DNA of 56,249 nucleotides from a virus, in IMG/VR virus record IMGVR_UViG_3300047472_000033, positions 1 through 56,249 of that record, one strand, 5' to 3'. The stretch's first letter is position 1. Every line of letters begins with the position of its first letter. Below are positions 1-56,249 of the stretch, in pieces. Made by a program: the position numbers and the translations under genes. Below the pieces are notes generated by a model. That model saw only the letters and a list, made by a program, of their open reading frames with translations, was not told the DNA's origin and made no database searches.

Positions 1-127
1 CTTGGTTCAGACACTACAGCAGTCTTGATGGCGGTGGTGGATGGACTCAGTGGCAGCTGGTTATCGATACCGATCTCGCTGTCATCGGTGCTCTGTCTCC
101 GGCGAACGATGACATCATCCAGCGTAA
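1..127. repeat. Terminal direct repeat (circular-assembly overlap), left copy
   Basis: These 127 bases are identical to 56123-56249. A length of exactly 127 is a common assembler k-mer size, so this is most likely the overlap left when a circular or head-to-tail concatemeric molecule was cut open by the assembler, rather than a biological terminal repeat. The open frame of the tail-fibre gene continues in phase across the join, which supports circularity. Unique genome length would be 56,122 bp. Confidence 0.93.
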
Positions 128-944
128 GGCTGGTTCATGGGTCAATCGAAGCATAGCTCAGCTCGCCGCTGATATTCAGGCCGCGACTCCGCTTCAGCCA
201 CTCGACTCCGACCTCACTGCCATTGCGGCCATCGCTCCTGCAAACGATGACGTGATTCAGCGTAAGGCCGGCGCGTGGATCAACCGGACCATGGCTCAGC
301 TAGCCACGGATATTCTGGCGACGAATACAGTTCAGGCTCTAAACACCAACCTGACTGCTATCGCTGGTCTGGCTCCTGCGAATGATGACATCATCCAGCG
401 TAAGGGTGGTGTCTGGGTCAACCGGACTATGGCTCAGCTCGTTGCTGACACGTTTGCTCTGCAGACGACCGGTGGCACCATGACCAACACCATCAACGGA
501 ATTTTCGGGGCAGCGACTACCCCCGTTATCGGTACTCTTGTCACTGGTACCGGTGGTTTCGACCAGTTCCGTATATATCCTGACGGTGTCATGGAGTTCG
601 GCAACGGCGCTGGTGCTCGTGACACCAAGTTCGCCCGTCTAACTCCGAACGCGATGTCTCTCCTCACCGCCGATTTCTTGATCGGTACGGTTGGGCGAGG
701 TATTCGTATCGCTGAGGGTACCAATGCCAAGATGGGCACAGCAACTCTAGTTACTGGAACTGTCACGGTTTCGAACACGTCTGTGACCGCTAACAGCCGC
801 ATATTTCTGACGGCTCAGAACACCGGTGGTACCCCCGGAGCGCTTCGTGTAAGTGCCCGAACTCCCGGAACATCCTTCACCATCACTTCGACGAGTGGTT
901 CGGACACCAGTCTGGTCGCTTACGAAATCAAGGAACCCGCCTAA
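1..944 (+). CDS. Tail fibre protein, 3' part (gene begins at 55522 and crosses the assembly join)
   Basis: Joined with 55522-56122 this gives one in-phase frame of 514 residues. The part here holds three copies of a repeat with core PANDDIIQRKxGxWVNRTMAQL, whose starts at bases 102, 240 and 378 are exactly 138 bases (46 residues) apart. A fourth copy lies in the 5' part. After the repeats comes a beta-rich C-terminal region of about 160 residues, likely the receptor-binding or trimerising end. Repeats of this type are common in fibres of actinophages. It sits between the second tail tube gene and the gp10-like/tape-measure genes. That it is a fibre is inferred from repeats and position; the receptor is unknown. 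Confidence 0.8.
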   Translation, partial: WFRHYSSLDGGGGWTQWQLVIDTDLAVIGALSPANDDIIQRKAGSWVNRSIAQLAADIQAATPLQPLDSDLTAIAAIAPANDDVIQRKAGAWINRTMAQLATDILATNTVQALNTNLTAIAGLAPANDDIIQRKGGVWVNRTMAQLVADTFALQTTGGTMTNTINGIFGAATTPVIGTLVTGTGGFDQFRIYPDGVMEFGNGAGARDTKFARLTPNAMSLLTADFLIGTVGRGIRIAEGTNAKMGTATLVTGTVTVSNTSVTANSRIFLTAQNTGGTPGALRVSARTPGTSFTITSTSGSDTSLVAYEIKEPA

Positions 945-959
945 CCGAAAGGGGCCGTC

Positions 960-1337
960 ATGATTAGTGTTACATCGTCCGGCTCCTTCAAGAACACGGA
1001 AACCTTTTTGCGTAGGATGACCACCGGCGATATTTACCAGTCGTTGGTTTCTGGCGCGCAAGAAGGAGTTCGTGCTCTCGCCGCTGCAACTCCAATGGAA
1101 TCCGGTCTAGCGTCAGATTCTTGGGATTACGAGATCGAAAAGTCCGGAAGGGCCGTCACGATCAAGTGGACCAACGTCGATGTTGAAAGTGGATTTCCTG
1201 TTGCCATCATGCTCCAGCTCGGATACGGAACGGGAACCGGAGGATATGTGCAGGGGCGAGACTACATCAACCCCGCTATGAAGCCCGTATTTGACTCCAT
1301 CGAAGCCAAGGTATGGAAGGCGGTGACCTCCGCATGA
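960..1337 (+). CDS. HK97-gp10-like tail completion/connector protein
   Basis: 125 residues. The segment LAAATPMESGLASDSWDYEI followed by a short beta segment fits the HK97 gp10 family, in which an A-TP-x(2)-SG-x-L-x-x-SW pattern is typical. Members help complete the neck or tail terminator region. The start follows a GAAAGGGG ribosome site. The stop overlaps the tape-measure start as ATGA. Its position directly before the tape measure, and not in the head-tail connector cluster near 52.6 kb, is a little unusual. Confidence 0.6.
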   Translation: MISVTSSGSFKNTETFLRRMTTGDIYQSLVSGAQEGVRALAAATPMESGLASDSWDYEIEKSGRAVTIKWTNVDVESGFPVAIMLQLGYGTGTGGYVQGRDYINPAMKPVFDSIEAKVWKAVTSA

Positions 1338-4300
1338 GTAGTATCGACGAGCGCGTCGTTCAAATGAAGTTCGACAACGCTGCGTTCGAGCAGGGCATCG
1401 CCAGAACCCGCGATTCACTCGGTAGGTTCACCAAGCAGCTCGAGCTCAAGGGCGCTTCAAAGGGTCTTGAGAACGTAGATGCCGCTGCCAAGAAGCTCTC
1501 GCTACAGAACATCGAAACTGGCGTTCAGGCGGTAGCGGACAAGTTCAAGGCGATGTCTGTTGTAGGCATCACAGCATTGGCTAGCCTCACTCAGCGGGCT
1601 GTATCTGCTGGGCTGAATATAGCAAAGTCTTTTACTTTCTCGCCCGTCATGGACGGGTTCCACGAGTATGAGACAAACCTGAACTCGATCCAGACCATCC
1701 TGGCGAACACTCAGGCCTCTGGAGCTACGCTCAAGGACGTCAACAAGTCCCTGAACGACCTCAACCATTATTCCGACCAGACGATCTATAACTTCTCCGA
1801 AATGGCGAAGAACATCGGTACCTTCACGGCTGCCGGTGTTGGTCTGAAGGAATCAACTTCAGCGATCAAGGGTATTGCCAACCTGGCTGCGTTGTCTGGC
1901 TCCAACTCGGAGCAAGCTTCTGGCGCCATGTACCAGCTCTCCCAGGCTATATCTGCGGGTCGGGTGTCCCTGGAGGACTGGAACTCAGTCGTAAACGCTG
2001 GTATGGGTGGTACCGTATTCCAGCGTGCTCTGGCTCAGACTGCCGAGAAAATGGGGACCCTGAAGGACGGGGCCGTCAAGCTCTCGGGCAAGATGAAGAA
2101 CGTCACGATCGATGGCAAGTCCTTCCGCGAATCCATAACGGCCAAGCCTGGTCAGGAATCGTGGCTGACGTCAAAGGTCCTGACGAACACTCTGGCCCAG
2201 TTCACCGGTGACCTTACGGATGCCCAGCTCAAGGCTGAAGGCTTCAGCAAGTCTCAGATCAAGGCGATCCAGGCCCAGGCTAAGACCGCCAAGGAAGCTG
2301 CAACCCAGGTCAAGACTTTCAGCCAGCTGATGGACACGACCAAGGAAGCGATTGGCTCCGGCTGGACGCAGACTTTCCAGACCATATTTGGTGACTTCAC
2401 TGAAGCCAAGGGTCTGTTCACGGGCATCAGCAACAGCATCGGCAAGATCGTCAACAACTCTTCCAACGCTCGCAATAAGATGTTGAGCGACTGGAAGAAG
2501 CTTGGTGGCCGAGACGCTCTCATCAAGGGTCTCGAGAACACCTTCCAGGCACTTGGTTCGGTAATCAAGCCGATCAAGGATGCCTTCCGGCAGATATTCC
2601 CCGCTACCACCGGCAAGCAACTTGCCGACATGACTAAGAACTTCCGGGACTTCACCGCGAAGCTCAAAATCGGGAGCGAAACAGCAGACAAGCTGAAGAG
2701 AACCTTTGCTGGTGTCTTTGCGATATTTGGTATCGCGGTTGACATCATCAAGGGTGTTGTTGGAACTATCTTTGATTTGGTCGGAGTAGCCACCAAGGGC
2801 TCCGGCGGTTTCCTCAACTTCACTGCGAAGATCGGCGATTTCCTCGTCGCACTCCGCAATGGCATAAAGGAGGGTAACGGTCTCACGAACTTCTTCAAGG
2901 GGCTCGGGACCGTCCTTGCCATACCGATCAAGCTTATTCAGAAGCTTGCCGGTTTCCTGGGGTCGTTGTTCAAGGACACCGACTCAAAGGGCGTTGAGAA
3001 GAGTGTTGAAGGCGTATCCAAGAAGCTCGAACCTCTCGGGCACCTGGGCAATATAGTCTCGAAGGCCTGGGAGAAGACCCTCACGGTCATGCACAACGTG
3101 GGAGACTTCTTCTCCAAGCTCGGCGACAACATATCCAGGGTTCTGAAGAGCATAGGAATCGACCTCGGTTCGATGTTCGAAGGCTTCGACAGTAAGACTC
3201 TCTTCGCCGGCCTCGACACTGGTTTGCTCGCTGGGCTGTACCTGATCATCAAGAAGTTCCTTGGGAGCTTCGGCGATGGAGCCGGTGGTATTTTCGACGC
3301 CATTTCCGAGGGCATCGAGAACATGACCGGCACGTTCACCACTATGCAGAGCACGCTGAAGGCGGCAACGCTTCTTCAGATCGCTCTTGCAATCGGTGTT
3401 CTAGCGGTGTCGCTCAGCATCCTGGCCAAGATCAATCCGAAGGATCTCAGCAAGGCTGCCGCTGGTATTACGGTTCTGTTCGGTCAGCTTCTGGGCTCGC
3501 TTGCCATATTCCAGAAGTTCATCGGATCGGCTGGTTTCGCCAAGTTGCCCTTTGTGATGGGATCTTTGATCCTTCTCGCTGCGGCTGTTCTTATTCTCGT
3601 CCAGGCGGTTAAGCAACTCTCTGGGCTGAGCTGGAACGAACTCGCTAAGGGTATGACTGGTCTGGCAGTCACGATGGGTCTAGTGGTTGGTGCACTGAAG
3701 TTGATGCCTAACCCGAAGGGTATGATCTCTACGGGTCTTGGGCTTATTCTTCTCGCCGCAGCCATCAAGATCCTCGCCAGTGCGGTCAAGGATATGTCTG
3801 GTCTTGGCTGGAATGAGATCGCTAAGGGGCTCGTCGGAGTCGGAGCGATTCTCGGGGCACTTACGCTCTTCACCATGTTCGCAAAGGCGGATGCTGGTGG
3901 ACTCGCACAGGGCGCCGGAATTCTGTTGTTGGCGGTAGGGATCAAGATCCTCGCCAGTGCAGTCAAGGACATGTCCAAGATGTCCTGGAACGAAATCGCT
4001 AAGGGTCTCGTAACCCTGGCTGGTGCTCTCGGTCTCATCACCGGTGCATTGATGCTCATCCCTCCGACGGCGCCGGCAGCGGCCCTTGGAGTCCTTGGTG
4101 TAGCCATATCCTTGGGGATGGTCGGCAAAGCCCTGGAAGAGATGGCAAAGATGAGTTGGGCCGAAATTGGCTCGAGTCTTACGGTAATGCTCGGAGCCAT
4201 GGCGATCATCGCAGCGGCTCTGTATGTCATTCCGCCTACGGCACCTCTTGCTGCGGCCGGCGTTCTTCTTGTCGCCATATCCCTCAAGCAGATCGCAGAA

Positions 4301-6649
4301 GTTCTTACCGAATTCGCTGCATTTTCTTGGGAAGACATCGGTAAGGCTATGCTCATGCTTGCCGGTACGATGGGAATCATCGCTGGAGCAATGTTGCTCA
4401 TGACTGGGGCTCTCCCCGGTGCAGCAGCGACGATCATCATCGCTGGAGCCCTGGCTATATTGGCTCCGGTTCTCATGCAGTTCAGCCAGATGTCTCTGGC
4501 CGAAATCGGTACGTCTCTTCTGATGCTGGCCGGCGTCTTTGCGGTGTTCGGGGTGGCTGCTCTGCTGCTTGCTCCGGTCGTTCCAGTGATGATCGGCTTG
4601 GGTATCGCTGTAGGCATCTTGGGCGCTGGCATGTTGCTAGCAGGTGCTGGCGTATTCCTGTTCGCTACGGGTCTCACAGCCCTAGCAGCAGCAGGTGCGG
4701 CAGGTGCGGCAGCCATCGTTGGTATCGTTGGTGCTCTTATCGGTCTTATTCCGAAGTTCATGGAAGGGATCGGCAAGGGCGTAATCGCGTTCGCTAAGGT
4801 GATCGCGACCGCTGGGCCGGCGATATTCCAGGCGATGACGGTTGTCATTGGGTCGATGATCAAGGCAATAGCCAAGCTCACGCCCCAGATCGTGACAACG
4901 CTTCTGCGTATGCTCACGATGCTGCTTCAGCAGTTGTCGAACTACGTGCCTAAGATGGTCGTTGCAGGTATGAACCTGATCACCGGCGTACTCAATGGCA
5001 TCGCTGCGAATATTGGCAAGATGGTCACGGCGGCAACCAATGTCATCGTGAACTTCCTCAACGGCATATCCAAGAATCTGCCTAGAATCATCGACGCCGG
5101 CGTGAAACTGATCATCAGTTTCGTCAACGGTGTCGCAAATGCTATCAGGAACAATACGGCAGCTATGAATGCTGCGGGAAAGAACCTGGCATCGGCGATC
5201 ATCGAAGGTATGGTGTCGGGTCTTGCCTCTGGCATCGGGTCTATCGTGTCTGCAGCGAAACACATTGCTGGCTCGGCGATCGATGCCGCCAAGGGTGTTC
5301 TTCACATCAACTCACCTTCCAAGGTGTTCATCGCAATCGGTAAGTCTGTCAATGAGGGCTTCCTCAAGGGCCTTCAGAGCGGCGACAAGGACAAGATCGA
5401 CGCCGTGTTCAAGGACCTGGTCGCTAAGATCAAGTCTGCGATGGCTGACTCCGGTAAGGATGTCGAGACACTTCAGGCTAAGCTCAAGAGGCTGACTAGT
5501 GCTCGCCACAAGGACAATGCAGCGATTGCGGCGACCCGTAAGGCATTGGCTCAGGCCCAGAAGGAGCACGCAGCAGAATCGGCGGCCTACACCGAGGTCA
5601 CGAAGAAGCTCACTGGTCAGCACAAGGCGCTTGATGATCTCGCTAAGAAGTACCAGAACGTAAGCGACAAGCTCAAGGACGCCAAGGACAAACTCGCCGA
5701 CATCGTCAAAACGAGAGATGATTTTAAGAAACAGATCATCGATCAGTACGACAATCTTCCGGACATCACCCCGGAAACACATGTCGCTGGTTACGAAGCA
5801 GACCTTAAGACACAGATCGAGAAGACTAAGGAATTCTCGAACACTCTCCAGCGTCTGCGTGATCTGGGCCTCAATGATGATGCGTACAAGCAACTCCTTG
5901 CAAAGGGAATTGATGCGCTTCCGTTCGCGAATGAACTCCTTGCCGGTGGTAAGGACGCGGTCAGCCAGGTCAACGACCTGGACAAGCAGCTCGCTACTGC
6001 CTCCAAGGCTCTTGGAATCCAGGCATCTAGCGAACTGTACGACGCCGCGGTTCATGCTGCTGAGGGACTCGTCAAGGGTCTGCAGGCTCAGCAGAAGGCC
6101 ATTGAGGCGATCATGGATAGCATCGCTAACGCCATGGTCAAGGCCATCAAGAAGAAGCTGGGTATCAAGTCTCCGTCCAGGGTCTTCATGGAGATCGGCT
6201 CATATTCCGCGAAGGGACTTGCTCGAGGCATGGACGAAATGTCCGGTGTGGTCGAGAAGTCCGCTTCAAGCATGGGAGTGGCTGCCACGGAGTCTCTCCG
6301 TAAGTCTCTCTCGAATGCTGCCGATATGGTCTCTGGTGGTATCGAAGTAAAACCCGTCATCACTCCTGTACTGGACTTGTCCAGTGTCAAGAAGGATGCA
6401 GGTCTTATCGGTACCCTGCTTCCGTCTCAGGCGATCTCGGTCGACTCGGCATATTCCAAGGCCCGGTACGTGGCATCCAGCTACGCAAGCAACCAGGCCG
6501 CAGATGCACAGACAAGTAGCCAGACTCAGGTTGCTCCGGTCATCTACAACCAGTACAACAATTCGCCCAAGGCTCTGTCTTCGGCACAAATCTACCGTCA
6601 AACCAAGAACCAACTGTCAAGGACGAAGGGAGGCTTGTCTACGTCGTGA
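1334..6649 (+). CDS. Tape measure protein
   Basis: 1771 residues from the ATG that overlaps the previous stop (ATGA) with GAAGGCGGTGA upstream; an in-frame ATG at 1313 is less likely. It sets tail length and probably helps DNA entry. Residues about 670-1130 are strongly hydrophobic and built of degenerate repeats of about 45 residues with a recurring W-x-EI-(A/G)-K-x-L pattern. A lysine/alanine-rich coiled coil lies near 1370-1450. Two matching motifs, NSPSKVFIAIG near 1325 and KSPSRVFMEIG near 1612, are typical of tape measures. It is the longest gene in the genome, as expected for a siphovirus. Confidence 0.95.
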   Translation: MSSIDERVVQMKFDNAAFEQGIARTRDSLGRFTKQLELKGASKGLENVDAAAKKLSLQNIETGVQAVADKFKAMSVVGITALASLTQRAVSAGLNIAKSFTFSPVMDGFHEYETNLNSIQTILANTQASGATLKDVNKSLNDLNHYSDQTIYNFSEMAKNIGTFTAAGVGLKESTSAIKGIANLAALSGSNSEQASGAMYQLSQAISAGRVSLEDWNSVVNAGMGGTVFQRALAQTAEKMGTLKDGAVKLSGKMKNVTIDGKSFRESITAKPGQESWLTSKVLTNTLAQFTGDLTDAQLKAEGFSKSQIKAIQAQAKTAKEAATQVKTFSQLMDTTKEAIGSGWTQTFQTIFGDFTEAKGLFTGISNSIGKIVNNSSNARNKMLSDWKKLGGRDALIKGLENTFQALGSVIKPIKDAFRQIFPATTGKQLADMTKNFRDFTAKLKIGSETADKLKRTFAGVFAIFGIAVDIIKGVVGTIFDLVGVATKGSGGFLNFTAKIGDFLVALRNGIKEGNGLTNFFKGLGTVLAIPIKLIQKLAGFLGSLFKDTDSKGVEKSVEGVSKKLEPLGHLGNIVSKAWEKTLTVMHNVGDFFSKLGDNISRVLKSIGIDLGSMFEGFDSKTLFAGLDTGLLAGLYLIIKKFLGSFGDGAGGIFDAISEGIENMTGTFTTMQSTLKAATLLQIALAIGVLAVSLSILAKINPKDLSKAAAGITVLFGQLLGSLAIFQKFIGSAGFAKLPFVMGSLILLAAAVLILVQAVKQLSGLSWNELAKGMTGLAVTMGLVVGALKLMPNPKGMISTGLGLILLAAAIKILASAVKDMSGLGWNEIAKGLVGVGAILGALTLFTMFAKADAGGLAQGAGILLLAVGIKILASAVKDMSKMSWNEIAKGLVTLAGALGLITGALMLIPPTAPAAALGVLGVAISLGMVGKALEEMAKMSWAEIGSSLTVMLGAMAIIAAALYVIPPTAPLAAAGVLLVAISLKQIAEVLTEFAAFSWEDIGKAMLMLAGTMGIIAGAMLLMTGALPGAAATIIIAGALAILAPVLMQFSQMSLAEIGTSLLMLAGVFAVFGVAALLLAPVVPVMIGLGIAVGILGAGMLLAGAGVFLFATGLTALAAAGAAGAAAIVGIVGALIGLIPKFMEGIGKGVIAFAKVIATAGPAIFQAMTVVIGSMIKAIAKLTPQIVTTLLRMLTMLLQQLSNYVPKMVVAGMNLITGVLNGIAANIGKMVTAATNVIVNFLNGISKNLPRIIDAGVKLIISFVNGVANAIRNNTAAMNAAGKNLASAIIEGMVSGLASGIGSIVSAAKHIAGSAIDAAKGVLHINSPSKVFIAIGKSVNEGFLKGLQSGDKDKIDAVFKDLVAKIKSAMADSGKDVETLQAKLKRLTSARHKDNAAIAATRKALAQAQKEHAAESAAYTEVTKKLTGQHKALDDLAKKYQNVSDKLKDAKDKLADIVKTRDDFKKQIIDQYDNLPDITPETHVAGYEADLKTQIEKTKEFSNTLQRLRDLGLNDDAYKQLLAKGIDALPFANELLAGGKDAVSQVNDLDKQLATASKALGIQASSELYDAAVHAAEGLVKGLQAQQKAIEAIMDSIANAMVKAIKKKLGIKSPSRVFMEIGSYSAKGLARGMDEMSGVVEKSASSMGVAATESLRKSLSNAADMVSGGIEVKPVITPVLDLSSVKKDAGLIGTLLPSQAISVDSAYSKARYVASSYASNQAADAQTSSQTQVAPVIYNQYNNSPKALSSAQIYRQTKNQLSRTKGGLSTS

Positions 6650-7473
6650 TCGTAAAATTTGAGGCAAGGAACAAGCAAGGCGATCTTCTGAGCCTTCAAC
6701 TGGATGACGACTCAGACAGCTACCTTGTTCAGGACATCGACGGTCTCGGCCCGGTGAAGGCGACTCTAGTATCGTCATCCTTTGCCGGGCTGGATGGAGA
6801 GCAATACCAGTCCAGTCGGCGGGAGGCCCGGAATATCAAGGTCCAACTAGGCCTGAATCCGGACCCCGCCGCTCTGGAGACGTACGACAGTCTGAGGAAC
6901 GATCTCTATAAGTTCTTCATGTCTGAGTCGAAGACCTCTCTTCGTTTCTACAAGGAGAGCGGTTTGTACGTGGATATTCCTGGGGTGGTGGAGTCATGCG
7001 ACCCTTCCATCTTCACTCAGGAACCAGCCATGGACATCTCGATTATGTGCTTTGATCCGGATTTCTACGATCCGAATCCTGTGCATCTGACAACGGGATC
7101 GACAACGTCCGGGGCTACCACTACTGTCATACCCTATGCCGGGAGTGTTGATACCGGAATCGTATTCACGCTCAACGTCAACCGTACGCTGAGTGGTTTC
7201 ACTCTCTATCACACACCACCAAATGACAGCGTTCGTTCGCTCGATTTCTCGGGCTCCCTTGTTTCTGGCGACGTGTTGGTCATCAGCACTGTTCCCGGAA
7301 GCAAGGGGGTCACCCTCACAAGGTCTGGAGTTCAAAGCTCCATGCTCTGGGCTGTATCTCCACAGTCCAATTGGCTGGCTTTGGAACAAGGTAGTAACGA
7401 ATTCCGTGCCTACGCAACAGGAGCGGCAATTCCTTACACCCTCGACTACACAACTAAGTACGGAGCTCTGTGA
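6646..7473 (+). CDS. Distal tail protein (Dit-like)
   Basis: 275 residues, starting at a GTG that overlaps the tape-measure stop (GTGA), with GAAGGGAGG upstream. The beginning (IVKFEARNKQGDLLSLQL, then a central YQSSRREARNIKVQLGL and DPDFYDPN) matches the N-terminal hub-ring domain of phage distal tail or phage_tail_2-type proteins. Its place directly after the tape measure and before a gp37-like protein supports a baseplate hub role. The C-terminal half looks like a beta-sandwich and may bind carbohydrate, but I see no specific motif. Confidence 0.75.
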   Translation: MIVKFEARNKQGDLLSLQLDDDSDSYLVQDIDGLGPVKATLVSSSFAGLDGEQYQSSRREARNIKVQLGLNPDPAALETYDSLRNDLYKFFMSESKTSLRFYKESGLYVDIPGVVESCDPSIFTQEPAMDISIMCFDPDFYDPNPVHLTTGSTTSGATTTVIPYAGSVDTGIVFTLNVNRTLSGFTLYHTPPNDSVRSLDFSGSLVSGDVLVISTVPGSKGVTLTRSGVQSSMLWAVSPQSNWLALEQGSNEFRAYATGAAIPYTLDYTTKYGAL

Positions 7474-8648
7474 TGGAGCTTTATACTCTTGACCCGCTTC
7501 TCCGTCGTGACAAGGTCGTAGATAGGTACGAGTCGCTCATCTGGACCGAAAGGTACCAGAGTTACGGTGACTTCCAGTTGGATATTTTCTCGAACCTTGA
7601 AAGTCGAGGTCTGTTCAAGGCTGGGACTCTTCTCGCCATGAATCAGTCCAACTACGTCATGAAGGTAGAAACCACCGAAGACGGCGCCAATGCAAACGGA
7701 GAGAAAATACTCTCCGTCAAGGGACGTTCTTTGGAGGCCATCCTTTACGACCGGATCGCCAAGGAATCAACAAGCGATCTAACCGCGTCGCCCAGTTGGA
7801 CAATCACGGGTACTCCCGGAGTCATAGCACGCAAGATCTTCCACGATATTTGCGTGACTGGGATCCTTGATGTCGGAGATAAGATTCCTTTCATCAACGA
7901 GGGAACGTTTCTGGCAGCGGGAACAGTCTCAGAACCAGTCGACCCTATCACTGTCGAGATCGAACCTACGACAGTGTATGAAGCAATAGCCCAGATCTGC
8001 ACAACCTGGAACCTGGGCTTTCGTCTTCTTCGCCAGTTCGACATGTCTAAGTTGTGGTTCGATATTTACTCAGGTAGTAACCGGACCACAGCTCAGACGA
8101 CGCTCCCTCCAGTGGTGTTTGCCCCGGGGCTTGATAACCTCCAGAACACCAAAGAACTAACCACGATCGAGGGATCTAAGAACGTCGCGTACGTGTTTTC
8201 CCCCGCGGGGTTCAAGAAGGTATATCCGGATGATGTCGATCCCGGAATTGCTGGGTTGGAACGTCATGTCCTAGTAGTCAATGCGAGTGACATCGACAGC
8301 ACCAACCCCGATATTCCTGCCGCACTCACTCAACGTGGTAAGGAAGAGCTGGCGAAGTACCGAACGCAACAAGCCTTCGATGGCGAGATCAATCAGAACA
8401 GCTCGTACAAGTACGGCGTCCACTACAACCTCGGCGATATCGTCGAGACTCGTAATTCGGACGGCGTCACCAACAACATGCGAGTCACTGAACAGATCTT
8501 CGTGTCGGACAAGGAAGGCGAACGGGCATATCCCACGCTGACCATCAACGTCTTCATCAACACTGGTTCTTGGCTGTCTTGGCTCAACAACAAGACCTGG
8601 GCAGATCTCGACCCCGACACCACGTCGGTGTGGAGTAACCAGCCGTGA
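7473..8648 (+). CDS. Minor tail/baseplate protein (ReqiPepy6 gp37-like)
   Basis: 391 residues from the ATG at 7473 (a GTG at 7470 would add one residue); the start overlaps the previous stop (TGATG). The opening MELYTLDPLLRRDKVVDRYE, followed by a SLIWTERYQSYGDF segment, is characteristic of the Siphovirus ReqiPepy6 gp37-like family, which forms the tail-tip hub in many actinophages and is related to tail-associated lysin or endopeptidase domains. The C-terminal part contains VYIVSDKEG-like and GDIVETR segments typical of the same fold. Specific enzymatic residues are not evident. Confidence 0.75.
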   Translation: MELYTLDPLLRRDKVVDRYESLIWTERYQSYGDFQLDIFSNLESRGLFKAGTLLAMNQSNYVMKVETTEDGANANGEKILSVKGRSLEAILYDRIAKESTSDLTASPSWTITGTPGVIARKIFHDICVTGILDVGDKIPFINEGTFLAAGTVSEPVDPITVEIEPTTVYEAIAQICTTWNLGFRLLRQFDMSKLWFDIYSGSNRTTAQTTLPPVVFAPGLDNLQNTKELTTIEGSKNVAYVFSPAGFKKVYPDDVDPGIAGLERHVLVVNASDIDSTNPDIPAALTQRGKEELAKYRTQQAFDGEINQNSSYKYGVHYNLGDIVETRNSDGVTNNMRVTEQIFVSDKEGERAYPTLTINVFINTGSWLSWLNNKTWADLDPDTTSVWSNQP

Positions 8649-8663
8649 TATTCGCAAGGGAGG
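8647..8663 (+). promoter_or_regulatory. Ribosome-binding leader GATATTCGCAAGG
   Basis: The 13 bases GATATTCGCAAGG followed by GAGG lie just upstream of the start at 8670. The same 13 bases recur at 16913-16925 before the DUF6353 gene. It acts as a Shine-Dalgarno and may be a duplicated leader. Confidence 0.4.
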
Positions 8664-8669
8664 TTCGAT

Positions 8670-8909
8670 ATGGCTGTCGGAGATCAGGCAGCAGCTGCAG
8701 GGTTTTCAGTCGTCCCGGAAACGGGTGAACAAGGTCGTGTTCGGTGGGGCGCCCTCGAGATCAACCGTACGCGTGACTATCTCGCTACGGTGAAGGCGCT
8801 CATTCCTGTCGGTAAGGCGGGGTTCCGAACGGCTACTGGCATTTCTTCGGGTACGGCCGACCCGACCGGCGGCGCTGATGGTGACATCTACTTCAAGATC
8901 ATCAGCTAG
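8670..8909 (+). CDS. Small tail-associated protein, unknown function
   Basis: 79 residues, glycine/alanine rich, between two minor tail genes with short spacing, so almost certainly part of the tail operon. The centre (RTRDYLATVKALIPVGKAGF) and the tail end with a GTADPTGGADGDIYFKI pattern resemble short beta-hairpin segments seen in actinophage minor tail proteins. I recognise no named domain. It could be an adaptor between the gp37-like hub and the fibronectin-containing protein that follows. Confidence 0.65.
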   Translation: MAVGDQAAAAGFSVVPETGEQGRVRWGALEINRTRDYLATVKALIPVGKAGFRTATGISSGTADPTGGADGDIYFKIIS

Positions 8910-8917
8910 GAGGTGGC

Positions 8918-9901
8918 ATGACTGACTGGACAAAGACCTCTGGAACCAACGGCACGATGATGATCCGGGATACCGGAACTGACGTCGAGTTCTGGTTCAA
9001 AGCTGGATATTCCAGCGACTGGTACAACGGCCTGGACTTCAGTTACACGGCCCAGGGGTCTACCACCAACAAGACCATCAACTACCCCACAGGGGCTGAC
9101 TGGTACAAGATTGGCGAACGAACAGTAACCACCGATCAAACGGTTACGTTCAAGCTGATCACAGACACCAGTATCGGTGGCATCGGTGGTCCGACGACAT
9201 TCAGTCATGCCATCGATCGGGCTACGGTTCCACAGGCACCGGACAAGCCCGTCATATCTGGCATCAAGTCGACATCCGTAGTCGTGACATTCACGGACAA
9301 TGGTAATGGCGGCGCCGCTATCAACTCGCGGCAGATCGGATATGCCACCAGCACTACAGGTACAAAGACGCTCGTCAGTTCTGATGGTTCTACGACCATA
9401 TCGGGGTTGGACGACGGCGTCACGTACTACTTTTGGGCGAGGGTACACAACTCGGAGGGCTACAGCGCGTGGTCCTCCTATGTCAGTGCTAAGACGCTCA
9501 AAACACCCGATCCACCGAGCACACCTTTGCTGTCCAGTGTCACATCGACAAGCGTAGACGTTGCGTTCACTCCGAACAGCAACGGCGGCGCCGCGATCAC
9601 TGGATATCAGATCGGGTACGGAACGAGCTCCACTACTCCGACTACAACTGTCGCGGCCTCATCTCCGCAAGTAGTCAGTGGACTCGTTCCAGGAACCGTG
9701 TATTACTTCTTCGCCAGAGCCCAGAACTCTGTTGGTTGGGGTGCATGGTCCGGGGCAGCCAGTACTAGGACAGTCGCTGGAGCCTATATTCAGGTGGGGG
9801 CCACGGTAAAACTTGCAGTGCCCTACGTAAGAGTAGGTGGGGTCTGGAAGATTGCGGAACCATGGGTCCGCAGCGTGGGAGTTTGGAAAAGGACCGTCTA
9901 A
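8918..9901 (+). CDS. Minor tail protein with two fibronectin type III domains
   Basis: 327 residues. After a beta-rich N-terminal domain (about 1-105) come two tandem fibronectin type III domains, about 108-195 (starting APDKPVISG, ending VSAKTL) and 196-280 (starting PDPPSTPLLSSV, ending ASTRTV). Both carry the NGGAAI-x(4)-QIGY and GLxxGxxYYFxARxxNS signatures. The last about 45 residues repeat a YVRVGGVWK / WVRSVGVWK element. Such domains decorate tail tips and may bind cell-surface glycans. A GGAGG ribosome site precedes the ATG. Confidence 0.8.
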   Translation: MTDWTKTSGTNGTMMIRDTGTDVEFWFKAGYSSDWYNGLDFSYTAQGSTTNKTINYPTGADWYKIGERTVTTDQTVTFKLITDTSIGGIGGPTTFSHAIDRATVPQAPDKPVISGIKSTSVVVTFTDNGNGGAAINSRQIGYATSTTGTKTLVSSDGSTTISGLDDGVTYYFWARVHNSEGYSAWSSYVSAKTLKTPDPPSTPLLSSVTSTSVDVAFTPNSNGGAAITGYQIGYGTSSTTPTTTVAASSPQVVSGLVPGTVYYFFARAQNSVGWGAWSGAASTRTVAGAYIQVGATVKLAVPYVRVGGVWKIAEPWVRSVGVWKRTV

Positions 9902-9917
9902 CAGAAAGACATATTCT

Positions 9918-10316
9918 GTGGAAACTTGGCTGCAGGTAGTTGCCGCCTCGGTTGCCTCGGTTGTCGCATCATCAGGCTTCTGGGCCTTCATGCAGCGCAA
10001 GGGCGATTCGAAGTCTGCGACCACACGACTCTTGATGGGTCTCGCGTACGACAAGATTACAACATCGGGCGTCGAACATATCGAGCGGGGGTGGGTCACC
10101 AGGGACGAGCTCGAGGAATTGCACAATTACTACTACGGGCCGTACAAGGACCTGGGCGGGAACGGGGTGGCAGAACGGATCATGACGGAAGTACGTGGGC
10201 TCCCGATCAGATCGCACAGCAAGTACGCCAGCATATTCCAGCATCAGAACGAAGGGTTCGTCAACAATGTCAGAGTCATCACTCCCAACGAAGCCCAAGA
10301 CACCCCTGCTGGGTGA
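9918..10316 (+). CDS. Lysis-cassette membrane protein (holin-associated)
   Basis: About 132 residues from the GTG at 9918 with CAGAAAGA upstream. The N-terminus (WLQVVAASVASVVASSGFW) is one membrane span, followed by a soluble domain with LLMGLAYDKITTSG and ERGWVTRDELEELHNYYYGPYKDLGGNG. This arrangement is known from proteins encoded beside holins and endolysins in many siphoviruses of Gram-positive hosts. It overlaps the holin gene by 50 bases, so the two are translationally linked. It may be a holin partner or antiholin; that is inference from neighbourhood. Confidence 0.6.
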   Translation: METWLQVVAASVASVVASSGFWAFMQRKGDSKSATTRLLMGLAYDKITTSGVEHIERGWVTRDELEELHNYYYGPYKDLGGNGVAERIMTEVRGLPIRSHSKYASIFQHQNEGFVNNVRVITPNEAQDTPAG

Positions 10317-10641
10317 CACCACCTACGCGCTCGTCAAGCAGACGGCCGCGCTGGTTCTGCCGGCGGTCGGGGCGTTGTATTTCGCCCTGGCTCAGATCTG
10401 GCACTTCCCGAACTCCGAGGGGGTAGTTGGAACCATCGCCGCGGTGAACACCTTCTTCGGTGTGGTACTCGGAATGGCGACCCGATCGTACAACAATAGT
10501 GACACCAAGTACGCCGGCGATCTCGTGGTCGAAGACCACCCTGAGGACAGCACTCAGAAGATCATCGTAGCTCATCTGAACGAGCAGCCCGAGACCGTTG
10601 CCTCTCTGCACGAGGCGATCTTCAAGGTCAAGGGAGAGTAG
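10267..10641 (+). CDS. Holin, r1t-like
   Basis: 124 residues from ATG 10267, preceded by GAAGGG. Two hydrophobic segments at about 26-45 (TAALVLPAVGALYFALAQIW) and 56-75 (GTIAAVNTFFGVVLGMATRS) are joined by a short loop with FPNSEGVVG, the layout of phage r1t-type holins. These proteins form membrane lesions that time lysis. The endolysin gene is over 32 kb away at 42.96 kb, so the lysis functions are split between two regions. Confidence 0.7.
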   Translation: MSESSLPTKPKTPLLGDTTYALVKQTAALVLPAVGALYFALAQIWHFPNSEGVVGTIAAVNTFFGVVLGMATRSYNNSDTKYAGDLVVEDHPEDSTQKIIVAHLNEQPETVASLHEAIFKVKGE

Positions 10642-10645
10642 TACC

Positions 10646-10888
10646 ATGGCGTACGGTAAGACCGATGTCGAGAACCGTTTCGGGTTCCACAAAGCCACCA
10701 TCGAAGGCGAGAATGCCACACTTCCGGATCACCGGGACGTACGCATCCTGTTCCGAGAATTCGCGGAGAGGCTCGATGAGATTCTCGTGGATGGTCGGGC
10801 CAAATCGATAGCCTTCACGCGTCTCGAGGATGCCTCGATGTGGTCGCACAAGGCAATCGCGGAACGTGCGCCATTGATCATGGAGTAA
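10646..10888 (+). CDS. Acb2/Tad1-hairpin-like small protein (putative cyclic-nucleotide sponge, anti-CBASS)
   Basis: 80 residues. The sequence carries the pattern I associate with the Acb2/Tad1 hairpin family: an N-terminal (E/D)-x-NRFxFH element (NRFGFHKATIEGE), an R-x(3)-REFAERLDEIL helix, and a C-terminal helix ending FTRLEDASMWSHKAIAER, where family members have a LEEAxMWANAAIAR-like motif. Acb2 proteins are compact helical oligomers that bind cyclic di- and trinucleotides and so block CBASS (and related) immune signalling. The gene is the last of the lysis operon and lies just before the first cassette promoter. The family match is from memory and function is inferred. Confidence 0.65.
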   Translation: MAYGKTDVENRFGFHKATIEGENATLPDHRDVRILFREFAERLDEILVDGRAKSIAFTRLEDASMWSHKAIAERAPLIME

Positions 10889-10903
10889 CTTCTTTCACAG
10901 GGG

Positions 10904-10947
10904 TCGCAGGAAAAACAGGCCCTATAATGAGACCCCTACGGAAGGAA
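10904..10947 (+). promoter_or_regulatory. Start-associated promoter element 1
   Basis: TCGCA block, A-rich spacer, TATAAT at 10923-10928, then GAGACCCCTAC and a GGAAGG ribosome site before the GTG at 10953. One of 13 copies of the same 40-45 base element. The -10 is perfect, but no TTGACA-like -35 lies at 16-18 bases. Confidence 0.75.
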
Positions 10948-10952
10948 CCACT

Positions 10953-11249
10953 GTGTTCAATCTGAAGTTCAAGACCGACAAGACGATCGACCTCCTCGAG
11001 GACGAAATCGCGCGTGTGTTTGAAGCGATGAAACTTTTGGGAGTCGAGGACGAAGCCTACCCGGTGCTTCGCGAACACCTCACCATGCTCTACAAGCTCA
11101 AGGAAGTTGATTCCAAGAAGAAGCTGAGCACTGATGCGATGGTCGCGGCACTGACAAGCATCCTCGGCATCCTGATCGTCATCGGCTACGAGCACGGACA
11201 CGTGATCACCTCGAAGGCGTTCAACCTCGTCGGCAAGACCGTCAGGTAA
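10953..11249 (+). CDS. Small membrane protein of cassette 1
   Basis: 98 residues from a GTG directly downstream of promoter element 1. A soluble N-terminal half (two amphipathic helices, about residues 10-50) is followed by one membrane span at about 62-79 (AALTSILGILIVIGYE) and a short HGHVITSKAFNLV tail. I know this architecture (a span followed by YEH-x-HVITSKA) from hypothetical proteins of many actinophages, but no function has been assigned that I can name. It is the first and longest-known-looking member of the small-gene array and is followed by a strong terminator. Confidence 0.75.
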   Translation: MFNLKFKTDKTIDLLEDEIARVFEAMKLLGVEDEAYPVLREHLTMLYKLKEVDSKKKLSTDAMVAALTSILGILIVIGYEHGHVITSKAFNLVGKTVR

Positions 11250-11278
11250 CACCGATTACCCCGCAAGATCAATGACTG

Positions 11279-11325
11279 ATGGCGTGTAGACCCCTAGCAA
11301 GGTTTACACGCCATCTGTTTTTTTT
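11279..11325 (+). terminator. Intrinsic terminator after cassette 1
   Basis: A perfect 10-bp stem (ATGGCGTGTA at 11279-11288 with TACACGCCAT at 11305-11314), 16-base loop, then eight T at 11318-11325. The loop includes GACCCCTA, part of the shared leader motif, and AGCAAGGTT, which recurs in the small-RNA candidate near 19.04 kb. Confidence 0.9.
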
Positions 11326-11330
11326 GCCTT

Positions 11331-11373
11331 TCGCAGAAAATACACGGCCTATTATGAGACCCCTACGAAAGGC
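11331..11373 (+). promoter_or_regulatory. Start-associated promoter element 2
   Basis: TCGCAG, A-rich spacer, TATTAT at 11350-11355, GAGACCCCTAC, and ribosome site GAAAGG, ten bases before the ATG at 11379. Confidence 0.75.
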
Positions 11374-11378
11374 ACACC

Positions 11379-11645
11379 ATGAACAAGAACCAGAAAATCG
11401 GATTCGTCATGATGGCTATAGGAGCGATTACGCCAATCGTTCTCGATCATATCTCTCACAAGATCAAGCTGAACAAGACCATCAAAGCGATCGACGCCGA
11501 AACCACGGCTGAGGTCGACGCGATGCGTAAGGCCAGCTCGATTGTGAAGTTGATGATCGAGAACGGTTACTACGAAAATCGTTCCCGCGCTGACATGGAG
11601 AAAGATTTCGAGTTCTTCCGAATGGCTGTCCGCTACAACGACTGA
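11379..11645 (+). CDS. Small membrane protein of cassette 2
   Basis: 88 residues. One N-terminal membrane span at about 7-24 (GFVMMAIGAITPIVLDHI) is followed by a charged helical region (KLNKTIKAIDAETTAEVDAM) and an acidic-aromatic end. With a short positive N-terminus, the tail is probably either periplasm-facing or held at the membrane. It has its own promoter element and terminator. No recognised family; function unknown. Confidence 0.7.
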   Translation: MNKNQKIGFVMMAIGAITPIVLDHISHKIKLNKTIKAIDAETTAEVDAMRKASSIVKLMIENGYYENRSRADMEKDFEFFRMAVRYND

Positions 11646-11649
11646 TCTC

Positions 11650-11690
11650 AAAAGCCTCTGAATCCCACACGGGATTTATGCTTTGTCTTT
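11650..11690 (+). terminator. Cassette terminator 2
   Basis: Nested stems AATCCC/GGGATT (11661-11676, ACAC loop) and AAAGC/GCTTT outside, followed by a T-rich tail that runs into promoter element 3. Confidence 0.65.
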
Positions 11691-11733
11691 CGCAGGAAAA
11701 ACACGGGCTTTAATGAGACCCCTCTACGAAAGG
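11690..11733 (+). promoter_or_regulatory. Start-associated promoter element 3
   Basis: TCGCAGG, A-rich spacer, TTTAAT at 11709-11714, then GAGACCCCTCTAC (two extra bases compared with the consensus) and GAAAGG before the ATG at 11740. Confidence 0.7.
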
Positions 11734-11739
11734 CCAGCA

Positions 11740-12060
11740 ATGGACCTCAAGAAGAAGTTCAAAGACACCAAAGCCAAGATCAAGCACTACGCTCCCGAGA
11801 TCGCTGCTTTCGGCGTCGTCGTCACCCTGGCCGCAGCTGCCATCTACGCGATCAAGAAGGACCTCTCAGAAGGCATCGAAGGAACACTAGTGTTCATTCC
11901 CCAGCCCTCTGAAGAATCTGACAAGACCGAACGTGGAACTGTGTTCAAGGTGACTGGCGAAGACCGCGACAGGATCATCGGAGATACTACGTTCGATCTC
12001 TACGGCATCACTGATGTGGATGACTTCTACTACCTGACCAACGACCCCTCAGACGACTGA
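11740..12060 (+). CDS. Small membrane protein of cassette 3
   Basis: 106 residues from ATG 11740, placed correctly behind the GAAAGG of promoter element 3; an in-frame ATG at 11683 would lie inside the promoter and is rejected. A lysine-rich N-terminus precedes a membrane span at about 20-38, followed by a 65-residue soluble, acidic domain (FKVTGEDRDRIIGDTTFDLY, then TDVDDFYYLTND). The positive-inside rule predicts the acidic part outside the cytoplasm. No family recognised. Confidence 0.7.
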   Translation: MDLKKKFKDTKAKIKHYAPEIAAFGVVVTLAAAAIYAIKKDLSEGIEGTLVFIPQPSEESDKTERGTVFKVTGEDRDRIIGDTTFDLYGITDVDDFYYLTNDPSDD

Positions 12061-12074
12061 TCTCAAACGCCATC

Positions 12075-12104
12075 GGCCGGCCCCACACGGCCTTTGGTTT
12101 TTGT
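12075..12104 (+). terminator. Cassette terminator 3
   Basis: GGCC (12079-12082) pairs with GGCC (12089-12092), followed by TTTGGTTTTTG. A weaker member of the cassette terminator set. Confidence 0.5.
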
Positions 12105-12109
12105 CTGAT

Positions 12110-12151
12110 TCGCACCATTTACATGGCTTATTATGAGACCCCTACGAAAGG
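12110..12151 (+). promoter_or_regulatory. Start-associated promoter element 4
   Basis: TTCGCA, spacer with ATTTACATGGC, TATTAT at 12129-12134, GAGACCCCTAC and GAAAGG before the ATG at 12163. Confidence 0.75.
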
Positions 12152-12162
12152 ACCATATTCTA

Positions 12163-12375
12163 ATGTCTACTCCTCCTCGCTTCAACATCTCAGACGCTCA
12201 GCGCCACTTCACCGCCCCTGTGAACAAGGCCAACATCGCCATCGACGAGATCAAGCGCGAACACAAACTCGCCAAGATCAAGCTCGCTGGTACGTACGTT
12301 GGAATCGTTCTCGGCGCGGCGACGACCGCTTACGTCCTGATCAAGAAGCAGAGCAAGACCACTGAAGAAGACTGA
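12163..12375 (+). CDS. Small membrane protein of cassette 4
   Basis: 70 residues from ATG 12163; the longer in-frame start at 12133 falls inside the leader motif and is rejected. A soluble helical N-terminus (ISDAQRHFTAPVNKANIAID) is followed by a lysine-rich stretch, a C-proximal membrane span at about 41-60 (LAGTYVGIVLGAATTAYVLI) and KK plus an acidic end (TTEED). The shape suggests a tail-anchored inner-membrane protein with the N-terminus in the cytoplasm. No family recognised. Confidence 0.7.
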   Translation: MSTPPRFNISDAQRHFTAPVNKANIAIDEIKREHKLAKIKLAGTYVGIVLGAATTAYVLIKKQSKTTEED

Positions 12376-12390
12376 CCTTCACGATCAACC

Positions 12391-12427
12391 TCAAAGCCCA
12401 CTCCCCCTACACGGGGTTTGGGTTTCG
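12391..12427 (+). terminator. Cassette terminator 4
   Basis: CCCC, TACAC loop, GGGG (12413-12416) then TTTGGGTTT, with an outer AAAGCCCA arm able to pair with TGGGTTT. Typical of the cassette terminators. Confidence 0.7.
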
Positions 12428-12466
12428 CAGGAAATACATGGCCTATAATGAGACCCCTACGAAAGG
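12425..12466 (+). promoter_or_regulatory. Start-associated promoter element 5
   Basis: TCGCAGG, spacer with AAATACATGGCC, TATAAT at 12444-12449, GAGACCCCTAC and GAAAGG before the ATG at 12474. Confidence 0.8.
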
Positions 12467-12473
12467 CATTACG

Positions 12474-12767
12474 ATGCAGCACACTTACTCGTTGTACGGC
12501 TCGCCCCTCCACCTCATTCTCGAAGAGAAGGTTGCTGACGGCTACAATCGTGTACACCTCGGCTTCATCGAGGCGCAGAAGAAATTCAAAGAGGACTACG
12601 GAATCCAGTGGACTCCCGAACTCCCGATCGAAATCAATGCGTCCCCCGAAGACCTCAAGGCATACGACGACATCGCCAAGCTCCTGAACCTCCTGATCGA
12701 GATCAACGGCGGCAGCCTCGACATCAACGAAGACCAGTGCATCACCGCAACGCTTGACCGAGTCTGA
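12474..12767 (+). CDS. Small soluble protein of cassette 5
   Basis: 97 residues from ATG 12474 (the in-frame ATG at 12438 precedes the promoter -10 and is rejected). Unlike most cassette products it has no membrane span. It looks mostly helical, with GSPLHLILEEKVADGYNRVH near the start and two acidic segments. It uses the same promoter and terminator design as its membrane-protein neighbours. Function unknown. Confidence 0.65.
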   Translation: MQHTYSLYGSPLHLILEEKVADGYNRVHLGFIEAQKKFKEDYGIQWTPELPIEINASPEDLKAYDDIAKLLNLLIEINGGSLDINEDQCITATLDRV

Positions 12768-12771
12768 TCTC

Positions 12772-12806
12772 AAAGCCTCTGAACCCCCACATGGGGTTTA
12801 TGCTTT
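12772..12806 (+). terminator. Cassette terminator 5
   Basis: AACCCC (12782-12787) pairs with GGGGTT (12793-12798), and outer AAAGC with GCTTT, then the TTTCGCA of the next promoter element. Confidence 0.65.
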
Positions 12807-12849
12807 CGCACGTAATACATGGCTTATTATGAGACCCTACTGAATAGGA
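12804..12849 (+). promoter_or_regulatory. Start-associated promoter element 6
   Basis: TTTCGCA, spacer with AATACATGGC, TATTAT at 12825-12830, then GAGACCCTAC (one C fewer than consensus) and a divergent AATAGGA ribosome site before the ATG at 12856. Confidence 0.7.
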
Positions 12850-12855
12850 AACGCC

Positions 12856-13098
12856 ATGTTTGGAAACCAGAAGCGCGGTATCCGCATCACCCTCGACAAG
12901 ACCAAGAAGACCGAAAACTCCACCCCCGGAGAGAACGAGATAATTCACCCCCAAACTGTCAAGCTCATCGCTGAGCGAAGCAAGGAAGTTGTGAAGTATG
13001 TCGCTCTCACCGCTATCGGAGCCTACGCAGCCTTCAAGGCTATCGACACCGTGAGCCAGATCGCCATTAAGAAGACCAAGAGCGCAGACCAAGAGTAG
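12856..13098 (+). CDS. Small membrane-associated protein of cassette 6
   Basis: 80 residues. A basic N-terminal tail (about 1-20) and a polar linker precede an amphipathic to hydrophobic segment at about 45-66 (VVKYVALTAIGAYAAFKAID), then a lysine-rich end. Layout is like cassette products 3, 4 and 8. No family recognised. Confidence 0.65.
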   Translation: MFGNQKRGIRITLDKTKKTENSTPGENEIIHPQTVKLIAERSKEVVKYVALTAIGAYAAFKAIDTVSQIAIKKTKSADQE

Positions 13099-13104
13099 AT
13101 CACC

Positions 13105-13131
13105 AACCCGCCCCGCAAGGGGTTTGGGTTT
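13105..13131 (+). terminator. Cassette terminator 6 with GNRA loop
   Basis: AACCC-G-CCCC-GCAA-GGGG-TTT-GGGTT: a CCCC/GGGG stem closed by a GCAA tetraloop and an outer AACCC/GGGTT stem. Confidence 0.75.
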
Positions 13132-13134
13132 AGC

Positions 13135-13178
13135 TCGCATTAAAAACACGGGCTATTATGAGACCCCTACGATTGGAA
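13135..13178 (+). promoter_or_regulatory. Start-associated promoter element 7
   Basis: CTCGCA, spacer with TTAAAAACACGGGC, TATTAT at 13154-13159, GAGACCCCTAC and GATTGGA ribosome site before the ATG at 13186. Confidence 0.75.
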
Positions 13179-13185
13179 ACCAAAG

Positions 13186-13332
13186 ATGTTCGAGAACCTT
13201 AAGCGTTCCGCTGCCGCGATCAACCGTATTGTCAAGTCCCGCCAGAACCACAAGGCGAGGATGAAGATGATCAAGGAAGACGAGGAGTGGATGCTGAATG
13301 CCATCGACGAAGCTTTCAGGAATCTGAAGTAA
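13186..13332 (+). CDS. Small basic protein of cassette 7
   Basis: 48 residues (first residues MFENLKRSAAAINRIV, last FRNLK), stop TAA. It is highly basic in its first two thirds and contains no membrane span, so it could bind nucleic acid or an acidic partner. It is supported by its exact fit between promoter element 7 and its own GCAA-loop terminator. Confidence 0.65.
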   Translation: MFENLKRSAAAINRIVKSRQNHKARMKMIKEDEEWMLNAIDEAFRNLK

Positions 13333-13336
13333 CCTC

Positions 13337-13363
13337 AACCCGCCCCGCAAGGGGTTTGGGTTT
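13337..13363 (+). terminator. Cassette terminator 7 with GNRA loop
   Basis: Identical design to terminator 6: AACCC-G-CCCC-GCAA-GGGG-TTT-GGG-TTT. Confidence 0.75.
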
Positions 13364-13377
13364 CGTCAAAATGAGAG
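13364..13377 (+). promoter_or_regulatory. CGTCAAAATGAGAG leader copy
   Basis: The 14 bases CGTCAAAATGAGAG are shared with the leaders of the connector (43830) and portal (48713) genes. A shorter CGTCAAAATG core precedes or contains the capsid and head-closure start codons at 50622 and 52643. Confidence 0.5.
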
Positions 13378-13385
13378 TGTTTTGT

Positions 13386-13643
13386 ATGAGGATTAAGAAG
13401 GCGATCATCGCCCCCACGTACATCCAGGCACGTCTGTTCTGTCAATTCGAGGGATGGGACGTCAGAGACTTCGACATCCTCACGAGGCCTGAACACCTCC
13501 AAGGTCGTTTCTTCGACGAGTACGAAGTGTGGTGGCTAGACCGTATGTGGTCGTGCAGGACTCACGAAGACGTGGCGTTTATGGTTGAGATGGAGCGCCA
13601 GGCAAAGATTCGCGGCGCCGACCTTCGAAGATGGTGGACCTGA
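13386..13643 (+). CDS. Hypothetical protein
   Basis: 85 residues from ATG 13386 (or 90 from ATG 13371). By analogy with the leaders at 43830 and 48713 the first ATG is probably part of the ribosome-site leader. The sequence has an IAPTYIQARLFCQFEGWDVR segment and is rich in Trp, Arg and acidic residues, with no membrane span. It has no cassette promoter of its own and probably relies on read-through of terminator 7. I do not recognise a family. Confidence 0.6.
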   Translation: MRIKKAIIAPTYIQARLFCQFEGWDVRDFDILTRPEHLQGRFFDEYEVWWLDRMWSCRTHEDVAFMVEMERQAKIRGADLRRWWT

Positions 13644-13679
13644 TCCAAAAAATCCCGCCGTGGAATTTTCGGTATAGGG

Positions 13680-13723
13680 TCGCAGGGTTTACACACCCTA
13701 TAATGAGACCCCTACCGATTGGA
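13680..13723 (+). promoter_or_regulatory. Start-associated promoter element 8
   Basis: GTCGCAGG, spacer with GTTTACACACCC, TATAAT at 13699-13704, GAGACCCCTAC and GATTGGA ribosome site before the ATG at 13731. Confidence 0.78.
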
Positions 13724-13730
13724 CGCTAAC

Positions 13731-13952
13731 ATGCTCCAGACCATCAACGGACGCGAATGCTACGTCGCCGTATTGACCCAGTCTCCTCAGATCTATCTCC
13801 CTGTTGGGGATGACGGTGATCCGCAGCTTACGCCCTACGCGAATGCTCTGGACACCGCCATCCGTACGGGAGTGATCACGGAGCCCGGCAAGTACGGTAT
13901 CGAAGTGAAAACCGACGGTGCCTGGATGGCTTACGCCATTATCGAGAACTGA
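13731..13952 (+). CDS. Small soluble protein of cassette 8
   Basis: 73 residues from ATG 13731; a TTG at 13719 is part of the GATTGG ribosome site. It looks like a compact alpha-beta protein (INGRECYVAVLTQSPQIYLP early, then GKYGIEVKTDGAWMAYAIIE) with no membrane span. Together with cassettes 5 and 7 it shows that the array is not limited to membrane proteins. No family recognised. Confidence 0.65.
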   Translation: MLQTINGRECYVAVLTQSPQIYLPVGDDGDPQLTPYANALDTAIRTGVITEPGKYGIEVKTDGAWMAYAIIEN

Positions 13953-13957
13953 TCTCA

Positions 13958-13992
13958 CCACCCATCCCCGATCCCACACGGGGTTTGGGTTT
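13958..13992 (+). terminator. Cassette terminator 8
   Basis: CCCC (13966-13969) pairs with GGGG (13980-13983), followed by TTTGGGTTT; an inner CCC-ACAC-GGG stem is an alternative. Confidence 0.6.
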
Positions 13993-14009
13993 CGTCGAAG
14001 GAGAAAACC

Positions 14010-14216
14010 GTGAACCGTAGGGCTGTCATGTTCGTTATTTCGCTCGCTGCAGCGGTGGTCACCCACCAGAGTATTATGTTGAAGAAGGTCTATGACCAGG
14101 CATTCGATGCCGGCTGGGAAGGACGCAAGGCATATGAGCAGTGCAAGGCCGACCTCGGCAACGACGACCCTACTGTCGAAGAGTTTGAGTACTGGAAGAA
14201 GTACATCAGGGGATAG
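14010..14216 (+). CDS. Small membrane protein
   Basis: 68 residues from a GTG behind a GAAGGAG ribosome site. An N-terminal span at about 4-22 (RAVMFVISLAAAVVTHQSI) is followed by an amphipathic domain with the segment AFDAGWEGRKAYEQCK. It lies just after terminator 8 without a start-associated element, so it is likely expressed by partial read-through. No family recognised. Confidence 0.65.
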   Translation: MNRRAVMFVISLAAAVVTHQSIMLKKVYDQAFDAGWEGRKAYEQCKADLGNDDPTVEEFEYWKKYIRG

Positions 14217-14217
14217 G

Positions 14218-14260
14218 TCGCATGGAAAACACGGCTTATAATGAGACCCCTACGAAAGGA
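14218..14260 (+). promoter_or_regulatory. Start-associated promoter element 9
   Basis: GTCGCA, spacer with TGGAAAACACGGC, TATAAT at 14237-14242, GAGACCCCTAC and GAAAGGA before the ATG at 14267. Confidence 0.8.
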
Positions 14261-14266
14261 TCCATC

Positions 14267-14443
14267 ATGGACCGCGACGAGAACGAAACCCCTCCCGCTG
14301 ACGCCAAGACCATCATCGCTATTGTCGGTGTGGTGAGCATTGCTACATTCAGTGCTTATCACCTCGGCAAGCTCGGTGTGGACTGGGCGCGCGAAGGTAT
14401 TCGCTCCCGCAAGGAAAAGAAAACGAACTGGACCGTAATCTAA
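14267..14443 (+). CDS. Small membrane protein of cassette 9
   Basis: 58 residues from ATG 14267; the ORF can be read from 14222 but that lies in the promoter. An acidic N-terminus (MDRDENETPPAD) precedes one span at about 14-32 (KTIIAIVGVVSIATFSAYH) and a basic tail (GIRSRKEKKTNW), so the C-terminus is expected in the cytoplasm. No family recognised. Confidence 0.7.
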   Translation: MDRDENETPPADAKTIIAIVGVVSIATFSAYHLGKLGVDWAREGIRSRKEKKTNWTVI

Positions 14444-14448
14444 TCTCA

Positions 14449-14477
14449 AGCCCGCCCCGCAAGGGGTTTGGGTTTTC
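14449..14477 (+). terminator. Cassette terminator 9 with GNRA loop
   Basis: AAGCCCG then CCCC-GCAA-GGGG-TTTGGGTTTT at 14455-14474. Confidence 0.75.
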
Positions 14478-14489
14478 GGAGGGGGAGGC

Positions 14490-14609
14490 ATGAAGAACCA
14501 AGGCTCCAATTTCGCTGTAGTCCTCGGTTGTCTGGCACTAGCTGGTGAGCAATACTGGTTGGGTTTCTGGCTGATCATCATCGGGTGTGTTATTCGCGAT
14601 TATACCTGA
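14490..14609 (+). CDS. 39-residue membrane peptide
   Basis: Starts at ATG 14490 behind a strong GGAGGGGGAGG ribosome site. The product begins MKNQGSNFAVVLGCLALAG and is almost entirely hydrophobic with two Trp-rich turns, ending IRDYT. It is a one- or two-span membrane peptide. The strong ribosome site and fit between terminator 9 and promoter element 10 support it as real. Confidence 0.55.
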   Translation: MKNQGSNFAVVLGCLALAGEQYWLGFWLIIIGCVIRDYT

Positions 14610-14615
14610 TCATTC

Positions 14616-14659
14616 TCGCACGAAAAACACGGCCTATAATGAGACCCCTACCGATTGGA
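14616..14659 (+). promoter_or_regulatory. Start-associated promoter element 10
   Basis: CTCGCACGAAAAACACGGCC, TATAAT at 14635-14640, GAGACCCCTAC and GATTGGA before the ATG at 14665. Closest copy to the consensus. Confidence 0.82.
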
Positions 14660-14664
14660 ATACC

Positions 14665-14853
14665 ATGCCCATCAAGCAGAAGCTCTCTTCCGCCAAGAAC
14701 GCCGTTGCTCGCAACCGTGTCAAGATCCTGGGCACCATCGCCGTCGTATCCACGACTGTGGTGTTGATCCAGGGCCGAAACATCAAGATGTTCAACAAGT
14801 TCCTGGACGAGAAGGGCCTGACTGAAGAGTACTACTTCCTCAACGAAGAGTGA
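14665..14853 (+). CDS. Small membrane protein of cassette 10
   Basis: 62 residues from ATG 14665. A basic N-terminus (KQKLSSAKNAVARNRVK) leads into a span at about 20-36 (ILGTIAVVSTTVVLIQG), followed by a short KMFNKFLDEKGLTEEYYFLN tail. The acidic end resembles that of cassette product 3. No family recognised. Confidence 0.7.
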   Translation: MPIKQKLSSAKNAVARNRVKILGTIAVVSTTVVLIQGRNIKMFNKFLDEKGLTEEYYFLNEE

Positions 14854-14858
14854 TCGAC

Positions 14859-14892
14859 AACCCCTCCCCGCCCCACACGGGGTTTGGGTTTA
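14859..14892 (+). terminator. Cassette terminator 10
   Basis: CCCC-ACAC-GGGG (14871-14882) followed by TTTGGGTTT, with outer AACCCC able to extend the stem. Confidence 0.7.
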
Positions 14893-14909
14893 GCTTTTCG
14901 TCCCAGGGG

Positions 14910-14952
14910 TCGCATGAAAAACATGCCTTATAATGAGACCCCTACCGATTGG
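14910..14952 (+). promoter_or_regulatory. Start-associated promoter element 11
   Basis: GTCGCATGAAAAACATGCCT, TATAAT at 14929-14934, GAGACCCCTAC and GATTGGA before the ATG at 14960. A CATG-AAAAA-CATG inverted repeat lies in the spacer. Confidence 0.8.
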
Positions 14953-14959
14953 ATTCGCC

Positions 14960-15148
14960 ATGCTTAAGAAGCCCTCGAACCCCTCCGAAATTCTCGACGA
15001 CGACTACCGCCGTGCCTACGCTGCGCAGGAAATCAAGAAGACCATCCTCATCTGGGGAGCGGTCAAGCTCGCTTCCACTGCTGCCGTGGTCATCACGCTG
15101 AAGGTCATCGCCAAGAAGCTCGAGGCGAACGCCGCTTCCGAAGACTGA
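14960..15148 (+). CDS. Small membrane protein of cassette 11
   Basis: 62 residues from ATG 14960. A soluble N-terminus (SEILDDDYRRAYAAQEIKK) precedes one span at about 29-50 (ILIWGAVKLASTAAVVITL) and an AKKLEANAASED tail. Orientation is probably N-terminus in. No family recognised. Confidence 0.7.
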   Translation: MLKKPSNPSEILDDDYRRAYAAQEIKKTILIWGAVKLASTAAVVITLKVIAKKLEANAASED

Positions 15149-15171
15149 CATCCACCGCAAGACCTCTACCG

Positions 15172-15202
15172 CCCACACCCCCCTGACACGGGGTTTGGGT
15201 TT
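15172..15202 (+). terminator. Cassette terminator 11
   Basis: CCCC (15180-15183) pairs with GGGG (15190-15193) and is followed by TTTGGGTTT. Confidence 0.65.
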
Positions 15203-15218
15203 CGCTGAAGGGAACAAA

Positions 15219-15389
15219 ATGGGTCAGAGCGTAGACAACGTGGTCAACAAGATGAAGGAAGCCTTCGAGGAAAACCCGCTCGGCGTCATTCTGGCGATCT
15301 CGACTCTGTTCGCTGGTACCGCCAAGCTGGTCAATGCCTTCGCCGGCATCCAGAGCAAGAGGGCTTACGCCCACAAGTACAGCAAGTAG
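15219..15389 (+). CDS. Small membrane protein
   Basis: 56 residues from ATG 15219 with GAAGGGAA upstream. A charged N-terminus (VVNKMKEAFEENP) is followed by one span at about 20-42 (LGVILAISTLFAGTAKLVNA) and a basic tail. It has no start-associated element. With the next two genes it forms a small three-gene unit whose last two members share a repeated ribosome-site leader. Confidence 0.7.
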   Translation: MGQSVDNVVNKMKEAFEENPLGVILAISTLFAGTAKLVNAFAGIQSKRAYAHKYSK

Positions 15390-15403
15390 TCCATATCTAG
15401 GGG
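15381..15403 (+). repeat. 23-bp direct repeat (translation leader), copy 1
   Basis: Identical over 23 bases to 15621-15643. It covers the stop of the upstream gene and the GGGGAGG-type ribosome site of the downstream one, consistent with a tandem gene duplication. Confidence 0.8.
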
Positions 15404-15413
15404 AGGAAGACCC

Positions 15414-15629
15414 ATGAGTGACGACAACGTTCAGAGCATCACGTCTGACGGAAGTGAAGAGGGCGGGGAGGGATTCGACATCAACAAGGAAGACCTCGAG
15501 GAGTTCGCGGCTCGAGTGAACAAGGCTCAGAAGAGCTTCCTGTTCAAGGCAGGCGTCTTCATCATCGCGCTCAAGGTCGTCGACGTAATCGGACGTGTGG
15601 CCATCGAGAAGGTCCGTTCCAGCAAGTAG
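15414..15629 (+). CDS. Small tail-anchored membrane protein, paralogue A
   Basis: 71 residues. The first 40 are acidic and polar (SDGSEEGGEGFDINKEDLEE), then one span at about 42-63 (LFKAGVFIIALKVVDVIGRV) and a basic IEKVRSSK end. The C-terminal third aligns with that of the next gene (both end in G-(R/K)-(V/I)-x-basic-SSK/SKK), so the two look like diverged duplicates. Ribosome site GGGGAGGAAG. Confidence 0.7.
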   Translation: MSDDNVQSITSDGSEEGGEGFDINKEDLEEFAARVNKAQKSFLFKAGVFIIALKVVDVIGRVAIEKVRSSK

Positions 15630-15643
15630 TCCATATCTAGGGG
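15621..15643 (+). repeat. 23-bp direct repeat (translation leader), copy 2
   Basis: Second copy of the leader at 15381-15403. Confidence 0.8.
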
Positions 15644-15654
15644 GAGGGGATCCC

Positions 15655-15891
15655 ATGGGTGAAGACATCACGCCCAACAGCGCCAAGGTCTACAACGTCG
15701 TATCGTACATGAACGACGACACGGACGAGTACACGCACGCGCAGGCAAGCGAAGATATTCGAAGGGCTTCGGAGGCGGTGTACAAGGCCACCAAGGGCGT
15801 TCTCACCAAGATCTGCCTGACCATCGTCGTCTGCAAGGTCATGGGAGTCACGGGGAAGATCATCCTGGGTCGGATGGCGTCCAAGAAATAG
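15655..15891 (+). CDS. Small tail-anchored membrane protein, paralogue B
   Basis: 78 residues from ATG 15655; upstream in-frame starts would run back through the repeat leader and are rejected. Polar N-terminus with THAQASEDIRRASEAVYKAT, then a span at about 49-71 (VLTKICLTIVVCKVMGVTGK) and the tail RMASKK. Probable duplicate of the preceding gene. Confidence 0.7.
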   Translation: MGEDITPNSAKVYNVVSYMNDDTDEYTHAQASEDIRRASEAVYKATKGVLTKICLTIVVCKVMGVTGKIILGRMASKK

Positions 15892-15899
15892 GGCAAACC

Positions 15900-15946
15900 T
15901 CGCATAAAAAACAAGCCCTATAATGAGACCCCTACTCCAGAATGGA
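15900..15946 (+). promoter_or_regulatory. Start-associated promoter element 12
   Basis: CTCGCATAAAAAACAAGCCC, TATAAT at 15919-15924, GAGACCCCTAC, then a longer, divergent gap with a weak GAATGGAA site before the ATG at 15953. Confidence 0.75.
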
Positions 15947-15952
15947 ACCGTC

Positions 15953-16207
15953 ATGCCCGACAAGACCAACTCCGAGAAGACCTCGATCCTCACCGACGCC
16001 ATGAAGCGCGCCGAAGAGCTGAAGAACCGCGTGACCCGCGACTCCAGCGAAGAGACCCCCATCGACAAGAAGACCGCTTACAAGCGTGCTGCTGCCGGTG
16101 TCGGAGTCCTCGCTGCAGTCGCCACCGCCGGCTACTTCGCTTGGAAGGCCGCTGCCAAGGCATCGAAGGACACCGAGACCTCCACGGACGAGTCCGTCGA
16201 AGACTGA
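15953..16207 (+). CDS. Small membrane protein of cassette 12
   Basis: 84 residues from ATG 15953. A charged helical N-terminal half (LTDAMKRAEELKNRVTRD) leads to one span at about 45-64 (RAAAGVGVLAAVATAGYFAW), then a lysine/alanine stretch and a strongly acidic end. No family recognised. Confidence 0.7.
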   Translation: MPDKTNSEKTSILTDAMKRAEELKNRVTRDSSEETPIDKKTAYKRAAAGVGVLAAVATAGYFAWKAAAKASKDTETSTDESVED

Positions 16208-16233
16208 CCCACCACACTGACCGGATGATCAAT

Positions 16234-16265
16234 ACCCAGACCCCCTAACACGGGGTTTGGGTTTC
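16234..16265 (+). terminator. Cassette terminator 12
   Basis: CCCC-TAACAC-GGGG (16242-16255) followed by TTTGGGTTTCC; outer ACCC can pair with GGGT. Confidence 0.68.
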
Positions 16266-16291
16266 CGTTTTCTCTCAAGGGGGATTGAAAG

Positions 16292-16729
16292 ATGTACGGA
16301 CAGAACCGCAAGAAGATGTTCCTGGCTATATCTGGTGCTGTACTGGCCGCGGCATTCATCGGAGGCGTTTCCGCAACGCAACTCGCCTCCGGCGATGACG
16401 AGCCGAAGACGAAGAACTCGATCATCGTGGATCTCACGGGTAAGTGGCACCAGACCGAGGGTGCTCCGGGGATGATCATGGATGCCATCGTAGAGGGCGA
16501 GAGCATCCAGGTCAACGTGATCACCCGTGACTCCAGCACCGTCTACTGGATGGGCTCGTTCAACGAGAACCCCACGTCCAGCAAGATCGTCTCGCTGGCG
16601 GACCCTGACGCGCAGAAGGTCATGAGCGGGTCCATATTCGGGTTGCAAGACCCGTCCAAGACGTTCAACTACGAGGACGGCGTACTCAGCTTCAAGTACG
16701 AGACCTCCACTGTTCAGCTCGAGAAGTAG
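16292..16729 (+). CDS. Membrane-anchored or exported protein
   Basis: 145 residues. The N-terminus (basic NRKK, then FLAISGAVLAAAFIGGVSAT) is a signal anchor or signal peptide. The remainder is a beta-rich domain with IIVDLTGKWHQTEGAPGMIM, SSTVYWMGSF and a repeated LSFKYETSTVQL end, resembling small lipocalin-like or beta-barrel hypothetical proteins of actinophages. It is predicted to act outside the cytoplasm. Ribosome site AAGGGGGA. Function unknown; superinfection exclusion would be one possibility. Confidence 0.65.
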   Translation: MYGQNRKKMFLAISGAVLAAAFIGGVSATQLASGDDEPKTKNSIIVDLTGKWHQTEGAPGMIMDAIVEGESIQVNVITRDSSTVYWMGSFNENPTSSKIVSLADPDAQKVMSGSIFGLQDPSKTFNYEDGVLSFKYETSTVQLEK

Positions 16730-16741
16730 GGATATTCCTCG

Positions 16742-16888
16742 ATGTCGAAGTCGATCAAGAAAGATCTCACCCACCTCATCGCCATCTCCCTCGGGACGTT
16801 CGTCGAATCGGCCTTCAAGGGTGCCGGGGTGGCGTTCGGTGCCGCCCTGATCGCCAAGAAGTTCGGCGTCCTCCCCCTCAAGAAGTAA
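16742..16888 (+). CDS. 48-residue membrane peptide
   Basis: Starts MSKSIKKDLTHLIAISLGTF and ends FGVLPLKK, with one glycine-rich hydrophobic segment at about 11-38 containing a FKGAGVAFGAALIAKK helix. It is compact and basic at both ends. It lies between the exported protein and the DUF6353 gene in what appears to be one operon. The ribosome site is weak (GGGATATTCCTCG). No family recognised. Confidence 0.55.
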   Translation: MSKSIKKDLTHLIAISLGTFVESAFKGAGVAFGAALIAKKFGVLPLKK

Positions 16889-16912
16889 CCGACCACCTCG
16901 CCAATCGCCGGC

Positions 16913-16929
16913 GATATTCGCAAGGAGAG
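16913..16929 (+). promoter_or_regulatory. Ribosome-binding leader GATATTCGCAAGG, second copy
   Basis: Same 13 bases as 8647-8659, here followed by AGAG and the ATG at 16937. An ATCGCCGGCGAT palindrome lies just upstream (16904-16915). Confidence 0.4.
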
Positions 16930-16936
16930 CTTTACC

Positions 16937-17716
16937 ATGGATTTCAGCGCACTCTTCAAGGGTGCCGGAAAGGCCGCTGCAGCAAATTCGCCGGCGATCC
17001 TGACCGCACTCGCTGTGACGGGCACTCTTACGACCGCGTTCTTCGCGGCTAAGGGTGCCTTCAAGGCCAAGGAAGTCATCGACGATGCTCAGGCTACGCA
17101 CGACGCCGAAGAGCAGAGTCACCCGTTCACGACCAGGGAGAAGTTCGATCTCACCTGGAAGTGCTACATCCCCGCGGCGGCTTCCGCTGCTCTGACCGTG
17201 GCGGCGATCATCGGGCTCAACCGCATGGGCGAGCGACGTGCGGCAGCTATGGCTGCTGCATATTCCACGATCCAGAAGGGGTACGAGGAGTACTCCAAGT
17301 CGACGAAGACGAAGCTCGGGAAGACCAAGGAAGAGGCGATGCGTGCGGACATCGCCCAGCGTCGTATCGACGACACTCCGAACAACAGGCTCCCGCGCTT
17401 CATCCAGGACTCCGGTCCAACGATGTGCTTCGATGCCTGGTCGGGTCGATATTTCGGCAGTGACGTGAACTCGATCGACGCCGCCGTGAACGAGTTCAAC
17501 CGGAAGATCATCAACGACAACTACGCATCGCTGAGCGACTTCTGGTACCTGCTCTCCGAGCACGAGCTCCCGCCGACCTCCGGGTCGGACCAGGTCGGAT
17601 GGACCACTGACAACCTCCTGGAGCTCACCAAGGTCTACGGAACGCACATGGGGAATCCCTGCCTCGTCATCGACTTCGAGGTTCCCCCGACCATGAAGTA
17701 CGACACGCTGTATTGA
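16937..17716 (+). CDS. DUF6353-family membrane protein, paralogue 1
   Basis: 259 residues. Two hydrophobic segments at about 19-38 (PAILTALAVTGTLTTAFFAA) and 76-95 (IPAAASAALTVAAIIGLNRM) flank a KAKEVIDDAQ helix. A long helical stretch (about 98-150) and a C-terminal domain follow, with GPTMCFDAWSGRYF and PCLVIDFEVPP. The same architecture occurs in the protein at 21297. I associate it with DUF6353, a phage family of unknown role. It may build a membrane-bound complex with the neighbouring single-span proteins. Confidence 0.7.
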   Translation: MDFSALFKGAGKAAAANSPAILTALAVTGTLTTAFFAAKGAFKAKEVIDDAQATHDAEEQSHPFTTREKFDLTWKCYIPAAASAALTVAAIIGLNRMGERRAAAMAAAYSTIQKGYEEYSKSTKTKLGKTKEEAMRADIAQRRIDDTPNNRLPRFIQDSGPTMCFDAWSGRYFGSDVNSIDAAVNEFNRKIINDNYASLSDFWYLLSEHELPPTSGSDQVGWTTDNLLELTKVYGTHMGNPCLVIDFEVPPTMKYDTLY

Positions 17717-17757
17717 AGAGCGGCGTGTTTCTACGCAGCTAACCACCTGGGGGATTA

Positions 17758-18243
17758 ATGGCATATTGCCACGACTGCCCCGATCGCGAAGCTTGCCATC
17801 AAGGCATGTCCTGCGAGCTTTCCAAGAAGTTCGCTGTAGCAGCACAACTGTTGTATTCCAAAACTAGCCCCGAGAGGCAAACCACCATGTCGAAGAACGC
17901 CGAGAGCAAGAACATCACCGCCGCCGACGTCGTCGCGGAGGCCGAGAAGGCCAACCTGCTCCAGGAGGACGCGACCGTTCCCGCCCAGGCCACCAACCCC
18001 GACACCGAGGTCGTCGACGAGAAGAAGACGGACGGGTGCGACCAGTCGGAGCCGAAGGTCTCGCTCTTCGGCAAGGTGAAGCTCTTCGTCCAGGACCACA
18101 AGGCGGCGATCTCCTTCGGCACGGTGGTCGCCACCGGTCTCGCGGCCCTCATGTTCAACAAGCTCTCCGACAAGAGCACCGAGGACGAGGCGGAGGAGAC
18201 CGACACCGTCGAGGTCACGGACTCCGAGACCCCCGAAGCCTGA
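17758..18243 (+). CDS. Membrane protein with possible Cys-rich N-terminal extension
   Basis: 161 residues if translated from ATG 17758, with CHDCPDREACHQGMSC (a possible metal-binding Cys cluster) at the N-terminus; 118 residues from the internal ATG 17887, which has a GAGAGG site. Codon use changes at 17887 to extremely GC-rich third positions, so the internal start is probably the main one. The core has a polar region, one span at about 118-137 (AAISFGTVVATGLAALMFNK) and an acidic C-terminus. Two starts could give two isoforms. No family recognised. Confidence 0.6.
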   Translation: MAYCHDCPDREACHQGMSCELSKKFAVAAQLLYSKTSPERQTTMSKNAESKNITAADVVAEAEKANLLQEDATVPAQATNPDTEVVDEKKTDGCDQSEPKVSLFGKVKLFVQDHKAAISFGTVVATGLAALMFNKLSDKSTEDEAEETDTVEVTDSETPEA

Positions 18244-18303
18244 TCAACCAACCCCCCAGTAAATACCGGCCCCCACCGGAACGCCAGATAAGGAAACACC
18301 ACC

Positions 18304-18867
18304 ATGGCACTCATCAACCACACCATATCGTACAAGGACCTGGACGGAAACCCCGCCGTGGTCACGTACCAGTTCAACCTGAACGCGTCCGAGATCGCCG
18401 AGCTGAAGATCGCTCACAACGACGACCTGCCGGCGTACCTCGACAAGATGATCAAGTCGCAGAACGGCCAGGAGGTCATTATCGGCTTCCGCTCGATCCT
18501 CACCAAGGCCGTAGGCATCCGTGAGGGCGACCAGCTCGTCAAGAGCCAGGAGATCGAGGACCGGTTCGTCCAGACCGGCGCCTACGACGCCATGTTCCTG
18601 GAGCTCATCGGCTCGAAGGACAGCGGTGCGGGCTTCATCAACTCCATCATGCCGCAGGAGATCATCGACAAGCACGCGCAGGAGACCCATCACTCCGACG
18701 AGGAGCTCCTCACGATGTCGAACCGCGAGTTCGCGGAGATCGCCGGCACCGACCCGAAGGCGATGTCCAAGCACCTTCTGCCCATCTACCACGAGCGCAA
18801 GGAGCGTGCCCGCGCGGAGAACGCCCACAAGAAGGTCCGCCCGAAGAAGCACCGTCAGGCGGCCTGA
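18304..18867 (+). CDS. Tail assembly chaperone-like protein
   Basis: 187 residues with very GC-rich codons. The opening (HTISYKDLDGNPAVVTYQFN then LNASEIAELKI), the middle (QEVIIGFRSILTKAVGIREG) and TGAYDAMFLELIGSKDSGAGF follow the pattern of a family often annotated as tail assembly chaperone in actinophages. The C-terminus is very basic (KKVRPKKHRQ). It is odd that it sits in the small-gene region and not beside the tape measure; another chaperone candidate is at 54164. Codon use suggests strong expression. Assignment is tentative. Confidence 0.5.
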   Translation: MALINHTISYKDLDGNPAVVTYQFNLNASEIAELKIAHNDDLPAYLDKMIKSQNGQEVIIGFRSILTKAVGIREGDQLVKSQEIEDRFVQTGAYDAMFLELIGSKDSGAGFINSIMPQEIIDKHAQETHHSDEELLTMSNREFAEIAGTDPKAMSKHLLPIYHERKERARAENAHKKVRPKKHRQAA

Positions 18868-18983
18868 TGTCTAGGCGAAAGAAGTACGGCCCGGGACGGT
18901 TCCTGGTCGACCTCACCCTCGGTTTCCTTACTGGTGGTCTGTGGTGGATCTGGATGCTGTTCCGGGCTTTGCGCACCGCCTGA
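18867..18983 (+). CDS. 38-residue membrane peptide
   Basis: ATG overlaps the preceding stop (TGATG), so it is translationally coupled. The product starts MSRRKKYGPGRFLVDLTLGF and ends LFRALRTA, with one Trp-rich span (GFLTGGLWWIWMLFRAL). Short basic peptides of this kind follow tail-chaperone-like genes in some actinophages. Function unknown. Confidence 0.55.
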   Translation: MSRRKKYGPGRFLVDLTLGFLTGGLWWIWMLFRALRTA

Positions 18984-19069
18984 TATATACGTGATGACTG
19001 GGGAATCAGCAACAGGCCTTGTCCCGTGTAGGGGTCTCAGCAAGGTTTGTCCTCCGGATGCTGATTTTA
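18984..19069 (+). ncRNA. Candidate small RNA with antisense seed to the cassette leaders
   Basis: An extended -10 (TGATATATAC, 18981-18990) precedes a structured segment. AATCAGCA at 19004-19011 and a second TCAGCA at 19037-19042 can each pair with TGCTGATT at 19059-19066, giving two alternative stems, the inner one followed by TTTT like an intrinsic terminator. Between them GTAGGGGTCTC (19028-19038) is the exact reverse complement of GAGACCCCTAC, the leader motif of the cassette genes. Transcription as a small RNA is inferred. The alternative is an inverted copy of a protein-binding site. It is too short and lacks the T-arm for a tRNA. Confidence 0.4.
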
Positions 19070-19157
19070 AACGCCAGCCGAGCCCATCCTCCCCCGTGTG
19101 GGAAACATGTGCCCTGGTCATCGCGCCATCGATATTCTGAAGAGGAGGTGTACAACG

Positions 19158-19232
19158 ATGGACGAAGAGGAATGGGTGGACGGTAATGGAAATCCTACCG
19201 CTCCCCCTGAGCAAATCATTTACCCCCGTTAG
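19158..19232 (+). CDS. 24-residue leader-like peptide
   Basis: Sequence begins MDEEEWVDGNGNPTAPPEQI and ends IYPR; it has a strong GAAGAGGAGGTG ribosome site. It is acidic and proline-rich. It ends 34 bases before the NlpC/P60 start and could couple or regulate its translation. Supported mainly by the strong ribosome site. Confidence 0.45.
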   Translation: MDEEEWVDGNGNPTAPPEQIIYPR

Positions 19233-19266
19233 GAAACGCAGTTCCTTCGAAAGATTGGACAGCACC

Positions 19267-19755
19267 ATGAAAAGCACCGTAAGCAAGATCGTCCTCATAT
19301 TCGTACTGGCATTCGGAACGGTTTCCGTTTCTATGCCCAGTGCAGAGGCCGCGCCGACGCTCAGGTCCGCCGCCATGGCAAGCGCCAACACCCAGAAGGG
19401 TGCGAAGTACGTATGGGGTGCAGCAGGGCCCTACAGCAAGGGCTACGACTGCTCTGGCCTGATCTACTGGGCGTACAAGCAGCACGGTAAGACGCTGCCG
19501 CGAGTCGCCCAGGACCAGTACAATCACTCAACTCACATATCCGCTGGATCCCGGCAGCCGGGAGACCTGGTGTTCATACGTGACGCTCGGGGTCACGTAT
19601 ACCACGTAGGGATATTCACCCGTGTCTACAAGGGCAAGGGCATGATGGTCAATGCGAACTACGGGAGAACCACCGCCCATATTGTTGGGGAGTGGCCGAT
19701 CTCGAACTACACGTATGGATCGCCGTACGCTTCATACGGCCGGTACTACAACTGA
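19267..19755 (+). CDS. Secreted NlpC/P60-family peptidoglycan hydrolase
   Basis: 162 residues from ATG 19267. A clear Sec signal peptide (about 1-28: basic start, KIVLIFVLAFGTVSVSM core, cleavage expected after SAEA) is followed by an NlpC/P60 domain. The catalytic Cys is C62 in YDCSGL and the His is H113 in HVYHVGI; the G-A-x-Y-x-W-G-A-A-G-P motif before the Cys is typical. These enzymes cut cell-wall peptides (usually D-Glu to diamino acid). A signal peptide means export without the holin, unlike the amidase at 42958. Likely roles are cell-wall remodelling, release or exclusion; this is inference. It may be host-derived. Confidence 0.85.
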   Translation: MKSTVSKIVLIFVLAFGTVSVSMPSAEAAPTLRSAAMASANTQKGAKYVWGAAGPYSKGYDCSGLIYWAYKQHGKTLPRVAQDQYNHSTHISAGSRQPGDLVFIRDARGHVYHVGIFTRVYKGKGMMVNANYGRTTAHIVGEWPISNYTYGSPYASYGRYYN

Positions 19756-19758
19756 CCA

Positions 19759-19807
19759 TCGCAGAAAAAACATGCTCTATAGTGAGACCCCTACTTTTTT
19801 CGAAAGG
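19759..19807 (+). promoter_or_regulatory. Start-associated promoter element 13
   Basis: ATCGCAGAAAAAACATGCTC, TATAGT at 19778-19783, GAGACCCCTAC, a T run, then CGAAAGG before the ATG at 19816. Last copy in the array. Confidence 0.72.
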
Positions 19808-19815
19808 CGCCAGCC

Positions 19816-19968
19816 ATGACCAAGGAACAGAAGAAGTGGCTCGTCAAAGCAGTATTCAGTGTTGTCACCTCGTACTTCATCGGCCAGATCATCAAGGCTG
19901 AGCGGAAGGTCGAGGACATGATCGACGCCAAGGTTGACGAGCACTTCGACGGCTCCAAAACCGGCTGA
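19816..19968 (+). CDS. Small membrane-associated protein of cassette 13
   Basis: 50 residues: MTKEQKKWLVKAVFSVVTSY, then FIGQII and a charged amphipathic helix (KAERKVEDMIDAKVDEHF). One short hydrophobic segment at about 8-26 may insert in the membrane. Promoter element 13 and terminator 13 frame it exactly, so I consider it real. Confidence 0.65.
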   Translation: MTKEQKKWLVKAVFSVVTSYFIGQIIKAERKVEDMIDAKVDEHFDGSKTG

Positions 19969-19991
19969 CCACACAGACCTATACCGACTCT

Positions 19992-20025
19992 CAAACTCGA
20001 CCCCCTGACACGGGGTTTAGGTTTC
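19992..20025 (+). terminator. Cassette terminator 13
   Basis: CCCC-TGACAC-GGGG (20002-20015) followed by TTTAGGTTTCT. Last of the cassette terminators. Confidence 0.65.
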
Positions 20026-20041
20026 TCTGATCGAGGTAATC

Positions 20042-20737
20042 ATGGACGATTTCGCCGCAAATCTCCCGAACAACAGCTACAAAGCGCACAATGAGAGCAT
20101 CATCGCCCAGAGCACCCCGGAGGCCTCCAAGCCCATTACGGAGAAGCCCGACCCCATAGAGGGTGTAGTCAAGCGTGAGAAGAAGTCCCTTGGAGCTCGG
20201 ATGAGTTCCATGTTCCGGACCGAGGGTCAGAGCTTCGCTGAGCACCTCGTCGAACAGGTCGTGGTTCCCACGATCAAGGGCGTGGTCGTCACGATCGTTG
20301 CCCAGGCTGGTGACGCTGTCCGGATGATGTTCGAGCAGATGCTCTACCCGGGTCAGGCTCCCACCCCGAACAGCCGGCCCGTCTACACGCCTGGACGACC
20401 GGTCTCGTACAACAACTACAGTGCCGCGAACGGCGTGCCTGTCACCACCACTCGAGTTCCTTCGTCGGGATATCAGCCCGTGCGTCGGTCGAACGTCGTG
20501 GACAACCTGAAGGTGAACACGCGAGAGCTCGGAGACGACATCCTCGCGCGGCTTGACCGAATCATCGACCGTCAGGGTCACTGCACCGTGGGTGACTTCT
20601 ACGAGATCGCCAACGAGCCTTCCACCAGCACTGATCACCAGTGGGGATGGAGGGATATCTCCGGTGCTCGAGTGAACGTCGTCCGCGGAGGATTCTTGGT
20701 GTGCATGCCGGAACCCGACTCGATCCCCAGCCGGTAG
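20042..20737 (+). CDS. Hypothetical protein, first gene of the 20-23.6 kb operon
   Basis: 231 residues. The N-terminal third is polar and probably disordered. A hydrophobic or amphipathic helix follows at about 66-98 (HLVEQVVVPTIKGVVVTIVA, ending at a FEQMLYPG turn), then a Pro/Ser/Tyr-rich linker and a C-terminal domain with DQWGW-like and GARVNVVRGGFLVCMPEP elements. I know this layout from actinophage hypothetical proteins. The gene lies downstream of terminator 13 and starts a run of coupled genes. Function unknown. Confidence 0.7.
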   Translation: MDDFAANLPNNSYKAHNESIIAQSTPEASKPITEKPDPIEGVVKREKKSLGARMSSMFRTEGQSFAEHLVEQVVVPTIKGVVVTIVAQAGDAVRMMFEQMLYPGQAPTPNSRPVYTPGRPVSYNNYSAANGVPVTTTRVPSSGYQPVRRSNVVDNLKVNTRELGDDILARLDRIIDRQGHCTVGDFYEIANEPSTSTDHQWGWRDISGARVNVVRGGFLVCMPEPDSIPSR

Positions 20738-20747
20738 AACCAACGCC

Positions 20748-20885
20748 ATGGGGGGCATATCTACCAGGGAGCTGGTCAAGCAGGCATATCCGGGCCCTAA
20801 ATGGGCTGCCAAAGTAAACGCGATGACCGATGCGCAGGTCGTCGCCATATTCTTCAAGCTGAAGCGTCAGGGGAGGATCGCATGA
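20748..20885 (+). CDS. 45-residue hypothetical protein
   Basis: Starts MGGISTRELVKQAYPGPKWA and ends KLKRQGRIA. The AYPGPKW and MTDAQVVAIFFKLK elements recur in short actinophage proteins encoded before membrane genes. Its stop overlaps the next start (ATGA). It may be a small helical adaptor; function unknown. Confidence 0.6.
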   Translation: MGGISTRELVKQAYPGPKWAAKVNAMTDAQVVAIFFKLKRQGRIA

Positions 20886-21121
20886 AGAAGCTCGGCATTT
20901 TCGTGGCCGGTGGTGTGGTTGGTGGGATGGCAGCGTCTGCCATAACGACGGTAGCCATCGGCAAGCTGTTCAGAGAAGAAGTGAAGGAGGCCGTCACGTC
21001 TCGAGTCGCTCGAGGGGTTGACTCCACCATCGGCGCATTCGAGAAGAAGGTCTTCGGCGAAGCCCGCTCTCGTCGTTACACCTACTCCTCGTTCAGCAAG
21101 GAAAGGCGAACTACTTCGTGA
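20882..21121 (+). CDS. Small membrane protein
   Basis: 79 residues, start ATG 20882 in an ATGA overlap with the previous gene and with AGGGGAGG upstream. An N-terminal Gly-rich span at about 4-28 (LGIFVAGGVVGGMAASAITT) is followed by an amphipathic helix and a basic Tyr/Ser tail. Its 3' end overlaps the next GTG start. Unknown function. Confidence 0.7.
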   Translation: MKKLGIFVAGGVVGGMAASAITTVAIGKLFREEVKEAVTSRVARGVDSTIGAFEKKVFGEARSRRYTYSSFSKERRTTS

Positions 21122-21300
21122 AATTCCTCGCAGGATTCGCACTGGGTGCTGCCGCCGGCAAACCCATCATGAAGGCGGTACGAATCTACGTTGTGCCTGT
21201 GGTACAGCGCAAGATCACCGCAAGCATCACCGGCATTTTCGCTTGGTCTGAGGGCTACCTCGCCGAGCATGACAAGATCAACAAGGAGAACAACCGATGA
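21118..21300 (+). CDS. Small membrane protein
   Basis: 60 residues from GTG 21118, overlapping the preceding stop (GTGA) and preceded by AAGGCGAA. A Gly/Ala-rich N-terminus (FLAGFALGAAAGKPIMKAVR), an IYVVPVVQRK segment and an acidic-Asn end. Part of a tightly coupled membrane-protein operon. Confidence 0.68.
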   Translation: MKFLAGFALGAAAGKPIMKAVRIYVVPVVQRKITASITGIFAWSEGYLAEHDKINKENNR

Positions 21301-22235
21301 GTATCAAGACTCTTGGCCATGCCATCAGTCGCAAGGCCACCAAGCAGGTCCTGACCGTCCAGAAGCACTCCCCCGTCCTGCTGATCGGCGTGGGTCTCAT
21401 CGGCGTTGGAACCTCCATGGTCCTCGCCTGCCGTGCGACGCTCAAGGCAAGCGATATCCTCGAAGAGGGTGAGAAGAACAAGTCCAAGTTCGAGCACGCC
21501 ACTCGGATGATGGACGAGGGTCGTGAGACCGAGCTCACCGACGAAGAGAAGAACATTCTGAAGAAGGGTCTCTTTGGGATCCAGCTTCGGGTCGCCTTCG
21601 AGATCACCAAGAAGTACGCGCCGGCCATCGCCCTTGGTGTGGCTTCTGTGGGTGCCATGGCGGGATCGCACATCATCCTGCAGCGCCGGAACGCTGGCCT
21701 TGCCGCGGCTCTTGGCATCGCTCACAAGGGCTTCGAGCAGTACCGGTCTCGCGTCGTCGAGGAGCTGGGTTCGGAGAAGGACCTCGAGTTCCGCTACGGC
21801 ACCATCGAAGAGACGGTGATCGAGGAGACCCCCGAAGGCCCGGTGGCCAAGACGATCAAGCGTATCGACAACAAGAGTGACACGACCGAGGTCGCCTACG
21901 CGCAGTTCTTCGACCCGGAGAACGTGAACTGGCGGGATATCCCGAACCAGAACACGCACTACATCCAGGGTCTTCAGCAGCACTTCAACAACCGCCTGCG
22001 GCTTGACGGCGTCGTCGTCCTGAACGACGTGTACGAGGCACTCGGCTTCAAGAAGACCAAGGCGGGTCACCTGGTCGGCTGGGTTCGCGACGCCGAAGAG
22101 GGTGACAACTTCATCGACTTCATCATCGTCGGCGACAAGCGGCACCGCATGGACTTCGCCAAGGGTCGCGTCATGGAACTCATGATCGACTTCAACGTCC
22201 AGGGCAACATCCTCGACCACATCTCGGAGCTCTGA
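21297..22235 (+). CDS. DUF6353-family membrane protein, paralogue 2
   Basis: 312 residues, ATGA overlap with the previous gene. Two membrane segments at about 24-45 (SPVLLIGVGLIGVGTSMVLA) and 97-120 (YAPAIALGVASVGAMAGSHI) with a KASDILEEGE helix between them, a long helix containing AHKGFEQYRSRVVEE, and a C-terminal domain with EVAYAQFFDPENVNWRDIPN and LMIDFNVQGN. Same architecture as the protein at 16937, so they are paralogues. I associate it with DUF6353; the role is unknown. Confidence 0.75.
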   Translation: MSIKTLGHAISRKATKQVLTVQKHSPVLLIGVGLIGVGTSMVLACRATLKASDILEEGEKNKSKFEHATRMMDEGRETELTDEEKNILKKGLFGIQLRVAFEITKKYAPAIALGVASVGAMAGSHIILQRRNAGLAAALGIAHKGFEQYRSRVVEELGSEKDLEFRYGTIEETVIEETPEGPVAKTIKRIDNKSDTTEVAYAQFFDPENVNWRDIPNQNTHYIQGLQQHFNNRLRLDGVVVLNDVYEALGFKKTKAGHLVGWVRDAEEGDNFIDFIIVGDKRHRMDFAKGRVMELMIDFNVQGNILDHISEL

Positions 22236-22240
22236 TCGGC

Positions 22241-23032
22241 ATGGAGAACAAGGGAGTGCTGTGGGCGATCGCAGGAGCAGCAATGGGTTATTACGTAGCC
22301 TACGTGCAGCTTGAGAAGAAGTTCCGCAAGGACCTCAAGACTGAGGGTGAGGTGGCTCGGAAGTTCTACCGGGAGAAGTACGAGGCCGAGACCAAGAGTG
22401 CCGTGGAGAGCCTCAAGGCTGCAGTTCTGGATGTGGAGGATATCCGCCAGAAGGCTGCGGAAGAGGCGATCGAGGGTAACTGGTCGAAGTGGTCCAAGGC
22501 CCTCAACGAAACTCCCGAGGAAGTCTCCGACGTTGTCGCGGATGCAGCAATCGCCGCCGGAAACATCGTGGGGAACGCCATGCGGGAAGAGGCCGACAAG
22601 GCCCTGACCAACTACCGAGGGTTCTCCGCGGGACCGTCCGTTCAGGAGATGGAGCAGGCCAAGACAGAGCAGGTTGATGCCGCTCCGCCTGAGGCGGAGG
22701 AAGAGGAAGAGGTAGTCCTCCCCGTCCCCAACCAGCGGAACCCTCAGACGCTCATCGAGAAGGACGAGTTCGATCTCAACCCGAACGAGTACAAGCAGTT
22801 CCCGATGACGTACTTCGCCGGCGACGACACGCTCTCGAGTCAGACGGACAAGAAGATCGAGGGCGCGAACCGCACGGTCAGCATCGGCGTCCCGATCGAT
22901 GAGTACCTCCGTGAGCGGTGGGGTGGAAACCCTGACGGGATCTACGTCAGGAACCCCCAGCAGAAGATCGAGTACGAGATCTTCTGGAGCTCGGGCACCT
23001 ACACCAAGGAAGTACTCAACGAGGAGGTGTGA
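22241..23032 (+). CDS. Membrane-anchored hypothetical protein
   Basis: 263 residues. N-terminal span at about 7-22 (LWAIAGAAMGYYVAYV), then a long charged coiled-coil-prone region (about 25-105), an acidic linker, and a soluble C-terminal domain with EYKQFPMTYFAGDDTLSS and REVNP-like charged segments (IPIDEYLRERWGG). Likely co-operates with the DUF6353 protein encoded directly upstream. No family recognised. Confidence 0.7.
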   Translation: MENKGVLWAIAGAAMGYYVAYVQLEKKFRKDLKTEGEVARKFYREKYEAETKSAVESLKAAVLDVEDIRQKAAEEAIEGNWSKWSKALNETPEEVSDVVADAAIAAGNIVGNAMREEADKALTNYRGFSAGPSVQEMEQAKTEQVDAAPPEAEEEEEVVLPVPNQRNPQTLIEKDEFDLNPNEYKQFPMTYFAGDDTLSSQTDKKIEGANRTVSIGVPIDEYLRERWGGNPDGIYVRNPQQKIEYEIFWSSGTYTKEVLNEEV

Positions 23033-23038
23033 TTTCAA

Positions 23039-23569
23039 GTGAGCGCACCTCTTGACGAGCTATATCTCAACTGGCTCTACGAGCAGGTCGCTGACCCGAA
23101 CATAGACGATGAGTACCTGACGTACTGGGGAGTACTGAGGGTTCTGTACACGAAAGAGTTCGTATCAGTCGTCCCACACGACGATAACAGGATCATGGAC
23201 GGGAAGGCCCTGAGGCGTGAGTTCATCAATTCTCAGGGCGTTCTCGTCGATTCATTCTGGATCGAGCTTGGGTGTTCAGTTCTGGAAGTAATGGTGGGGC
23301 TTTCTCGCCGGCTAGAGTTCGTAGCCGATGGGGAGCCCCACTATTGGTTCTGGGAACTCATGACCAATTTGGGTCTGCACCAATACAACGACACCGTCAT
23401 GATGCCGGAGGAGGATATCGATGAGATGCTCGATCGACTCATCTTCCGGCACTACGAACCAAGTGGCGTAGGCGGGTTCTTCCCGCTGAGCCACGTCAAT
23501 GAAGATCAACGATGTGTGGAGCTCTGGAAGCAACTGAGCAACTACGTCGAAGATATAGCCATAACGTAG
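23039..23569 (+). CDS. Hypothetical soluble protein
   Basis: 176 residues from a GTG. Acidic, rich in Trp and Tyr, with LDELYLNWLYEQVADP at the start, a KEFVSVVPHDDNRIMDGKAL segment, and a WFWELMTNLGLHQYNDTVM core. Such proteins recur upstream of replication genes in actinophages. No catalytic motif is visible. Last gene before the replication polyprotein. Confidence 0.7.
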   Translation: MSAPLDELYLNWLYEQVADPNIDDEYLTYWGVLRVLYTKEFVSVVPHDDNRIMDGKALRREFINSQGVLVDSFWIELGCSVLEVMVGLSRRLEFVADGEPHYWFWELMTNLGLHQYNDTVMMPEEDIDEMLDRLIFRHYEPSGVGGFFPLSHVNEDQRCVELWKQLSNYVEDIAIT

Positions 23570-23587
23570 TTAGAAAGGAGGGTTGAT

Positions 23588-26500
23588 GTGACGCTGGACT
23601 TCATTCAGTTCATCACGAAGGAAACCAAAAACGGGATCGAAGTAAGACCCGATTTCGTGGTTGGTCGTTCTACGGATCTGATGGTCCAGGGTGGGGCATT
23701 TTACGCCATCTGGAACGAAGAGAAGAAGCTTTGGTCCAGAGACGAGTACGACGTACAGAAACTCGTTGATGCGGAAGTCAAGGCGTTCGCCGAGGAATAT
23801 GTGGAGAAGGGCGTTGAGGTAGCTCCCAAGTACCTCAAGAACTTCGCCAATGGTGGGTGGAAGCAGTTCCGTGCGTTCGTCAAGAACGTCAGTGACAACT
23901 CCCACCCCCTCGACACGAGACTGACTTTCGCTGATACGAAGACTAAGAAGTCGGACTATGCCAGCCGTCGACTCTCCTACATCCTTGCTCCGGGCGATAT
24001 CAGTGCCTACGATGAACTAGTCAGTCTCCTGTACTCCGAAGAGGAGCGCGAGAAGTTCGAGTGGGCTATCGGTGCCATCATCTGCGGTGACGCCAAGAAG
24101 ATTCAGAAATTCTTGGTGTTCTACGGCAAGGGTGGTACCGGTAAGTCAACCATCATGGATATCGTGTTCCTGTTGCTCGGGGGCAAGGTCTCTGATGGTG
24201 GGTATGTCGCGATGTTCGACGCTAAGTCTCTCGTGGGGAATAACGGCGCCTTTGCTACGGAGGCGTTCAAGGACAACCCGCTGGTTGCCATTCAGCAGGA
24301 CGGTGACCTGTCCAAGATCGAAGACAACTCCAAGTTGAACTCGATCATTTCTCACGAGGACATGCGGGTCAACGAGAAGTACAAGGCGACTTACGACACC
24401 AAGGTCAATGCATTCCTCTTCATGGGCACCAATAAGGCCGTGAAGATCTCGGACGCAAAGTCTGGTCTTATCCGTCGCCTTATCGACGTCAACCCTACCG
24501 GTGAAACCCATTCGCCGGATCGATATTTCACGCTTGTCGACAGGTTGAAGTTCGAGCTGGGCGGGATCGCTTATCACTGCCTCCAGGTCTACAAGACCCT
24601 TGGTAGGAATTACTACAGCGATTATCGCCCTGAGAACATGATGCTCAAGACCAACGTGTTCTACAACTACATCGACTGGTACCGAGACATCTTCAAGGCT
24701 CAGGACGGCACGACCCTGAAGCAGGCATGGGAGCTTTATCTCGAATACGCGAAGGAAGCGGAACTCGAGTTCAAAACCCCTCGCCATATCTTCGGGGAAG
24801 AGTTGAAGAACTACTTCCACGAGTTCCATGAGCGTCGTCCCATGCCAGACGGATCACACCCCCGGAAGGTTTATGTTGGGTTCAAGAATCCCAACCCGTT
24901 CAAGGCGCCTGTGGACAAGGCTCATAAGATCTTCACTCTGGTTCTGGAAGAAACCGAATCACTCCTAGACGAGATGTATGCTGGGCTGCCTGCTCAGTAC
25001 ACGTCGAAGGCCGGAACCCCGAAGAGCAAGTGGGAAAGCGTCAAGACTACCCTTGGCGATATCGACACTCAGCAGCTGCATTACCTCAAGGTCCCCGAGA
25101 ACCATATCGTCATCGACTTCGACTTGAAGGACGAGAACGGGGAAAAGTCGCTAGAGGCGAACCTCATTGAGGCTAGCAAATTCCCGCAGACCTATGCCGA
25201 GGTGAGTAAGAGCGGCAACGGTGTTCACCTGCATTACATCTATGATGGGGACGTATCCGATCTCGCTCGGGTATATTCCGACAACATCGAGATTAAGGTC
25301 TACACCGGAAACTCTTCGCTTCGACGCCAGCTGACGTGGTGCAACAACGTAGCGGTGGCCACGATCAACGGCGGTCTGCCCTTCAAGGAGAATAAGTCAA
25401 TGCCCGCGTCCAAGTCCATGATGCAGACCGAGCAGGGCATCCGAGCCCTTATCGCCAAGAACCTTAGGAAGGGGGTCCACCCCGGCACCAAGCCCTCGAT
25501 GGAGTTCATCGAGCATATCCTCAAGGAAGCCAACAAGAACGGCGTCATTTATGACGTCAGCGACATGTTCCAGAAGATGTTCGCCTTCTGCAACAACAGC
25601 AAGAAGAACTCCGAGTACTGCATGACGATCCTCGAGCGGCTTCAGTTGAAGTCGGAGAAGTCATTCGACGAGATCGAAGAGGCTGAGAAGCCTTACGAGT
25701 CGGTGGCAGAGGCTGAGAAGCAGATCGTATTCTTCGACTGCGAGGTGTACCCCAACCTTTTCGTGGTCTGCTGGAAGTACCTCGGTACGCCGAACTCCAG
25801 TGTCGTCTCGATGATCAACCCGACGCCGGCCGAGATCGAACAGTTCATCTACTCGAACAAGCTCATCGGCTTCAACAACCGATCCTACGACAACCATATC
25901 CTCTGGGCTCGGTTCCTCGGATGTGACAACGAGGCTCTCTACGAGCTCTCGCAGCGGATCATCACCAAGAAGGACCAGAACGCCAAGTTCGGTCAGGCGT
26001 ACAGCATTTCCTACGCCGACGTGTACGACTACAGCTCCACCAAGATGGGCCTGAAGAAGTGGGAGATCTTCCTCGGCATTCCTCACGTCGAGATGGATAT
26101 TCCATGGGACAAGCCGGTCCCGGAGAAGCTGTGGACCAAGGTCGTCAACTACTGCATCAATGACGTCAACGCCCTGGAAGCGGTCTTCAACTACTGCAAG
26201 CAGGACCTAGTTGCTCGTGAGATCCTGGCGAGCATGAGTGGGCTGTCGGTCAACAACCCGACTCGGCAGCACGCGATCAAGATCATCTTTGGGGACGATC
26301 GAACCCCTCAGTCGAAGTTCGTGTACACGGACCTCTCCGAGATGTTTCCTGGGTACAAGTTCGACCCGTACTCCAAGAACGAGAAGAGTACCTACAGGGG
26401 CGAGGTCGCCGGCGAGGGTGGCTACGTCTATGCCGAGCCTGGCATCCACAAGAACGTCGCGCTCCTGGATGTCGCTTCGATGCACCCCACCTCGATCGAG

Positions 26501-27517
26501 GAGTTGAACCTCTTCGGTCCATACACGACGAAGTTCTCGGCTCTGAAGAACGCTCGTCTCGCTCTTAAGAACGGTGAGTACGAGTCGATCAAGGATATTC
26601 TCCCCTGGGAGATCGAAGGGGTCAAGAGCGACGCAGATGCCTCGGCTCTGTCGGACGCCCTGAAGCTCGTGATCAACTCGGTCTATGGGTACACCTCTGC
26701 CAAGTTCGAGAACCCGTTCAGGGACCCGCGCAACATCGACAACATCGTCGCCAAGCGTGGTGCTCTGTTTATGATCGACCTGAAGCACGCGATTCAGGAA
26801 CAGGGGTTTACGGTCGCTCACATCAAGACCGACTCCGTCAAGATCCCCAACGCGACGCCGGACATCATCGCCTTCGTCCAGGAGTTCGGTGCCAAGTACG
26901 GCTACACGTTCGAGCACGAGGCCACCTACGAGAAGATGTGCCTCGTGAACGACGCTGTGTACGTCGCTTACGAGAAGGAGTCTGTCAAGAAGGGCAAGAC
27001 GGTCCCGGCCCACTGGACAGCTACTGGAGCGGAGTTCAAGCACCCGTACGTCTTCAAGACCCTCTTCACCAAGGAACCCATTTCCTGGGCAGATCTGGGC
27101 GAGACCAAGATGGTCAAGGAGGGTGCTATGTACCTCCGGTACCCCGAAGGTCAGATGGAGGTCGGGCAGGAAGAGGTCACGGAGAACGGCGATATTCACA
27201 TCGGCCGCTCTGGTCTGTTCATCCCCGTCAACCCCATGCAGAGCGACATCGTGGGCGGTCAGCTCCTTCGCATCAAGGACGGCAGGGAGTACGCCGTTAC
27301 GGGTACCAAGGGCTACAAGTGGGTCGAGGAAGACACGGTACGGCAGCGCTACGGCGACGCCATCGATCGTCTGACCTTCGAGCGCTTCGATCAGTCCGAG
27401 GTCGGTACCGGAGGGATCCGGGACATCGTCGACGAGATGTATTATAACCAGCTCGCCGAGAACGCGGCTCAGTCCATCATGGAATTCGGTGACTTCGACG
27501 AATTCGTGACGGTCTGA
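23588..27517 (+). CDS. Fused SF3 helicase - AEP-type primase - family B DNA polymerase
   Basis: 1309 residues from GTG 23588 (site AGAAAGGAGG). Domains in order: N-terminal region about 1-150; SF3/P4-type helicase about 150-330 with Walker A GKGGTGKST near 180 and an acidic QQDGDL motif near 235; archaeo-eukaryotic-type primase about 470-600 with IDFDLKD near 508 and SGNGVHLHYIY near 542; 3'-5' exonuclease about 710-860 with FDCEVYPN, IGFNNRSYDN and YCINDV; family B polymerase about 900-1240 with motif A LLDVASMHP near 960, motif B LVINSVYG near 1027 and motif C IKTDSV near 1079. It appears to hold unwinding, priming, synthesis and proofreading in one chain. Motifs are seen directly; activities are inferred. 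Confidence 0.85.
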   Translation: MTLDFIQFITKETKNGIEVRPDFVVGRSTDLMVQGGAFYAIWNEEKKLWSRDEYDVQKLVDAEVKAFAEEYVEKGVEVAPKYLKNFANGGWKQFRAFVKNVSDNSHPLDTRLTFADTKTKKSDYASRRLSYILAPGDISAYDELVSLLYSEEEREKFEWAIGAIICGDAKKIQKFLVFYGKGGTGKSTIMDIVFLLLGGKVSDGGYVAMFDAKSLVGNNGAFATEAFKDNPLVAIQQDGDLSKIEDNSKLNSIISHEDMRVNEKYKATYDTKVNAFLFMGTNKAVKISDAKSGLIRRLIDVNPTGETHSPDRYFTLVDRLKFELGGIAYHCLQVYKTLGRNYYSDYRPENMMLKTNVFYNYIDWYRDIFKAQDGTTLKQAWELYLEYAKEAELEFKTPRHIFGEELKNYFHEFHERRPMPDGSHPRKVYVGFKNPNPFKAPVDKAHKIFTLVLEETESLLDEMYAGLPAQYTSKAGTPKSKWESVKTTLGDIDTQQLHYLKVPENHIVIDFDLKDENGEKSLEANLIEASKFPQTYAEVSKSGNGVHLHYIYDGDVSDLARVYSDNIEIKVYTGNSSLRRQLTWCNNVAVATINGGLPFKENKSMPASKSMMQTEQGIRALIAKNLRKGVHPGTKPSMEFIEHILKEANKNGVIYDVSDMFQKMFAFCNNSKKNSEYCMTILERLQLKSEKSFDEIEEAEKPYESVAEAEKQIVFFDCEVYPNLFVVCWKYLGTPNSSVVSMINPTPAEIEQFIYSNKLIGFNNRSYDNHILWARFLGCDNEALYELSQRIITKKDQNAKFGQAYSISYADVYDYSSTKMGLKKWEIFLGIPHVEMDIPWDKPVPEKLWTKVVNYCINDVNALEAVFNYCKQDLVAREILASMSGLSVNNPTRQHAIKIIFGDDRTPQSKFVYTDLSEMFPGYKFDPYSKNEKSTYRGEVAGEGGYVYAEPGIHKNVALLDVASMHPTSIEELNLFGPYTTKFSALKNARLALKNGEYESIKDILPWEIEGVKSDADASALSDALKLVINSVYGYTSAKFENPFRDPRNIDNIVAKRGALFMIDLKHAIQEQGFTVAHIKTDSVKIPNATPDIIAFVQEFGAKYGYTFEHEATYEKMCLVNDAVYVAYEKESVKKGKTVPAHWTATGAEFKHPYVFKTLFTKEPISWADLGETKMVKEGAMYLRYPEGQMEVGQEEVTENGDIHIGRSGLFIPVNPMQSDIVGGQLLRIKDGREYAVTGTKGYKWVEEDTVRQRYGDAIDRLTFERFDQSEVGTGGIRDIVDEMYYNQLAENAAQSIMEFGDFDEFVTV

Positions 27518-27518
27518 G

Positions 27519-27671
27519 ATGAACGAACAGAAGGCTGAAGAGCCGGCAGAGATACCGTTTGATCCTGTGGCGTATGCCGAGAAGTGGTTCGAGGATCATC
27601 CCGAGTCCCTGAACTACCTCATCGGCTCGTACAAGCGACCGCAGAACCAGCGTAAGAACCAGCAAGACTAG
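27519..27671 (+). CDS. 50-residue acidic protein
   Basis: Starts MNEQKAEEPAEIPFDPVAYA and ends QNQRKNQQD. Acidic N-terminus and basic C-terminus, no membrane span. It begins immediately after the replication polyprotein stop (TGAGATG), so is probably co-translated and may be a replication accessory factor. The ribosome site is weak. Confidence 0.55.
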   Translation: MNEQKAEEPAEIPFDPVAYAEKWFEDHPESLNYLIGSYKRPQNQRKNQQD

Positions 27672-27730
27672 GTCTGAGTGGGGTGTGAAGGGCGATCCAA
27701 CACCTTTGCGCCCCACCTGGAAGGGAACTG

Positions 27731-28108
27731 ATGAGTAGCACATACTACGTCCTCTGTATGTCCCATGATCCGGCCACCATCGTTACCGAGCACGGTAATA
27801 CCCATGATGCTGAAGCGGCGATACTCGAGAGGTTCGAGAACCATCCGCACTGCGACTTCCTCATAATGAGAGTCTCAGGAGCTCCTGTCGAGTTCGGCTG
27901 CCCCGGTACTGATCTGCCTGTGGGTACGGCAGGCGGCTGTCTGGGCCACTCCAAGACGTACTGGATAGACGCTGACTGGTTGCGTCTTCTCACTTACGTA
28001 GAGGGTGACCAGAGCGGTGAGCTACAGAAGTTGAGGCTTCGGCCGGCATTGCGGTGCTGGTCTGCTGACAGGTTGAAGAGACTCCGATTCCATCTCGGGG
28101 TCGCCTAA
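27731..28108 (+). CDS. Hypothetical protein
   Basis: 125 residues with GGAAGGGA upstream. Contains several Cys and His (YYVLCMSHDP, NHPHCDF, FGCPGTDL, GGCLGHSK) that could bind metal, and a Trp/Arg-rich C-terminus (ALRCWSADRLKRLRFHLG). I do not recognise a family. First of a run of small genes to 31.3 kb that are nearly all overlapping. Confidence 0.65.
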   Translation: MSSTYYVLCMSHDPATIVTEHGNTHDAEAAILERFENHPHCDFLIMRVSGAPVEFGCPGTDLPVGTAGGCLGHSKTYWIDADWLRLLTYVEGDQSGELQKLRLRPALRCWSADRLKRLRFHLGVA

Positions 28109-28122
28109 GGAAGAGGAGCATC

Positions 28123-28314
28123 ATGGGTAACATGATCGGACCGATGTGTCACCGTGGACCCGGCGGTCGTGGGTGCCACTGTTGCAACGACCCCGCGGGG
28201 AAAAACCGGAAGACGAAGAGACGTTCGGTCAAGCGCGGGGAGCGAAGTGCTTGGCGGGTGAGCACCATATTCAAGAAGCCCGTCGAGTGGTCCGTGAAGT
28301 CCAAGGAGAACTGA
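28123..28314 (+). CDS. Small Cys/His-rich basic protein
   Basis: 63 residues. MCHRGPGGRGCHCCND near the N-terminus looks like a zinc knuckle; the remainder is very basic (KNRKTKRRSVKRGERSAW). A nucleic-acid-binding role is plausible. The stop overlaps the next start (TGATG). No named family. Confidence 0.6.
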   Translation: MGNMIGPMCHRGPGGRGCHCCNDPAGKNRKTKRRSVKRGERSAWRVSTIFKKPVEWSVKSKEN

Positions 28315-28508
28315 TGAACAAGACCTCCGGTCAGATACTGCAAGAGATCATAGAGGAAGGTCTCCAGGAGGCTTCTAGGGTCGCTGATGCTGCGGTAGCC
28401 AAGGCTATCGAAGAGGACTTCAAAGGACTCGAAGACTGGAAACCGATAGGGATCTCTGGGATGTTCCCTGATGAGATCATCAAGATCGAAAAGCACAAGG
28501 AGAGTTAG
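28314..28508 (+). CDS. Small hypothetical protein
   Basis: 64 residues from ATG 28314 (TGATG overlap, AAGGAGAA site). Helical and acidic, with QILQEIIEEGLQEASRVADA followed by an FKGLEDWKPIG turn. No membrane span and no named family. Confidence 0.6.
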   Translation: MNKTSGQILQEIIEEGLQEASRVADAAVAKAIEEDFKGLEDWKPIGISGMFPDEIIKIEKHKES

Positions 28509-28913
28509 ATGGCATACACCGGTCACGGGCACCACATACCCGGGTCGAACAGAGGCGAAGGCGTTACCAAGGCCAACGACGTCGCTAAGTGTGGTGGTCC
28601 GGACATGTGCCCTAGATGCAAGAGGGACGTCCAGGACTACAAGACAGCGATCATGGGGTCCTCCACGAATTACCCCGAGATCGCCATGAGACGGGTCAGG
28701 GTATATCTCGAGGCGAGACGTACCGTTCTGGGGATCATGGAGGACTACGACCTCTACGTCGTTCTGTTCGCCTACATCCTCGGGGGATGGAAGGCGACGG
28801 TGGGTACCACTCTCGAGGACGGCCACTACTTCGAGGTCACCTACAACAAGGCCAAGGGCGAGACGTACCTTGACCGCTATCTCAAGCTCGACAACATCGT
28901 TATCCCGGACTGA
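28509..28913 (+). CDS. Hypothetical protein with Cys-x2-Cys motif
   Basis: 134 residues. The N-terminus has HGHHIPGSN and a metal-binding-like CGGPDMCPRCK element at about 28-38; the C-terminal half is helical followed by beta strands (EDGHYFEVTYNKAKGETYLD). Its start follows the preceding stop directly (GTTAG-ATG) with AAGGAGAG upstream. No named family. Confidence 0.65.
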   Translation: MAYTGHGHHIPGSNRGEGVTKANDVAKCGGPDMCPRCKRDVQDYKTAIMGSSTNYPEIAMRRVRVYLEARRTVLGIMEDYDLYVVLFAYILGGWKATVGTTLEDGHYFEVTYNKAKGETYLDRYLKLDNIVIPD

Positions 28914-28922
28914 GGGGGAGCC

Positions 28923-29198
28923 GTGGGGGCTGAGGAAGAGCCGAACTGGATCGAGAACGCCAGGGAAGCTGTCAGAACGTACATATCCAACTCGTACACC
29001 CTGACGCCTGATGCAGAGCTCGACTACGAGCTGCGTATCAAGTGGGCGTCGCAGACCAACCTCGTTCGAACGGTGATGTTCTACTCCGACTTCGACGATG
29101 TCCGGTACAGGGTCTCCTACGAGATGACCAAAGACGGTGAACTGACGTACATCGATCCGTGTGACGTCAGCCGAGGATTCTGGGGGGAACGTACGTGA
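28923..29198 (+). CDS. Hypothetical protein
   Basis: 91 residues from GTG 28923 with AGGGGGAG upstream. Acidic; looks like an alpha-beta fold (AREAVRTYISNSYTLTPD then LRIKWASQTNLVRTVMFYSD). Overlaps the next GTG start by four bases. Function unknown. Confidence 0.6.
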   Translation: MGAEEEPNWIENAREAVRTYISNSYTLTPDAELDYELRIKWASQTNLVRTVMFYSDFDDVRYRVSYEMTKDGELTYIDPCDVSRGFWGERT

Positions 29199-29383
29199 CC
29201 GAGAAGCTTCCGATCATCATCGATCCCGATGGTCAGCGCATCGTCATCGGCGAGGCAGAAATCCGGAACGACGGAACCATAGATGGGGTGCTCAACGACG
29301 TTGAGTTTACAGGCCCCTTCCGCGGCTACGTCGACGGGTTCTCCATCATCCCCGACATCTTCAGGAGCGGCACACATGGTTAA
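29195..29383 (+). CDS. Small hypothetical protein
   Basis: 62 residues from GTG 29195 (GTGA overlap). Beta-rich: KLPIIIDPDGQRIVIGEAEI, then GTIDGVLNDVEFTGPFRGY. Overlaps the start of the next gene. Its opening strands resemble those of the next product, suggesting related folds. Function unknown. Confidence 0.58.
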   Translation: MTEKLPIIIDPDGQRIVIGEAEIRNDGTIDGVLNDVEFTGPFRGYVDGFSIIPDIFRSGTHG

Positions 29384-29606
29384 CCTCAGCAAGATCACGT
29401 CGGAAACACCTGACGGATTCATCGGCGAGGTCCCGTTCAAGGATCGTCCCGGTGGGGAGGTCATCGGCACGGCCAAGCTCGAGAAGGTCGGCGACAAGAT
29501 CATCGTGCATATCGACGCCAGCGGCGTTCCGGAGGCGGTCACGAAGGGCTTCTCGCTCGGATCCCCGTCGTTCTCGATACTCGACAAGGGGGAGTCATCC
29601 GAGTAA
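29376..29606 (+). CDS. Small hypothetical protein
   Basis: 76 residues from ATG 29376 with TTCAGGAG upstream. Beta-rich, SETPDGFIGEVPFKDRPGG and VIGTAKLEKVGDKIIVHIDA. A run of five G at 29588-29592 near its end could allow a -1 slip into the coding-like frame of the next feature. Function unknown. Confidence 0.58.
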   Translation: MVNLSKITSETPDGFIGEVPFKDRPGGEVIGTAKLEKVGDKIIVHIDASGVPEAVTKGFSLGSPSFSILDKGESSE

Positions 29607-29830
29607 TTCGGAGGTGGATCTACCGGCTTGGGTTCACGCCTAAGCCGGGGTCCATATTCTTCTCACCGACCCATCATCTCAATCGTCTCATGAAACCGGC
29701 AGCAGAGGCTTTCACCAAGTGTCTTCAGACAGGGGTTATATCCCCGAATGAAGGTCGAGAGCTGTACAAGGCTGCCTACCAGAACGCAGTAGCTTCGATG
29801 CAGAAGCACGAACAATCAGGAGCACAATAA
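29606..29830 (+). CDS. Small protein without a canonical start (ATT start or -1 frameshift product)
   Basis: A protein-like frame runs through RRWIYRLGFTPKPGSIFFSP, then THHLNRLMKPAAEAF and a helical end, resembling short actinophage proteins I have seen with a PRPGSIFFSP-type motif. No ATG, GTG or TTG lies at its beginning; the first ATG (29690) would remove the conserved-looking part. Options are an ATT start at 29606, which overlaps the previous stop and has GGGGAG 11 bases upstream, or a -1 slip of the upstream gene on the G5 run at 29588-29592. At minimum 29690-29830 (46 residues) is open. Confidence 0.45.
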   Translation: MRRWIYRLGFTPKPGSIFFSPTHHLNRLMKPAAEAFTKCLQTGVISPNEGRELYKAAYQNAVASMQKHEQSGAQ

Positions 29831-30456
29831 TGGCAGTCCCCGCACGACGACGCGTCTCTGAGGAGCTTGTCCTCGAGGACGTCCGTCTCATCTTCCGCAA
29901 CTTCAAGGGGGAGGAGCGTCTCCCCTACAACGCTGCGGGTGACCGCAACTTCTCGATCCCGCTCGACCACGAGCTGGCGATGAAGCTCCAGGAGATCGGA
30001 TGGACCATCAAGGGTGGCAAGGTCCGTGAGGACGGCGAGCCCCCTCTCTGGCACCTTCCGGTCAAGGTCAGTTACAAGGGCCGGCCTCCACGCATCTTCA
30101 CGATCTCCGACTTCGGCACCGCCCGGAACGAGATCAAGGAGCGGTTCGTTCACTTCCTCGACCAGCTCGAGTTCGACCTCGTGGATGTCACGCTCAGCCC
30201 CTACAACTGGGACATGAACGGGCGTCAGGGATGCTCGGCCTACCTCAAGACGTTCTACGGCACGGTCCACGAGGACCCGTTGGACATCAAGTACCGCGGC
30301 GTGGGACAGCTCGCGATCGAGGGTGGTAGGAGCCCGGAACAGCTCGCGATCGACTCTGGACTCGAGAACCGGTTCGACGACGAGGACATCATCGATGTCG
30401 AGGGTGAGTGGATCGAAGACAGCGAGCAGCTCGCTCTGTCTCGCGGTACCAGCTGA
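29830..30456 (+). CDS. Probable single-stranded DNA-binding protein
   Basis: 208 residues. The motifs LVLEDVRLIFRNFKGEE, GDRNFSIPLDHELAMKLQEI, YKGRPPRIFTIS and SPYNWDMNGRQGCSAYLKTF mark a family frequent in actinophages and Firmicutes phages that is often annotated as ssDNA-binding (OB-like). The acidic C-terminal tail (DDEDIIDVEGEWIEDSEQ) fits an SSB-like protein that recruits partners. It is the best candidate to coat single strands for the fused replisome at 23588. The exact family name is from memory. Confidence 0.6.
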   Translation: MAVPARRRVSEELVLEDVRLIFRNFKGEERLPYNAAGDRNFSIPLDHELAMKLQEIGWTIKGGKVREDGEPPLWHLPVKVSYKGRPPRIFTISDFGTARNEIKERFVHFLDQLEFDLVDVTLSPYNWDMNGRQGCSAYLKTFYGTVHEDPLDIKYRGVGQLAIEGGRSPEQLAIDSGLENRFDDEDIIDVEGEWIEDSEQLALSRGTS

Positions 30457-30542
30457 TGGCGTGGACCCTACTGGCCCTAGGGTTTGTCAGCGGTTTCATA
30501 GTCGCGATGTTCTCTGTCGTCATCGGCGTCATCACAATCTGA
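30456..30542 (+). CDS. 28-residue membrane peptide
   Basis: TGATG overlap with the previous gene. The peptide (MAWTLLALGFVSGFIVAMFS, then VVIGVITI) is a single uninterrupted membrane span. Coupled position between two genes is the main support; it may be a membrane-disrupting or regulatory micro-peptide. Confidence 0.45.
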   Translation: MAWTLLALGFVSGFIVAMFSVVIGVITI

Positions 30543-30557
30543 ACAGGGGATCCAAAC

Positions 30558-30812
30558 GTGAACATACTCGAGTTCGTCATAGCGACTTCGCTGACTCTCG
30601 TGGCTTTCTGGGTGAGCATCGACGCGCTTCCTTCGGCCGTTGCTGAGTGGAGGATGGACCGCAAGCTGAAGAAGGCGGCAGCCCTGGCGGAGGAGTCCAA
30701 GAGGCGTTACTGGGAGGTCCGAGACAACGAGGAGACGGTCAACATCAGGGTGGTGAAGCTGCCTCACAAGAAGTTGCACCGCACCGGAACCCACCGCAGG
30801 GTGAAGGTCTGA
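30558..30812 (+). CDS. Small membrane protein
   Basis: 84 residues from GTG 30558 with CAGGGGA upstream. N-terminal span at about 4-24 (LEFVIATSLTLVAFWVSIDA), then a charged helix and a basic end (KLPHKKLHRTGTHRRVKV). Predicted N-out, C-in. No family recognised. Confidence 0.6.
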   Translation: MNILEFVIATSLTLVAFWVSIDALPSAVAEWRMDRKLKKAAALAEESKRRYWEVRDNEETVNIRVVKLPHKKLHRTGTHRRVKV

Positions 30813-30817
30813 TATCC

Positions 30818-30973
30818 ATGGAACCGACACCTATGGAATGGCTCCTAGCCTACTGGGTCTTGTTGGCTGCTGCTATATTCGGAGCGGCCTTCCTCGTGAT
30901 CGGGATACTCCGACTTATCGAGGAGATCGGATTCAGGCTGGAGCGTCGCAGATACCGTCGTGCACGAATGTGA
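30818..30973 (+). CDS. Small membrane protein
   Basis: 51 residues: MEPTPMEWLLAYWVLLAAAI, then FGAAFLVIGILRLIEEIGF and a very basic tail (RLERRRYRRARM). Single span with strongly positive cytoplasmic end. Starts a few bases after the preceding gene, GATATCC leader. No family recognised. Confidence 0.58.
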   Translation: MEPTPMEWLLAYWVLLAAAIFGAAFLVIGILRLIEEIGFRLERRRYRRARM

Positions 30974-30986
30974 ACGGAGGGGCGCT

Positions 30987-31271
30987 ATGTCCGAAAAAGA
31001 GATCCGCTTCGGCAGATTCACCGTCACAACTGATGACCCGCTGATGTCGTTCGAAGAGCTCATCAACGTGGTCGACGATTTCCTCATGCGGGAGATCCGA
31101 CGTGACAAGTCGGGGATTCTGATGAAGCTGTACAACTTCTTCGACAGCGGTAAGCGACCCCTGGACCCTCGAGAGTTCTTCGAGTTCCTCGGATCTCTGA
31201 ACATCGTCGAAGAGCTTGAGTACATGGACGCCGGCAATGCTCTTCCGGACTTCTGGTACTCGACTCTCTGA
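30987..31271 (+). CDS. Hypothetical protein
   Basis: 94 residues from ATG 30987, preceded by GGAGGGG. Acidic, helical: MSFEELINVVDDFLMREIRR, LMKLYNFFDSG, LDPREFFEFLGSLNIVEELE. Last gene of the operon before the promoter at 31274. Function unknown. Confidence 0.62.
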   Translation: MSEKEIRFGRFTVTTDDPLMSFEELINVVDDFLMREIRRDKSGILMKLYNFFDSGKRPLDPREFFEFLGSLNIVEELEYMDAGNALPDFWYSTL

Positions 31272-31273
31272 GC

Positions 31274-31310
31274 TTCACTGTCCTGGGGCATGACACTATA
31301 AAAGGCCCCA
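31274..31310 (+). promoter_or_regulatory. Promoter with overlapping inverted repeat (operator-like)
   Basis: TTCACT (31274-31279), a 17-base spacer, and TATAAA (31297-31302) form a sigma70-type promoter for the gene at 31342. A perfect inverted repeat TGGGGC (31284-31289) / GCCCCA (31305-31310) brackets the -10 and could be an operator. Confidence 0.65.
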
Positions 31311-31341
31311 CCCACACACCCACACATGCTAGAGAGACATC

Positions 31342-31827
31342 ATGGACGCTTCGCTCATGCCCAAGTACTACAGGATGAACCCCAAGTTCGAGGAAGTGCT
31401 TCCGAGTGGTAGCCACCTCAGTAACGGGATGACGGTTCTGATTGAGAACCCTGACAACCGTACGACCATCAATGACTTTGACGATCTCTCGGACTGGCTC
31501 AAGGACCGTGCTCTGGAGTCCAACCGCTGGTGCACCATCTCGAACCTTCACGAGGTGAACGGCGGTACCAGCATCCGGTTCGTTGCCACGTACGAGGATG
31601 GCTGCCAGCGTATTCGTACATTGGCTGCGTCTCACGCGTGGATCGTCAAGAGGAACACCTCCGCGCGATCGGCCGAGAAGTACGCCCAGGTGTACGGAGT
31701 TGTGTCTGGTGTGATCCGCAAGACCATGGGGGATGACGCTTCCGACCCCGTCTCTGCCAGGATGGTCATGGCCGACAGGGCGACTCGCGAGATCCTCGAC
31801 TTCTTCGGGATGGGTGAGCCGAAGTGA
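31342..31827 (+). CDS. Hypothetical protein, first gene of an operon
   Basis: 161 residues. Contains a NDFDDLSDWLKDRALESNRW segment and a C-terminal MADRATREILDFFGMGEPK. The last eight residues (FFGMGEPK) match the end of the next protein (LFGMGEAK), suggesting duplication of a C-terminal helix. It follows the promoter at 31274. No named family. Confidence 0.65.
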   Translation: MDASLMPKYYRMNPKFEEVLPSGSHLSNGMTVLIENPDNRTTINDFDDLSDWLKDRALESNRWCTISNLHEVNGGTSIRFVATYEDGCQRIRTLAASHAWIVKRNTSARSAEKYAQVYGVVSGVIRKTMGDDASDPVSARMVMADRATREILDFFGMGEPK

Positions 31828-32012
31828 CACAGCCGATAGACGCCGGCGAGCGGGAAAAGAAGTACGTCACTGTACACGAGATCCTGATGCGGATAAGTAG
31901 AGCTCAGGACGTGGCCACGTACTACGGCGACAGCAGTGGTGAGGTCATCCTCCTGGTCCAGAAAAGCACTGACCAGATCCTCAATCTCTTCGGAATGGGT
32001 GAAGCGAAATGA
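31824..32012 (+). CDS. Small hypothetical protein
   Basis: 62 residues from GTG 31824 (GTGA overlap). Helical (KYVTVHEILMRISRAQDVAT), C-terminus QILNLFGMGEAK related to that of the preceding product. Its stop overlaps the next ATG. Function unknown. Confidence 0.6.
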   Translation: MTQPIDAGEREKKYVTVHEILMRISRAQDVATYYGDSSGEVILLVQKSTDQILNLFGMGEAK

Positions 32013-32458
32013 ACCTTCAGCTCGAGCACTTCCTGACCACGTCGCGTCTTGTCACTGGAGTGACAGTCACCAAAGAGAACATGTCGGACATCGAAGATTG
32101 GTGCGGTGGCGACATCGAAGAGATGCGTGTCTCGGGTGAGAAGATCCGTTACATCAATCTCAAGGTCTTGTCGACCGTTCACAAGGACCACTACGAGCGA
32201 GCATTCGTGGGGGACTTGGTCATTCTCGATGACAACCTGTTCTCGATTGTCTCCAAGGAGCTTTCACCGAAGACTCTAGTGTCTTCTGCCGGCGCAAAGG
32301 GTGAGGGTAAGGATCGGGCCACCCACAACCTGATCGTCGCTCTGGTGAAGAGTGCCATGGAGTACCAGGACGGCATCACTCAGCGCGGTGGAGAGTTGTC
32401 GGAGGGCTTCCCCGCAGCTGAGTTCGTCGCCAACCAGGTGCTGAAGCTCCTGCAATGA
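32009..32458 (+). CDS. Hypothetical protein, tandem paralogue 1
   Basis: 149 residues, ATGA overlap. The first half (SRLVTGVTVTKENMSDIEDW, then RYINLKVLST and AFVGDLVILDD) shares a layout with the proteins at 33219 and 33515: a beta strand, (T/E)-x-EN-(M/I/L)-x(3)-(E/A) helix, then a (Y/F)-(I/V/L)-G-(D/N)-x-(V/I) strand. The second half is a separate helical extension. This is a phage family of unknown role. Confidence 0.62.
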   Translation: MNLQLEHFLTTSRLVTGVTVTKENMSDIEDWCGGDIEEMRVSGEKIRYINLKVLSTVHKDHYERAFVGDLVILDDNLFSIVSKELSPKTLVSSAGAKGEGKDRATHNLIVALVKSAMEYQDGITQRGGELSEGFPAAEFVANQVLKLLQ

Positions 32459-32763
32459 CTTACGACACGGTGTTCAACGGAGAGATGCGGGTCGTCTTCT
32501 CAGATGAACCTGACGTGGTCCTTCGCCGGCTGAAAGCGAAGCATCCAGATAGTTGGATGAAGGTCTGCATCGGAGAGACGAACCTCATCGTCACCATCCC
32601 TGAGTACCTGTACAGGGAGAAGTTCGGCGCCGTGGAAGAGCTGGTTAGGGAGGTCTTGAAGAGAAGGGACCTCCCTATGTTCAAGCGGCACCCAGAGCGC
32701 TTAGACGCTCACATCCAACGAACTGTCCATCAGATCATAAAGATCGCTCAGGGGGACCAATGA
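32455..32763 (+). CDS. Hypothetical protein
   Basis: 102 residues, ATGA overlap. VFNGEMRVVFSDEPDVVLRR at the start, then a beta strand with VCIGETNLIVTIPEYLYREK and a basic helical C-terminus. Coupled to its neighbours on both sides by overlaps. No family recognised. Confidence 0.6.
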   Translation: MTYDTVFNGEMRVVFSDEPDVVLRRLKAKHPDSWMKVCIGETNLIVTIPEYLYREKFGAVEELVREVLKRRDLPMFKRHPERLDAHIQRTVHQIIKIAQGDQ

Positions 32764-33203
32764 ACGAGCCTCGCTACTCCGCAGTACTCAAGTCGGATCG
32801 AGACATGGGGGCTGACGTCGCCTTCGAGGGGTTGGCACCGGACGTATTCCTGTGGCTGTGCATGACGGCAAGGAACCTCGAAGCGTGGGAAGTCTTCAGC
32901 GCTGAGACCAACACCTATCAGGACGCGATCACCTTCGTGGGCTGGTTCCGTTCGGTCGTGCTGAGCCTCTCGGAGACCCGGATCCGTCTCATCGTCCGCG
33001 AAGAGCTGAAGTCCCTGATGGGATCTCTCAAGGAGAGGGCATATCCGGGTAGTGAGGCCGGCGACCTCGAGCATGCTGCTCTGTCAGCGATCGCTGACGT
33101 GGTTGAGCGGGAAGAGGACCAGCTCCCTCACGCCTGGGACTGCGCCAAGCGAGACCGTCGCAAGTGGAACGCCAAGTGCACGTGCGGTGCCGACAAGGAT
33201 TAG
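32760..33203 (+). CDS. Hypothetical protein with C-terminal metal-binding-like cluster
   Basis: 147 residues, ATGA overlap. Helical body (GLAPDVFLWLCMTARNLEAW, LIVREELKSLMGSLKERAY) ending in HAWDCAKRDRRKWNAKCTCG, a His/Cys cluster (H-x3-C-x(11)-C-x-C) that could hold zinc. No named family. Confidence 0.6.
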   Translation: MNEPRYSAVLKSDRDMGADVAFEGLAPDVFLWLCMTARNLEAWEVFSAETNTYQDAITFVGWFRSVVLSLSETRIRLIVREELKSLMGSLKERAYPGSEAGDLEHAALSAIADVVEREEDQLPHAWDCAKRDRRKWNAKCTCGADKD

Positions 33204-33218
33204 GGGAGGAACAGAACC

Positions 33219-33515
33219 ATGGAATTCATAGCTGTCCGTCGGAAGCCCTTGGAAGGGCGAGCCATCCGGATCACGGAACAGAACATCGCAGACGTGGCCG
33301 AATGGGTGGGCAGCTATCCCATGGTCGATCGTACCAAGGGGCTCCAGAGGACCTGTGTCAGGGTTCTCGAGGCCGTCGTTATGGGCAACCCGAAGTACAC
33401 GAAGGCGTACATCGGCGACTGGATCACGGAGTCGATGGGCACGTTCCAGAGACACGACAACCGTACGTTCAGACGCCGGTTCGATGAGGTACCCGACGAA
33501 GAGGGGGACTCCTGA
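33219..33515 (+). CDS. Hypothetical protein, tandem paralogue 2
   Basis: 98 residues, ribosome site GGGGAGGAA. KPLEGRAIRITEQNIADVAE followed by CVRVLEAVVM and YIGDWITESMGTF matches the repeat unit of the proteins at 32009 and 33515. Stop overlaps the next ATG (TGATG). Small beta-alpha-beta domain of unknown role. Confidence 0.62.
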   Translation: MEFIAVRRKPLEGRAIRITEQNIADVAEWVGSYPMVDRTKGLQRTCVRVLEAVVMGNPKYTKAYIGDWITESMGTFQRHDNRTFRRRFDEVPDEEGDS

Positions 33516-33982
33516 TGGAGCTCGGGAAGTACAAGACCAAGCCGATCAACGTGTCAGTTGTTCAGCTGACCGATGAGAACTTGGAGGAGGTGGCGCTGCA
33601 CTTCGACGCCAAGATCCTCGAGGCGGGCAAAGAGACCTACCTCAAGCTCCCCATCGCGAGGATGACGGGTGGGAAGACGGGATTGTCGGTCTTTCTCGGC
33701 AACTGGATCGTGGTCTACGACGACGTACACATCGTCCGTATCTTCGAGGACGAGATGTTCCATCAGAAGTTCGACCCGATTCCAGAGCCCAAGCAGGGAC
33801 CGCAATCCCCGGACAAGGACTGGGTTCTCGACAACAAGTTCAACTCCGTCTTCGGTGGCCAGCCGGATGAAGTCAAGAAGTGGCTCGAGGTCCACCGCGA
33901 TCGGTGGGACAGGTTCTGGTGGGTCTTCAACGGAACCCACGAGCTGGTTTCCATCCAGGACTACATGGATGGTAAGTCATAA
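33515..33982 (+). CDS. Hypothetical protein, tandem paralogue 3 with C-terminal extra domain
   Basis: 155 residues. N-terminal half (KPINVSVVQLTDENLEEVAL, then FLGNWIVVYDDVH) is the same domain as paralogues 1 and 2. The C-terminal about 50 residues (SVFGGQPDEVKKWLEVHRDR, then a WVFNGTHELVSIQDYMDG end) are closely similar to the whole of the next small protein, showing duplication of that domain too. Confidence 0.65.
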   Translation: MELGKYKTKPINVSVVQLTDENLEEVALHFDAKILEAGKETYLKLPIARMTGGKTGLSVFLGNWIVVYDDVHIVRIFEDEMFHQKFDPIPEPKQGPQSPDKDWVLDNKFNSVFGGQPDEVKKWLEVHRDRWDRFWWVFNGTHELVSIQDYMDGKS

Positions 33983-34005
33983 GCCCCAGTGAGGTATTCA
34001 TAGAC

Positions 34006-34158
34006 GTGGTACTCAACGAACTCATGCAGCCGGTATTTCAAGGCACGTCTGAGGAAGTGAGCAAATGGCTGGAGGGTAATCCTCGAGCTGCGAGATACTA
34101 CGTCCGTCCAGGCGAAACCTACTGGATCAAGACCGTGGCAGAGTACCTGAAGTCCTGA
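34006..34158 (+). CDS. 50-residue protein, duplicate of the preceding C-terminal domain
   Basis: GTG start at 34006 with GTGAGG upstream; begins VVLNELMQPVFQGTSEEVSK and ends KTVAEYLKS. It aligns along its length with the C-terminal domain of the preceding protein (VFxGxxxEVxKWLE shared). Either an independent small gene or a recently split-off copy. A short GATCCC-TTC-GGGGTC hairpin follows. Confidence 0.55.
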   Translation: MVLNELMQPVFQGTSEEVSKWLEGNPRAARYYVRPGETYWIKTVAEYLKS

Positions 34159-34176
34159 TCCCTTCGGGGTCGGGGA
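34156..34176 (+). terminator. Short GC hairpin after the paralogue cluster
   Basis: TGATCCC-TTC-GGGGTCGGGG: a compact stem directly after the stop codon with no T run. A weak terminator or RNA-stability hairpin. Confidence 0.35.
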
Positions 34177-34185
34177 AGGAGTGTG

Positions 34186-34225
34186 AGGCAGGGGTAGGGG
34201 CCATAATAGGTTCTTATCCCTGCCT
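34186..34225 (+). promoter_or_regulatory. Promoter/operator with 8-bp inverted repeat
   Basis: A perfect inverted repeat AGGCAGGG (34186-34193) / CCCTGCCT (34218-34225) brackets CATAAT (34202-34207), a -10-like box without a clear -35. It precedes the DUF3310 gene. On the other strand the same site reads CTATTATGG-CCCCTAC, close to the cassette element. Confidence 0.5.
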
Positions 34226-34265
34226 TACATGTCATTGCGTTTTACGAATCAAAAGGAACGGTGGT

Positions 34266-34664
34266 ATGTCAGAAGATGTTGTGAACCACCCGTCGCACTA
34301 CACCCACTACAAGGGTGTGGAAGTGATAGAGATCACGCGAGAGATGAACTTCAACCTTGGCAATGCGGTGAAGTACATCGCAAGGGCCGGCCTGAAGGAT
34401 CCGTCCAAGGAGGTCGAGGATCTGCAGAAAGCGATCTTCTACATCAAGGACGAACTGGCTCGTGGTGTGTTCCCCGAAGAGCCGGATGATCTGGAAAGCG
34501 CTTGGGGGGACAAGGTGTATGAGTTGGCTTCACAGATGAGTGTGAACCGGCAAGAAGCCGTGGAATACATCTGCATGGGGTCGGCAGCCTCTCTCCAGTA
34601 CGCGTACAACTTCCTCGACAGGGAGATCGAAGAGCTGAAGAACCGGGGCTTGGGGAAGTCTTAG
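34266..34664 (+). CDS. DUF3310 (SaV-like) protein
   Basis: 132 residues. The N-terminal NHPSHYTHYKGVEVIEITRE, then LGNAVKYIARAGLKDP and a DLQKAIFYIKDEL helix, is the hallmark of the phage DUF3310/SaV family, which is found near nucleotide-metabolism and replication genes in many phages and has no firm function. It has its own promoter/operator and an AAAAGGAACGG ribosome site. The C-terminal about 50 residues are an added helical region. Confidence 0.8.
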   Translation: MSEDVVNHPSHYTHYKGVEVIEITREMNFNLGNAVKYIARAGLKDPSKEVEDLQKAIFYIKDELARGVFPEEPDDLESAWGDKVYELASQMSVNRQEAVEYICMGSAASLQYAYNFLDREIEELKNRGLGKS

Positions 34665-34717
34665 TTCTTCGGTAGCAATACCCACGCAAGCACGATCCAG
34701 ACAGGGGACCCACCATC

Positions 34718-35416
34718 ATGTCCAACACGCCCATATTCGACCAGCTGTCCAACGAGCGTAACTACGACCGCATGCTCGCGTCCTTCCCGAAGCGTCAGAT
34801 GCCCAGCTTCTTCGCCAAGCGTGAAGAGACCATAGTCGAGGCGAAGGTCCTCGAGCCCGACCCGTACCTGGACGGCCCGTTTGAGTGCATCAACGTGCAG
34901 GAGCCGGAGGAAGAGGTCCTTGCTGTGCCGTTCGTCAAGATAGATGGCATACCGCGGGGTACTGGTTCTCCGTTCCAGAGGTTCGAGCGCGAGGGCTGTG
35001 CTTCGTCCACCAACTTCGAGCAGAAGAACCTCGATCTCTTCTCCAGGGCCAAGGCTGATGAGGAGTTCGACCCGCTCGATTTCACGAACTTCGATTTCTA
35101 CGCCTTCCTTCGGACCAGCGTCGAGAACTTCGTGAAGGAGCACCCCAACGCGAGGAACATCGAGATCTCTAGCCGCCAAGAGCTTGACGGAACGATGACC
35201 CTGGGCATAGAGGGTATGGTGCCCACTCATGACCTTGTGGAGGGCATGGGAGATGTTCTGGCGGACGTTCGTGACGCGTTCCGACAGGAACACCCCGGAG
35301 CTGTCATGACGGCTGTGACGGCCATGGAGGAGCACGAGGACGGTAGCGCAACGCTCACGGTCGAGGGGCAGTCGCTCATTCCCGTAAAGCCGCTTTCCGA
35401 GAGGAACACGGCGTAA
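34718..35416 (+). CDS. Hypothetical protein
   Basis: 232 residues. Acidic throughout, with FPKRQMPSFFAKREETIVEA, a linker, and a C-terminal domain (VENFVKEHPNARNIEISSRQ, then two parallel TLTVEG/TLGIEGM strands). It precedes the helicase gene closely and may be a helicase partner. Ribosome site CAGGGGA. No named family. Confidence 0.62.
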   Translation: MSNTPIFDQLSNERNYDRMLASFPKRQMPSFFAKREETIVEAKVLEPDPYLDGPFECINVQEPEEEVLAVPFVKIDGIPRGTGSPFQRFEREGCASSTNFEQKNLDLFSRAKADEEFDPLDFTNFDFYAFLRTSVENFVKEHPNARNIEISSRQELDGTMTLGIEGMVPTHDLVEGMGDVLADVRDAFRQEHPGAVMTAVTAMEEHEDGSATLTVEGQSLIPVKPLSERNTA

Positions 35417-35431
35417 CCAACGGAGTAGTTC

Positions 35432-36625
35432 ATGCTTAACCTATACGACCATCAGAAGGCTGCCATTGCCAAGATGGGGAATGGCAAGATCCTCTATGGC
35501 GATGTAGGTACTGGTAAGTCCCGCACGGCCGCGGGTTACTACCTGCAGAGGGAAGCGCCAAAGGACGTCTACGTGATCACGACAGCGAAGAAGAGGGATT
35601 CCCTCGACTGGGAGAACGAGTTCGCCATGGCCGGCGTGTTCACACATTCACGTGGACCTGTCGCCGGTAAGCTCACTGTCGATTCGTGGAACAACATCGC
35701 GAACTACAAGAACGTCCGCGGCGCTTTCTTCATCTTCGACGAGCAGAGACTCGTCGGCAGTGGTGCTTGGACAAAGGCCTTCGAATTCATAGCGAAACAC
35801 GGGAACAACTGGATCTTGTTGACAGCCACCCCCGGGGATAATTGGCTGGATTACATGTCCGTGTTCATCGCGAATGGGTTCTACAAGAACAGGACCGAGT
35901 TCAAGCAAGACCATGTGGTGTATGACACCTACGCGAAGTTCCCGAAGGTTAAGGGATACCTGAACGTGGGTAAGCTAGTCCGTCTGCGTGCGTCCATCAT
36001 GGTGCACATGCCGTTCGAGAGGCACACCACAAGGGCCACGCACGAGGTCGAAGTGCAGTTCGACGAAGTCATGATGAAGAGAGTCACCAGGGACCGCTGG
36101 AACCCCTATGAGGACCGGCCGATCAGATCCTTGGCCGAGTACTTCTACATCATGCGTAAGGTCGTCTACTCGCATCCTAGCCGGCTTCACTGGGTCCGCC
36201 AGACCATGGAGAAGCACCCCAAGCTCATCGTGTTCTACAACTTTGACTACGAGCTCGAGATCCTTCGGACGCTGTCCAAGGAAGTGCCGATGGCGGAGTG
36301 GAATGGGCACAAGCACGAAGAGATTCCGGACACGGATGAGTGGGTGTACTTGGTCCAGTACACCTCTGGGTCTGAAGGCTGGAACTGTACGTCTACAGAT
36401 GCGACGCTCTTCTACTCGATGACGTACTCGTACAAGCAGTGGCACCAGTCGCACGGACGCATCGATCGCCTCAACACCAAGTACACACTTCTGCACTACT
36501 ACACGTTGCTGTCAGAGGCAACAATCGACAAGGGGGTGAAGAAAGCATTGGGTGAGAAACGGAACTTCAACGAGTCAGTATTCGTCAAAAATGCGCTGCC
36601 TTTAGCCTACACCAAGGCGGCGTGA
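35432..36625 (+). CDS. Superfamily 2 DNA helicase (DEAD/SNF2-like)
   Basis: 397 residues. Helicase motifs in order: Q-like DHQKAAI near 6, motif I GDVGTGKS near 23, motif II FDEQ near 103, motif III LTATP near 130, motif V SGSEGWN near 311, motif VI QSHGRIDRLNT near 339. It is a compact two-RecA-domain SF2 translocase as found in many phages, where members help replication initiation, recombination or branch migration. It sits next to the repeat-rich putative origin, consistent with an initiation role. That role is inferred. Confidence 0.85.
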   Translation: MLNLYDHQKAAIAKMGNGKILYGDVGTGKSRTAAGYYLQREAPKDVYVITTAKKRDSLDWENEFAMAGVFTHSRGPVAGKLTVDSWNNIANYKNVRGAFFIFDEQRLVGSGAWTKAFEFIAKHGNNWILLTATPGDNWLDYMSVFIANGFYKNRTEFKQDHVVYDTYAKFPKVKGYLNVGKLVRLRASIMVHMPFERHTTRATHEVEVQFDEVMMKRVTRDRWNPYEDRPIRSLAEYFYIMRKVVYSHPSRLHWVRQTMEKHPKLIVFYNFDYELEILRTLSKEVPMAEWNGHKHEEIPDTDEWVYLVQYTSGSEGWNCTSTDATLFYSMTYSYKQWHQSHGRIDRLNTKYTLLHYYTLLSEATIDKGVKKALGEKRNFNESVFVKNALPLAYTKAA

Positions 36626-36654
36626 AAGAAGGGCCAAAAAGGTGGTATCACGAG

Positions 36655-36679
36655 GTCTTTACATTAGGCCAAACTAGGG
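36655..36679 (+). repeat. Iteron-like 25-bp repeat, copy 1
   Basis: Identical to 36784-36808. Core TTTACATTAGGCCAAACTAG. Confidence 0.85.
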
Positions 36680-36783
36680 TGTTTAGCGGCGAACTAGGAC
36701 AAACGCTATGCAGACTAGGACAAATTGGTATACCACCTTTTTGGCAACTTGCCAGTTATTTTTGGCAAGTGAGACGACCGGAC

Positions 36784-36808
36784 GTCTTTACATTAGGCCA
36801 AACTAGGG
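36784..36808 (+). repeat. Iteron-like 25-bp repeat, copy 2
   Basis: Identical to 36655-36679 at a spacing of 129 bases. Confidence 0.85.
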
Positions 36809-36992
36809 CGACTACGGACAAACCAGGGCGATCGCTACGTAAAGTAGGACATTTTGAAGAGGCGCCAGAAGCCCCTTGCCAAATAAGTGGCAAATCTTGC
36901 CAAACTGGCAAGCAAACTGGTATACCAAACTGTCCTTAAATGTCCGTTTCGTGATTTCTAAAACCGCAGGTCAGAGCGTTGCGCTGTTTTTG

Positions 36993-37014
36993 CTTGCCAG
37001 TTTGCCACTTTTTT
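36993..37014 (+). repeat. 22-bp perfect inverted repeat, left arm
   Basis: CTTGCCAGTTTGCCAC followed by six T; exact reverse complement of 37085-37106. The 70 bases between the arms are extremely A-rich (including A12), a plausible unwinding element. Confidence 0.85.
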
Positions 37015-37084
37015 TAGTATAAACTTTTGAAAAAAAAAAAAGAGGAACAGATACCGTACACGTTCATTTAAAAAGTTTTGCTCG

Positions 37085-37106
37085 AAAAAAGTGGCAAACT
37101 GGCAAG
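37085..37106 (-). repeat. 22-bp perfect inverted repeat, right arm
   Basis: Six A followed by GTGGCAAACTGGCAAG; exact reverse complement of 36993-37014. Confidence 0.85.
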
Positions 37107-37120
37107 CGATTTTTCGGCGT

Positions 37121-37144
37121 CCGTTTTGTCCTAATGTAAAGACC
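37121..37144 (-). repeat. Inverted iteron-like copy 3
   Basis: CCGTTTTGTCCTAATGTAAA carries the reverse complement of the TTTACATTAGG core (one change in the GGCC part). Confidence 0.75.
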
Positions 37145-37180
37145 AAAAACAGGCACCAGCGAGCAGGCAGCTCGAAATGT

Positions 37181-37203
37181 CCGTTTTGGCCTAATGTAAA
37201 GCC
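37181..37203 (-). repeat. Inverted iteron-like copy 4
   Basis: CCGTTTTGGCCTAATGTAAA is the exact reverse complement of TTTACATTAGGCCAAA plus flank. Copies 1-2 and 3-4 thus face each other across about 500 bases. Confidence 0.8.
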
Positions 37204-37227
37204 GCGCAATCAGAAAGTGAACCAAAC

Positions 37228-37719
37228 ATGCAAGAGTGGCGTGAGATTGTCGAGTTCCCGGGCTACTCGGTAAGTAGCGGCGGCCTCATCCGTAACGACG
37301 CGACTGACCGAATAATGGCTCAGTCCCCCAACACTCGAGGCATAGCCACCGTGGGACTCACGAGGCTGGGTGTTCAGTACAAGCGGTCTGTCTCCGTCTT
37401 GGTCGCTGATGCCTTCATCCTTCACGCGAAGAGCTTTCAGTTCAACACCACCATCAACCTCGATGGTGATCGGTTCAACAACGAAGTAAGCAATCTCGCA
37501 TGGCGCCCTCTCTGGTTCGCTAGGAGGTACAACCAGCAGTTTGAGATCGGTCCTCAAGGATTCGGTCGTCCCATCGAAGAAGTGGAAACAGGTGAGCAGT
37601 TTGCTAACTCTTGGCTCGCAGCAATTACACGGGGCGTACTAGAGCGTGAGATCGTGTTCTCGGTCATGAGGCGAACGTGGGTCTTCCCGATCTACAGAAC
37701 CTTCCGAGTCCTCGATTAA
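37228..37719 (+). CDS. NUMOD4/HNH-like protein with degenerate active site
   Basis: 163 residues. Opens with the NUMOD4 pattern EWREIVEFPGYSVSSGGLIR, followed by an HNH-type core (VLVADAFI, then INLDGDRFNNEVSNLAW). Active relatives usually have NHIDGDxxNNxxxNLxW; here the catalytic His position reads Asn (INLDGD), so cleavage activity is doubtful. Such genes are often mobile homing endonucleases. Its position next to the putative origin is notable. It could now be only a DNA-binding protein. Confidence 0.7.
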   Translation: MQEWREIVEFPGYSVSSGGLIRNDATDRIMAQSPNTRGIATVGLTRLGVQYKRSVSVLVADAFILHAKSFQFNTTINLDGDRFNNEVSNLAWRPLWFARRYNQQFEIGPQGFGRPIEEVETGEQFANSWLAAITRGVLEREIVFSVMRRTWVFPIYRTFRVLD

Positions 37720-37745
37720 AACAGATACCGTAGAGGCGAAATTAC

Positions 37746-37765
37746 ACGGGGTATAATAGAAGGGG
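37746..37765 (+). promoter_or_regulatory. Promoter before the nuclease/RNA-polymerase-like operon
   Basis: ACACGGGGTATAATAGAAGG with TATAAT at 37752-37757. As in the cassette elements an ACACGG block directly precedes the -10 and no -35 is obvious. A 13-base sequence AACAGATACCGTA at 37720-37732 just upstream is repeated in the origin region (37046-37058). Confidence 0.6.
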
Positions 37766-37805
37766 TAAGATAAGCCTCCCGTTTCGTCGATGAAAGAGGT
37801 GACAC

Positions 37806-38093
37806 ATGAAGGAATCTGAGTTCCAAACGAAGCTGATCAAAAAGCTTCGACACATGTTTCCTGACTGTGTCATACTCAAGAATGACCCCAGCTACTTGCA
37901 AGGCGTACCGGACCTCGTGATCTTTCACGGAGCCCGGTACGCCTTTCTCGAAGTCAAAGCGAGTGAGACCGCACCGTTCCGGCCGAACCAGCCTTACTAC
38001 CTTGAGCTGTTGAACGGCATGTCCTTCGCTGAAGCTATCTACCCTTCGAACGAACAGGAAGTACTCGATGAACTCGCAAGAGTATTCGGGTAG
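37806..38093 (+). CDS. VRR-NUC family nuclease
   Basis: 95 residues, GAAAGAGGTGA ribosome site. Minimal VRR-NUC domain: N-terminal E-x(4)-L helix (KESEFQTKLIKKLRHMFP), GVPDLVIF near 33-40 with the catalytic Asp, and FLEVKA near 48-53 with the E-x-K. Stand-alone VRR-NUC proteins are common in phages and cut DNA junctions or ends. It starts an operon with a second PD-(D/E)xK nuclease. Confidence 0.85.
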   Translation: MKESEFQTKLIKKLRHMFPDCVILKNDPSYLQGVPDLVIFHGARYAFLEVKASETAPFRPNQPYYLELLNGMSFAEAIYPSNEQEVLDELARVFG

Positions 38094-38103
38094 AGGGTGA
38101 TCG

Positions 38104-38715
38104 ATGAGTCTCGAAATCGTAAGGTTCGACGGATTCAACGCTCACTCAAGGCTAGACGGCTCACACGCCTTTCTCAGCCCCTCGAACTACCACTGGCTAA
38201 ACTACCCTCCAGACAAGCTCCTCGAGCGTCTAAGGACTGCTCAAGCTGCTTCTGAGGGTACCGAGCTCCATCTGCTTGCCGCGCTCAACATCAAGCACGG
38301 TACCAAGCTTATGGAGACAGACGAGAACAAGACGCTGTGGCTCTACGTCAACGACTGCATTCGATTCGGCATGTCACCCGAGCAGACCTTGTTCTACTCG
38401 ATGAACTGCTACGGTACGGCCGATGCTATCGGATTCGCACCAAACGAAGATGGCGAGAAGTACGCCGGCTACCTTCGCATCAGTGACCTGAAGACGGGTC
38501 TGACGAAGGCATCGGATAAGCAGCTCTACATCTACGCAGGGCTGTTCTGTCTGGAGTACGGCTACCTCCCGTATGAAATCGAAGGCGAACTCACCATCTA
38601 CCAGAACGGTCACCGAAACATCACTTTGATTGATCGGAACTTTCTGGCGTTCGTGTACGACAAGATCCAAACCTCACATGAGACCATCGAGAACTCGAAG
38701 GGAGGACTGCTGTGA
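38104..38715 (+). CDS. RecB/Cas4-like PD-(D/E)xK exonuclease
   Basis: 203 residues. Catalytic motifs GTADAIGF near 103, ISDLKTG near 127 (D-x-K) and QLYIYA near 140 (Q-x3-Y of the RecB family) are present and correctly spaced; a helical N-terminus carries an HLLAALNIKHG segment. No Fe-S Cys cluster is seen. It likely processes ends for recombination or replication together with the VRR-NUC protein upstream. Confidence 0.8.
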   Translation: MSLEIVRFDGFNAHSRLDGSHAFLSPSNYHWLNYPPDKLLERLRTAQAASEGTELHLLAALNIKHGTKLMETDENKTLWLYVNDCIRFGMSPEQTLFYSMNCYGTADAIGFAPNEDGEKYAGYLRISDLKTGLTKASDKQLYIYAGLFCLEYGYLPYEIEGELTIYQNGHRNITLIDRNFLAFVYDKIQTSHETIENSKGGLL

Positions 38716-41405
38716 TCATTGACGAAGAACATCGAGACGATCTAGTCATCGATGAAGAAGACCACCTCACGCATTACGGCATCCTCCGTAAGTCGGGTCG
38801 GTATCCATGGGGTTCTGGTGAAACTCCTCACGAGCGGGCCAACTCCTTCCTCGGTTACCTCAAGAGTTTCCGTAAAGAAGGAATGACCGACACTGAGATT
38901 GCTCATGCGTGGGGTATGACCACGTCTCAGCTTCGTGACACCGTCTCAATAGCGAATGAGGCGAAGAAGACTGCTGACATCGCTCAGGCTATGAAGCTGA
39001 AATATGATGTTGGCATGTCCAACGTCGCCATCGGTAAGAAGATGGGCATTGGCGAGTCCAGTGTTCGCTTGCTCCTGAAGCAGGGAGAAGCCGATAGGCA
39101 GCCGATTCTGGATACTACTGCTGAGATGCTTCGTCAAGAGGTAGCCAGCAAGAAGTACATCGATGTAGGTCGAGGCGTTGAGGTCCAACTTCACATCAGT
39201 GAGAAGAAGCTCAAGACCGCGGTCTCAGTCCTCAAGGAAGAGGGCTACAGCTTCCACTACATCCAAGTCCCCCAACTTGGAACCGGTAAGAAGACCAACA
39301 TAAAGGTGTTGTCTGCTCCGGGCACCACGTATGCCGAGGTCTCCAAGAACAAGGCTGAGATCAAGCAGATCCGTAAGAGCAGCCGAGATGGTGGTCGTTC
39401 TTACGATGAGATCCTTCCACCCATCTCGATCGATTCGAAAAGGGTCAAGGTTCGTTATGCCGAAGAAGGCGGAACTGATGCGGACGGCACGATCTATGTC
39501 CGCCCTGGCGTAAAAGACGTTTCCCTTGGAAGCGCCAAATATGCACAGGTTCGCATCGCTGTTGACGGTAGCCACTACCTCAAGGGTATGGCCCTCTACA
39601 GAGATGATCTGCCTGCCGGTGTAGACCTAGTGTTCAACACGAACAAGAAGAACACCGGGAATAAGCTGGATGCCATGAAGCCGATGAAGAAGGATCCTGA
39701 CGATCCTTTCGGTTCCATGATCGCTGACCAGCTCAAGGAGATGGGCCCTGATGGGAAGCTCCGCCCGAGTTCAGTAATGAACATCGTCAACCAGGAGGGC
39801 AACTGGGATGAGTGGTCCAAGACACTCTCGTCTCAGATGTTGTCGAAGCAGAAGCCTAGCCTTGCGGACCATCAGCTTGCGCTGACCCGTGAAGCCAAGC
39901 AGCGCGAGTTCGACACGATCATGAGTCTCACCAATGAGACCGTTAAGAAGCACCTTCTGGAGAAGTTCGCTGACGAGACTGATTCAGCTGCCGTTCACCT
40001 CAAGGCGGCGCACCTTCCTCGACAGAAGACGAAGGTAATACTTCCGATCAACTCGATGAAGGAAACCGAGATCTATGCACCGTCCTTCCGAGATGGTGAA
40101 AAAGTAGTTCTCGTTCGGTTCCCTCATGGACACATCTCTGAGATCCCTGAGCTCACCGTCAACAACCGTCACCCCGAAGCCAAGAAGATTCTTGGTAATG
40201 CACCTGATGCTGTCGGCATCCACCATGCGGTTGCCGAACGTCTCTCTGGTGCAGACTTCGATGGTGACACTGTACTTGTCATCCCGAACAACCTAGGCAA
40301 GGTCAGGAACAAGGCTCAGCTTGAGGAACTGAAGGGTTTCGATCCTCAGTCCGAATACAAGGGTTACCCTGGCATGCCCCAGATGACATCTCAGCAAAAG
40401 GGTAGTGAGATGGGGAAGGTTTCCAACCTCATCACGGACATGACTGCCCTTGGCGCACCTGACGCTGAGATCGCGCGAGCGCTCAAGCATTCCATGGTCG
40501 TCATCGATGCTGAGAAGCATGGGCTGGATTACAAGCGCTCTGCCATCGAGAATGGTATCCCAGCCCTGAAGAAGAAGTATCAGGGTGGTGCTACCAGAGG
40601 CGCTGCAACAATCGTGTCTAGGGCCAAGTCTACTGAGCGAGTGCTCGATAGAAAGCCCCGATCCGCCAAGGAAGGCGGACCGATTGACAGGGCTACTGGA
40701 AAACTGGTTTACACAGAGACCGGCGCTGAGTACACCAATGGCAACCCGAAGATGATCAAGTCTACGAAGCTTGCCGAAACGCACGATGCGCACACACTGG
40801 TTTCTGATCACCAGGCTCCTATCGAGAAGATCTATGCAGATCACTCGAACGCCCTTAAGAAGATGGCTAACGATGCGAGGTTGGCAACCCTCGACATCAA
40901 GGGAATCGTTCGCTCCCCCTCTGCCGCGAAAGCGTATGAGAAGGAAGTGAAGGATCTGGAAGCATCCCTCCAGGAGGCTCTCAGGAACGCCCCCTATGAG
41001 AGACAAGCCCAGCTCCTAGGTAACGCCATCTACCAGCTCAAGAAAGAATCGAATCCTGACCTGGACGATGCCGATCTGAAGAAGCTCAAGGCAAAGGCCA
41101 TTAAGGAAGCTCGTCTCAGGGTGGGTGCTGAAAAGCAGTCCATCGACATCACGCCCAAGCAATGGGAAGCCATCCAGGCTGGAGCTATCAGTAAGACACA
41201 GCTCGAGCACATCCTTGACAACACAGACGTGGACAAGATCAAGGAACTGGCTACACCTAGGGACAAGCCGGTTATGAGTGTGGCTGATAAGAACCGCGCT
41301 CTTCTCCTGCTTCGTGATGACAAGTACAGCCTTGCTGACGTGGCTGATCAGCTTGGTGTATCGGTGTCCACTCTAACTGCAGCCATGCGTGGTGATGCAG
41401 CATGA
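38712..41405 (+). CDS. YonO-like single-chain RNA polymerase candidate (DFDGD motif)
   Basis: 897 residues from GTG 38712 (GTGA overlap). The segment with LVRFPHGHISEIPE followed by HAVAERLSGADFDGDTVLVI matches the second double-psi beta barrel of the beta-prime RNA polymerase subunit, in which R-x-P, then N-ADFDGD binds catalytic Mg; the three Asp are residues 515, 517 and 519. Length and motif fit the YonO/crAss-like one-chain polymerases. The N-terminus has an LTHYGILRKSGRYPWGSGE tag-like stretch (19-37), then two predicted helix-turn-helix-like segments (MTDTEIAHAWGMTTSQLRD and SNVAIGKKMGIGESSVRLLL). A third similar HTH is at the C-terminus. Polymerase activity is inferred. Confidence 0.7.
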   Translation: MIIDEEHRDDLVIDEEDHLTHYGILRKSGRYPWGSGETPHERANSFLGYLKSFRKEGMTDTEIAHAWGMTTSQLRDTVSIANEAKKTADIAQAMKLKYDVGMSNVAIGKKMGIGESSVRLLLKQGEADRQPILDTTAEMLRQEVASKKYIDVGRGVEVQLHISEKKLKTAVSVLKEEGYSFHYIQVPQLGTGKKTNIKVLSAPGTTYAEVSKNKAEIKQIRKSSRDGGRSYDEILPPISIDSKRVKVRYAEEGGTDADGTIYVRPGVKDVSLGSAKYAQVRIAVDGSHYLKGMALYRDDLPAGVDLVFNTNKKNTGNKLDAMKPMKKDPDDPFGSMIADQLKEMGPDGKLRPSSVMNIVNQEGNWDEWSKTLSSQMLSKQKPSLADHQLALTREAKQREFDTIMSLTNETVKKHLLEKFADETDSAAVHLKAAHLPRQKTKVILPINSMKETEIYAPSFRDGEKVVLVRFPHGHISEIPELTVNNRHPEAKKILGNAPDAVGIHHAVAERLSGADFDGDTVLVIPNNLGKVRNKAQLEELKGFDPQSEYKGYPGMPQMTSQQKGSEMGKVSNLITDMTALGAPDAEIARALKHSMVVIDAEKHGLDYKRSAIENGIPALKKKYQGGATRGAATIVSRAKSTERVLDRKPRSAKEGGPIDRATGKLVYTETGAEYTNGNPKMIKSTKLAETHDAHTLVSDHQAPIEKIYADHSNALKKMANDARLATLDIKGIVRSPSAAKAYEKEVKDLEASLQEALRNAPYERQAQLLGNAIYQLKKESNPDLDDADLKKLKAKAIKEARLRVGAEKQSIDITPKQWEAIQAGAISKTQLEHILDNTDVDKIKELATPRDKPVMSVADKNRALLLLRDDKYSLADVADQLGVSVSTLTAAMRGDAA

Positions 41406-41653
41406 GCGTACTACTCAGTACCAAGGACAATCCATACAACCCACACACAGAGTGGGATGAGTGGCTGTCGTGGGACACCGACCATGGGTACCACACACTA
41501 TCTCTACTCGGTCGTGTGGTTCGCTCATCTGATGAACTCTCCGAGTACTGGCAACAGAGAGCAATCGAGGATGCGATGAATGAGATCGTGTCCTACAACG
41601 TGTCTGGCCAACACATCCTAGTCGAACCTCCAAAAGAGGTAGAGACTCCTTAG
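41402..41653 (+). CDS. Small hypothetical protein
   Basis: 83 residues, ATGA overlap with the RNA-polymerase-like gene. Trp/Tyr-rich (TEWDEWLSWDTDHGYHTLSL) with an acidic C-terminus. Coupling suggests a polymerase partner, for instance an inhibitor or sigma-like factor, but nothing in the sequence proves this. Confidence 0.6.
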   Translation: MSVLLSTKDNPYNPHTEWDEWLSWDTDHGYHTLSLLGRVVRSSDELSEYWQQRAIEDAMNEIVSYNVSGQHILVEPPKEVETP

Positions 41654-41658
41654 CAAGT

Positions 41659-41750
41659 CGGAGATCAGACGAAGTCAAGGCTCGTTAATCAGACGTCACA
41701 AGGCGTCGCGGGCCAACCTCTCGGGCAAAGAGAACTTCGTCTGATCTCCG
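41659..41750 (+). ncRNA. Long-stem structured RNA or DNA element
   Basis: Perfect 17-bp arms CGGAGATCAGACGAAGT and ACTTCGTCTGATCTCCG enclose 58 bases with room for two small hairpins (GACG...CGTC and CTCT...AGAG), giving a branched structure. ATCAGACG is repeated inside the loop, offering alternative pairing. No T run follows at once, so it is not a simple terminator. It could be an RNA processing signal, a regulatory RNA or part of the packaging site. Confidence 0.5.
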
Positions 41751-41796
41751 GCTGTCACCAGGTACATGGGTCGCAACTTTTTGTCTAAAAAATCTT

Positions 41797-41816
41797 GAGA
41801 CCGGGGGAGGGGTCTC
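41797..41816 (+). promoter_or_regulatory. GAGACC/GGTCTC hairpin or operator
   Basis: GAGACC, eight G/A bases, GGTCTC. It includes GGGGTCTC, eight bases of the complement of the cassette leader motif, and may be recognised by the same factor. Confidence 0.4.
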
Positions 41817-41985
41817 GCAAAATCAGACCCCCCTCTGCATCGCCGCCCTCCATATTTTTCCCCCGGCGGGAATTTTCGCCAAAACTTTTTGACCCCGAGG
41901 CATCACCCCAGTGAAACGAGCTAACGTGAAGCCCCTGTAACCCCGGGATTACTTGTCATGAACCCATCGAAAGGGGGTGTGATCC

Positions 41986-42333
41986 ATGGCCCAACGCCAG
42001 AGAAGAGAACCAGAACCCAGCGATGCTCAGCGAGTGCCAGCCACGACCCCAATGGGCCGAGAGAACCGAATGGTTTCTCTAGCTGCAGACCTTGCAGAAC
42101 AGCAACTGAGGGATGGTACAGCCTCGGCCCAGGTGATCACACACTACCTGAAGCTAGGTTCCTCAAGAGAGATACTCGAACAGCAGCGACTGAGACACGA
42201 GAACGAACTCCTTGCTGCTAAAAGGGAGTCTCTGGCTTCCCAGCAACGAGTTGAAGAACTTTACGTCAAGGCTATCGGTGCCATGCGAGCTTACAGCGGT
42301 CATGGTCCGGTGGAGGAAGACGATGAGCAATAG
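41986..42333 (+). CDS. Small terminase subunit
   Basis: 115 residues. The core (MVSLAADLAEQQLRDGTASA, VITHYLKLGSSREILEQQRL, ENELLAAKRESLASQQRVEE) is the actinophage small-terminase pattern: a helix-turn-helix-like segment, then a charged oligomerisation helix, and a disordered acidic end. It recognises the packaging site, probably the structured region directly upstream. It overlaps the HNH gene by 11 bases. The large subunit is separated from it by five genes. Confidence 0.7.
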   Translation: MAQRQRREPEPSDAQRVPATTPMGRENRMVSLAADLAEQQLRDGTASAQVITHYLKLGSSREILEQQRLRHENELLAAKRESLASQQRVEELYVKAIGAMRAYSGHGPVEEDDEQ

Positions 42334-42733
42334 GTCGTATTCGGAAGTCCTCAAACTCAGGACATTCGAAGAGCGATTCCACTACCTTTCTCTCCGCGGG
42401 AATGTTGGCGAGGCAACTTTCGGCTTCGACCGTTATCTCAACCAACAGTTCTACACGTCGAAAGAGTGGAGAGATCTCCGACACCACATCATTGTTCGAG
42501 ACAATGGCTGTGACCTTGGTATCGATGGGTATGAGATCCACGACGCCATTTACATCCACCATCTCAACCCAATGACCGTTGCTCAGATCGAGTCTGGCGA
42601 CCCCCGCATCCTCGACCCAGACAATCTTATCTCGGTAACCCACCGAACACACAACGCCATTCACTACGGCGATGAGAGACTACTCCCAGGTAAGCTCATC
42701 GAACGAAGGCCTGGCGACACGAAACTCTGGTGA
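42323..42733 (+). CDS. HNH endonuclease (packaging-associated)
   Basis: 136 residues from ATG 42323. HNH core: FYTSKEWRDLRHHIIVRDNG, then IYIHHLNP, DPDNLISVTHRTHNAIHYG with the catalytic His pair and terminal H. HNH proteins beside terminases are required for cos cleavage in HK97-like phages (gp74 family). Intact motifs distinguish it from the degenerate copy at 37228. Confidence 0.85.
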   Translation: MSNRSYSEVLKLRTFEERFHYLSLRGNVGEATFGFDRYLNQQFYTSKEWRDLRHHIIVRDNGCDLGIDGYEIHDAIYIHHLNPMTVAQIESGDPRILDPDNLISVTHRTHNAIHYGDERLLPGKLIERRPGDTKLW

Positions 42734-42793
42734 ACGTCTATGGGAATCGCCGGATTCAACGTTCTCTATCAAATCGAAGACGAGGTACAACGC

Positions 42794-42961
42794 ATGACCG
42801 AACCCAAGCCGCACTACGACGAGGAAGACGTCCCCGCGGCGCTCGAGCGAGTGACCCAGGATGGTTCCGGCTTCGAGTCCGTGGACGAGCTGCCCGAGAG
42901 TGACTTCGTCAGCTTCTCCGCGAACGACGTCGAGCTGGTCGAGGGGAGTGACGACAAGTGA
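42794..42961 (+). CDS. Small acidic protein
   Basis: 55 residues from ATG 42794 (GAGG upstream); an in-frame ATG at 42740 lacks a ribosome site and precedes a sharp shift to GC-rich codons. Very acidic, ending SANDVELVEGSDDK. Directly coupled to the endolysin gene (GTGA overlap) and sharing its codon bias; might be an endolysin partner. No family recognised. Confidence 0.55.
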   Translation: MTEPKPHYDEEDVPAALERVTQDGSGFESVDELPESDFVSFSANDVELVEGSDDK

Positions 42962-43821
42962 CTGTCGCCATCGCCTATGACAAGCCTGTCAAGAACCTCA
43001 TCGACGCGCTGAGCAAGACCGGCCACGTCACCCACACCGCCTACAAGAAGAAGTCGGTCACTCTTCATCACAACGGCGGACGTCTCTCTCACGAGGGTGT
43101 CCTCTCCGTTTGGAAGACCCGGCCGGCCTCGGCCCACTTCGACGTCGACTCTGCCGGTGCTGTCGCCCAGTACGTCAAGGTCAACGAGTACGCCTGGGCC
43201 GTCGGCAACATGAAGGGCAACCAGGAGACCATCTCCATCGAGATGGCGGACGCAACTCTCGGCCCCGGCTGGACCGTTGCCGACACCACCTGGCAGAGCG
43301 CCGCCCGTCTCGCTGGCTGGCTCTTCCTCAAGGTAGTCGGTGAGCGACCCACCAAGAACAACTTCTTCTACCACAAGCACTGGTCCGCCACGGACTGCGC
43401 CGGCCCGTACATGGACAAGATCTACCCCAAGGTCTTGAAGGCGGCACAGATGGCCTACGACAGCTTCGCCAAGCAGCCTCGTACCCCCTCCGCCCCGGAC
43501 CCCACCACCCCCGAGAAGCTCACCCTCACTGAGGTCGCAGAGGACGTCATCGCCGGCAGGTACGGCAACGGCCCCGAGCGAGTCCGCAAGCTGAGGGCTC
43601 ACGGCTACGACCCCGTCAAGGTCCAGGCCGAGGTCGACCGCCTGCTTCACAAGAGCACTCCCGCCGTGACCAAGCCCTACCGGCAGGTCGCTGACGAGAT
43701 CTACCGAGGCGTAGGTGGATGGGGCAACGATCCCGAGCGAAGCAAGAAGCTGAGGGCCGCCGGCTACGACCCGACTCGTGTTCAGCGAGAAGTCAACAAG
43801 CTCGTCACCGAAGGCCGCTAG
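42958..43821 (+). CDS. Endolysin: N-acetylmuramoyl-L-alanine amidase with two CW_7 repeats
   Basis: 287 residues from GTG 42958. Amidase_2/PGRP domain about 1-170: zinc-binding LHHNGG near 37, SAHFDVD near 58, the strand TISIEMAD, and KHWSATDCAGPY near 142 with the second His and the Cys. Two C-terminal repeats (about 190-232 and 243-287: VAEDVIAGRYGNGPERVRKL and VADEIYRGVGGWGNDPERSK, each ending in A-x-GYDPxxVQxEVxxLV) are CW_7/Cpl-7 wall-binding modules. It cuts the sugar-peptide amide bond at lysis and needs the holin. Codons are strongly GC-biased, suggesting high expression. Unusual location inside the packaging/head region. Confidence 0.93.
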   Translation: MTVAIAYDKPVKNLIDALSKTGHVTHTAYKKKSVTLHHNGGRLSHEGVLSVWKTRPASAHFDVDSAGAVAQYVKVNEYAWAVGNMKGNQETISIEMADATLGPGWTVADTTWQSAARLAGWLFLKVVGERPTKNNFFYHKHWSATDCAGPYMDKIYPKVLKAAQMAYDSFAKQPRTPSAPDPTTPEKLTLTEVAEDVIAGRYGNGPERVRKLRAHGYDPVKVQAEVDRLLHKSTPAVTKPYRQVADEIYRGVGGWGNDPERSKKLRAAGYDPTRVQREVNKLVTEGR

Positions 43822-43829
43822 TAGTTCAT

Positions 43830-43849
43830 CGTCAAAATGAGAGGAGGTG
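43830..43849 (+). promoter_or_regulatory. Late leader CGTCAAAATGAGAGGAGGTG, copy before connector gene
   Basis: Twenty bases identical to 48713-48732 (portal leader). Carries the ribosome site for the GTG at 43856 and a CAAAAT box that may be a promoter -10. Confidence 0.6.
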
Positions 43850-43855
43850 TCCCAC

Positions 43856-44236
43856 GTGGCACAGAGCATTCTAGACACTACCAAGAAGACCGTAGGTCTT
43901 TCTTCAGATGATGACAGCTTTGATGACGACATCGTGATGCACATCAACACAGCTCTGTCAACTCTGAACCAACTGGGGATAGGCCCAACTGAGGGCTTCG
44001 AGGTAGAAGACTCCTCGGCCACGTGGGACGACTTCCTTGGCGGTGACAAGCGCCTCAACTTCGTAAAGACGTACGTCTACCTCCGAGTACGTCTCGTGTT
44101 CGACCCATGGCAAACCTCATTCGTCATCGACTCGATGAACAAGCAGATCCAAGAGCTTGAGTGGCGGATGAACGTCCTCAGGGAAGGAGAAGCATGGACG
44201 GATCCAACCGTTCCCGTATCCGTTCCGGCAGTCTGA
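43856..44236 (+). CDS. Head-tail connector protein (gp6-like)
   Basis: 126 residues from GTG 43856, eight bases after GGAGGTG (a GTG at 43847 lies inside the ribosome site). DDDIVMHINTALSTLNQLGI, then FVKTYVYLRVRLVFDPWQTS and a C-terminal helix match the phage gp6-like connector fold. It normally sits below the portal; here the gene lies upstream of the large terminase. It overlaps the next gene by 43 bases. Confidence 0.75.
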   Translation: MAQSILDTTKKTVGLSSDDDSFDDDIVMHINTALSTLNQLGIGPTEGFEVEDSSATWDDFLGGDKRLNFVKTYVYLRVRLVFDPWQTSFVIDSMNKQIQELEWRMNVLREGEAWTDPTVPVSVPAV

Positions 44237-44706
44237 CCCACTATGGCGTCAAGGGTATGAAGTGGGGTGTGACTCACAACCCGTCAGGGGGTGGCTCAGG
44301 TTCCCGATCTCGTGCTTCCGAAGATGCCAAGGCAGTTGCCGTAGCAACCCGCAAGATTGAGACTCACGGCACCAATGCCCTGAGCAACAAGGAACTTCAG
44401 AACGTCATCTCTCGGATGAATCTGGAGAACCAGTACCACAAGCTGACGACCGAGAACAATGACTACCTCGATCATGGTCTGGCAGCATCCAAGAAGGTCC
44501 TCAAGATCGGTAAGACGATCGAGGAGGCTCGGAAGTTCTTGGAGACTCCAACTGGTCAGGCAGTCAAGACCGGTGTCCTGGCTTCACTCACAGCAATCAA
44601 GGTGGCAGCCGCCTTCAAGACTGGTGGAGCTTCCGCCGCCGCTACCAAGGGCGCCTCGATCGTCATTCGTAAAGCGGCGAACCACTACACCAACGTAGGG
44701 AACTAG
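44194..44706 (+). CDS. Tag-bearing virion-module protein 1 (HYGVKGMKWGV)
   Basis: 170 residues from ATG 44194 with AAGGAGAAG upstream. Residues 14-26 are LTHYGVKGMKWGV, the motif shared with four more proteins at 46477-48700. After a Gly/Ser/Arg linker comes a helical body (RKIETHGTNALSNKELQNVI, LENQYHKL) and a hydrophobic segment near 128-150 (VLASLTAIKVAAAFKTGG), possibly membrane-active. Candidate internal head protein ejected with DNA; function unknown. Confidence 0.65.
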   Translation: MDGSNRSRIRSGSLTHYGVKGMKWGVTHNPSGGGSGSRSRASEDAKAVAVATRKIETHGTNALSNKELQNVISRMNLENQYHKLTTENNDYLDHGLAASKKVLKIGKTIEEARKFLETPTGQAVKTGVLASLTAIKVAAAFKTGGASAAATKGASIVIRKAANHYTNVGN

Positions 44707-44721
44707 AAGGGAGGGTAGACG

Positions 44722-46464
44722 ATGGCTCTGTCGAACACAGCAACTCCGACTTATTACGGTCGGTTTCGTGAAGCGGTGATTCGTGGCGAGATACCCGTCA
44801 ATCGGGAAATCTCACTGGAGATGAACCGTATCGACGCACTCATCGCCAACCCGAACATCTATTACGATCCCGATCCGGTGGAAGGGTTTGTTCTTTATTG
44901 TGAGAGCGAACTAACCCTGACCGACGGAAGTGATCTTCACCTCCTCGATACCTTTAAGTTGTGGGCCGAGCAGATTTTCTGCTGGTACTACTTCGTCAAT
45001 AGAAGCGTCTATGAGCCTCTTCCAGACAATCGGGGAGGTATTTACGTAGACAAGGTGATCAAGAAGCGCCTAACTACGAAGCAGTATCTCATCGTGGCAC
45101 GAGGTTCAGCCAAGTCGCTGTATGAGTCATGTCTGCAGAGTTATTTCCTAAACGTAGACACCTCAACCACCCACCAGATCACGACAGCCCCCACCATGAA
45201 GCAGGCCGAAGAGGTGATGTCACCCATTCGTACTGCGATCACTAGAAGTCGTGGACCTCTGTTTGCATTTTTGACAGAAGGATCACTTCAGAACACAACT
45301 GGGTCAAGAGCGAACAGAGTTAAGCTCGCTGCGACCAAGAAGGGTGTCGAAAACTTCCTCACAGGATCGATGCTCGAAGTCCGACCGATGACAATCAACA
45401 AGCTTCAGGGTCTAAGGACCAAGGTTGCCACGGTCGACGAGTGGTTGTCTGGTGATCTACGTGAGGATGTTATTGGTGCCATCGAACAGGGTGCCTCGAA
45501 GCTCGATGACTACCTTATTGTAGCCGTTAGCTCAGAGGGAACTGTTCGTAACGGCAGCGGTGACACCATCAAGCTTGAGCTTGCCGACATTCTCAAGGGT
45601 AAGTACCAGGCGCCCCATATCTCGATCTGGCACTACAAGCTAGACGAGTTGGAAGAAGTCGCCAATCCGGCGATGTGGCCAAAAGCAAACCCCAACCTCG
45701 GGAAGACCGTCACCTATGACGTATACCAACTCGATGTTGAACGCGCCGAGAAAGCCCCAGCTGCTAGGAACGACATCCTGGCAAAGCGCTTTGGAATCCC
45801 GATGGAGGGCTACACGTACTTCTTTACGTACGAGGAAACTCTCCCTCACCCTCGGTCGTGGTTCGATGGCATGCCTTGTGCTCTCGGTGCAGACCTTTCC
45901 CAGGGTGATGACTTCTGTGCTTTCACATTCCTCTTCCCACTGCAGGAAGGGTTTGGAGTAAAGACCAGGAGCTACATCACTTCGTTGACTTTGTCCAAGC
46001 TTCCAGGAGCTATGCGTCATAAGTACGACGACTTCATCAATGAAGGAAGCCTTCATGTACTCGAGGGAACAATCCTCGACATGATGGAGGTCTATGAGGA
46101 CCTGGATGAATTCATCCAGCACTCTAACTATGATGTGCGCGCATTTGGTTTCGACCCTTACAACGCTAAGGAGTTCGTAGCCCGCTGGGAAGCGGAGAAC
46201 GGGCCATACGGCATCGAGAAGGTTATTCAGGGGGCGCGAACAGAGTCTGTCCCGCTTGGGGAACTCAAGGCTCTGAGTGGTGCACGATTGCTCTACTTTG
46301 ATCAAGCGTTGATGACATTCGCGATGGGTAATGCCATCACGATGGAAGACACAAACGGCAACCGAAAGCTTCTCAAGAAGCGACAGGACGCCAAGATCGA
46401 CAATGTAGCTGCCATGATGGACGCATTTATTGCGTTCAAACTCAACAAGGAGGCGTTTGGGTGA
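44722..46464 (+). CDS. terL: Terminase large subunit
   Basis: 580 residues. ATPase: Walker A-like VARGSAKS near 125 (deviant), Walker B VATVDEW near 234, with a preceding TAPTMKQAEEV Q-like helix. Nuclease domain: GADLSQGDDFCAF near 390 (first catalytic Asp), GFDPYNAKEF near 478, and DAKIDNVAAMMDA near the end (third Asp). This is the HK97-type Terminase_1 pattern. It cuts concatemers and pumps DNA into procapsids. Flanked on both sides by HYGVKGM-tagged genes. Confidence 0.95.
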   Translation: MALSNTATPTYYGRFREAVIRGEIPVNREISLEMNRIDALIANPNIYYDPDPVEGFVLYCESELTLTDGSDLHLLDTFKLWAEQIFCWYYFVNRSVYEPLPDNRGGIYVDKVIKKRLTTKQYLIVARGSAKSLYESCLQSYFLNVDTSTTHQITTAPTMKQAEEVMSPIRTAITRSRGPLFAFLTEGSLQNTTGSRANRVKLAATKKGVENFLTGSMLEVRPMTINKLQGLRTKVATVDEWLSGDLREDVIGAIEQGASKLDDYLIVAVSSEGTVRNGSGDTIKLELADILKGKYQAPHISIWHYKLDELEEVANPAMWPKANPNLGKTVTYDVYQLDVERAEKAPAARNDILAKRFGIPMEGYTYFFTYEETLPHPRSWFDGMPCALGADLSQGDDFCAFTFLFPLQEGFGVKTRSYITSLTLSKLPGAMRHKYDDFINEGSLHVLEGTILDMMEVYEDLDEFIQHSNYDVRAFGFDPYNAKEFVARWEAENGPYGIEKVIQGARTESVPLGELKALSGARLLYFDQALMTFAMGNAITMEDTNGNRKLLKKRQDAKIDNVAAMMDAFIAFKLNKEAFG

Positions 46465-46476
46465 GGAGGTTTAGTA

Positions 46477-46842
46477 ATGGCCCACATCATCGCTGACAAC
46501 ACCGAGATCTTCCACTATGGCGTCAAGGGTATGCACTGGGGAGTTCGGAGAGAAGAGAAAGCCGCCCAGAAGAATGCTCGTAGAGTCGCCAAGGGCGGTG
46601 AACTCGTTCGAAAGGCCCAGTCCAAGGGAATCAAGAACCCAGCAGCTGCTATCGCTCTGCGTGGAGCTGGTGAGGTAGGCGTTATCCTCTTCACCGGAAC
46701 CAAGATCTCCAACGCCATATCCAACCAGAACGCCAGGAACGGGGCTCACATCGTCAAACTCGCCCTCGCTGGCAAGGTTGGAGCGACTCGTATCGGAGAA
46801 ATCCGGGCGGTCAACGCATACAACAAGCAGAACGCGGGGTAG
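46477..46842 (+). CDS. Tag-bearing virion-module protein 2 (HYGVKGMHWGV)
   Basis: 121 residues. Residues about 13-25 carry FHYGVKGMHWGVRREEK. The body is basic with two hydrophobic stretches (AAIALRGAGEVGVILFTGTK, VKLALAGKVGATRIGE), which suggests a membrane-interacting or DNA-associated internal virion protein. GAGGAGG ribosome site. Function unknown. Confidence 0.62.
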   Translation: MAHIIADNTEIFHYGVKGMHWGVRREEKAAQKNARRVAKGGELVRKAQSKGIKNPAAAIALRGAGEVGVILFTGTKISNAISNQNARNGAHIVKLALAGKVGATRIGEIRAVNAYNKQNAG

Positions 46843-46845
46843 ACG

Positions 46846-47547
46846 GTGTCAAGCACCGACCTGACCCACCATGGCATCAAAGGGATGCATTGGGGAGTCC
46901 GTAAGGACGAACAAGTATCTGGTCGATTCGCAGGTCCCGGACCCGAAGTAGACGCGGCCCTTCACGAGTCCACGAAAGTAGCCGCTACAAAAGTGGCTGC
47001 TCTGATCGGTGACCGGTACGATTTTCGTATCCGGAAAGTCATTGCCATGGGACCCGGTCATCCTGAGTATGAAGCAGGAACCATGGGTTTCGTCCAGAAC
47101 ACCGGCAAACAAAAGGCCGAAGGCGAAATTCTCGTAACCGTGGATGATACTCGTCCTGCTCTGAAGAAGTGCGAGAAGGTGAAGTGGGTCGGTAAAGGCT
47201 GCGGAACTACCGAAGCTTTTCTCACCCACGAAGCTGGTCATGCCATCTTCCATTCTCGTGAGTACTACAAAAAAGACGGAACAATTGGTGGCGGGAACAT
47301 CGAGGCCCGTATGAAGGCCATGCAGGCCGCCTTTGATCAGTCTGAAAAAGACGGTATACCGGAAAGAAAGTTCATGTCCTCGATCTCGGGTTATGCGCGC
47401 CATGGTGCGAATAAAGAAGAAGTCGAAGCTGAACTGTTTTCTCAATACCACTGGGGTACGAATCCCCCGGAGTTCGTAAAGGTGTGGGGTCAAACCCTCC
47501 ACAATGAGTTGGGTATTGATGGTACTCCATTCAAAGAGAGGGGGTAA
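46846..47547 (+). CDS. Tag-bearing zincin-like metalloprotease (HHGIKGMHWGV + HEAGH)
   Basis: 233 residues from GTG 46846. LTHHGIKGMHWGV at 6-18 is the shared tag. A central domain contains LTHEAGHAIFH (zinc motif HEAGH, residues 128-132) and, about 70 residues later, SGYARHGANKEEVEAELFSQYHW, where E in a GANxEExxAE context is the usual third ligand of zincins. A tagged protease in this position could process virion proteins or be injected to act on the host. Activity and targets are inferred. Confidence 0.68.
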   Translation: MSSTDLTHHGIKGMHWGVRKDEQVSGRFAGPGPEVDAALHESTKVAATKVAALIGDRYDFRIRKVIAMGPGHPEYEAGTMGFVQNTGKQKAEGEILVTVDDTRPALKKCEKVKWVGKGCGTTEAFLTHEAGHAIFHSREYYKKDGTIGGGNIEARMKAMQAAFDQSEKDGIPERKFMSSISGYARHGANKEEVEAELFSQYHWGTNPPEFVKVWGQTLHNELGIDGTPFKERG

Positions 47548-47549
47548 CC

Positions 47550-48122
47550 ATGTACAAGACACCAGGTTTTGTCACGCCGTTCTCATATTCTTCGGAGGAA
47601 GAACTCGATGCAGATCTCAAACGACGTGGTGAAGCTTCTGGATCCACGCCGTTCGAAGTTTCCTATTCCGAAGGAAAGGGAATCAAGCACCACGGTGTCA
47701 AGGGCATGCACTGGGGAGTTCGAAAGAACACTCCTACCAATGCCAACTACGCCAAGTCTCAGCAGAGATACGACCGTAACAACGTCGGCAAGGGCGGCGT
47801 CAAGCGCATCAACAGGCGCATGAACAAGGGCATGGACATCAAGTCCGCCCGTAAGGCTGAGTTCACCTTCCGAGGTAGGCGAGCCTCCGCTCTTGTTGCC
47901 TCTGCTGCAATCGCCAAGATGGCTTACATGTACGGACCTACGATCAAGACCATCCTTCAGATGGTCGGCGGAGTAGCAGCCCAGTCGGTAGCCAAGCGAG
48001 CTGAAACGAACCGTGGTCGAGCCGCTGCGGCAAATGCCAGAGGGATCCCGAGGATGGGTTCTTCCGGTCCGAGCTATGCCAAGAAGAAGCGTAGCGGAGC
48101 CTACAACATCTCGTCGATCTAG
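47550..48122 (+). CDS. Tag-bearing virion-module protein 4 (HHGVKGMHWGV)
   Basis: 190 residues. A 48-residue lead (MYKTPGFVTPFSYSSEEELD onward) precedes the tag KHHGVKGMHWGVRKNTP at about 50. The rest is very basic (RRMNKGMDIKSARKAEFTFR) with one hydrophobic stretch (MAYMYGPTIKTILQMVGGVA). Likely DNA-bound in the head. Function unknown. Confidence 0.62.
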   Translation: MYKTPGFVTPFSYSSEEELDADLKRRGEASGSTPFEVSYSEGKGIKHHGVKGMHWGVRKNTPTNANYAKSQQRYDRNNVGKGGVKRINRRMNKGMDIKSARKAEFTFRGRRASALVASAAIAKMAYMYGPTIKTILQMVGGVAAQSVAKRAETNRGRAAAANARGIPRMGSSGPSYAKKKRSGAYNISSI

Positions 48123-48145
48123 CCCCCGGAGGGAGGCTACTCAAG

Positions 48146-48700
48146 TTGTACACAGTCAAGGGAACGCCGCCCTCTAGTGATCTCACACACTATGGTGTCA
48201 AAGGGATGCACTGGGGCGTTCGTCGCGATGGTCCTGAAGGCGTACCTGGTAGAACCAACCGAGAAGCCAAGAAGGATGCCAAGGAATTCGCTCGAGCCAA
48301 GCAGTTCTATGGTGAAGGCGCCGGCACCCGACGCAAGCTGATCAAGGCCACAGTCGAGGGTAAGAGTCGACGGAGTCCTTACTACAAGAAGGCCTTCGAC
48401 CACCACCTCGAAAGGCAGGACACATCCAAGCACGCCGCCAAGGCTCAGAGCGAGCGTAAGCGGAAGAACATCAAGAAGAGCACCGGTCGAGGAATTCGTG
48501 GAACTCGCCACATCCTCAACGGTAATTCTCAGTACGCCTCTGCAGTAACAGCCATTGCAGTCGGTGGGGCTTTGTACGCTCACAAGACCGGTATTGACAA
48601 GATCGTGTTCAATGCCGGAAAGACTGCAGTCAAGAAGCTCCGAGACCCCAATGGGATCAAGCGAGCTCAGGATCTGCTCAAGGGCATGGGAATCGGCTGA
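48146..48700 (+). CDS. Tag-bearing virion-module protein 5 (HYGVKGMHWGV)
   Basis: 184 residues from a TTG start, supported by a strong GGAGGGAGG site. DLTHYGVKGMHWGVRRDG at about 12-29, then a Lys/Arg-rich body (NREAKKDAKEFARAKQFYGE, KRKNIKKSTGRGIRG) and a hydrophobic segment (YASAVTAIAVGGALYAHK). The TTG start may keep its dose low. Function unknown. Confidence 0.62.
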   Translation: MYTVKGTPPSSDLTHYGVKGMHWGVRRDGPEGVPGRTNREAKKDAKEFARAKQFYGEGAGTRRKLIKATVEGKSRRSPYYKKAFDHHLERQDTSKHAAKAQSERKRKNIKKSTGRGIRGTRHILNGNSQYASAVTAIAVGGALYAHKTGIDKIVFNAGKTAVKKLRDPNGIKRAQDLLKGMGIG

Positions 48701-48712
48701 CCAAGTCCAAAC

Positions 48713-48732
48713 CGTCAAAATGAGAGGAGGTG
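48713..48732 (+). promoter_or_regulatory. Late leader CGTCAAAATGAGAGGAGGTG, copy before portal gene
   Basis: Twenty-base identity with 43830-43849. The ATG of the portal follows five bases after it. Confidence 0.6.
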
Positions 48733-48736
48733 ACAC

Positions 48737-50083
48737 ATGGCAGGTTTGCTATCAAGAGTAGCCGGAACCTTGGCGCATAGTTGGAATCTGTTCAAGGACC
48801 AAAACTACCTGAATGGGCTGCACTCCCATGATCAGGGATCAGGCTTCTCTTCAATGCCCCACAGGAGTCGGTCCTACTATTCGACTGAGCGATCGATCAT
48901 ATCATCGATCCACACTCGGATGAGTATCGACGTCGCGGCAATCGACATTCGACACGTTCGGCTGGACGAGCAGGGCCGCTATCTTGAGGACATGGGCAGC
49001 AGTCTTCAGGACTGTCTGACGGTCGAAGCAAACCTCGACCAGGGAGCTCGGCAATTTCGTCAGGACATAGTGATGACGCTCTTCGAAAGGGGGCACGCCG
49101 CTATCGTCCCTGTCGATACCGATATCGATCCCTCGGAATCGGCCGGGTACATCATCCAATCGATGCGAGTGGGACACGTGGTCGGCTGGTTCCCCCGGCA
49201 TGTTCGGGTGAGTCTATACGACGACAGAACCGGTCAGCGCAAGGAAGCAACCGTTCCGAAGTCGATGTGTGCCATCGTCGAGAACCCGCTTTACTCGGTG
49301 ATGAACGAGCCGAATTCGACTCACAAGAGGCTTATTCACAAGCTCAACATGCTGGACACTATGGACGAGCAAACCAGTTCCGGTAAGCTCGACATGGTCA
49401 TTCAGCTTCCTTACGTTGTCAAGTCTGAAGCCCGCCGGCAGCAGGCCGAACAGCGTCGTAAGGATCTCGAATTCCAGCTGAAGGGCAGTCAGTACGGCAT
49501 TGCCTACACCGATGGAACCGAGAAGATCACCCAGCTCAACCGTCCGGTAGAGAACAACCTGCTCAAGCAGATCGAATACCTGACGGACCAGTTGTACGTA
49601 CAGCTGGGGCTGACCCCTGAAGTAATGAACGGCACGGCTGACGAAAAGGCCATGCTGAACTACTTCAACCGAACGGTCGAACCAATCGTTCAGGCGATAT
49701 CTGAAGCCATGAAGCGCACCTTCCTGACCAAGACGGCCAGGACTCAAAGGCAGTCGATCATGTACTTCCGCGACCCGTTCAAGCTTGTTCCGATGGAACA
49801 GCTCGCCGAAATCGTTGACAAGTTCACTCGGAACGAGGTTCTCTCCTCGAATGAAATCCGAGCAGCGATCGGTATCAGGCCCTCGAAGGACCCGAAGGCT
49901 GATCAGCTCGTCAACAGCAACATGCCACAACCACCCCCTACTGATGGTGGGGACGTCAGCGCACCGATGGATGATGGATCGGACCTGGCATCGGATGGCG
50001 GTGACGCTATCCAGAGTGGTCTTGATGATCTAAACGGAATCGTTGATTCGATCTTTGCAGATCTTGGCATCGAAGATGGATGA
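48737..50083 (+). CDS. Portal protein
   Basis: 448 residues. SGFSSMPHRSRSYYSTERSI, then a DVAAIDIRHVRLDEQGRYLE beta region, the long clip/stem helices (QQAEQRRKDLEFQL), the motif QLGLTPEVMNGTADEKAMLN and a C-terminal crown helix, as in HK97/SPP1-type portals. The last about 45 residues are acidic and Asp/Gly-rich. The 3' end overlaps the next gene by eight bases. Confidence 0.9.
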   Translation: MAGLLSRVAGTLAHSWNLFKDQNYLNGLHSHDQGSGFSSMPHRSRSYYSTERSIISSIHTRMSIDVAAIDIRHVRLDEQGRYLEDMGSSLQDCLTVEANLDQGARQFRQDIVMTLFERGHAAIVPVDTDIDPSESAGYIIQSMRVGHVVGWFPRHVRVSLYDDRTGQRKEATVPKSMCAIVENPLYSVMNEPNSTHKRLIHKLNMLDTMDEQTSSGKLDMVIQLPYVVKSEARRQQAEQRRKDLEFQLKGSQYGIAYTDGTEKITQLNRPVENNLLKQIEYLTDQLYVQLGLTPEVMNGTADEKAMLNYFNRTVEPIVQAISEAMKRTFLTKTARTQRQSIMYFRDPFKLVPMEQLAEIVDKFTRNEVLSSNEIRAAIGIRPSKDPKADQLVNSNMPQPPPTDGGDVSAPMDDGSDLASDGGDAIQSGLDDLNGIVDSIFADLGIEDG

Positions 50084-50600
50084 GGAATTCCTCTTTCATG
50101 ACTACGACGCTGCCAAGCGACGTGAGTACTACCTGAAGAATCGTAAACTGAAGGGCCGTAAGCACGGTTCCCCTCAGATAGCGACCCACCCAAAGAAGAC
50201 GAGAGCACAGCTAAGCCAAGAGCATCAGAAGAGGCTCGAAGCTCAGGTAGGCCAACTCAAGGCTCGCCTGGAGAAGCTCAAGGCTGCTTTGGAACTTCTG
50301 GTCAAGCAAGCTAAGGCCCGGAGCGGGGTCAAGGACACTACCTCTAAAGCAAAAGCCGCTGAACGGAAAGCCAAGGCTACCCCGACTACGGCCGCGCAGA
50401 AGAAGGCAGATTCCAAACCTCGCCATTTGACGGCTGCTCAGAAGCTCGCTGAAGAGAAGGCCCAGGCAAAGTACCGGAGTAAGAACGAACAGCTCTCAGT
50501 TGAGGTCAAATCTCTGACCGACAAGATCAAGACTATTCAAGAGCGCATCGCAAAGATGAAGAAGTCCGGCTCTCTCGGAGCCAGGGACACCAAACATTAG
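50076..50600 (+). CDS. Basic coiled-coil protein (scaffold- or head-associated)
   Basis: 174 residues from ATG 50076, overlapping the portal stop; the longer reading from 50043 lies in the portal gene. The start MDEEFLFHDYDAAKRREYYL with KNRKLKGRKHG is a short motif I have seen on head-module proteins of other phages and may be a second tag type. The rest is Lys/Ala/Gln-rich coiled coil (LEAQVGQLKARLEKLKAALE). Position between portal and protease-capsid suggests scaffold or internal DNA-binding protein. Confidence 0.55.
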   Translation: MDEEFLFHDYDAAKRREYYLKNRKLKGRKHGSPQIATHPKKTRAQLSQEHQKRLEAQVGQLKARLEKLKAALELLVKQAKARSGVKDTTSKAKAAERKAKATPTTAAQKKADSKPRHLTAAQKLAEEKAQAKYRSKNEQLSVEVKSLTDKIKTIQERIAKMKKSGSLGARDTKH

Positions 50601-50621
50601 TAGGGAAGGAGAACCGTCAAA

Positions 50622-52628
50622 ATGGCAGTAAAGGAAGCTGACTTCGGCGGCTGGGCCACCAAGGTGGGTCTCAAGTGCACCGATGGTCGGACCATCATGC
50701 GCGGTGCTTTCCAGCACATGGACCAGCAGCAGGTCCCGCTCGTCTACCAGCACGGGCACAACGACATCAAGAACGTTCTCGGCCACGCCATCCTCGAGCA
50801 CCACGACGAGGGTGTCTACGCCTACGCGTTCTTCAACGAGACGCCGCAGGGCCAGAACGCCAAGGCCATGGTCAAGCACCGTGACCTCAAGCACCTGTCC
50901 ATCTACGCCAACAACCTGACCGAGACGAACAAGAACGTCACCCACGGCAACATCCGTGAGGTCAGTCTCGTTCTCGCCGGCGCCAATCCCGGCGCTGTGA
51001 TCGACTTCGTCAACATTCGTCACGGTGACGGCTCCCTCAGCGAGCTGGAAGACGAGGCGGTTATCCACACCGGACTCGAGCTCGACCACGCTCTCGACGC
51101 GGATGACGATGACCTCGAGCACTCCGACGAGACGGACGACGACCTCGAGCACGCCGACGGTCAGGACATGTCGGTCCAGGACGTCATCGACGGCATGACC
51201 GAAGAGCAGAAGAACGTCATGTACTACGTGGTCGGCACCGCCGTCGACAACGCCCTGGCAGAAGCCCAGCACTCCGACGACCAGCCCGGTTCGGGCACCA
51301 TCACCCACCAGGAAGGAGCCGACAGCATGTCGCGCAACGTGTTCGACCAGGACCAGGCCAACGAGGCCGAGAAGAAGCACGAGCTGACCCACGACGCCAT
51401 GAAGGGCATCTTCGCCGACGCCGTCAAGCGCGGCTCTCTGAAGGCAGCGGTCGAGGCCTACGCCCAGGAGCACCTCGAGCACGGCATCACCAACATCGAC
51501 GTGCTGTTCCCGGACGCCAAGGCGGCCACGGGTGCCATCGAGCTGGACAAGCGCCGCACCGAGTGGGTCTCGAACGTCCTCAACGGCACCCGCCACACCC
51601 CGTTCTCCCGGATCAAGACCTTCACGGCTGACCTGACCCAGGACGAGGCCCGCGCCAAGGGCTACATCAAGGCCCAGTACAAGCTGGAAGAGTGGTTCGG
51701 CGTCACCAAGCGCACCACCGGCCCGACCACGATCTACAAGAAGCAGAAGCTCGACCGTGACGACATGCTCGACATCACGGACTTCGACATCGTCGCCTTC
51801 CTCAACGCCGAGATGCGTCTCATGCTGGAGGAGGAGGCCGCCCGCGCGATCCTCATCGGTGACGGTCGTCAGATCACCGACGCGGACAAGGTCAAGGACC
51901 CGATGGGTGCCTCGAGCGGCGACGGCGTCCGTTCGATCCTGAACGACCACGAGCTCTTCGTCACCACGCTGCTCGTGAACGTCGACGACGCCAACTCCAC
52001 CTACGACGAGGTCGTGGACGCCGTCATGGACGGCATGGAGTTCTACAAGGGCACCGGCACGCCGACCTTCTACACCACCATCCCGCAGCTCAACAAGTTC
52101 CTGAAGGCCAAGGACCTCCAGGGCCGGCGTCTCTACGCCAACAAGGGTGAGGTCGCCGACGCGCTGGGCGTCAAGGACATCGTCACCGTCGAGCCGATGA
52201 AGCAGATCACGGACCTCGTGGGCATCATCGTCAACCTGGACGACTACAACGTCGGTACGGACCAGGGCGGAGAGATCAACCTCTTCGACTTCTTCGACAT
52301 CGACTACAACCAGCAGAAGTACCTGATGGAGACCCGCATGTCGGGCGCTCTCGTCCGGCCGAAGGCTGCTCTGGTCATCCGCAAGACCGCTGCGGCCAAC
52401 GTCCTCGTCACCCCGACCAAGCCGACGTTCGTAGCGGCCACGGGTGTTGTCACGATCCCGACCGTCACCGGCGTGGTCTACAAGGGCAACGATGGCACGA
52501 CCACCCTGACCGCTGGCGCGCAGACCGCCCTCGCGTCCGGTGCGTCGACCACTGTCTACGCTGTCGCGGCGGCCGGCTACTACTTCGCCGACAACCAGAG
52601 CGACTCCTGGATCTTCAAGCGTCCGTAA
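50622..52628 (+). CDS. Capsid maturation protease fused to major capsid protein, with C-terminal decoration domain
   Basis: 668 residues. Residues about 1-130 are an HK97-type prohead protease (YQHGHND near 42-48, LKHLSIYAN near 89-97 with the likely nucleophile S93, REVSLVLAGANPGA near 112). About 135-235 is a very acidic linker, a probable scaffold/delta region with an internal ATG at 51327. About 236-597 is the HK97-fold capsid (NGTRHTPFSRIKTFTADLTQ and MLDITDFDIVAFLNAEMRLM). About 598-668 is an Ig-like end also present on the tail tube at 53269. Very GC-rich codons suggest high expression. The mature capsid should be released by self-cleavage. Confidence 0.88.
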   Translation: MAVKEADFGGWATKVGLKCTDGRTIMRGAFQHMDQQQVPLVYQHGHNDIKNVLGHAILEHHDEGVYAYAFFNETPQGQNAKAMVKHRDLKHLSIYANNLTETNKNVTHGNIREVSLVLAGANPGAVIDFVNIRHGDGSLSELEDEAVIHTGLELDHALDADDDDLEHSDETDDDLEHADGQDMSVQDVIDGMTEEQKNVMYYVVGTAVDNALAEAQHSDDQPGSGTITHQEGADSMSRNVFDQDQANEAEKKHELTHDAMKGIFADAVKRGSLKAAVEAYAQEHLEHGITNIDVLFPDAKAATGAIELDKRRTEWVSNVLNGTRHTPFSRIKTFTADLTQDEARAKGYIKAQYKLEEWFGVTKRTTGPTTIYKKQKLDRDDMLDITDFDIVAFLNAEMRLMLEEEAARAILIGDGRQITDADKVKDPMGASSGDGVRSILNDHELFVTTLLVNVDDANSTYDEVVDAVMDGMEFYKGTGTPTFYTTIPQLNKFLKAKDLQGRRLYANKGEVADALGVKDIVTVEPMKQITDLVGIIVNLDDYNVGTDQGGEINLFDFFDIDYNQQKYLMETRMSGALVRPKAALVIRKTAAANVLVTPTKPTFVAATGVVTIPTVTGVVYKGNDGTTTLTAGAQTALASGASTTVYAVAAAGYYFADNQSDSWIFKRP

Positions 52629-52642
52629 GGACAATCGTCAAA

Positions 52643-52966
52643 ATGACACGATTCTCTGGAAAGGTGGGGTACGGCACATCTGTTGAAACGAAGCCCGGTG
52701 TATGGGACGACGTGATTACCGAGTTTACTTACTACGGTGATGTCATCCGAAACACTATGCAGCTTCGTGAGGGAGAAAGCGTAAATGGCGATCTCTCTGT
52801 GAGTAACTCAATCAGCATTGTCGCTGATGCATATGCTCGGGCGAATTTCGTCTCGATCAAGTATGTGATGTGGATGGGGGTGGCGTGGACGATTTCCAAT
52901 GTCGAAGAGCGTCACCCCCGTCTAATTCTGGCGCTGGGGAGTGTCTACAATGGCCCAAAGGCTTGA
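52643..52966 (+). CDS. Head closure/head-tail joining protein
   Basis: 107 residues. The fold pattern (KPGVWDDVITEFTYYGDVIR, then LSVSNSISIVADAYARANFV, IKYVMWMGVAWTISNVEERH) matches small head-completion proteins. The start codon is embedded in a CGTCAAAATG motif. Overlaps the next gene by 17 bases. Confidence 0.7.
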   Translation: MTRFSGKVGYGTSVETKPGVWDDVITEFTYYGDVIRNTMQLREGESVNGDLSVSNSISIVADAYARANFVSIKYVMWMGVAWTISNVEERHPRLILALGSVYNGPKA

Positions 52967-53255
52967 TCTCCAGACACTCCTAGAGGGGGTGCTGGGAAGC
53001 CGTAACGTGTATTTCCAGCCCCCTACCGGCCTCCAAATTCAGTATCCATGCATTGTGTATCAACGTGACAACGCAATCACTGAGTTTGCCTCCAACAAGC
53101 CGTACGCCCATACCAAGCGGTACCAGGTGACGGTCATCGATTTGGATCCCGACAGCGAGATCCCCGATAAAGTCGCAGCTCTGCCAATGTGTGAACGAAA
53201 CAGGTTCTTCGTGGCAGACAAGCTCAACCACGACGTCTTCAATCTTTACTTCTGA
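52950..53255 (+). CDS. Tail terminator/neck protein
   Basis: 101 residues from ATG 52950 with GGGGAG upstream (a GTG nine bases earlier is possible). LQTLLEGVLGSRNVYFQPPT, PCIVYQRDNA and KRYQVTVIDLDPDSEIPDKV fit the gpU-like tail terminator family (a beta sheet with a YQVTVID strand). Its place between head closure and major tail tube agrees. Confidence 0.72.
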   Translation: MAQRLDLQTLLEGVLGSRNVYFQPPTGLQIQYPCIVYQRDNAITEFASNKPYAHTKRYQVTVIDLDPDSEIPDKVAALPMCERNRFFVADKLNHDVFNLYF

Positions 53256-53268
53256 AAGGGAGTATTCC

Positions 53269-54135
53269 ATGACCAAGATCGCTTGGGACCAGTCCGGTCA
53301 GCGGGTGTACGAGACCGGCGTCGACCGCGGTGTCCTGTACCTCCCCGATGCCTCGGGTGCCTACGTGAACGGCTACGCCTGGAACGGTCTGACGACCGTC
53401 ACGGAGTCGCCCTCTGGCGCCGAGTCCAACAAGACGTACGCCGACAACCGTGTCTACTCCAACCTGATCTCCATCGAGCAGTTCGGTGGCACGATCGAGG
53501 CCTACACCTACCCGGCCGAGTTCGGTCAGTGTGACGGAAGCGCGTCCCCCTCGGCCGGCGTCTCCATCGGCCAGCAGCCCCGCAAGACCTTCGGTGTGTC
53601 CTACCGGACCCTGGTCGGAAACGACATCAGCGGTACCGAGTACGGCTACAAGCTCCACCTGGTCTACGGTGCCATGGCGGCTCCGTCGGAGAAGGCTTTC
53701 GCCACGGTCAACGACTCGCCTGAGTCCATCACCTTCAGCTGGGAGATCTCGACCACCCCGGTCGACGTTCCTGGCTACAAGCCGACGGCCACTCTCACGA
53801 TCGACTCGACCAAGGTCGATGCCGCCGCCCTGGCCAACCTCGAGGACTTCCTGTACGGCACCGCGGGTACCAACCCGTCTCTTCCGCTGCCGGCAGACGT
53901 CTTCGCGATCTTTGCCTCCGGCATCACCGAGGTCTTCCCGACCGCTCCTACCTTCAACTCGGGTACTCACGTCATCACGATTCCCACCGTGACCGGCGTG
54001 CAGTACAAGATCAACGGCATCGTCAAGACCGGTGCGGTCACCATCACCCAGGACACGATCGTCACCGCCAACCCGACGACTGGCTACCGCTTCCCGCCGG
54101 TGTCGGACAACGACTGGTTCTTCGACTTCGTCTAA
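53269..54135 (+). CDS. Major tail tube protein with C-terminal decoration domain
   Basis: 288 residues from ATG 53269, GAAAGGGAG site. TETGVDRGVLYLPD-like opening, YAWNGLTTVTESPSGAESNK, EAYTYPAEFGQCDG, and RTLVGNDISG strands define a siphovirus tube fold. Residues about 224-288 (PTFNSGTHVITIPTVTGVQY, ending DWFFDFV) are an added Ig-like domain closely similar to the end of the capsid protein. Strong GC codon bias fits abundant production. Confidence 0.85.
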   Translation: MTKIAWDQSGQRVYETGVDRGVLYLPDASGAYVNGYAWNGLTTVTESPSGAESNKTYADNRVYSNLISIEQFGGTIEAYTYPAEFGQCDGSASPSAGVSIGQQPRKTFGVSYRTLVGNDISGTEYGYKLHLVYGAMAAPSEKAFATVNDSPESITFSWEISTTPVDVPGYKPTATLTIDSTKVDAAALANLEDFLYGTAGTNPSLPLPADVFAIFASGITEVFPTAPTFNSGTHVITIPTVTGVQYKINGIVKTGAVTITQDTIVTANPTTGYRFPPVSDNDWFFDFV

Positions 54136-54163
54136 ACCCTGATGGCAGAAAGGAGGCCAGAGG

Positions 54164-54706
54164 GTGCTCACCATCACGGTTCCTATGGAAGAACACTTCA
54201 ATGAGGAGACGCGAAAGTTTGTAACAGCAATTGGGTTTGAGCTAAACTTGGAGCACTCTCTGGTCTCCCTGTCAAAATGGGAGTCATTCTTTGAAAAACC
54301 CTTCCTGAGCAAAGAAGACAAAACTCCGGAAGAGGTTCTTTGGTACGTCAAGGCTATGGTGTTGACCAAGAAAGTCCCACCGGATGTCTTCTTGAAACTC
54401 TCCGATACCAATGTTACGGAGATCAACACCTACATCAATGCCAAGATGACCGCAACCTGGTTCAATGAAGCAGCCAACAAAAAGCACAATTCAGAGGTCA
54501 TCACTGCTGAGATCATCTACTATTGGATGATCGCGCTCAACATCCCGTTTGAATGTCAGTACTGGCACTTGAGCCGGCTTCTGACCCTGATCAAGGTATG
54601 CAACGAGAAGAACTCGCCTCAGAAGAAGATGACTCGAAGCGAGGTCGCTCAGCGGAACCGGATGCTCAACGAACAGCGGATGGCCAAACTTGGCACTACT
54701 GGCTGA
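54164..54706 (+). CDS. Tail assembly chaperone
   Basis: 180 residues from GTG 54164 (AAAGGAGGCC). [49 protein letters not shown] and [17 protein letters not shown] form the typical tail-chaperone pattern of phages of Gram-positive hosts. It protects the tape measure during assembly. Many relatives make a frameshifted second product; I see no overlapping downstream frame here, and the next gene is a tube paralogue. Confidence 0.78.
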
Positions 54707-54720
54707 TAGGAGGAGCCTGA

Positions 54721-55506
54721 ATGCCGCGGATCGCATGGGGCGCCCCCGGTGAGCGTTTCTATGAGGCCGGTGTTGACCGAGGTGTTCTGTACGTCGGTGC
54801 ACTACCGGGTGCCCCCTGGAATGGGTTGACATCCGTCAACGTGAGTTCTTCCGGTGGAGACGCAAAAGCGTACTACATCGATGGGATAAAGTATCTGAAC
54901 ATCCCTTCGTCAGAGGAATTCGAAGCGACCATAACCGCCTACACGTACCCCAAGTTGTTTGGGGAATGCGATGGCACAGTCCAAGTTCGAACAGGACTGT
55001 TCGTAACGCAGCAGCGGAGAAAGTCTTTCGGATTCTCTTTCCGCACCCAGGTGGGTAACGAACTGACGTCGGATCTCGGCTACAAGATCCACATCGTGTA
55101 CAACGCACTAGCCGCCCCAACCGACAGGAAGAATGCCACTCTCAGCGACAATGCTGATGCAGAAGATTTCAGTTGGAGTGTCACAACACGTCCTCCTGCC
55201 ATATCCGGCTACAGACGAACTTCGCATGTCGTCATCGATTCTCGTGAAACCGATCCTGTAACTCTTTCGGCAGTCGAAGATATTCTCTACGGCACCGACA
55301 TCAATACAGCACGACTTCCTGACTTTGCTGAGCTGGTAACGATCTTCGATACCCTCACCACAGTCACGGTAACTGACAATGGCGATGGAACATTCACTGT
55401 AGTTGGTCCGGACAGTGCCGTTCAGATGCTGGATGCCGAGCTGTTCCAGATCACTTGGCCGACTGCCGTCTATATCGACGCAGACACCTACAACATCAGT
55501 TCCTAG
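54721..55506 (+). CDS. Second tail tube-like protein (paralogue)
   Basis: 261 residues. It aligns with the major tube protein at 53269 through IAWGAPGERFYEAGVDRGVL, APWNGLTSVNVSSSGGDAKA, TAYTYPKLFGECDGT, RTQVGNELTSDLGYKIHIVY and the VEDILYGT end. It lacks the Ig-like C-terminal domain. Codons are less GC-biased, so it is probably made in smaller amounts, for example as the tail-tip or neck-proximal ring. Confidence 0.8.
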   Translation: MPRIAWGAPGERFYEAGVDRGVLYVGALPGAPWNGLTSVNVSSSGGDAKAYYIDGIKYLNIPSSEEFEATITAYTYPKLFGECDGTVQVRTGLFVTQQRRKSFGFSFRTQVGNELTSDLGYKIHIVYNALAAPTDRKNATLSDNADAEDFSWSVTTRPPAISGYRRTSHVVIDSRETDPVTLSAVEDILYGTDINTARLPDFAELVTIFDTLTTVTVTDNGDGTFTVVGPDSAVQMLDAELFQITWPTAVYIDADTYNISS

Positions 55507-55521
55507 CAGAAAGGCGGCCCT

Positions 55522-56249
55522 ATGGCTACCGTCACAGGCATGACTGCCGCTGCGATGATCGCGATCCGGGCTGCGACGGTAGTCAGCGGAGCGATCAACG
55601 GTTCCGGCCACCTCATCCTCACAACGTATGATGGAACCCAGATCGATGCGGGTTCCATTCCTAGCGCCATCGGTTCAGCAAGCCTCACGGCCCAGGGAAT
55701 CGTCGAGCTCGCTACGGATGTGGAGACTGCAGCAGGGACGGACAACGTCCGGGTGGTAACCCCATTCGGTCTGTCATCCGTTCTCAGCGGTAAGCAGACT
55801 GCAGATGGCGACCTCACGGCTATCGCCAACCTGACTCCGGCGAACGACGACATTATCCAGCGTAAGTCTGGTGCATGGGTCAACCGAACCATAACCCAGC
55901 TCTATGCGGATATTGCGGTAAAGCAGACTCTCGCTTCGAATGCGCTTGCTGAAACTGCTCTTCCTTCTTCATATCCGCCCGGTCTTTCGACTATGGCACT
56001 CACGACTGGTTCTGGCTGGTCCCGCAACGCCGGTTTCGGTTCGGTCGTAACCAACAACTTCACTACTGACCGAGTGTCGCAGTGGTTCTACTCGAGCTCA
56101 GGCGGTACGAACCTCCCACAGGCTTGGTTCAGACACTACAGCAGTCTTGATGGCGGTGGTGGATGGACTCAGTGGCAGCTGGTTATCGATACCGATCTCG
56201 CTGTCATCGGTGCTCTGTCTCCGGCGAACGATGACATCATCCAGCGTAA
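55522..56249 (+). CDS. Tail fibre protein, 5' part (continues at base 1)
   Basis: ATG 55522 with GAAAGGCGG upstream. The N-terminal part holds GIVELATDVETAAGTDNVRV followed by VTPFGL, the pattern of the tail-fibre repeat family known from many phages. It is followed by the first PANDDIIQRKSGAWVNRT repeat and a YPPGLSTMALTTGSGWSRNA domain. It runs open to the end of the window and in phase from base 3 of the window to the stop at 942-944, giving 514 residues. Confidence 0.82.
   Translation, partial: MATVTGMTAAAMIAIRAATVVSGAINGSGHLILTTYDGTQIDAGSIPSAIGSASLTAQGIVELATDVETAAGTDNVRVVTPFGLSSVLSGKQTADGDLTAIANLTPANDDIIQRKSGAWVNRTITQLYADIAVKQTLASNALAETALPSSYPPGLSTMALTTGSGWSRNAGFGSVVTNNFTTDRVSQWFYSSSGGTNLPQAWFRHYSSLDGGGGWTQWQLVIDTDLAVIGALSPANDDIIQR
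56123..56249. repeat. Terminal direct repeat (circular-assembly overlap), right copy
   Basis: Identical to 1-127. Confidence 0.93.

What the first reader, a model, noticed from the sequence alone, without database searches (positions are those of the whole stretch)
44194..48700. Five clustered proteins share an HYGVKGMxWGV tag; the RNA-polymerase-like protein starts with a related motif
Products at 44194, 46477, 46846, 47550 and 48146 all carry H-(Y/H)-G-(V/I)-KGM-(K/H)-WGV near the N-terminus followed by unrelated, mostly basic bodies, while 38712 carries LTHYGILRKSGRYPWGSGE. A common short motif on otherwise unrelated proteins in the head module behaves like a sorting signal, perhaps for packing into the procapsid via portal, scaffold or protease. 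The tagged RNA polymerase would then be an injected virion enzyme as in crAss-like phages, next to a tagged protease. This may be an undescribed cargo-loading system.
Basis: partly seen in the sequence, partly recalled or inferred. Interest (0 to 1): 0.88.

Follow-up and report, generated by a model that had tools for sequence, protein, structure and literature searches.

The report
Address tag for loading phage heads
A large group of bacteria-infecting viruses puts the same short amino-acid tag on many otherwise unrelated proteins, most likely as an address label that gets RNA polymerase and host-takeover enzymes packed into the virus head for injection, which would explain a protein family catalogued so far only as 'unknown function'.

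Summary
Five ORFs around the terminase and portal genes carry L-x-H-[YH]-G-[VI]-K-G-M-x-W-G. This is Pfam DUF7211 (PF23847), function unknown; shuffled DNA gives no matches. The RNA polymerase carries the variant LTHYGILRKSGRYPWGSG. The tag is widespread: 279 tagged ORFs in viral contigs, on about 100 unrelated body clusters, 160/160 upstream of a fused protease–capsid gene on the same strand. Nearly every gene between terminase and portal is tagged (37/39). Bodies include 2H phosphoesterases, GNAT acetyltransferases, papain-fold deamidase toxins and an HExxH protein. Tags, tagged polymerase and protease–capsid fusion occur in the same phages. In Lactococcus phage 1706 the depositors labelled both the tagged polymerase (orf75) and the doubly tagged orf7 'structural protein', so tagged proteins are probably in virions. 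AlphaFold2 leaves the tags disordered. The tag's L-x-H core recurs in the scaffold-like linker of the protease–capsid fusion (5.6-fold enriched) and at its capsid junction (39/42), suggesting recognition by the maturation protease. Best reading: a capsid-loading sequence functionally like T4's, in an unrelated phage lineage. That the tag causes packaging is inferred, as is the receptor.

The parts
38766..38822 (+). Variant tag LTHYGILRKSGRYPWGSGE at residues 19-37 of the RNA polymerase
   Evidence: all 124 SGRYPWGSG ORFs found in viral contigs are this polymerase
38712..41405 (+). Tagged single-subunit two-barrel RNA polymerase (DFDGD), 897 aa
   Evidence: phrog_4291 E=0; AF2 model matches QDE-1 (E 2.7e-8) and Thermus phage P74 gp62 (E 1.1e-6)
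44161..44706 (+). Tagged ORF 1 (tag 44233-44274), just before the terminase gene
   Evidence: DUF7211 1.5e-9; phrog_11022
44722..46464 (+). Terminase large subunit (landmark, untagged)
   Evidence: phrog_9 2.7e-109
46477..46842 (+). Tagged ORF 2 (tag 46507-46548)
   Evidence: DUF7211 1.1e-9
46846..47547 (+). Tagged ORF 3 (tag 46861-46902), HExxH peptidase-like cargo
   Evidence: DUF7211 1.3e-9; HEAGH; homologs in 13 phages, some called peptidase/protease; fold not identified
47550..48122 (+). Tagged ORF 4 (tag 47682-47723)
   Evidence: DUF7211 2.4e-7; phrog_34327
48146..48700 (+). Tagged ORF 5 (tag 48182-48223)
   Evidence: DUF7211 4.9e-11; phrog_6291 4.4e-74
48737..50083 (+). Portal protein (landmark, untagged)
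   Evidence: Phage_portal 6.5e-19
50043..50600 (+). Lysine-rich, scaffold-like small gene whose N-terminus carries L-x-H (EEFLFHDYDAAKRREYYLK)
   Evidence: in Count and Paella the N-terminus reads NFLAHY/DFIAHY like the cargo tags of the same phage
50622..52628 (+). Protease (S78) + linker + major capsid protein fusion; proposed tag receptor
   Evidence: Peptidase_S78 1.3e-6 and Phage_capsid 6.7e-7; phrog_3270 4.5e-244
51015..51482 (+). Linker with repeated [LIV]-x-H-[SAG]-[DE] motifs, ending in the junction LEH before GITNIDVLFPDAK
   Evidence: L/I two residues before H enriched 5.6x in 38 linkers; junction L-x-H in 39 of 42 fusions

Best explanation
The tag is a capsid-loading (capsid-targeting) sequence. 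Late in infection, proteins bearing L-x-H-[YHF]-G-[VI]-K-G-M-x-W-G (accessory effectors) or L-x-H-Y-G-x(4)-SGRYPWGSG (the phage RNA polymerase) dock by this flexible tag inside the growing procapsid. They stay in the mature head and are ejected with the DNA, so that the polymerase and host-manipulating enzymes act at once. The docking partner is most likely the protease-linker-capsid fusion, present in every capsid subunit. The tag resembles that protein's own recurring L-x-H motifs and its L-x-H..G-[IV] capsid junction, so tagged cargo would bind as substrate-like peptides and may be cleaved after L-x-H. Shown: tag, its modular spread, gene position, co-occurrence, disorder, L-x-H sharing, and the 'structural protein' labels of two tagged proteins in phage 1706. 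Inferred: that the tag causes packaging, that cargo is injected, and which protein is the receptor.
For: (1) In the original deposit of Lactococcus phage 1706 (EU081845) the tagged polymerase orf75 and doubly tagged orf7 are both 'structural protein'. The label also sits on orf62 and orf71 in the replication region, so it probably reflects virion proteomics. (2) 279 tagged ORFs fall into 100 body clusters after masking the tag; only 18 of 344 same-locus pairs have related bodies. (3) 160/160 tagged ORFs lie upstream of the protease-capsid fusion on the same strand; 197/199 lie before the portal gene; 37/39 genes between terminase and portal are tagged. (4) Matching phage counts for tag, tagged polymerase and fusion (Arthrobacter 95, Gordonia 55, Streptomyces 54, Curtobacterium 7). 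In IMG/VR records picked by one feature: fusion 40/40, polymerase 14/17, tag 20/23. In six bacterial genomes 16 of 17 tag hits lie within 10 kb of the prophage's fusion gene. (5) Effector-like bodies: 2H phosphoesterase, GNAT, papain-fold toxin, HExxH. (6) Tags have pLDDT below 50 in both models. (7) Tags within a phage resemble each other more than tags between phages. (8) L-x-H is shared with linker and capsid junction.
Against: No experiment shows that the tag directs packaging. The 1706 paper could not be read, so the method behind its labels is inferred. Co-occurrence could be plain common descent of one head module. Two genes between terminase and portal lack the tag (Count gp13, Paella gp17). 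Internal and repeated tags do not look like a removable leader. The residues after L-x-H (KGMxWG) are the most conserved, which a pure cleavage site would not require. Copy numbers, injection and cleavage are untested.
Confidence: 0.77

Rival explanations
1. The tag does load cargo into the head, but the receptor is the portal or the scaffold-like small protein, not the protease-capsid fusion.
For: Cargo genes sit between terminase and portal. In crAss001 a cargo protein binds the portal inside the capsid (PMC10172136). The small gene carries an L-x-H N-terminus like the tags.
Against: Lactococcus phage 1706 has no gene between portal and fusion, so the small protein cannot be the general receptor. 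L-x-H motifs concentrate in the fusion's linker and junction.
Confidence: 0.28
2. The tag sorts proteins inside the infected cell (to terminase, to a replication site or to the polymerase) and has nothing to do with the virion.
For: No direct packaging experiment; the polymerase is also tagged.
Against: Two tagged proteins of phage 1706, the polymerase among them, are labelled structural. Tagged genes are confined to the late head cluster.
Confidence: 0.07
3. The repeat is selected as DNA, as a recombination site that lets cargo genes be swapped, and the shared peptide is a by-product.
For: Cargo is patchy: the peptidase occurs in 11 of 54 Streptomyces and 2 of 95 Arthrobacter phages.
Against: Synonymous codons vary freely at conserved residues, e.g. 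all four glycine codons and both lysine codons, and the frame is kept on unrelated bodies.
Confidence: 0.03
4. The tag is the start of one conserved globular domain shared by all tagged proteins.
For: DUF7211 is filed as a family, and some PHROG profiles align beyond the tag.
Against: 100 unrelated body clusters; only tag columns are conserved in alignments of 76 and 145 proteins; tag disordered in models.
Confidence: 0.02

Closest known systems
Capsid targeting sequence (CTS) of T4 internal proteins IPI-IPIII and Alt (PMC3012670, PMC7411985, PMC12373910)
   Same: Short leader-like sequence as the only thing shared by highly diverse, swappable, virion-packaged effector proteins of one phage group.
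   Different: Other head lineage (HK97-type fusion of protease and capsid protein), other sequence, sometimes internal or repeated, and also on an RNA polymerase; cleavage and targeting not demonstrated here.
Virion RNA polymerases of crAss-like phages and Thermus phage P23-45 (PMC10172136, PMC10770324)
   Same: Two-barrel single-polypeptide polymerase with DFDGD; in phage 1706 labelled a virion protein.
   Different: Separate tagged protein of about 900 aa, not fused to a giant cargo or tape-measure protein; injection not shown.
Pfam DUF7211 (PF23847)
   Same: The five tags are members by score.
   Different: Pfam gives no function; the polymerase variant is not matched.
Prohead protease motif of SPN3US (AxE) and of T4 gp21 (PMC7411985)
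   Same: A three-residue x-containing motif found in capsid propeptides and in ejected cargo alike.
   Different: Here the triplet is L-x-H and cleavage is only a prediction.

Membership tests
Pfam DUF7211 (PF23847) | Profile score above the curated cut-off of 27 bits | tested here: met
   Five window proteins at 30.4-42.3 bits; the RNA polymerase is not matched
T4-type capsid targeting sequence (functional class) | Short N-terminal sequence shared by otherwise unrelated proteins | tested here: met
   100 unrelated body clusters; about 80% lie within 60 codons of the preceding stop, but internal and repeated copies exist
T4-type capsid targeting sequence (functional class) | Bearers are present in mature virions | tested here: inconclusive
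   Depositors' label 'structural protein' for tagged orf7 and orf75 of phage 1706; underlying paper not available
T4-type capsid targeting sequence (functional class) | Sequence directs a foreign protein into the prohead and is cut by the prohead protease | not testable with these tools
   Needs reporter fusion and N-terminal mapping
T4 CTS proper (homology) | T4-type head proteins as the context of the sequence | tested here: not met
   The head is an HK97-type S78 protease plus Phage_capsid fusion; works like, is not a member
T4 CTS proper (homology) | Direct sequence similarity to the T4 CTS | not tested
   No T4 CTS was fetched and compared
Two-barrel single-subunit RNA polymerases | DxDxD catalytic signature and two-barrel fold | tested here: met
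   Invariant DFDGD; Foldseek to QDE-1 2.7e-8 and P74 gp62 1.1e-6
Virion RNA polymerases | Packaged and injected | tested here: inconclusive
   1706 orf75 labelled structural protein; injection not testable

The most novel reading that the evidence does not exclude
The tag is a mimic of the capsid protein's own maturation site. The protease domain carried by every capsid subunit is the cargo receptor, so that hundreds of protease sites capture L-x-H-tagged effectors and the polymerase and release them by cleavage at maturation. This would be a cargo-loading principle not described before.
Probability: 0.35. Interest if true: 0.88.

Novelty: new variant of a known kind. Interest (0 to 1): 0.77.

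Why it matters
It would give a function to DUF7211 and turn every tagged gene into a predicted packaged effector, readable from sequence alone in more than 240 isolate phages and in prophages of gut bacteria. The predicted cargo (2H phosphoesterases, acetyltransferases, papain-fold deamidases, peptidases, an RNA polymerase) looks like an injected host-takeover or counter-defence kit. A short portable tag would also be a tool for loading proteins into siphophages of Gram-positive hosts, as the T4 sequence is for T4.

Tried and rejected
Chance: none in shuffles. Common fold: rejected. DNA-level repeat: rejected by free synonymous variation. Fold of the HExxH protein: AF2 from only four sequences was weak (mean pLDDT 65.5) and Foldseek found nothing. 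PDB sequence search with the polymerase profile hit only helix-turn-helix and designed proteins; with the capsid fusion nothing relevant. Literature: no hit for the motif letters or for DUF7211; Garneau et al. 2008 not held. Portal L-x-H (LKHAWNAF) was considered as a further copy of the element and set aside, because several relatives lack the His.
Full report
What is there. The window is an IMG/VR virus record of 56,249 bases, related to Streptomyces phages such as Scarif and Rima. Five ORFs around the terminase gene carry L-x-H-[YH]-G-[VI]-K-G-M-[KH]-W-G-V (the second has I-F-H, the fourth I-K-H), and the polymerase gene at 38712 starts with ...LTHYGILRKSGRYPWGSGE. The five tags are Pfam DUF7211, a 25-residue family of unknown function, all above its cut-off. 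The corresponding DNA pattern occurs five times in the window and never in 100 shuffles.

How general it is. In the loci fetched there are 279 tagged ORFs. With the tag masked their bodies fall into 100 clusters at E 1e-4 (one large single-linkage cluster of 148, and 86 singletons). 68 loci have more than one tagged ORF, always on one strand. Column conservation in alignments of 76 and 145 representatives is confined to the tag. Consensus over 274 tags: L 85% at -2, H 100%, [YHF], G 100%, [VI], K 86%, G 99%, M 87%, K 74%, W 100%, G 100%, V 83%, R 86%; H, G, W and G at 100% are partly fixed by the search pattern.

Where the genes are. Of 160 tagged ORFs in loci that contain the protease-capsid fusion, all 160 lie upstream of it on the same strand (median 3.2 kb). 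Of 199 with terminase and portal visible, 93 lie just before terminase, 104 between terminase and portal and 2 after the portal. In ten annotated phages plus the window, 36 of 39 genes between terminase and portal carry the tag as annotated. A 37th (Scarif gp11) does so once its start is placed upstream of the annotated one. In six bacterial genomes of 2.2-6.9 Mb every tag hit but one lies within 10 kb of the prophage's fusion gene; the exception is 43 kb away.

What travels together. By tblastn the tag, the polymerase tag region and the protease-capsid fusion give matching phage counts (Arthrobacter 95, Gordonia 55, Streptomyces 54, Curtobacterium 7). Records of at least 38 kb chosen only by the tag contain the fusion in 17/17 and the polymerase in 14/17. 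Records chosen only by the polymerase tag contain the fusion in 23/23 and DUF7211 in 20/23. All six bacterial genomes have all three. Common descent of one head module could produce this too, so it supports linkage but does not prove function.

What the cargo is. Pfam on tagged proteins finds papain-fold toxin 1 / glutamine deamidase (9 proteins), 2'-5' RNA ligase / LigT phosphoesterase (up to 8) and GNAT acetyltransferase (at least 6). In three checked cases the deamidase domain follows the tag. In 14 proteins two HxTL motifs of a 2H phosphoesterase precede the tag, so the tag can stand on either side of a domain. Window ORF 3 has HEAGH; its relatives occur in 13 phages, patchily. Neighbouring Streptomyces phages hold other tagged cargo in the same slot: acetyltransferase in TaidaOne and LibertyBell, peptidase in ClubPenguin.

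Is it in virions. The original GenBank deposit of Lactococcus phage 1706 labels orf75 'structural protein'. That is the 1,029-aa polymerase with N-terminal LQHYGTKRHSGRYPWGSGD and DFDGD. It also so labels orf7, which has two tags (LQHRGVIGMRWG, LLHKGVKGMKWG). RefSeq now names orf75 'RNA-dependent RNA polymerase'. Because orf62 and orf71 in the replication region bear the same label, I infer it came from virion proteomics; the paper is not held here.

Polymerase. The AlphaFold2 model (mean pLDDT 78) matches QDE-1 and Thermus phage P74 gp62, i.e. the two-barrel family. That family includes the virion polymerases of crAss-like phage phi14:2 and P23-45 (PMC10770324). Residues 1-43, which include the tag, are below pLDDT 50; so are residues 1-29 of ORF 3. 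All 124 SGRYPWGSG ORFs found are this polymerase.

The L-x-H element. In 38 protease-capsid fusions the linker is rich in [LIV]-x-H-[SAG]-[DE]: L or I stands two residues before H 182 times against 32 expected, while the capsid domain (0.69x) and tagged bodies (0.72x) show no excess. 39 of 42 fusions have an L-x-H-like triplet within nine residues of the capsid N-arm (e.g. YALQHGIDNIE, FLSHAGTYGIDDID); in 36 it is followed by G-[IVLT]. The small gene before the fusion starts with the same element, NFLAHY in Count and DFIAHY in Paella, next to cargo tags DFLAHYGV in those phages. Known prohead proteases all cut a propeptide off the capsid protein, and SPN3US uses A-x-E in capsid and ejected proteins alike (PMC7411985). 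L-x-H is therefore a plausible cleavage or docking element, and the tag may be a copy of the capsid junction. This is inference.

Co-evolution. Tags of one locus resemble each other more than tags of different loci at most variable positions (z up to 16), although their bodies are unrelated. This fits a phage-specific receptor; lineage bias or copying of tags is not excluded.

Comparison. It works like the T4 capsid targeting sequence, where diverse internal proteins share only that sequence (PMC3012670) and are injected inhibitors of host defences (PMC12373910). It is not a member, because the head lineage differs. I rate it a new variant of a known kind.

Noticed in passing
window 36622-37205: Non-coding cluster of repeats: TTTACATTAGGCCAAA twice direct and twice inverted, CTAGGACAAA iterons and a 41-nt inverted repeat; looks like a replication origin or regulatory region about 1.5 kb upstream of the polymerase gene.
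   Followed up: partly
window 41654-41960: G+C-rich stretch without a clear gene between the gene after the polymerase and the genes that start relatives' genomes; probably the genome end, so the window appears circularly permuted.
   Followed up: partly
L007:8765-10477 and 13 similar ORFs: 2H phosphoesterase domains fused in front of the tag, annotated 'RNA ligase' or 'phosphoesterase'; some phage 2H enzymes degrade defence nucleotides, so these are candidates for packaged counter-defence enzymes (the function is from general knowledge, not tested).
   Followed up: no
L015:4977-6578, L082:2295-3668, L095:2037-3206: Tagged proteins ending in a papain-fold toxin 1 (glutamine deamidase) domain above Pfam's cut-off.
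   Followed up: no
L019:1-5552: A 5.5-kb viral contig with eight matches to the tag pattern, the densest array seen.
   Followed up: no
L337:5477-5971, L338:997-1503: Published gene starts in Scarif gp11 and TaidaOne gp7 fall inside the tag (annotated proteins start MKWGVRR); the frame upstream contains the full tag, so the starts look miscalled.
   Followed up: yes
L245:37083-40172: RefSeq names phage 1706 orf75 'RNA-dependent RNA polymerase' where the depositors wrote 'structural protein', hiding the hint that it is in the virion.
   Followed up: yes
L008:18335-20767: The linker of the Paella protease-capsid fusion contains several tandem copies of an L-x-H bearing segment.
   Followed up: no
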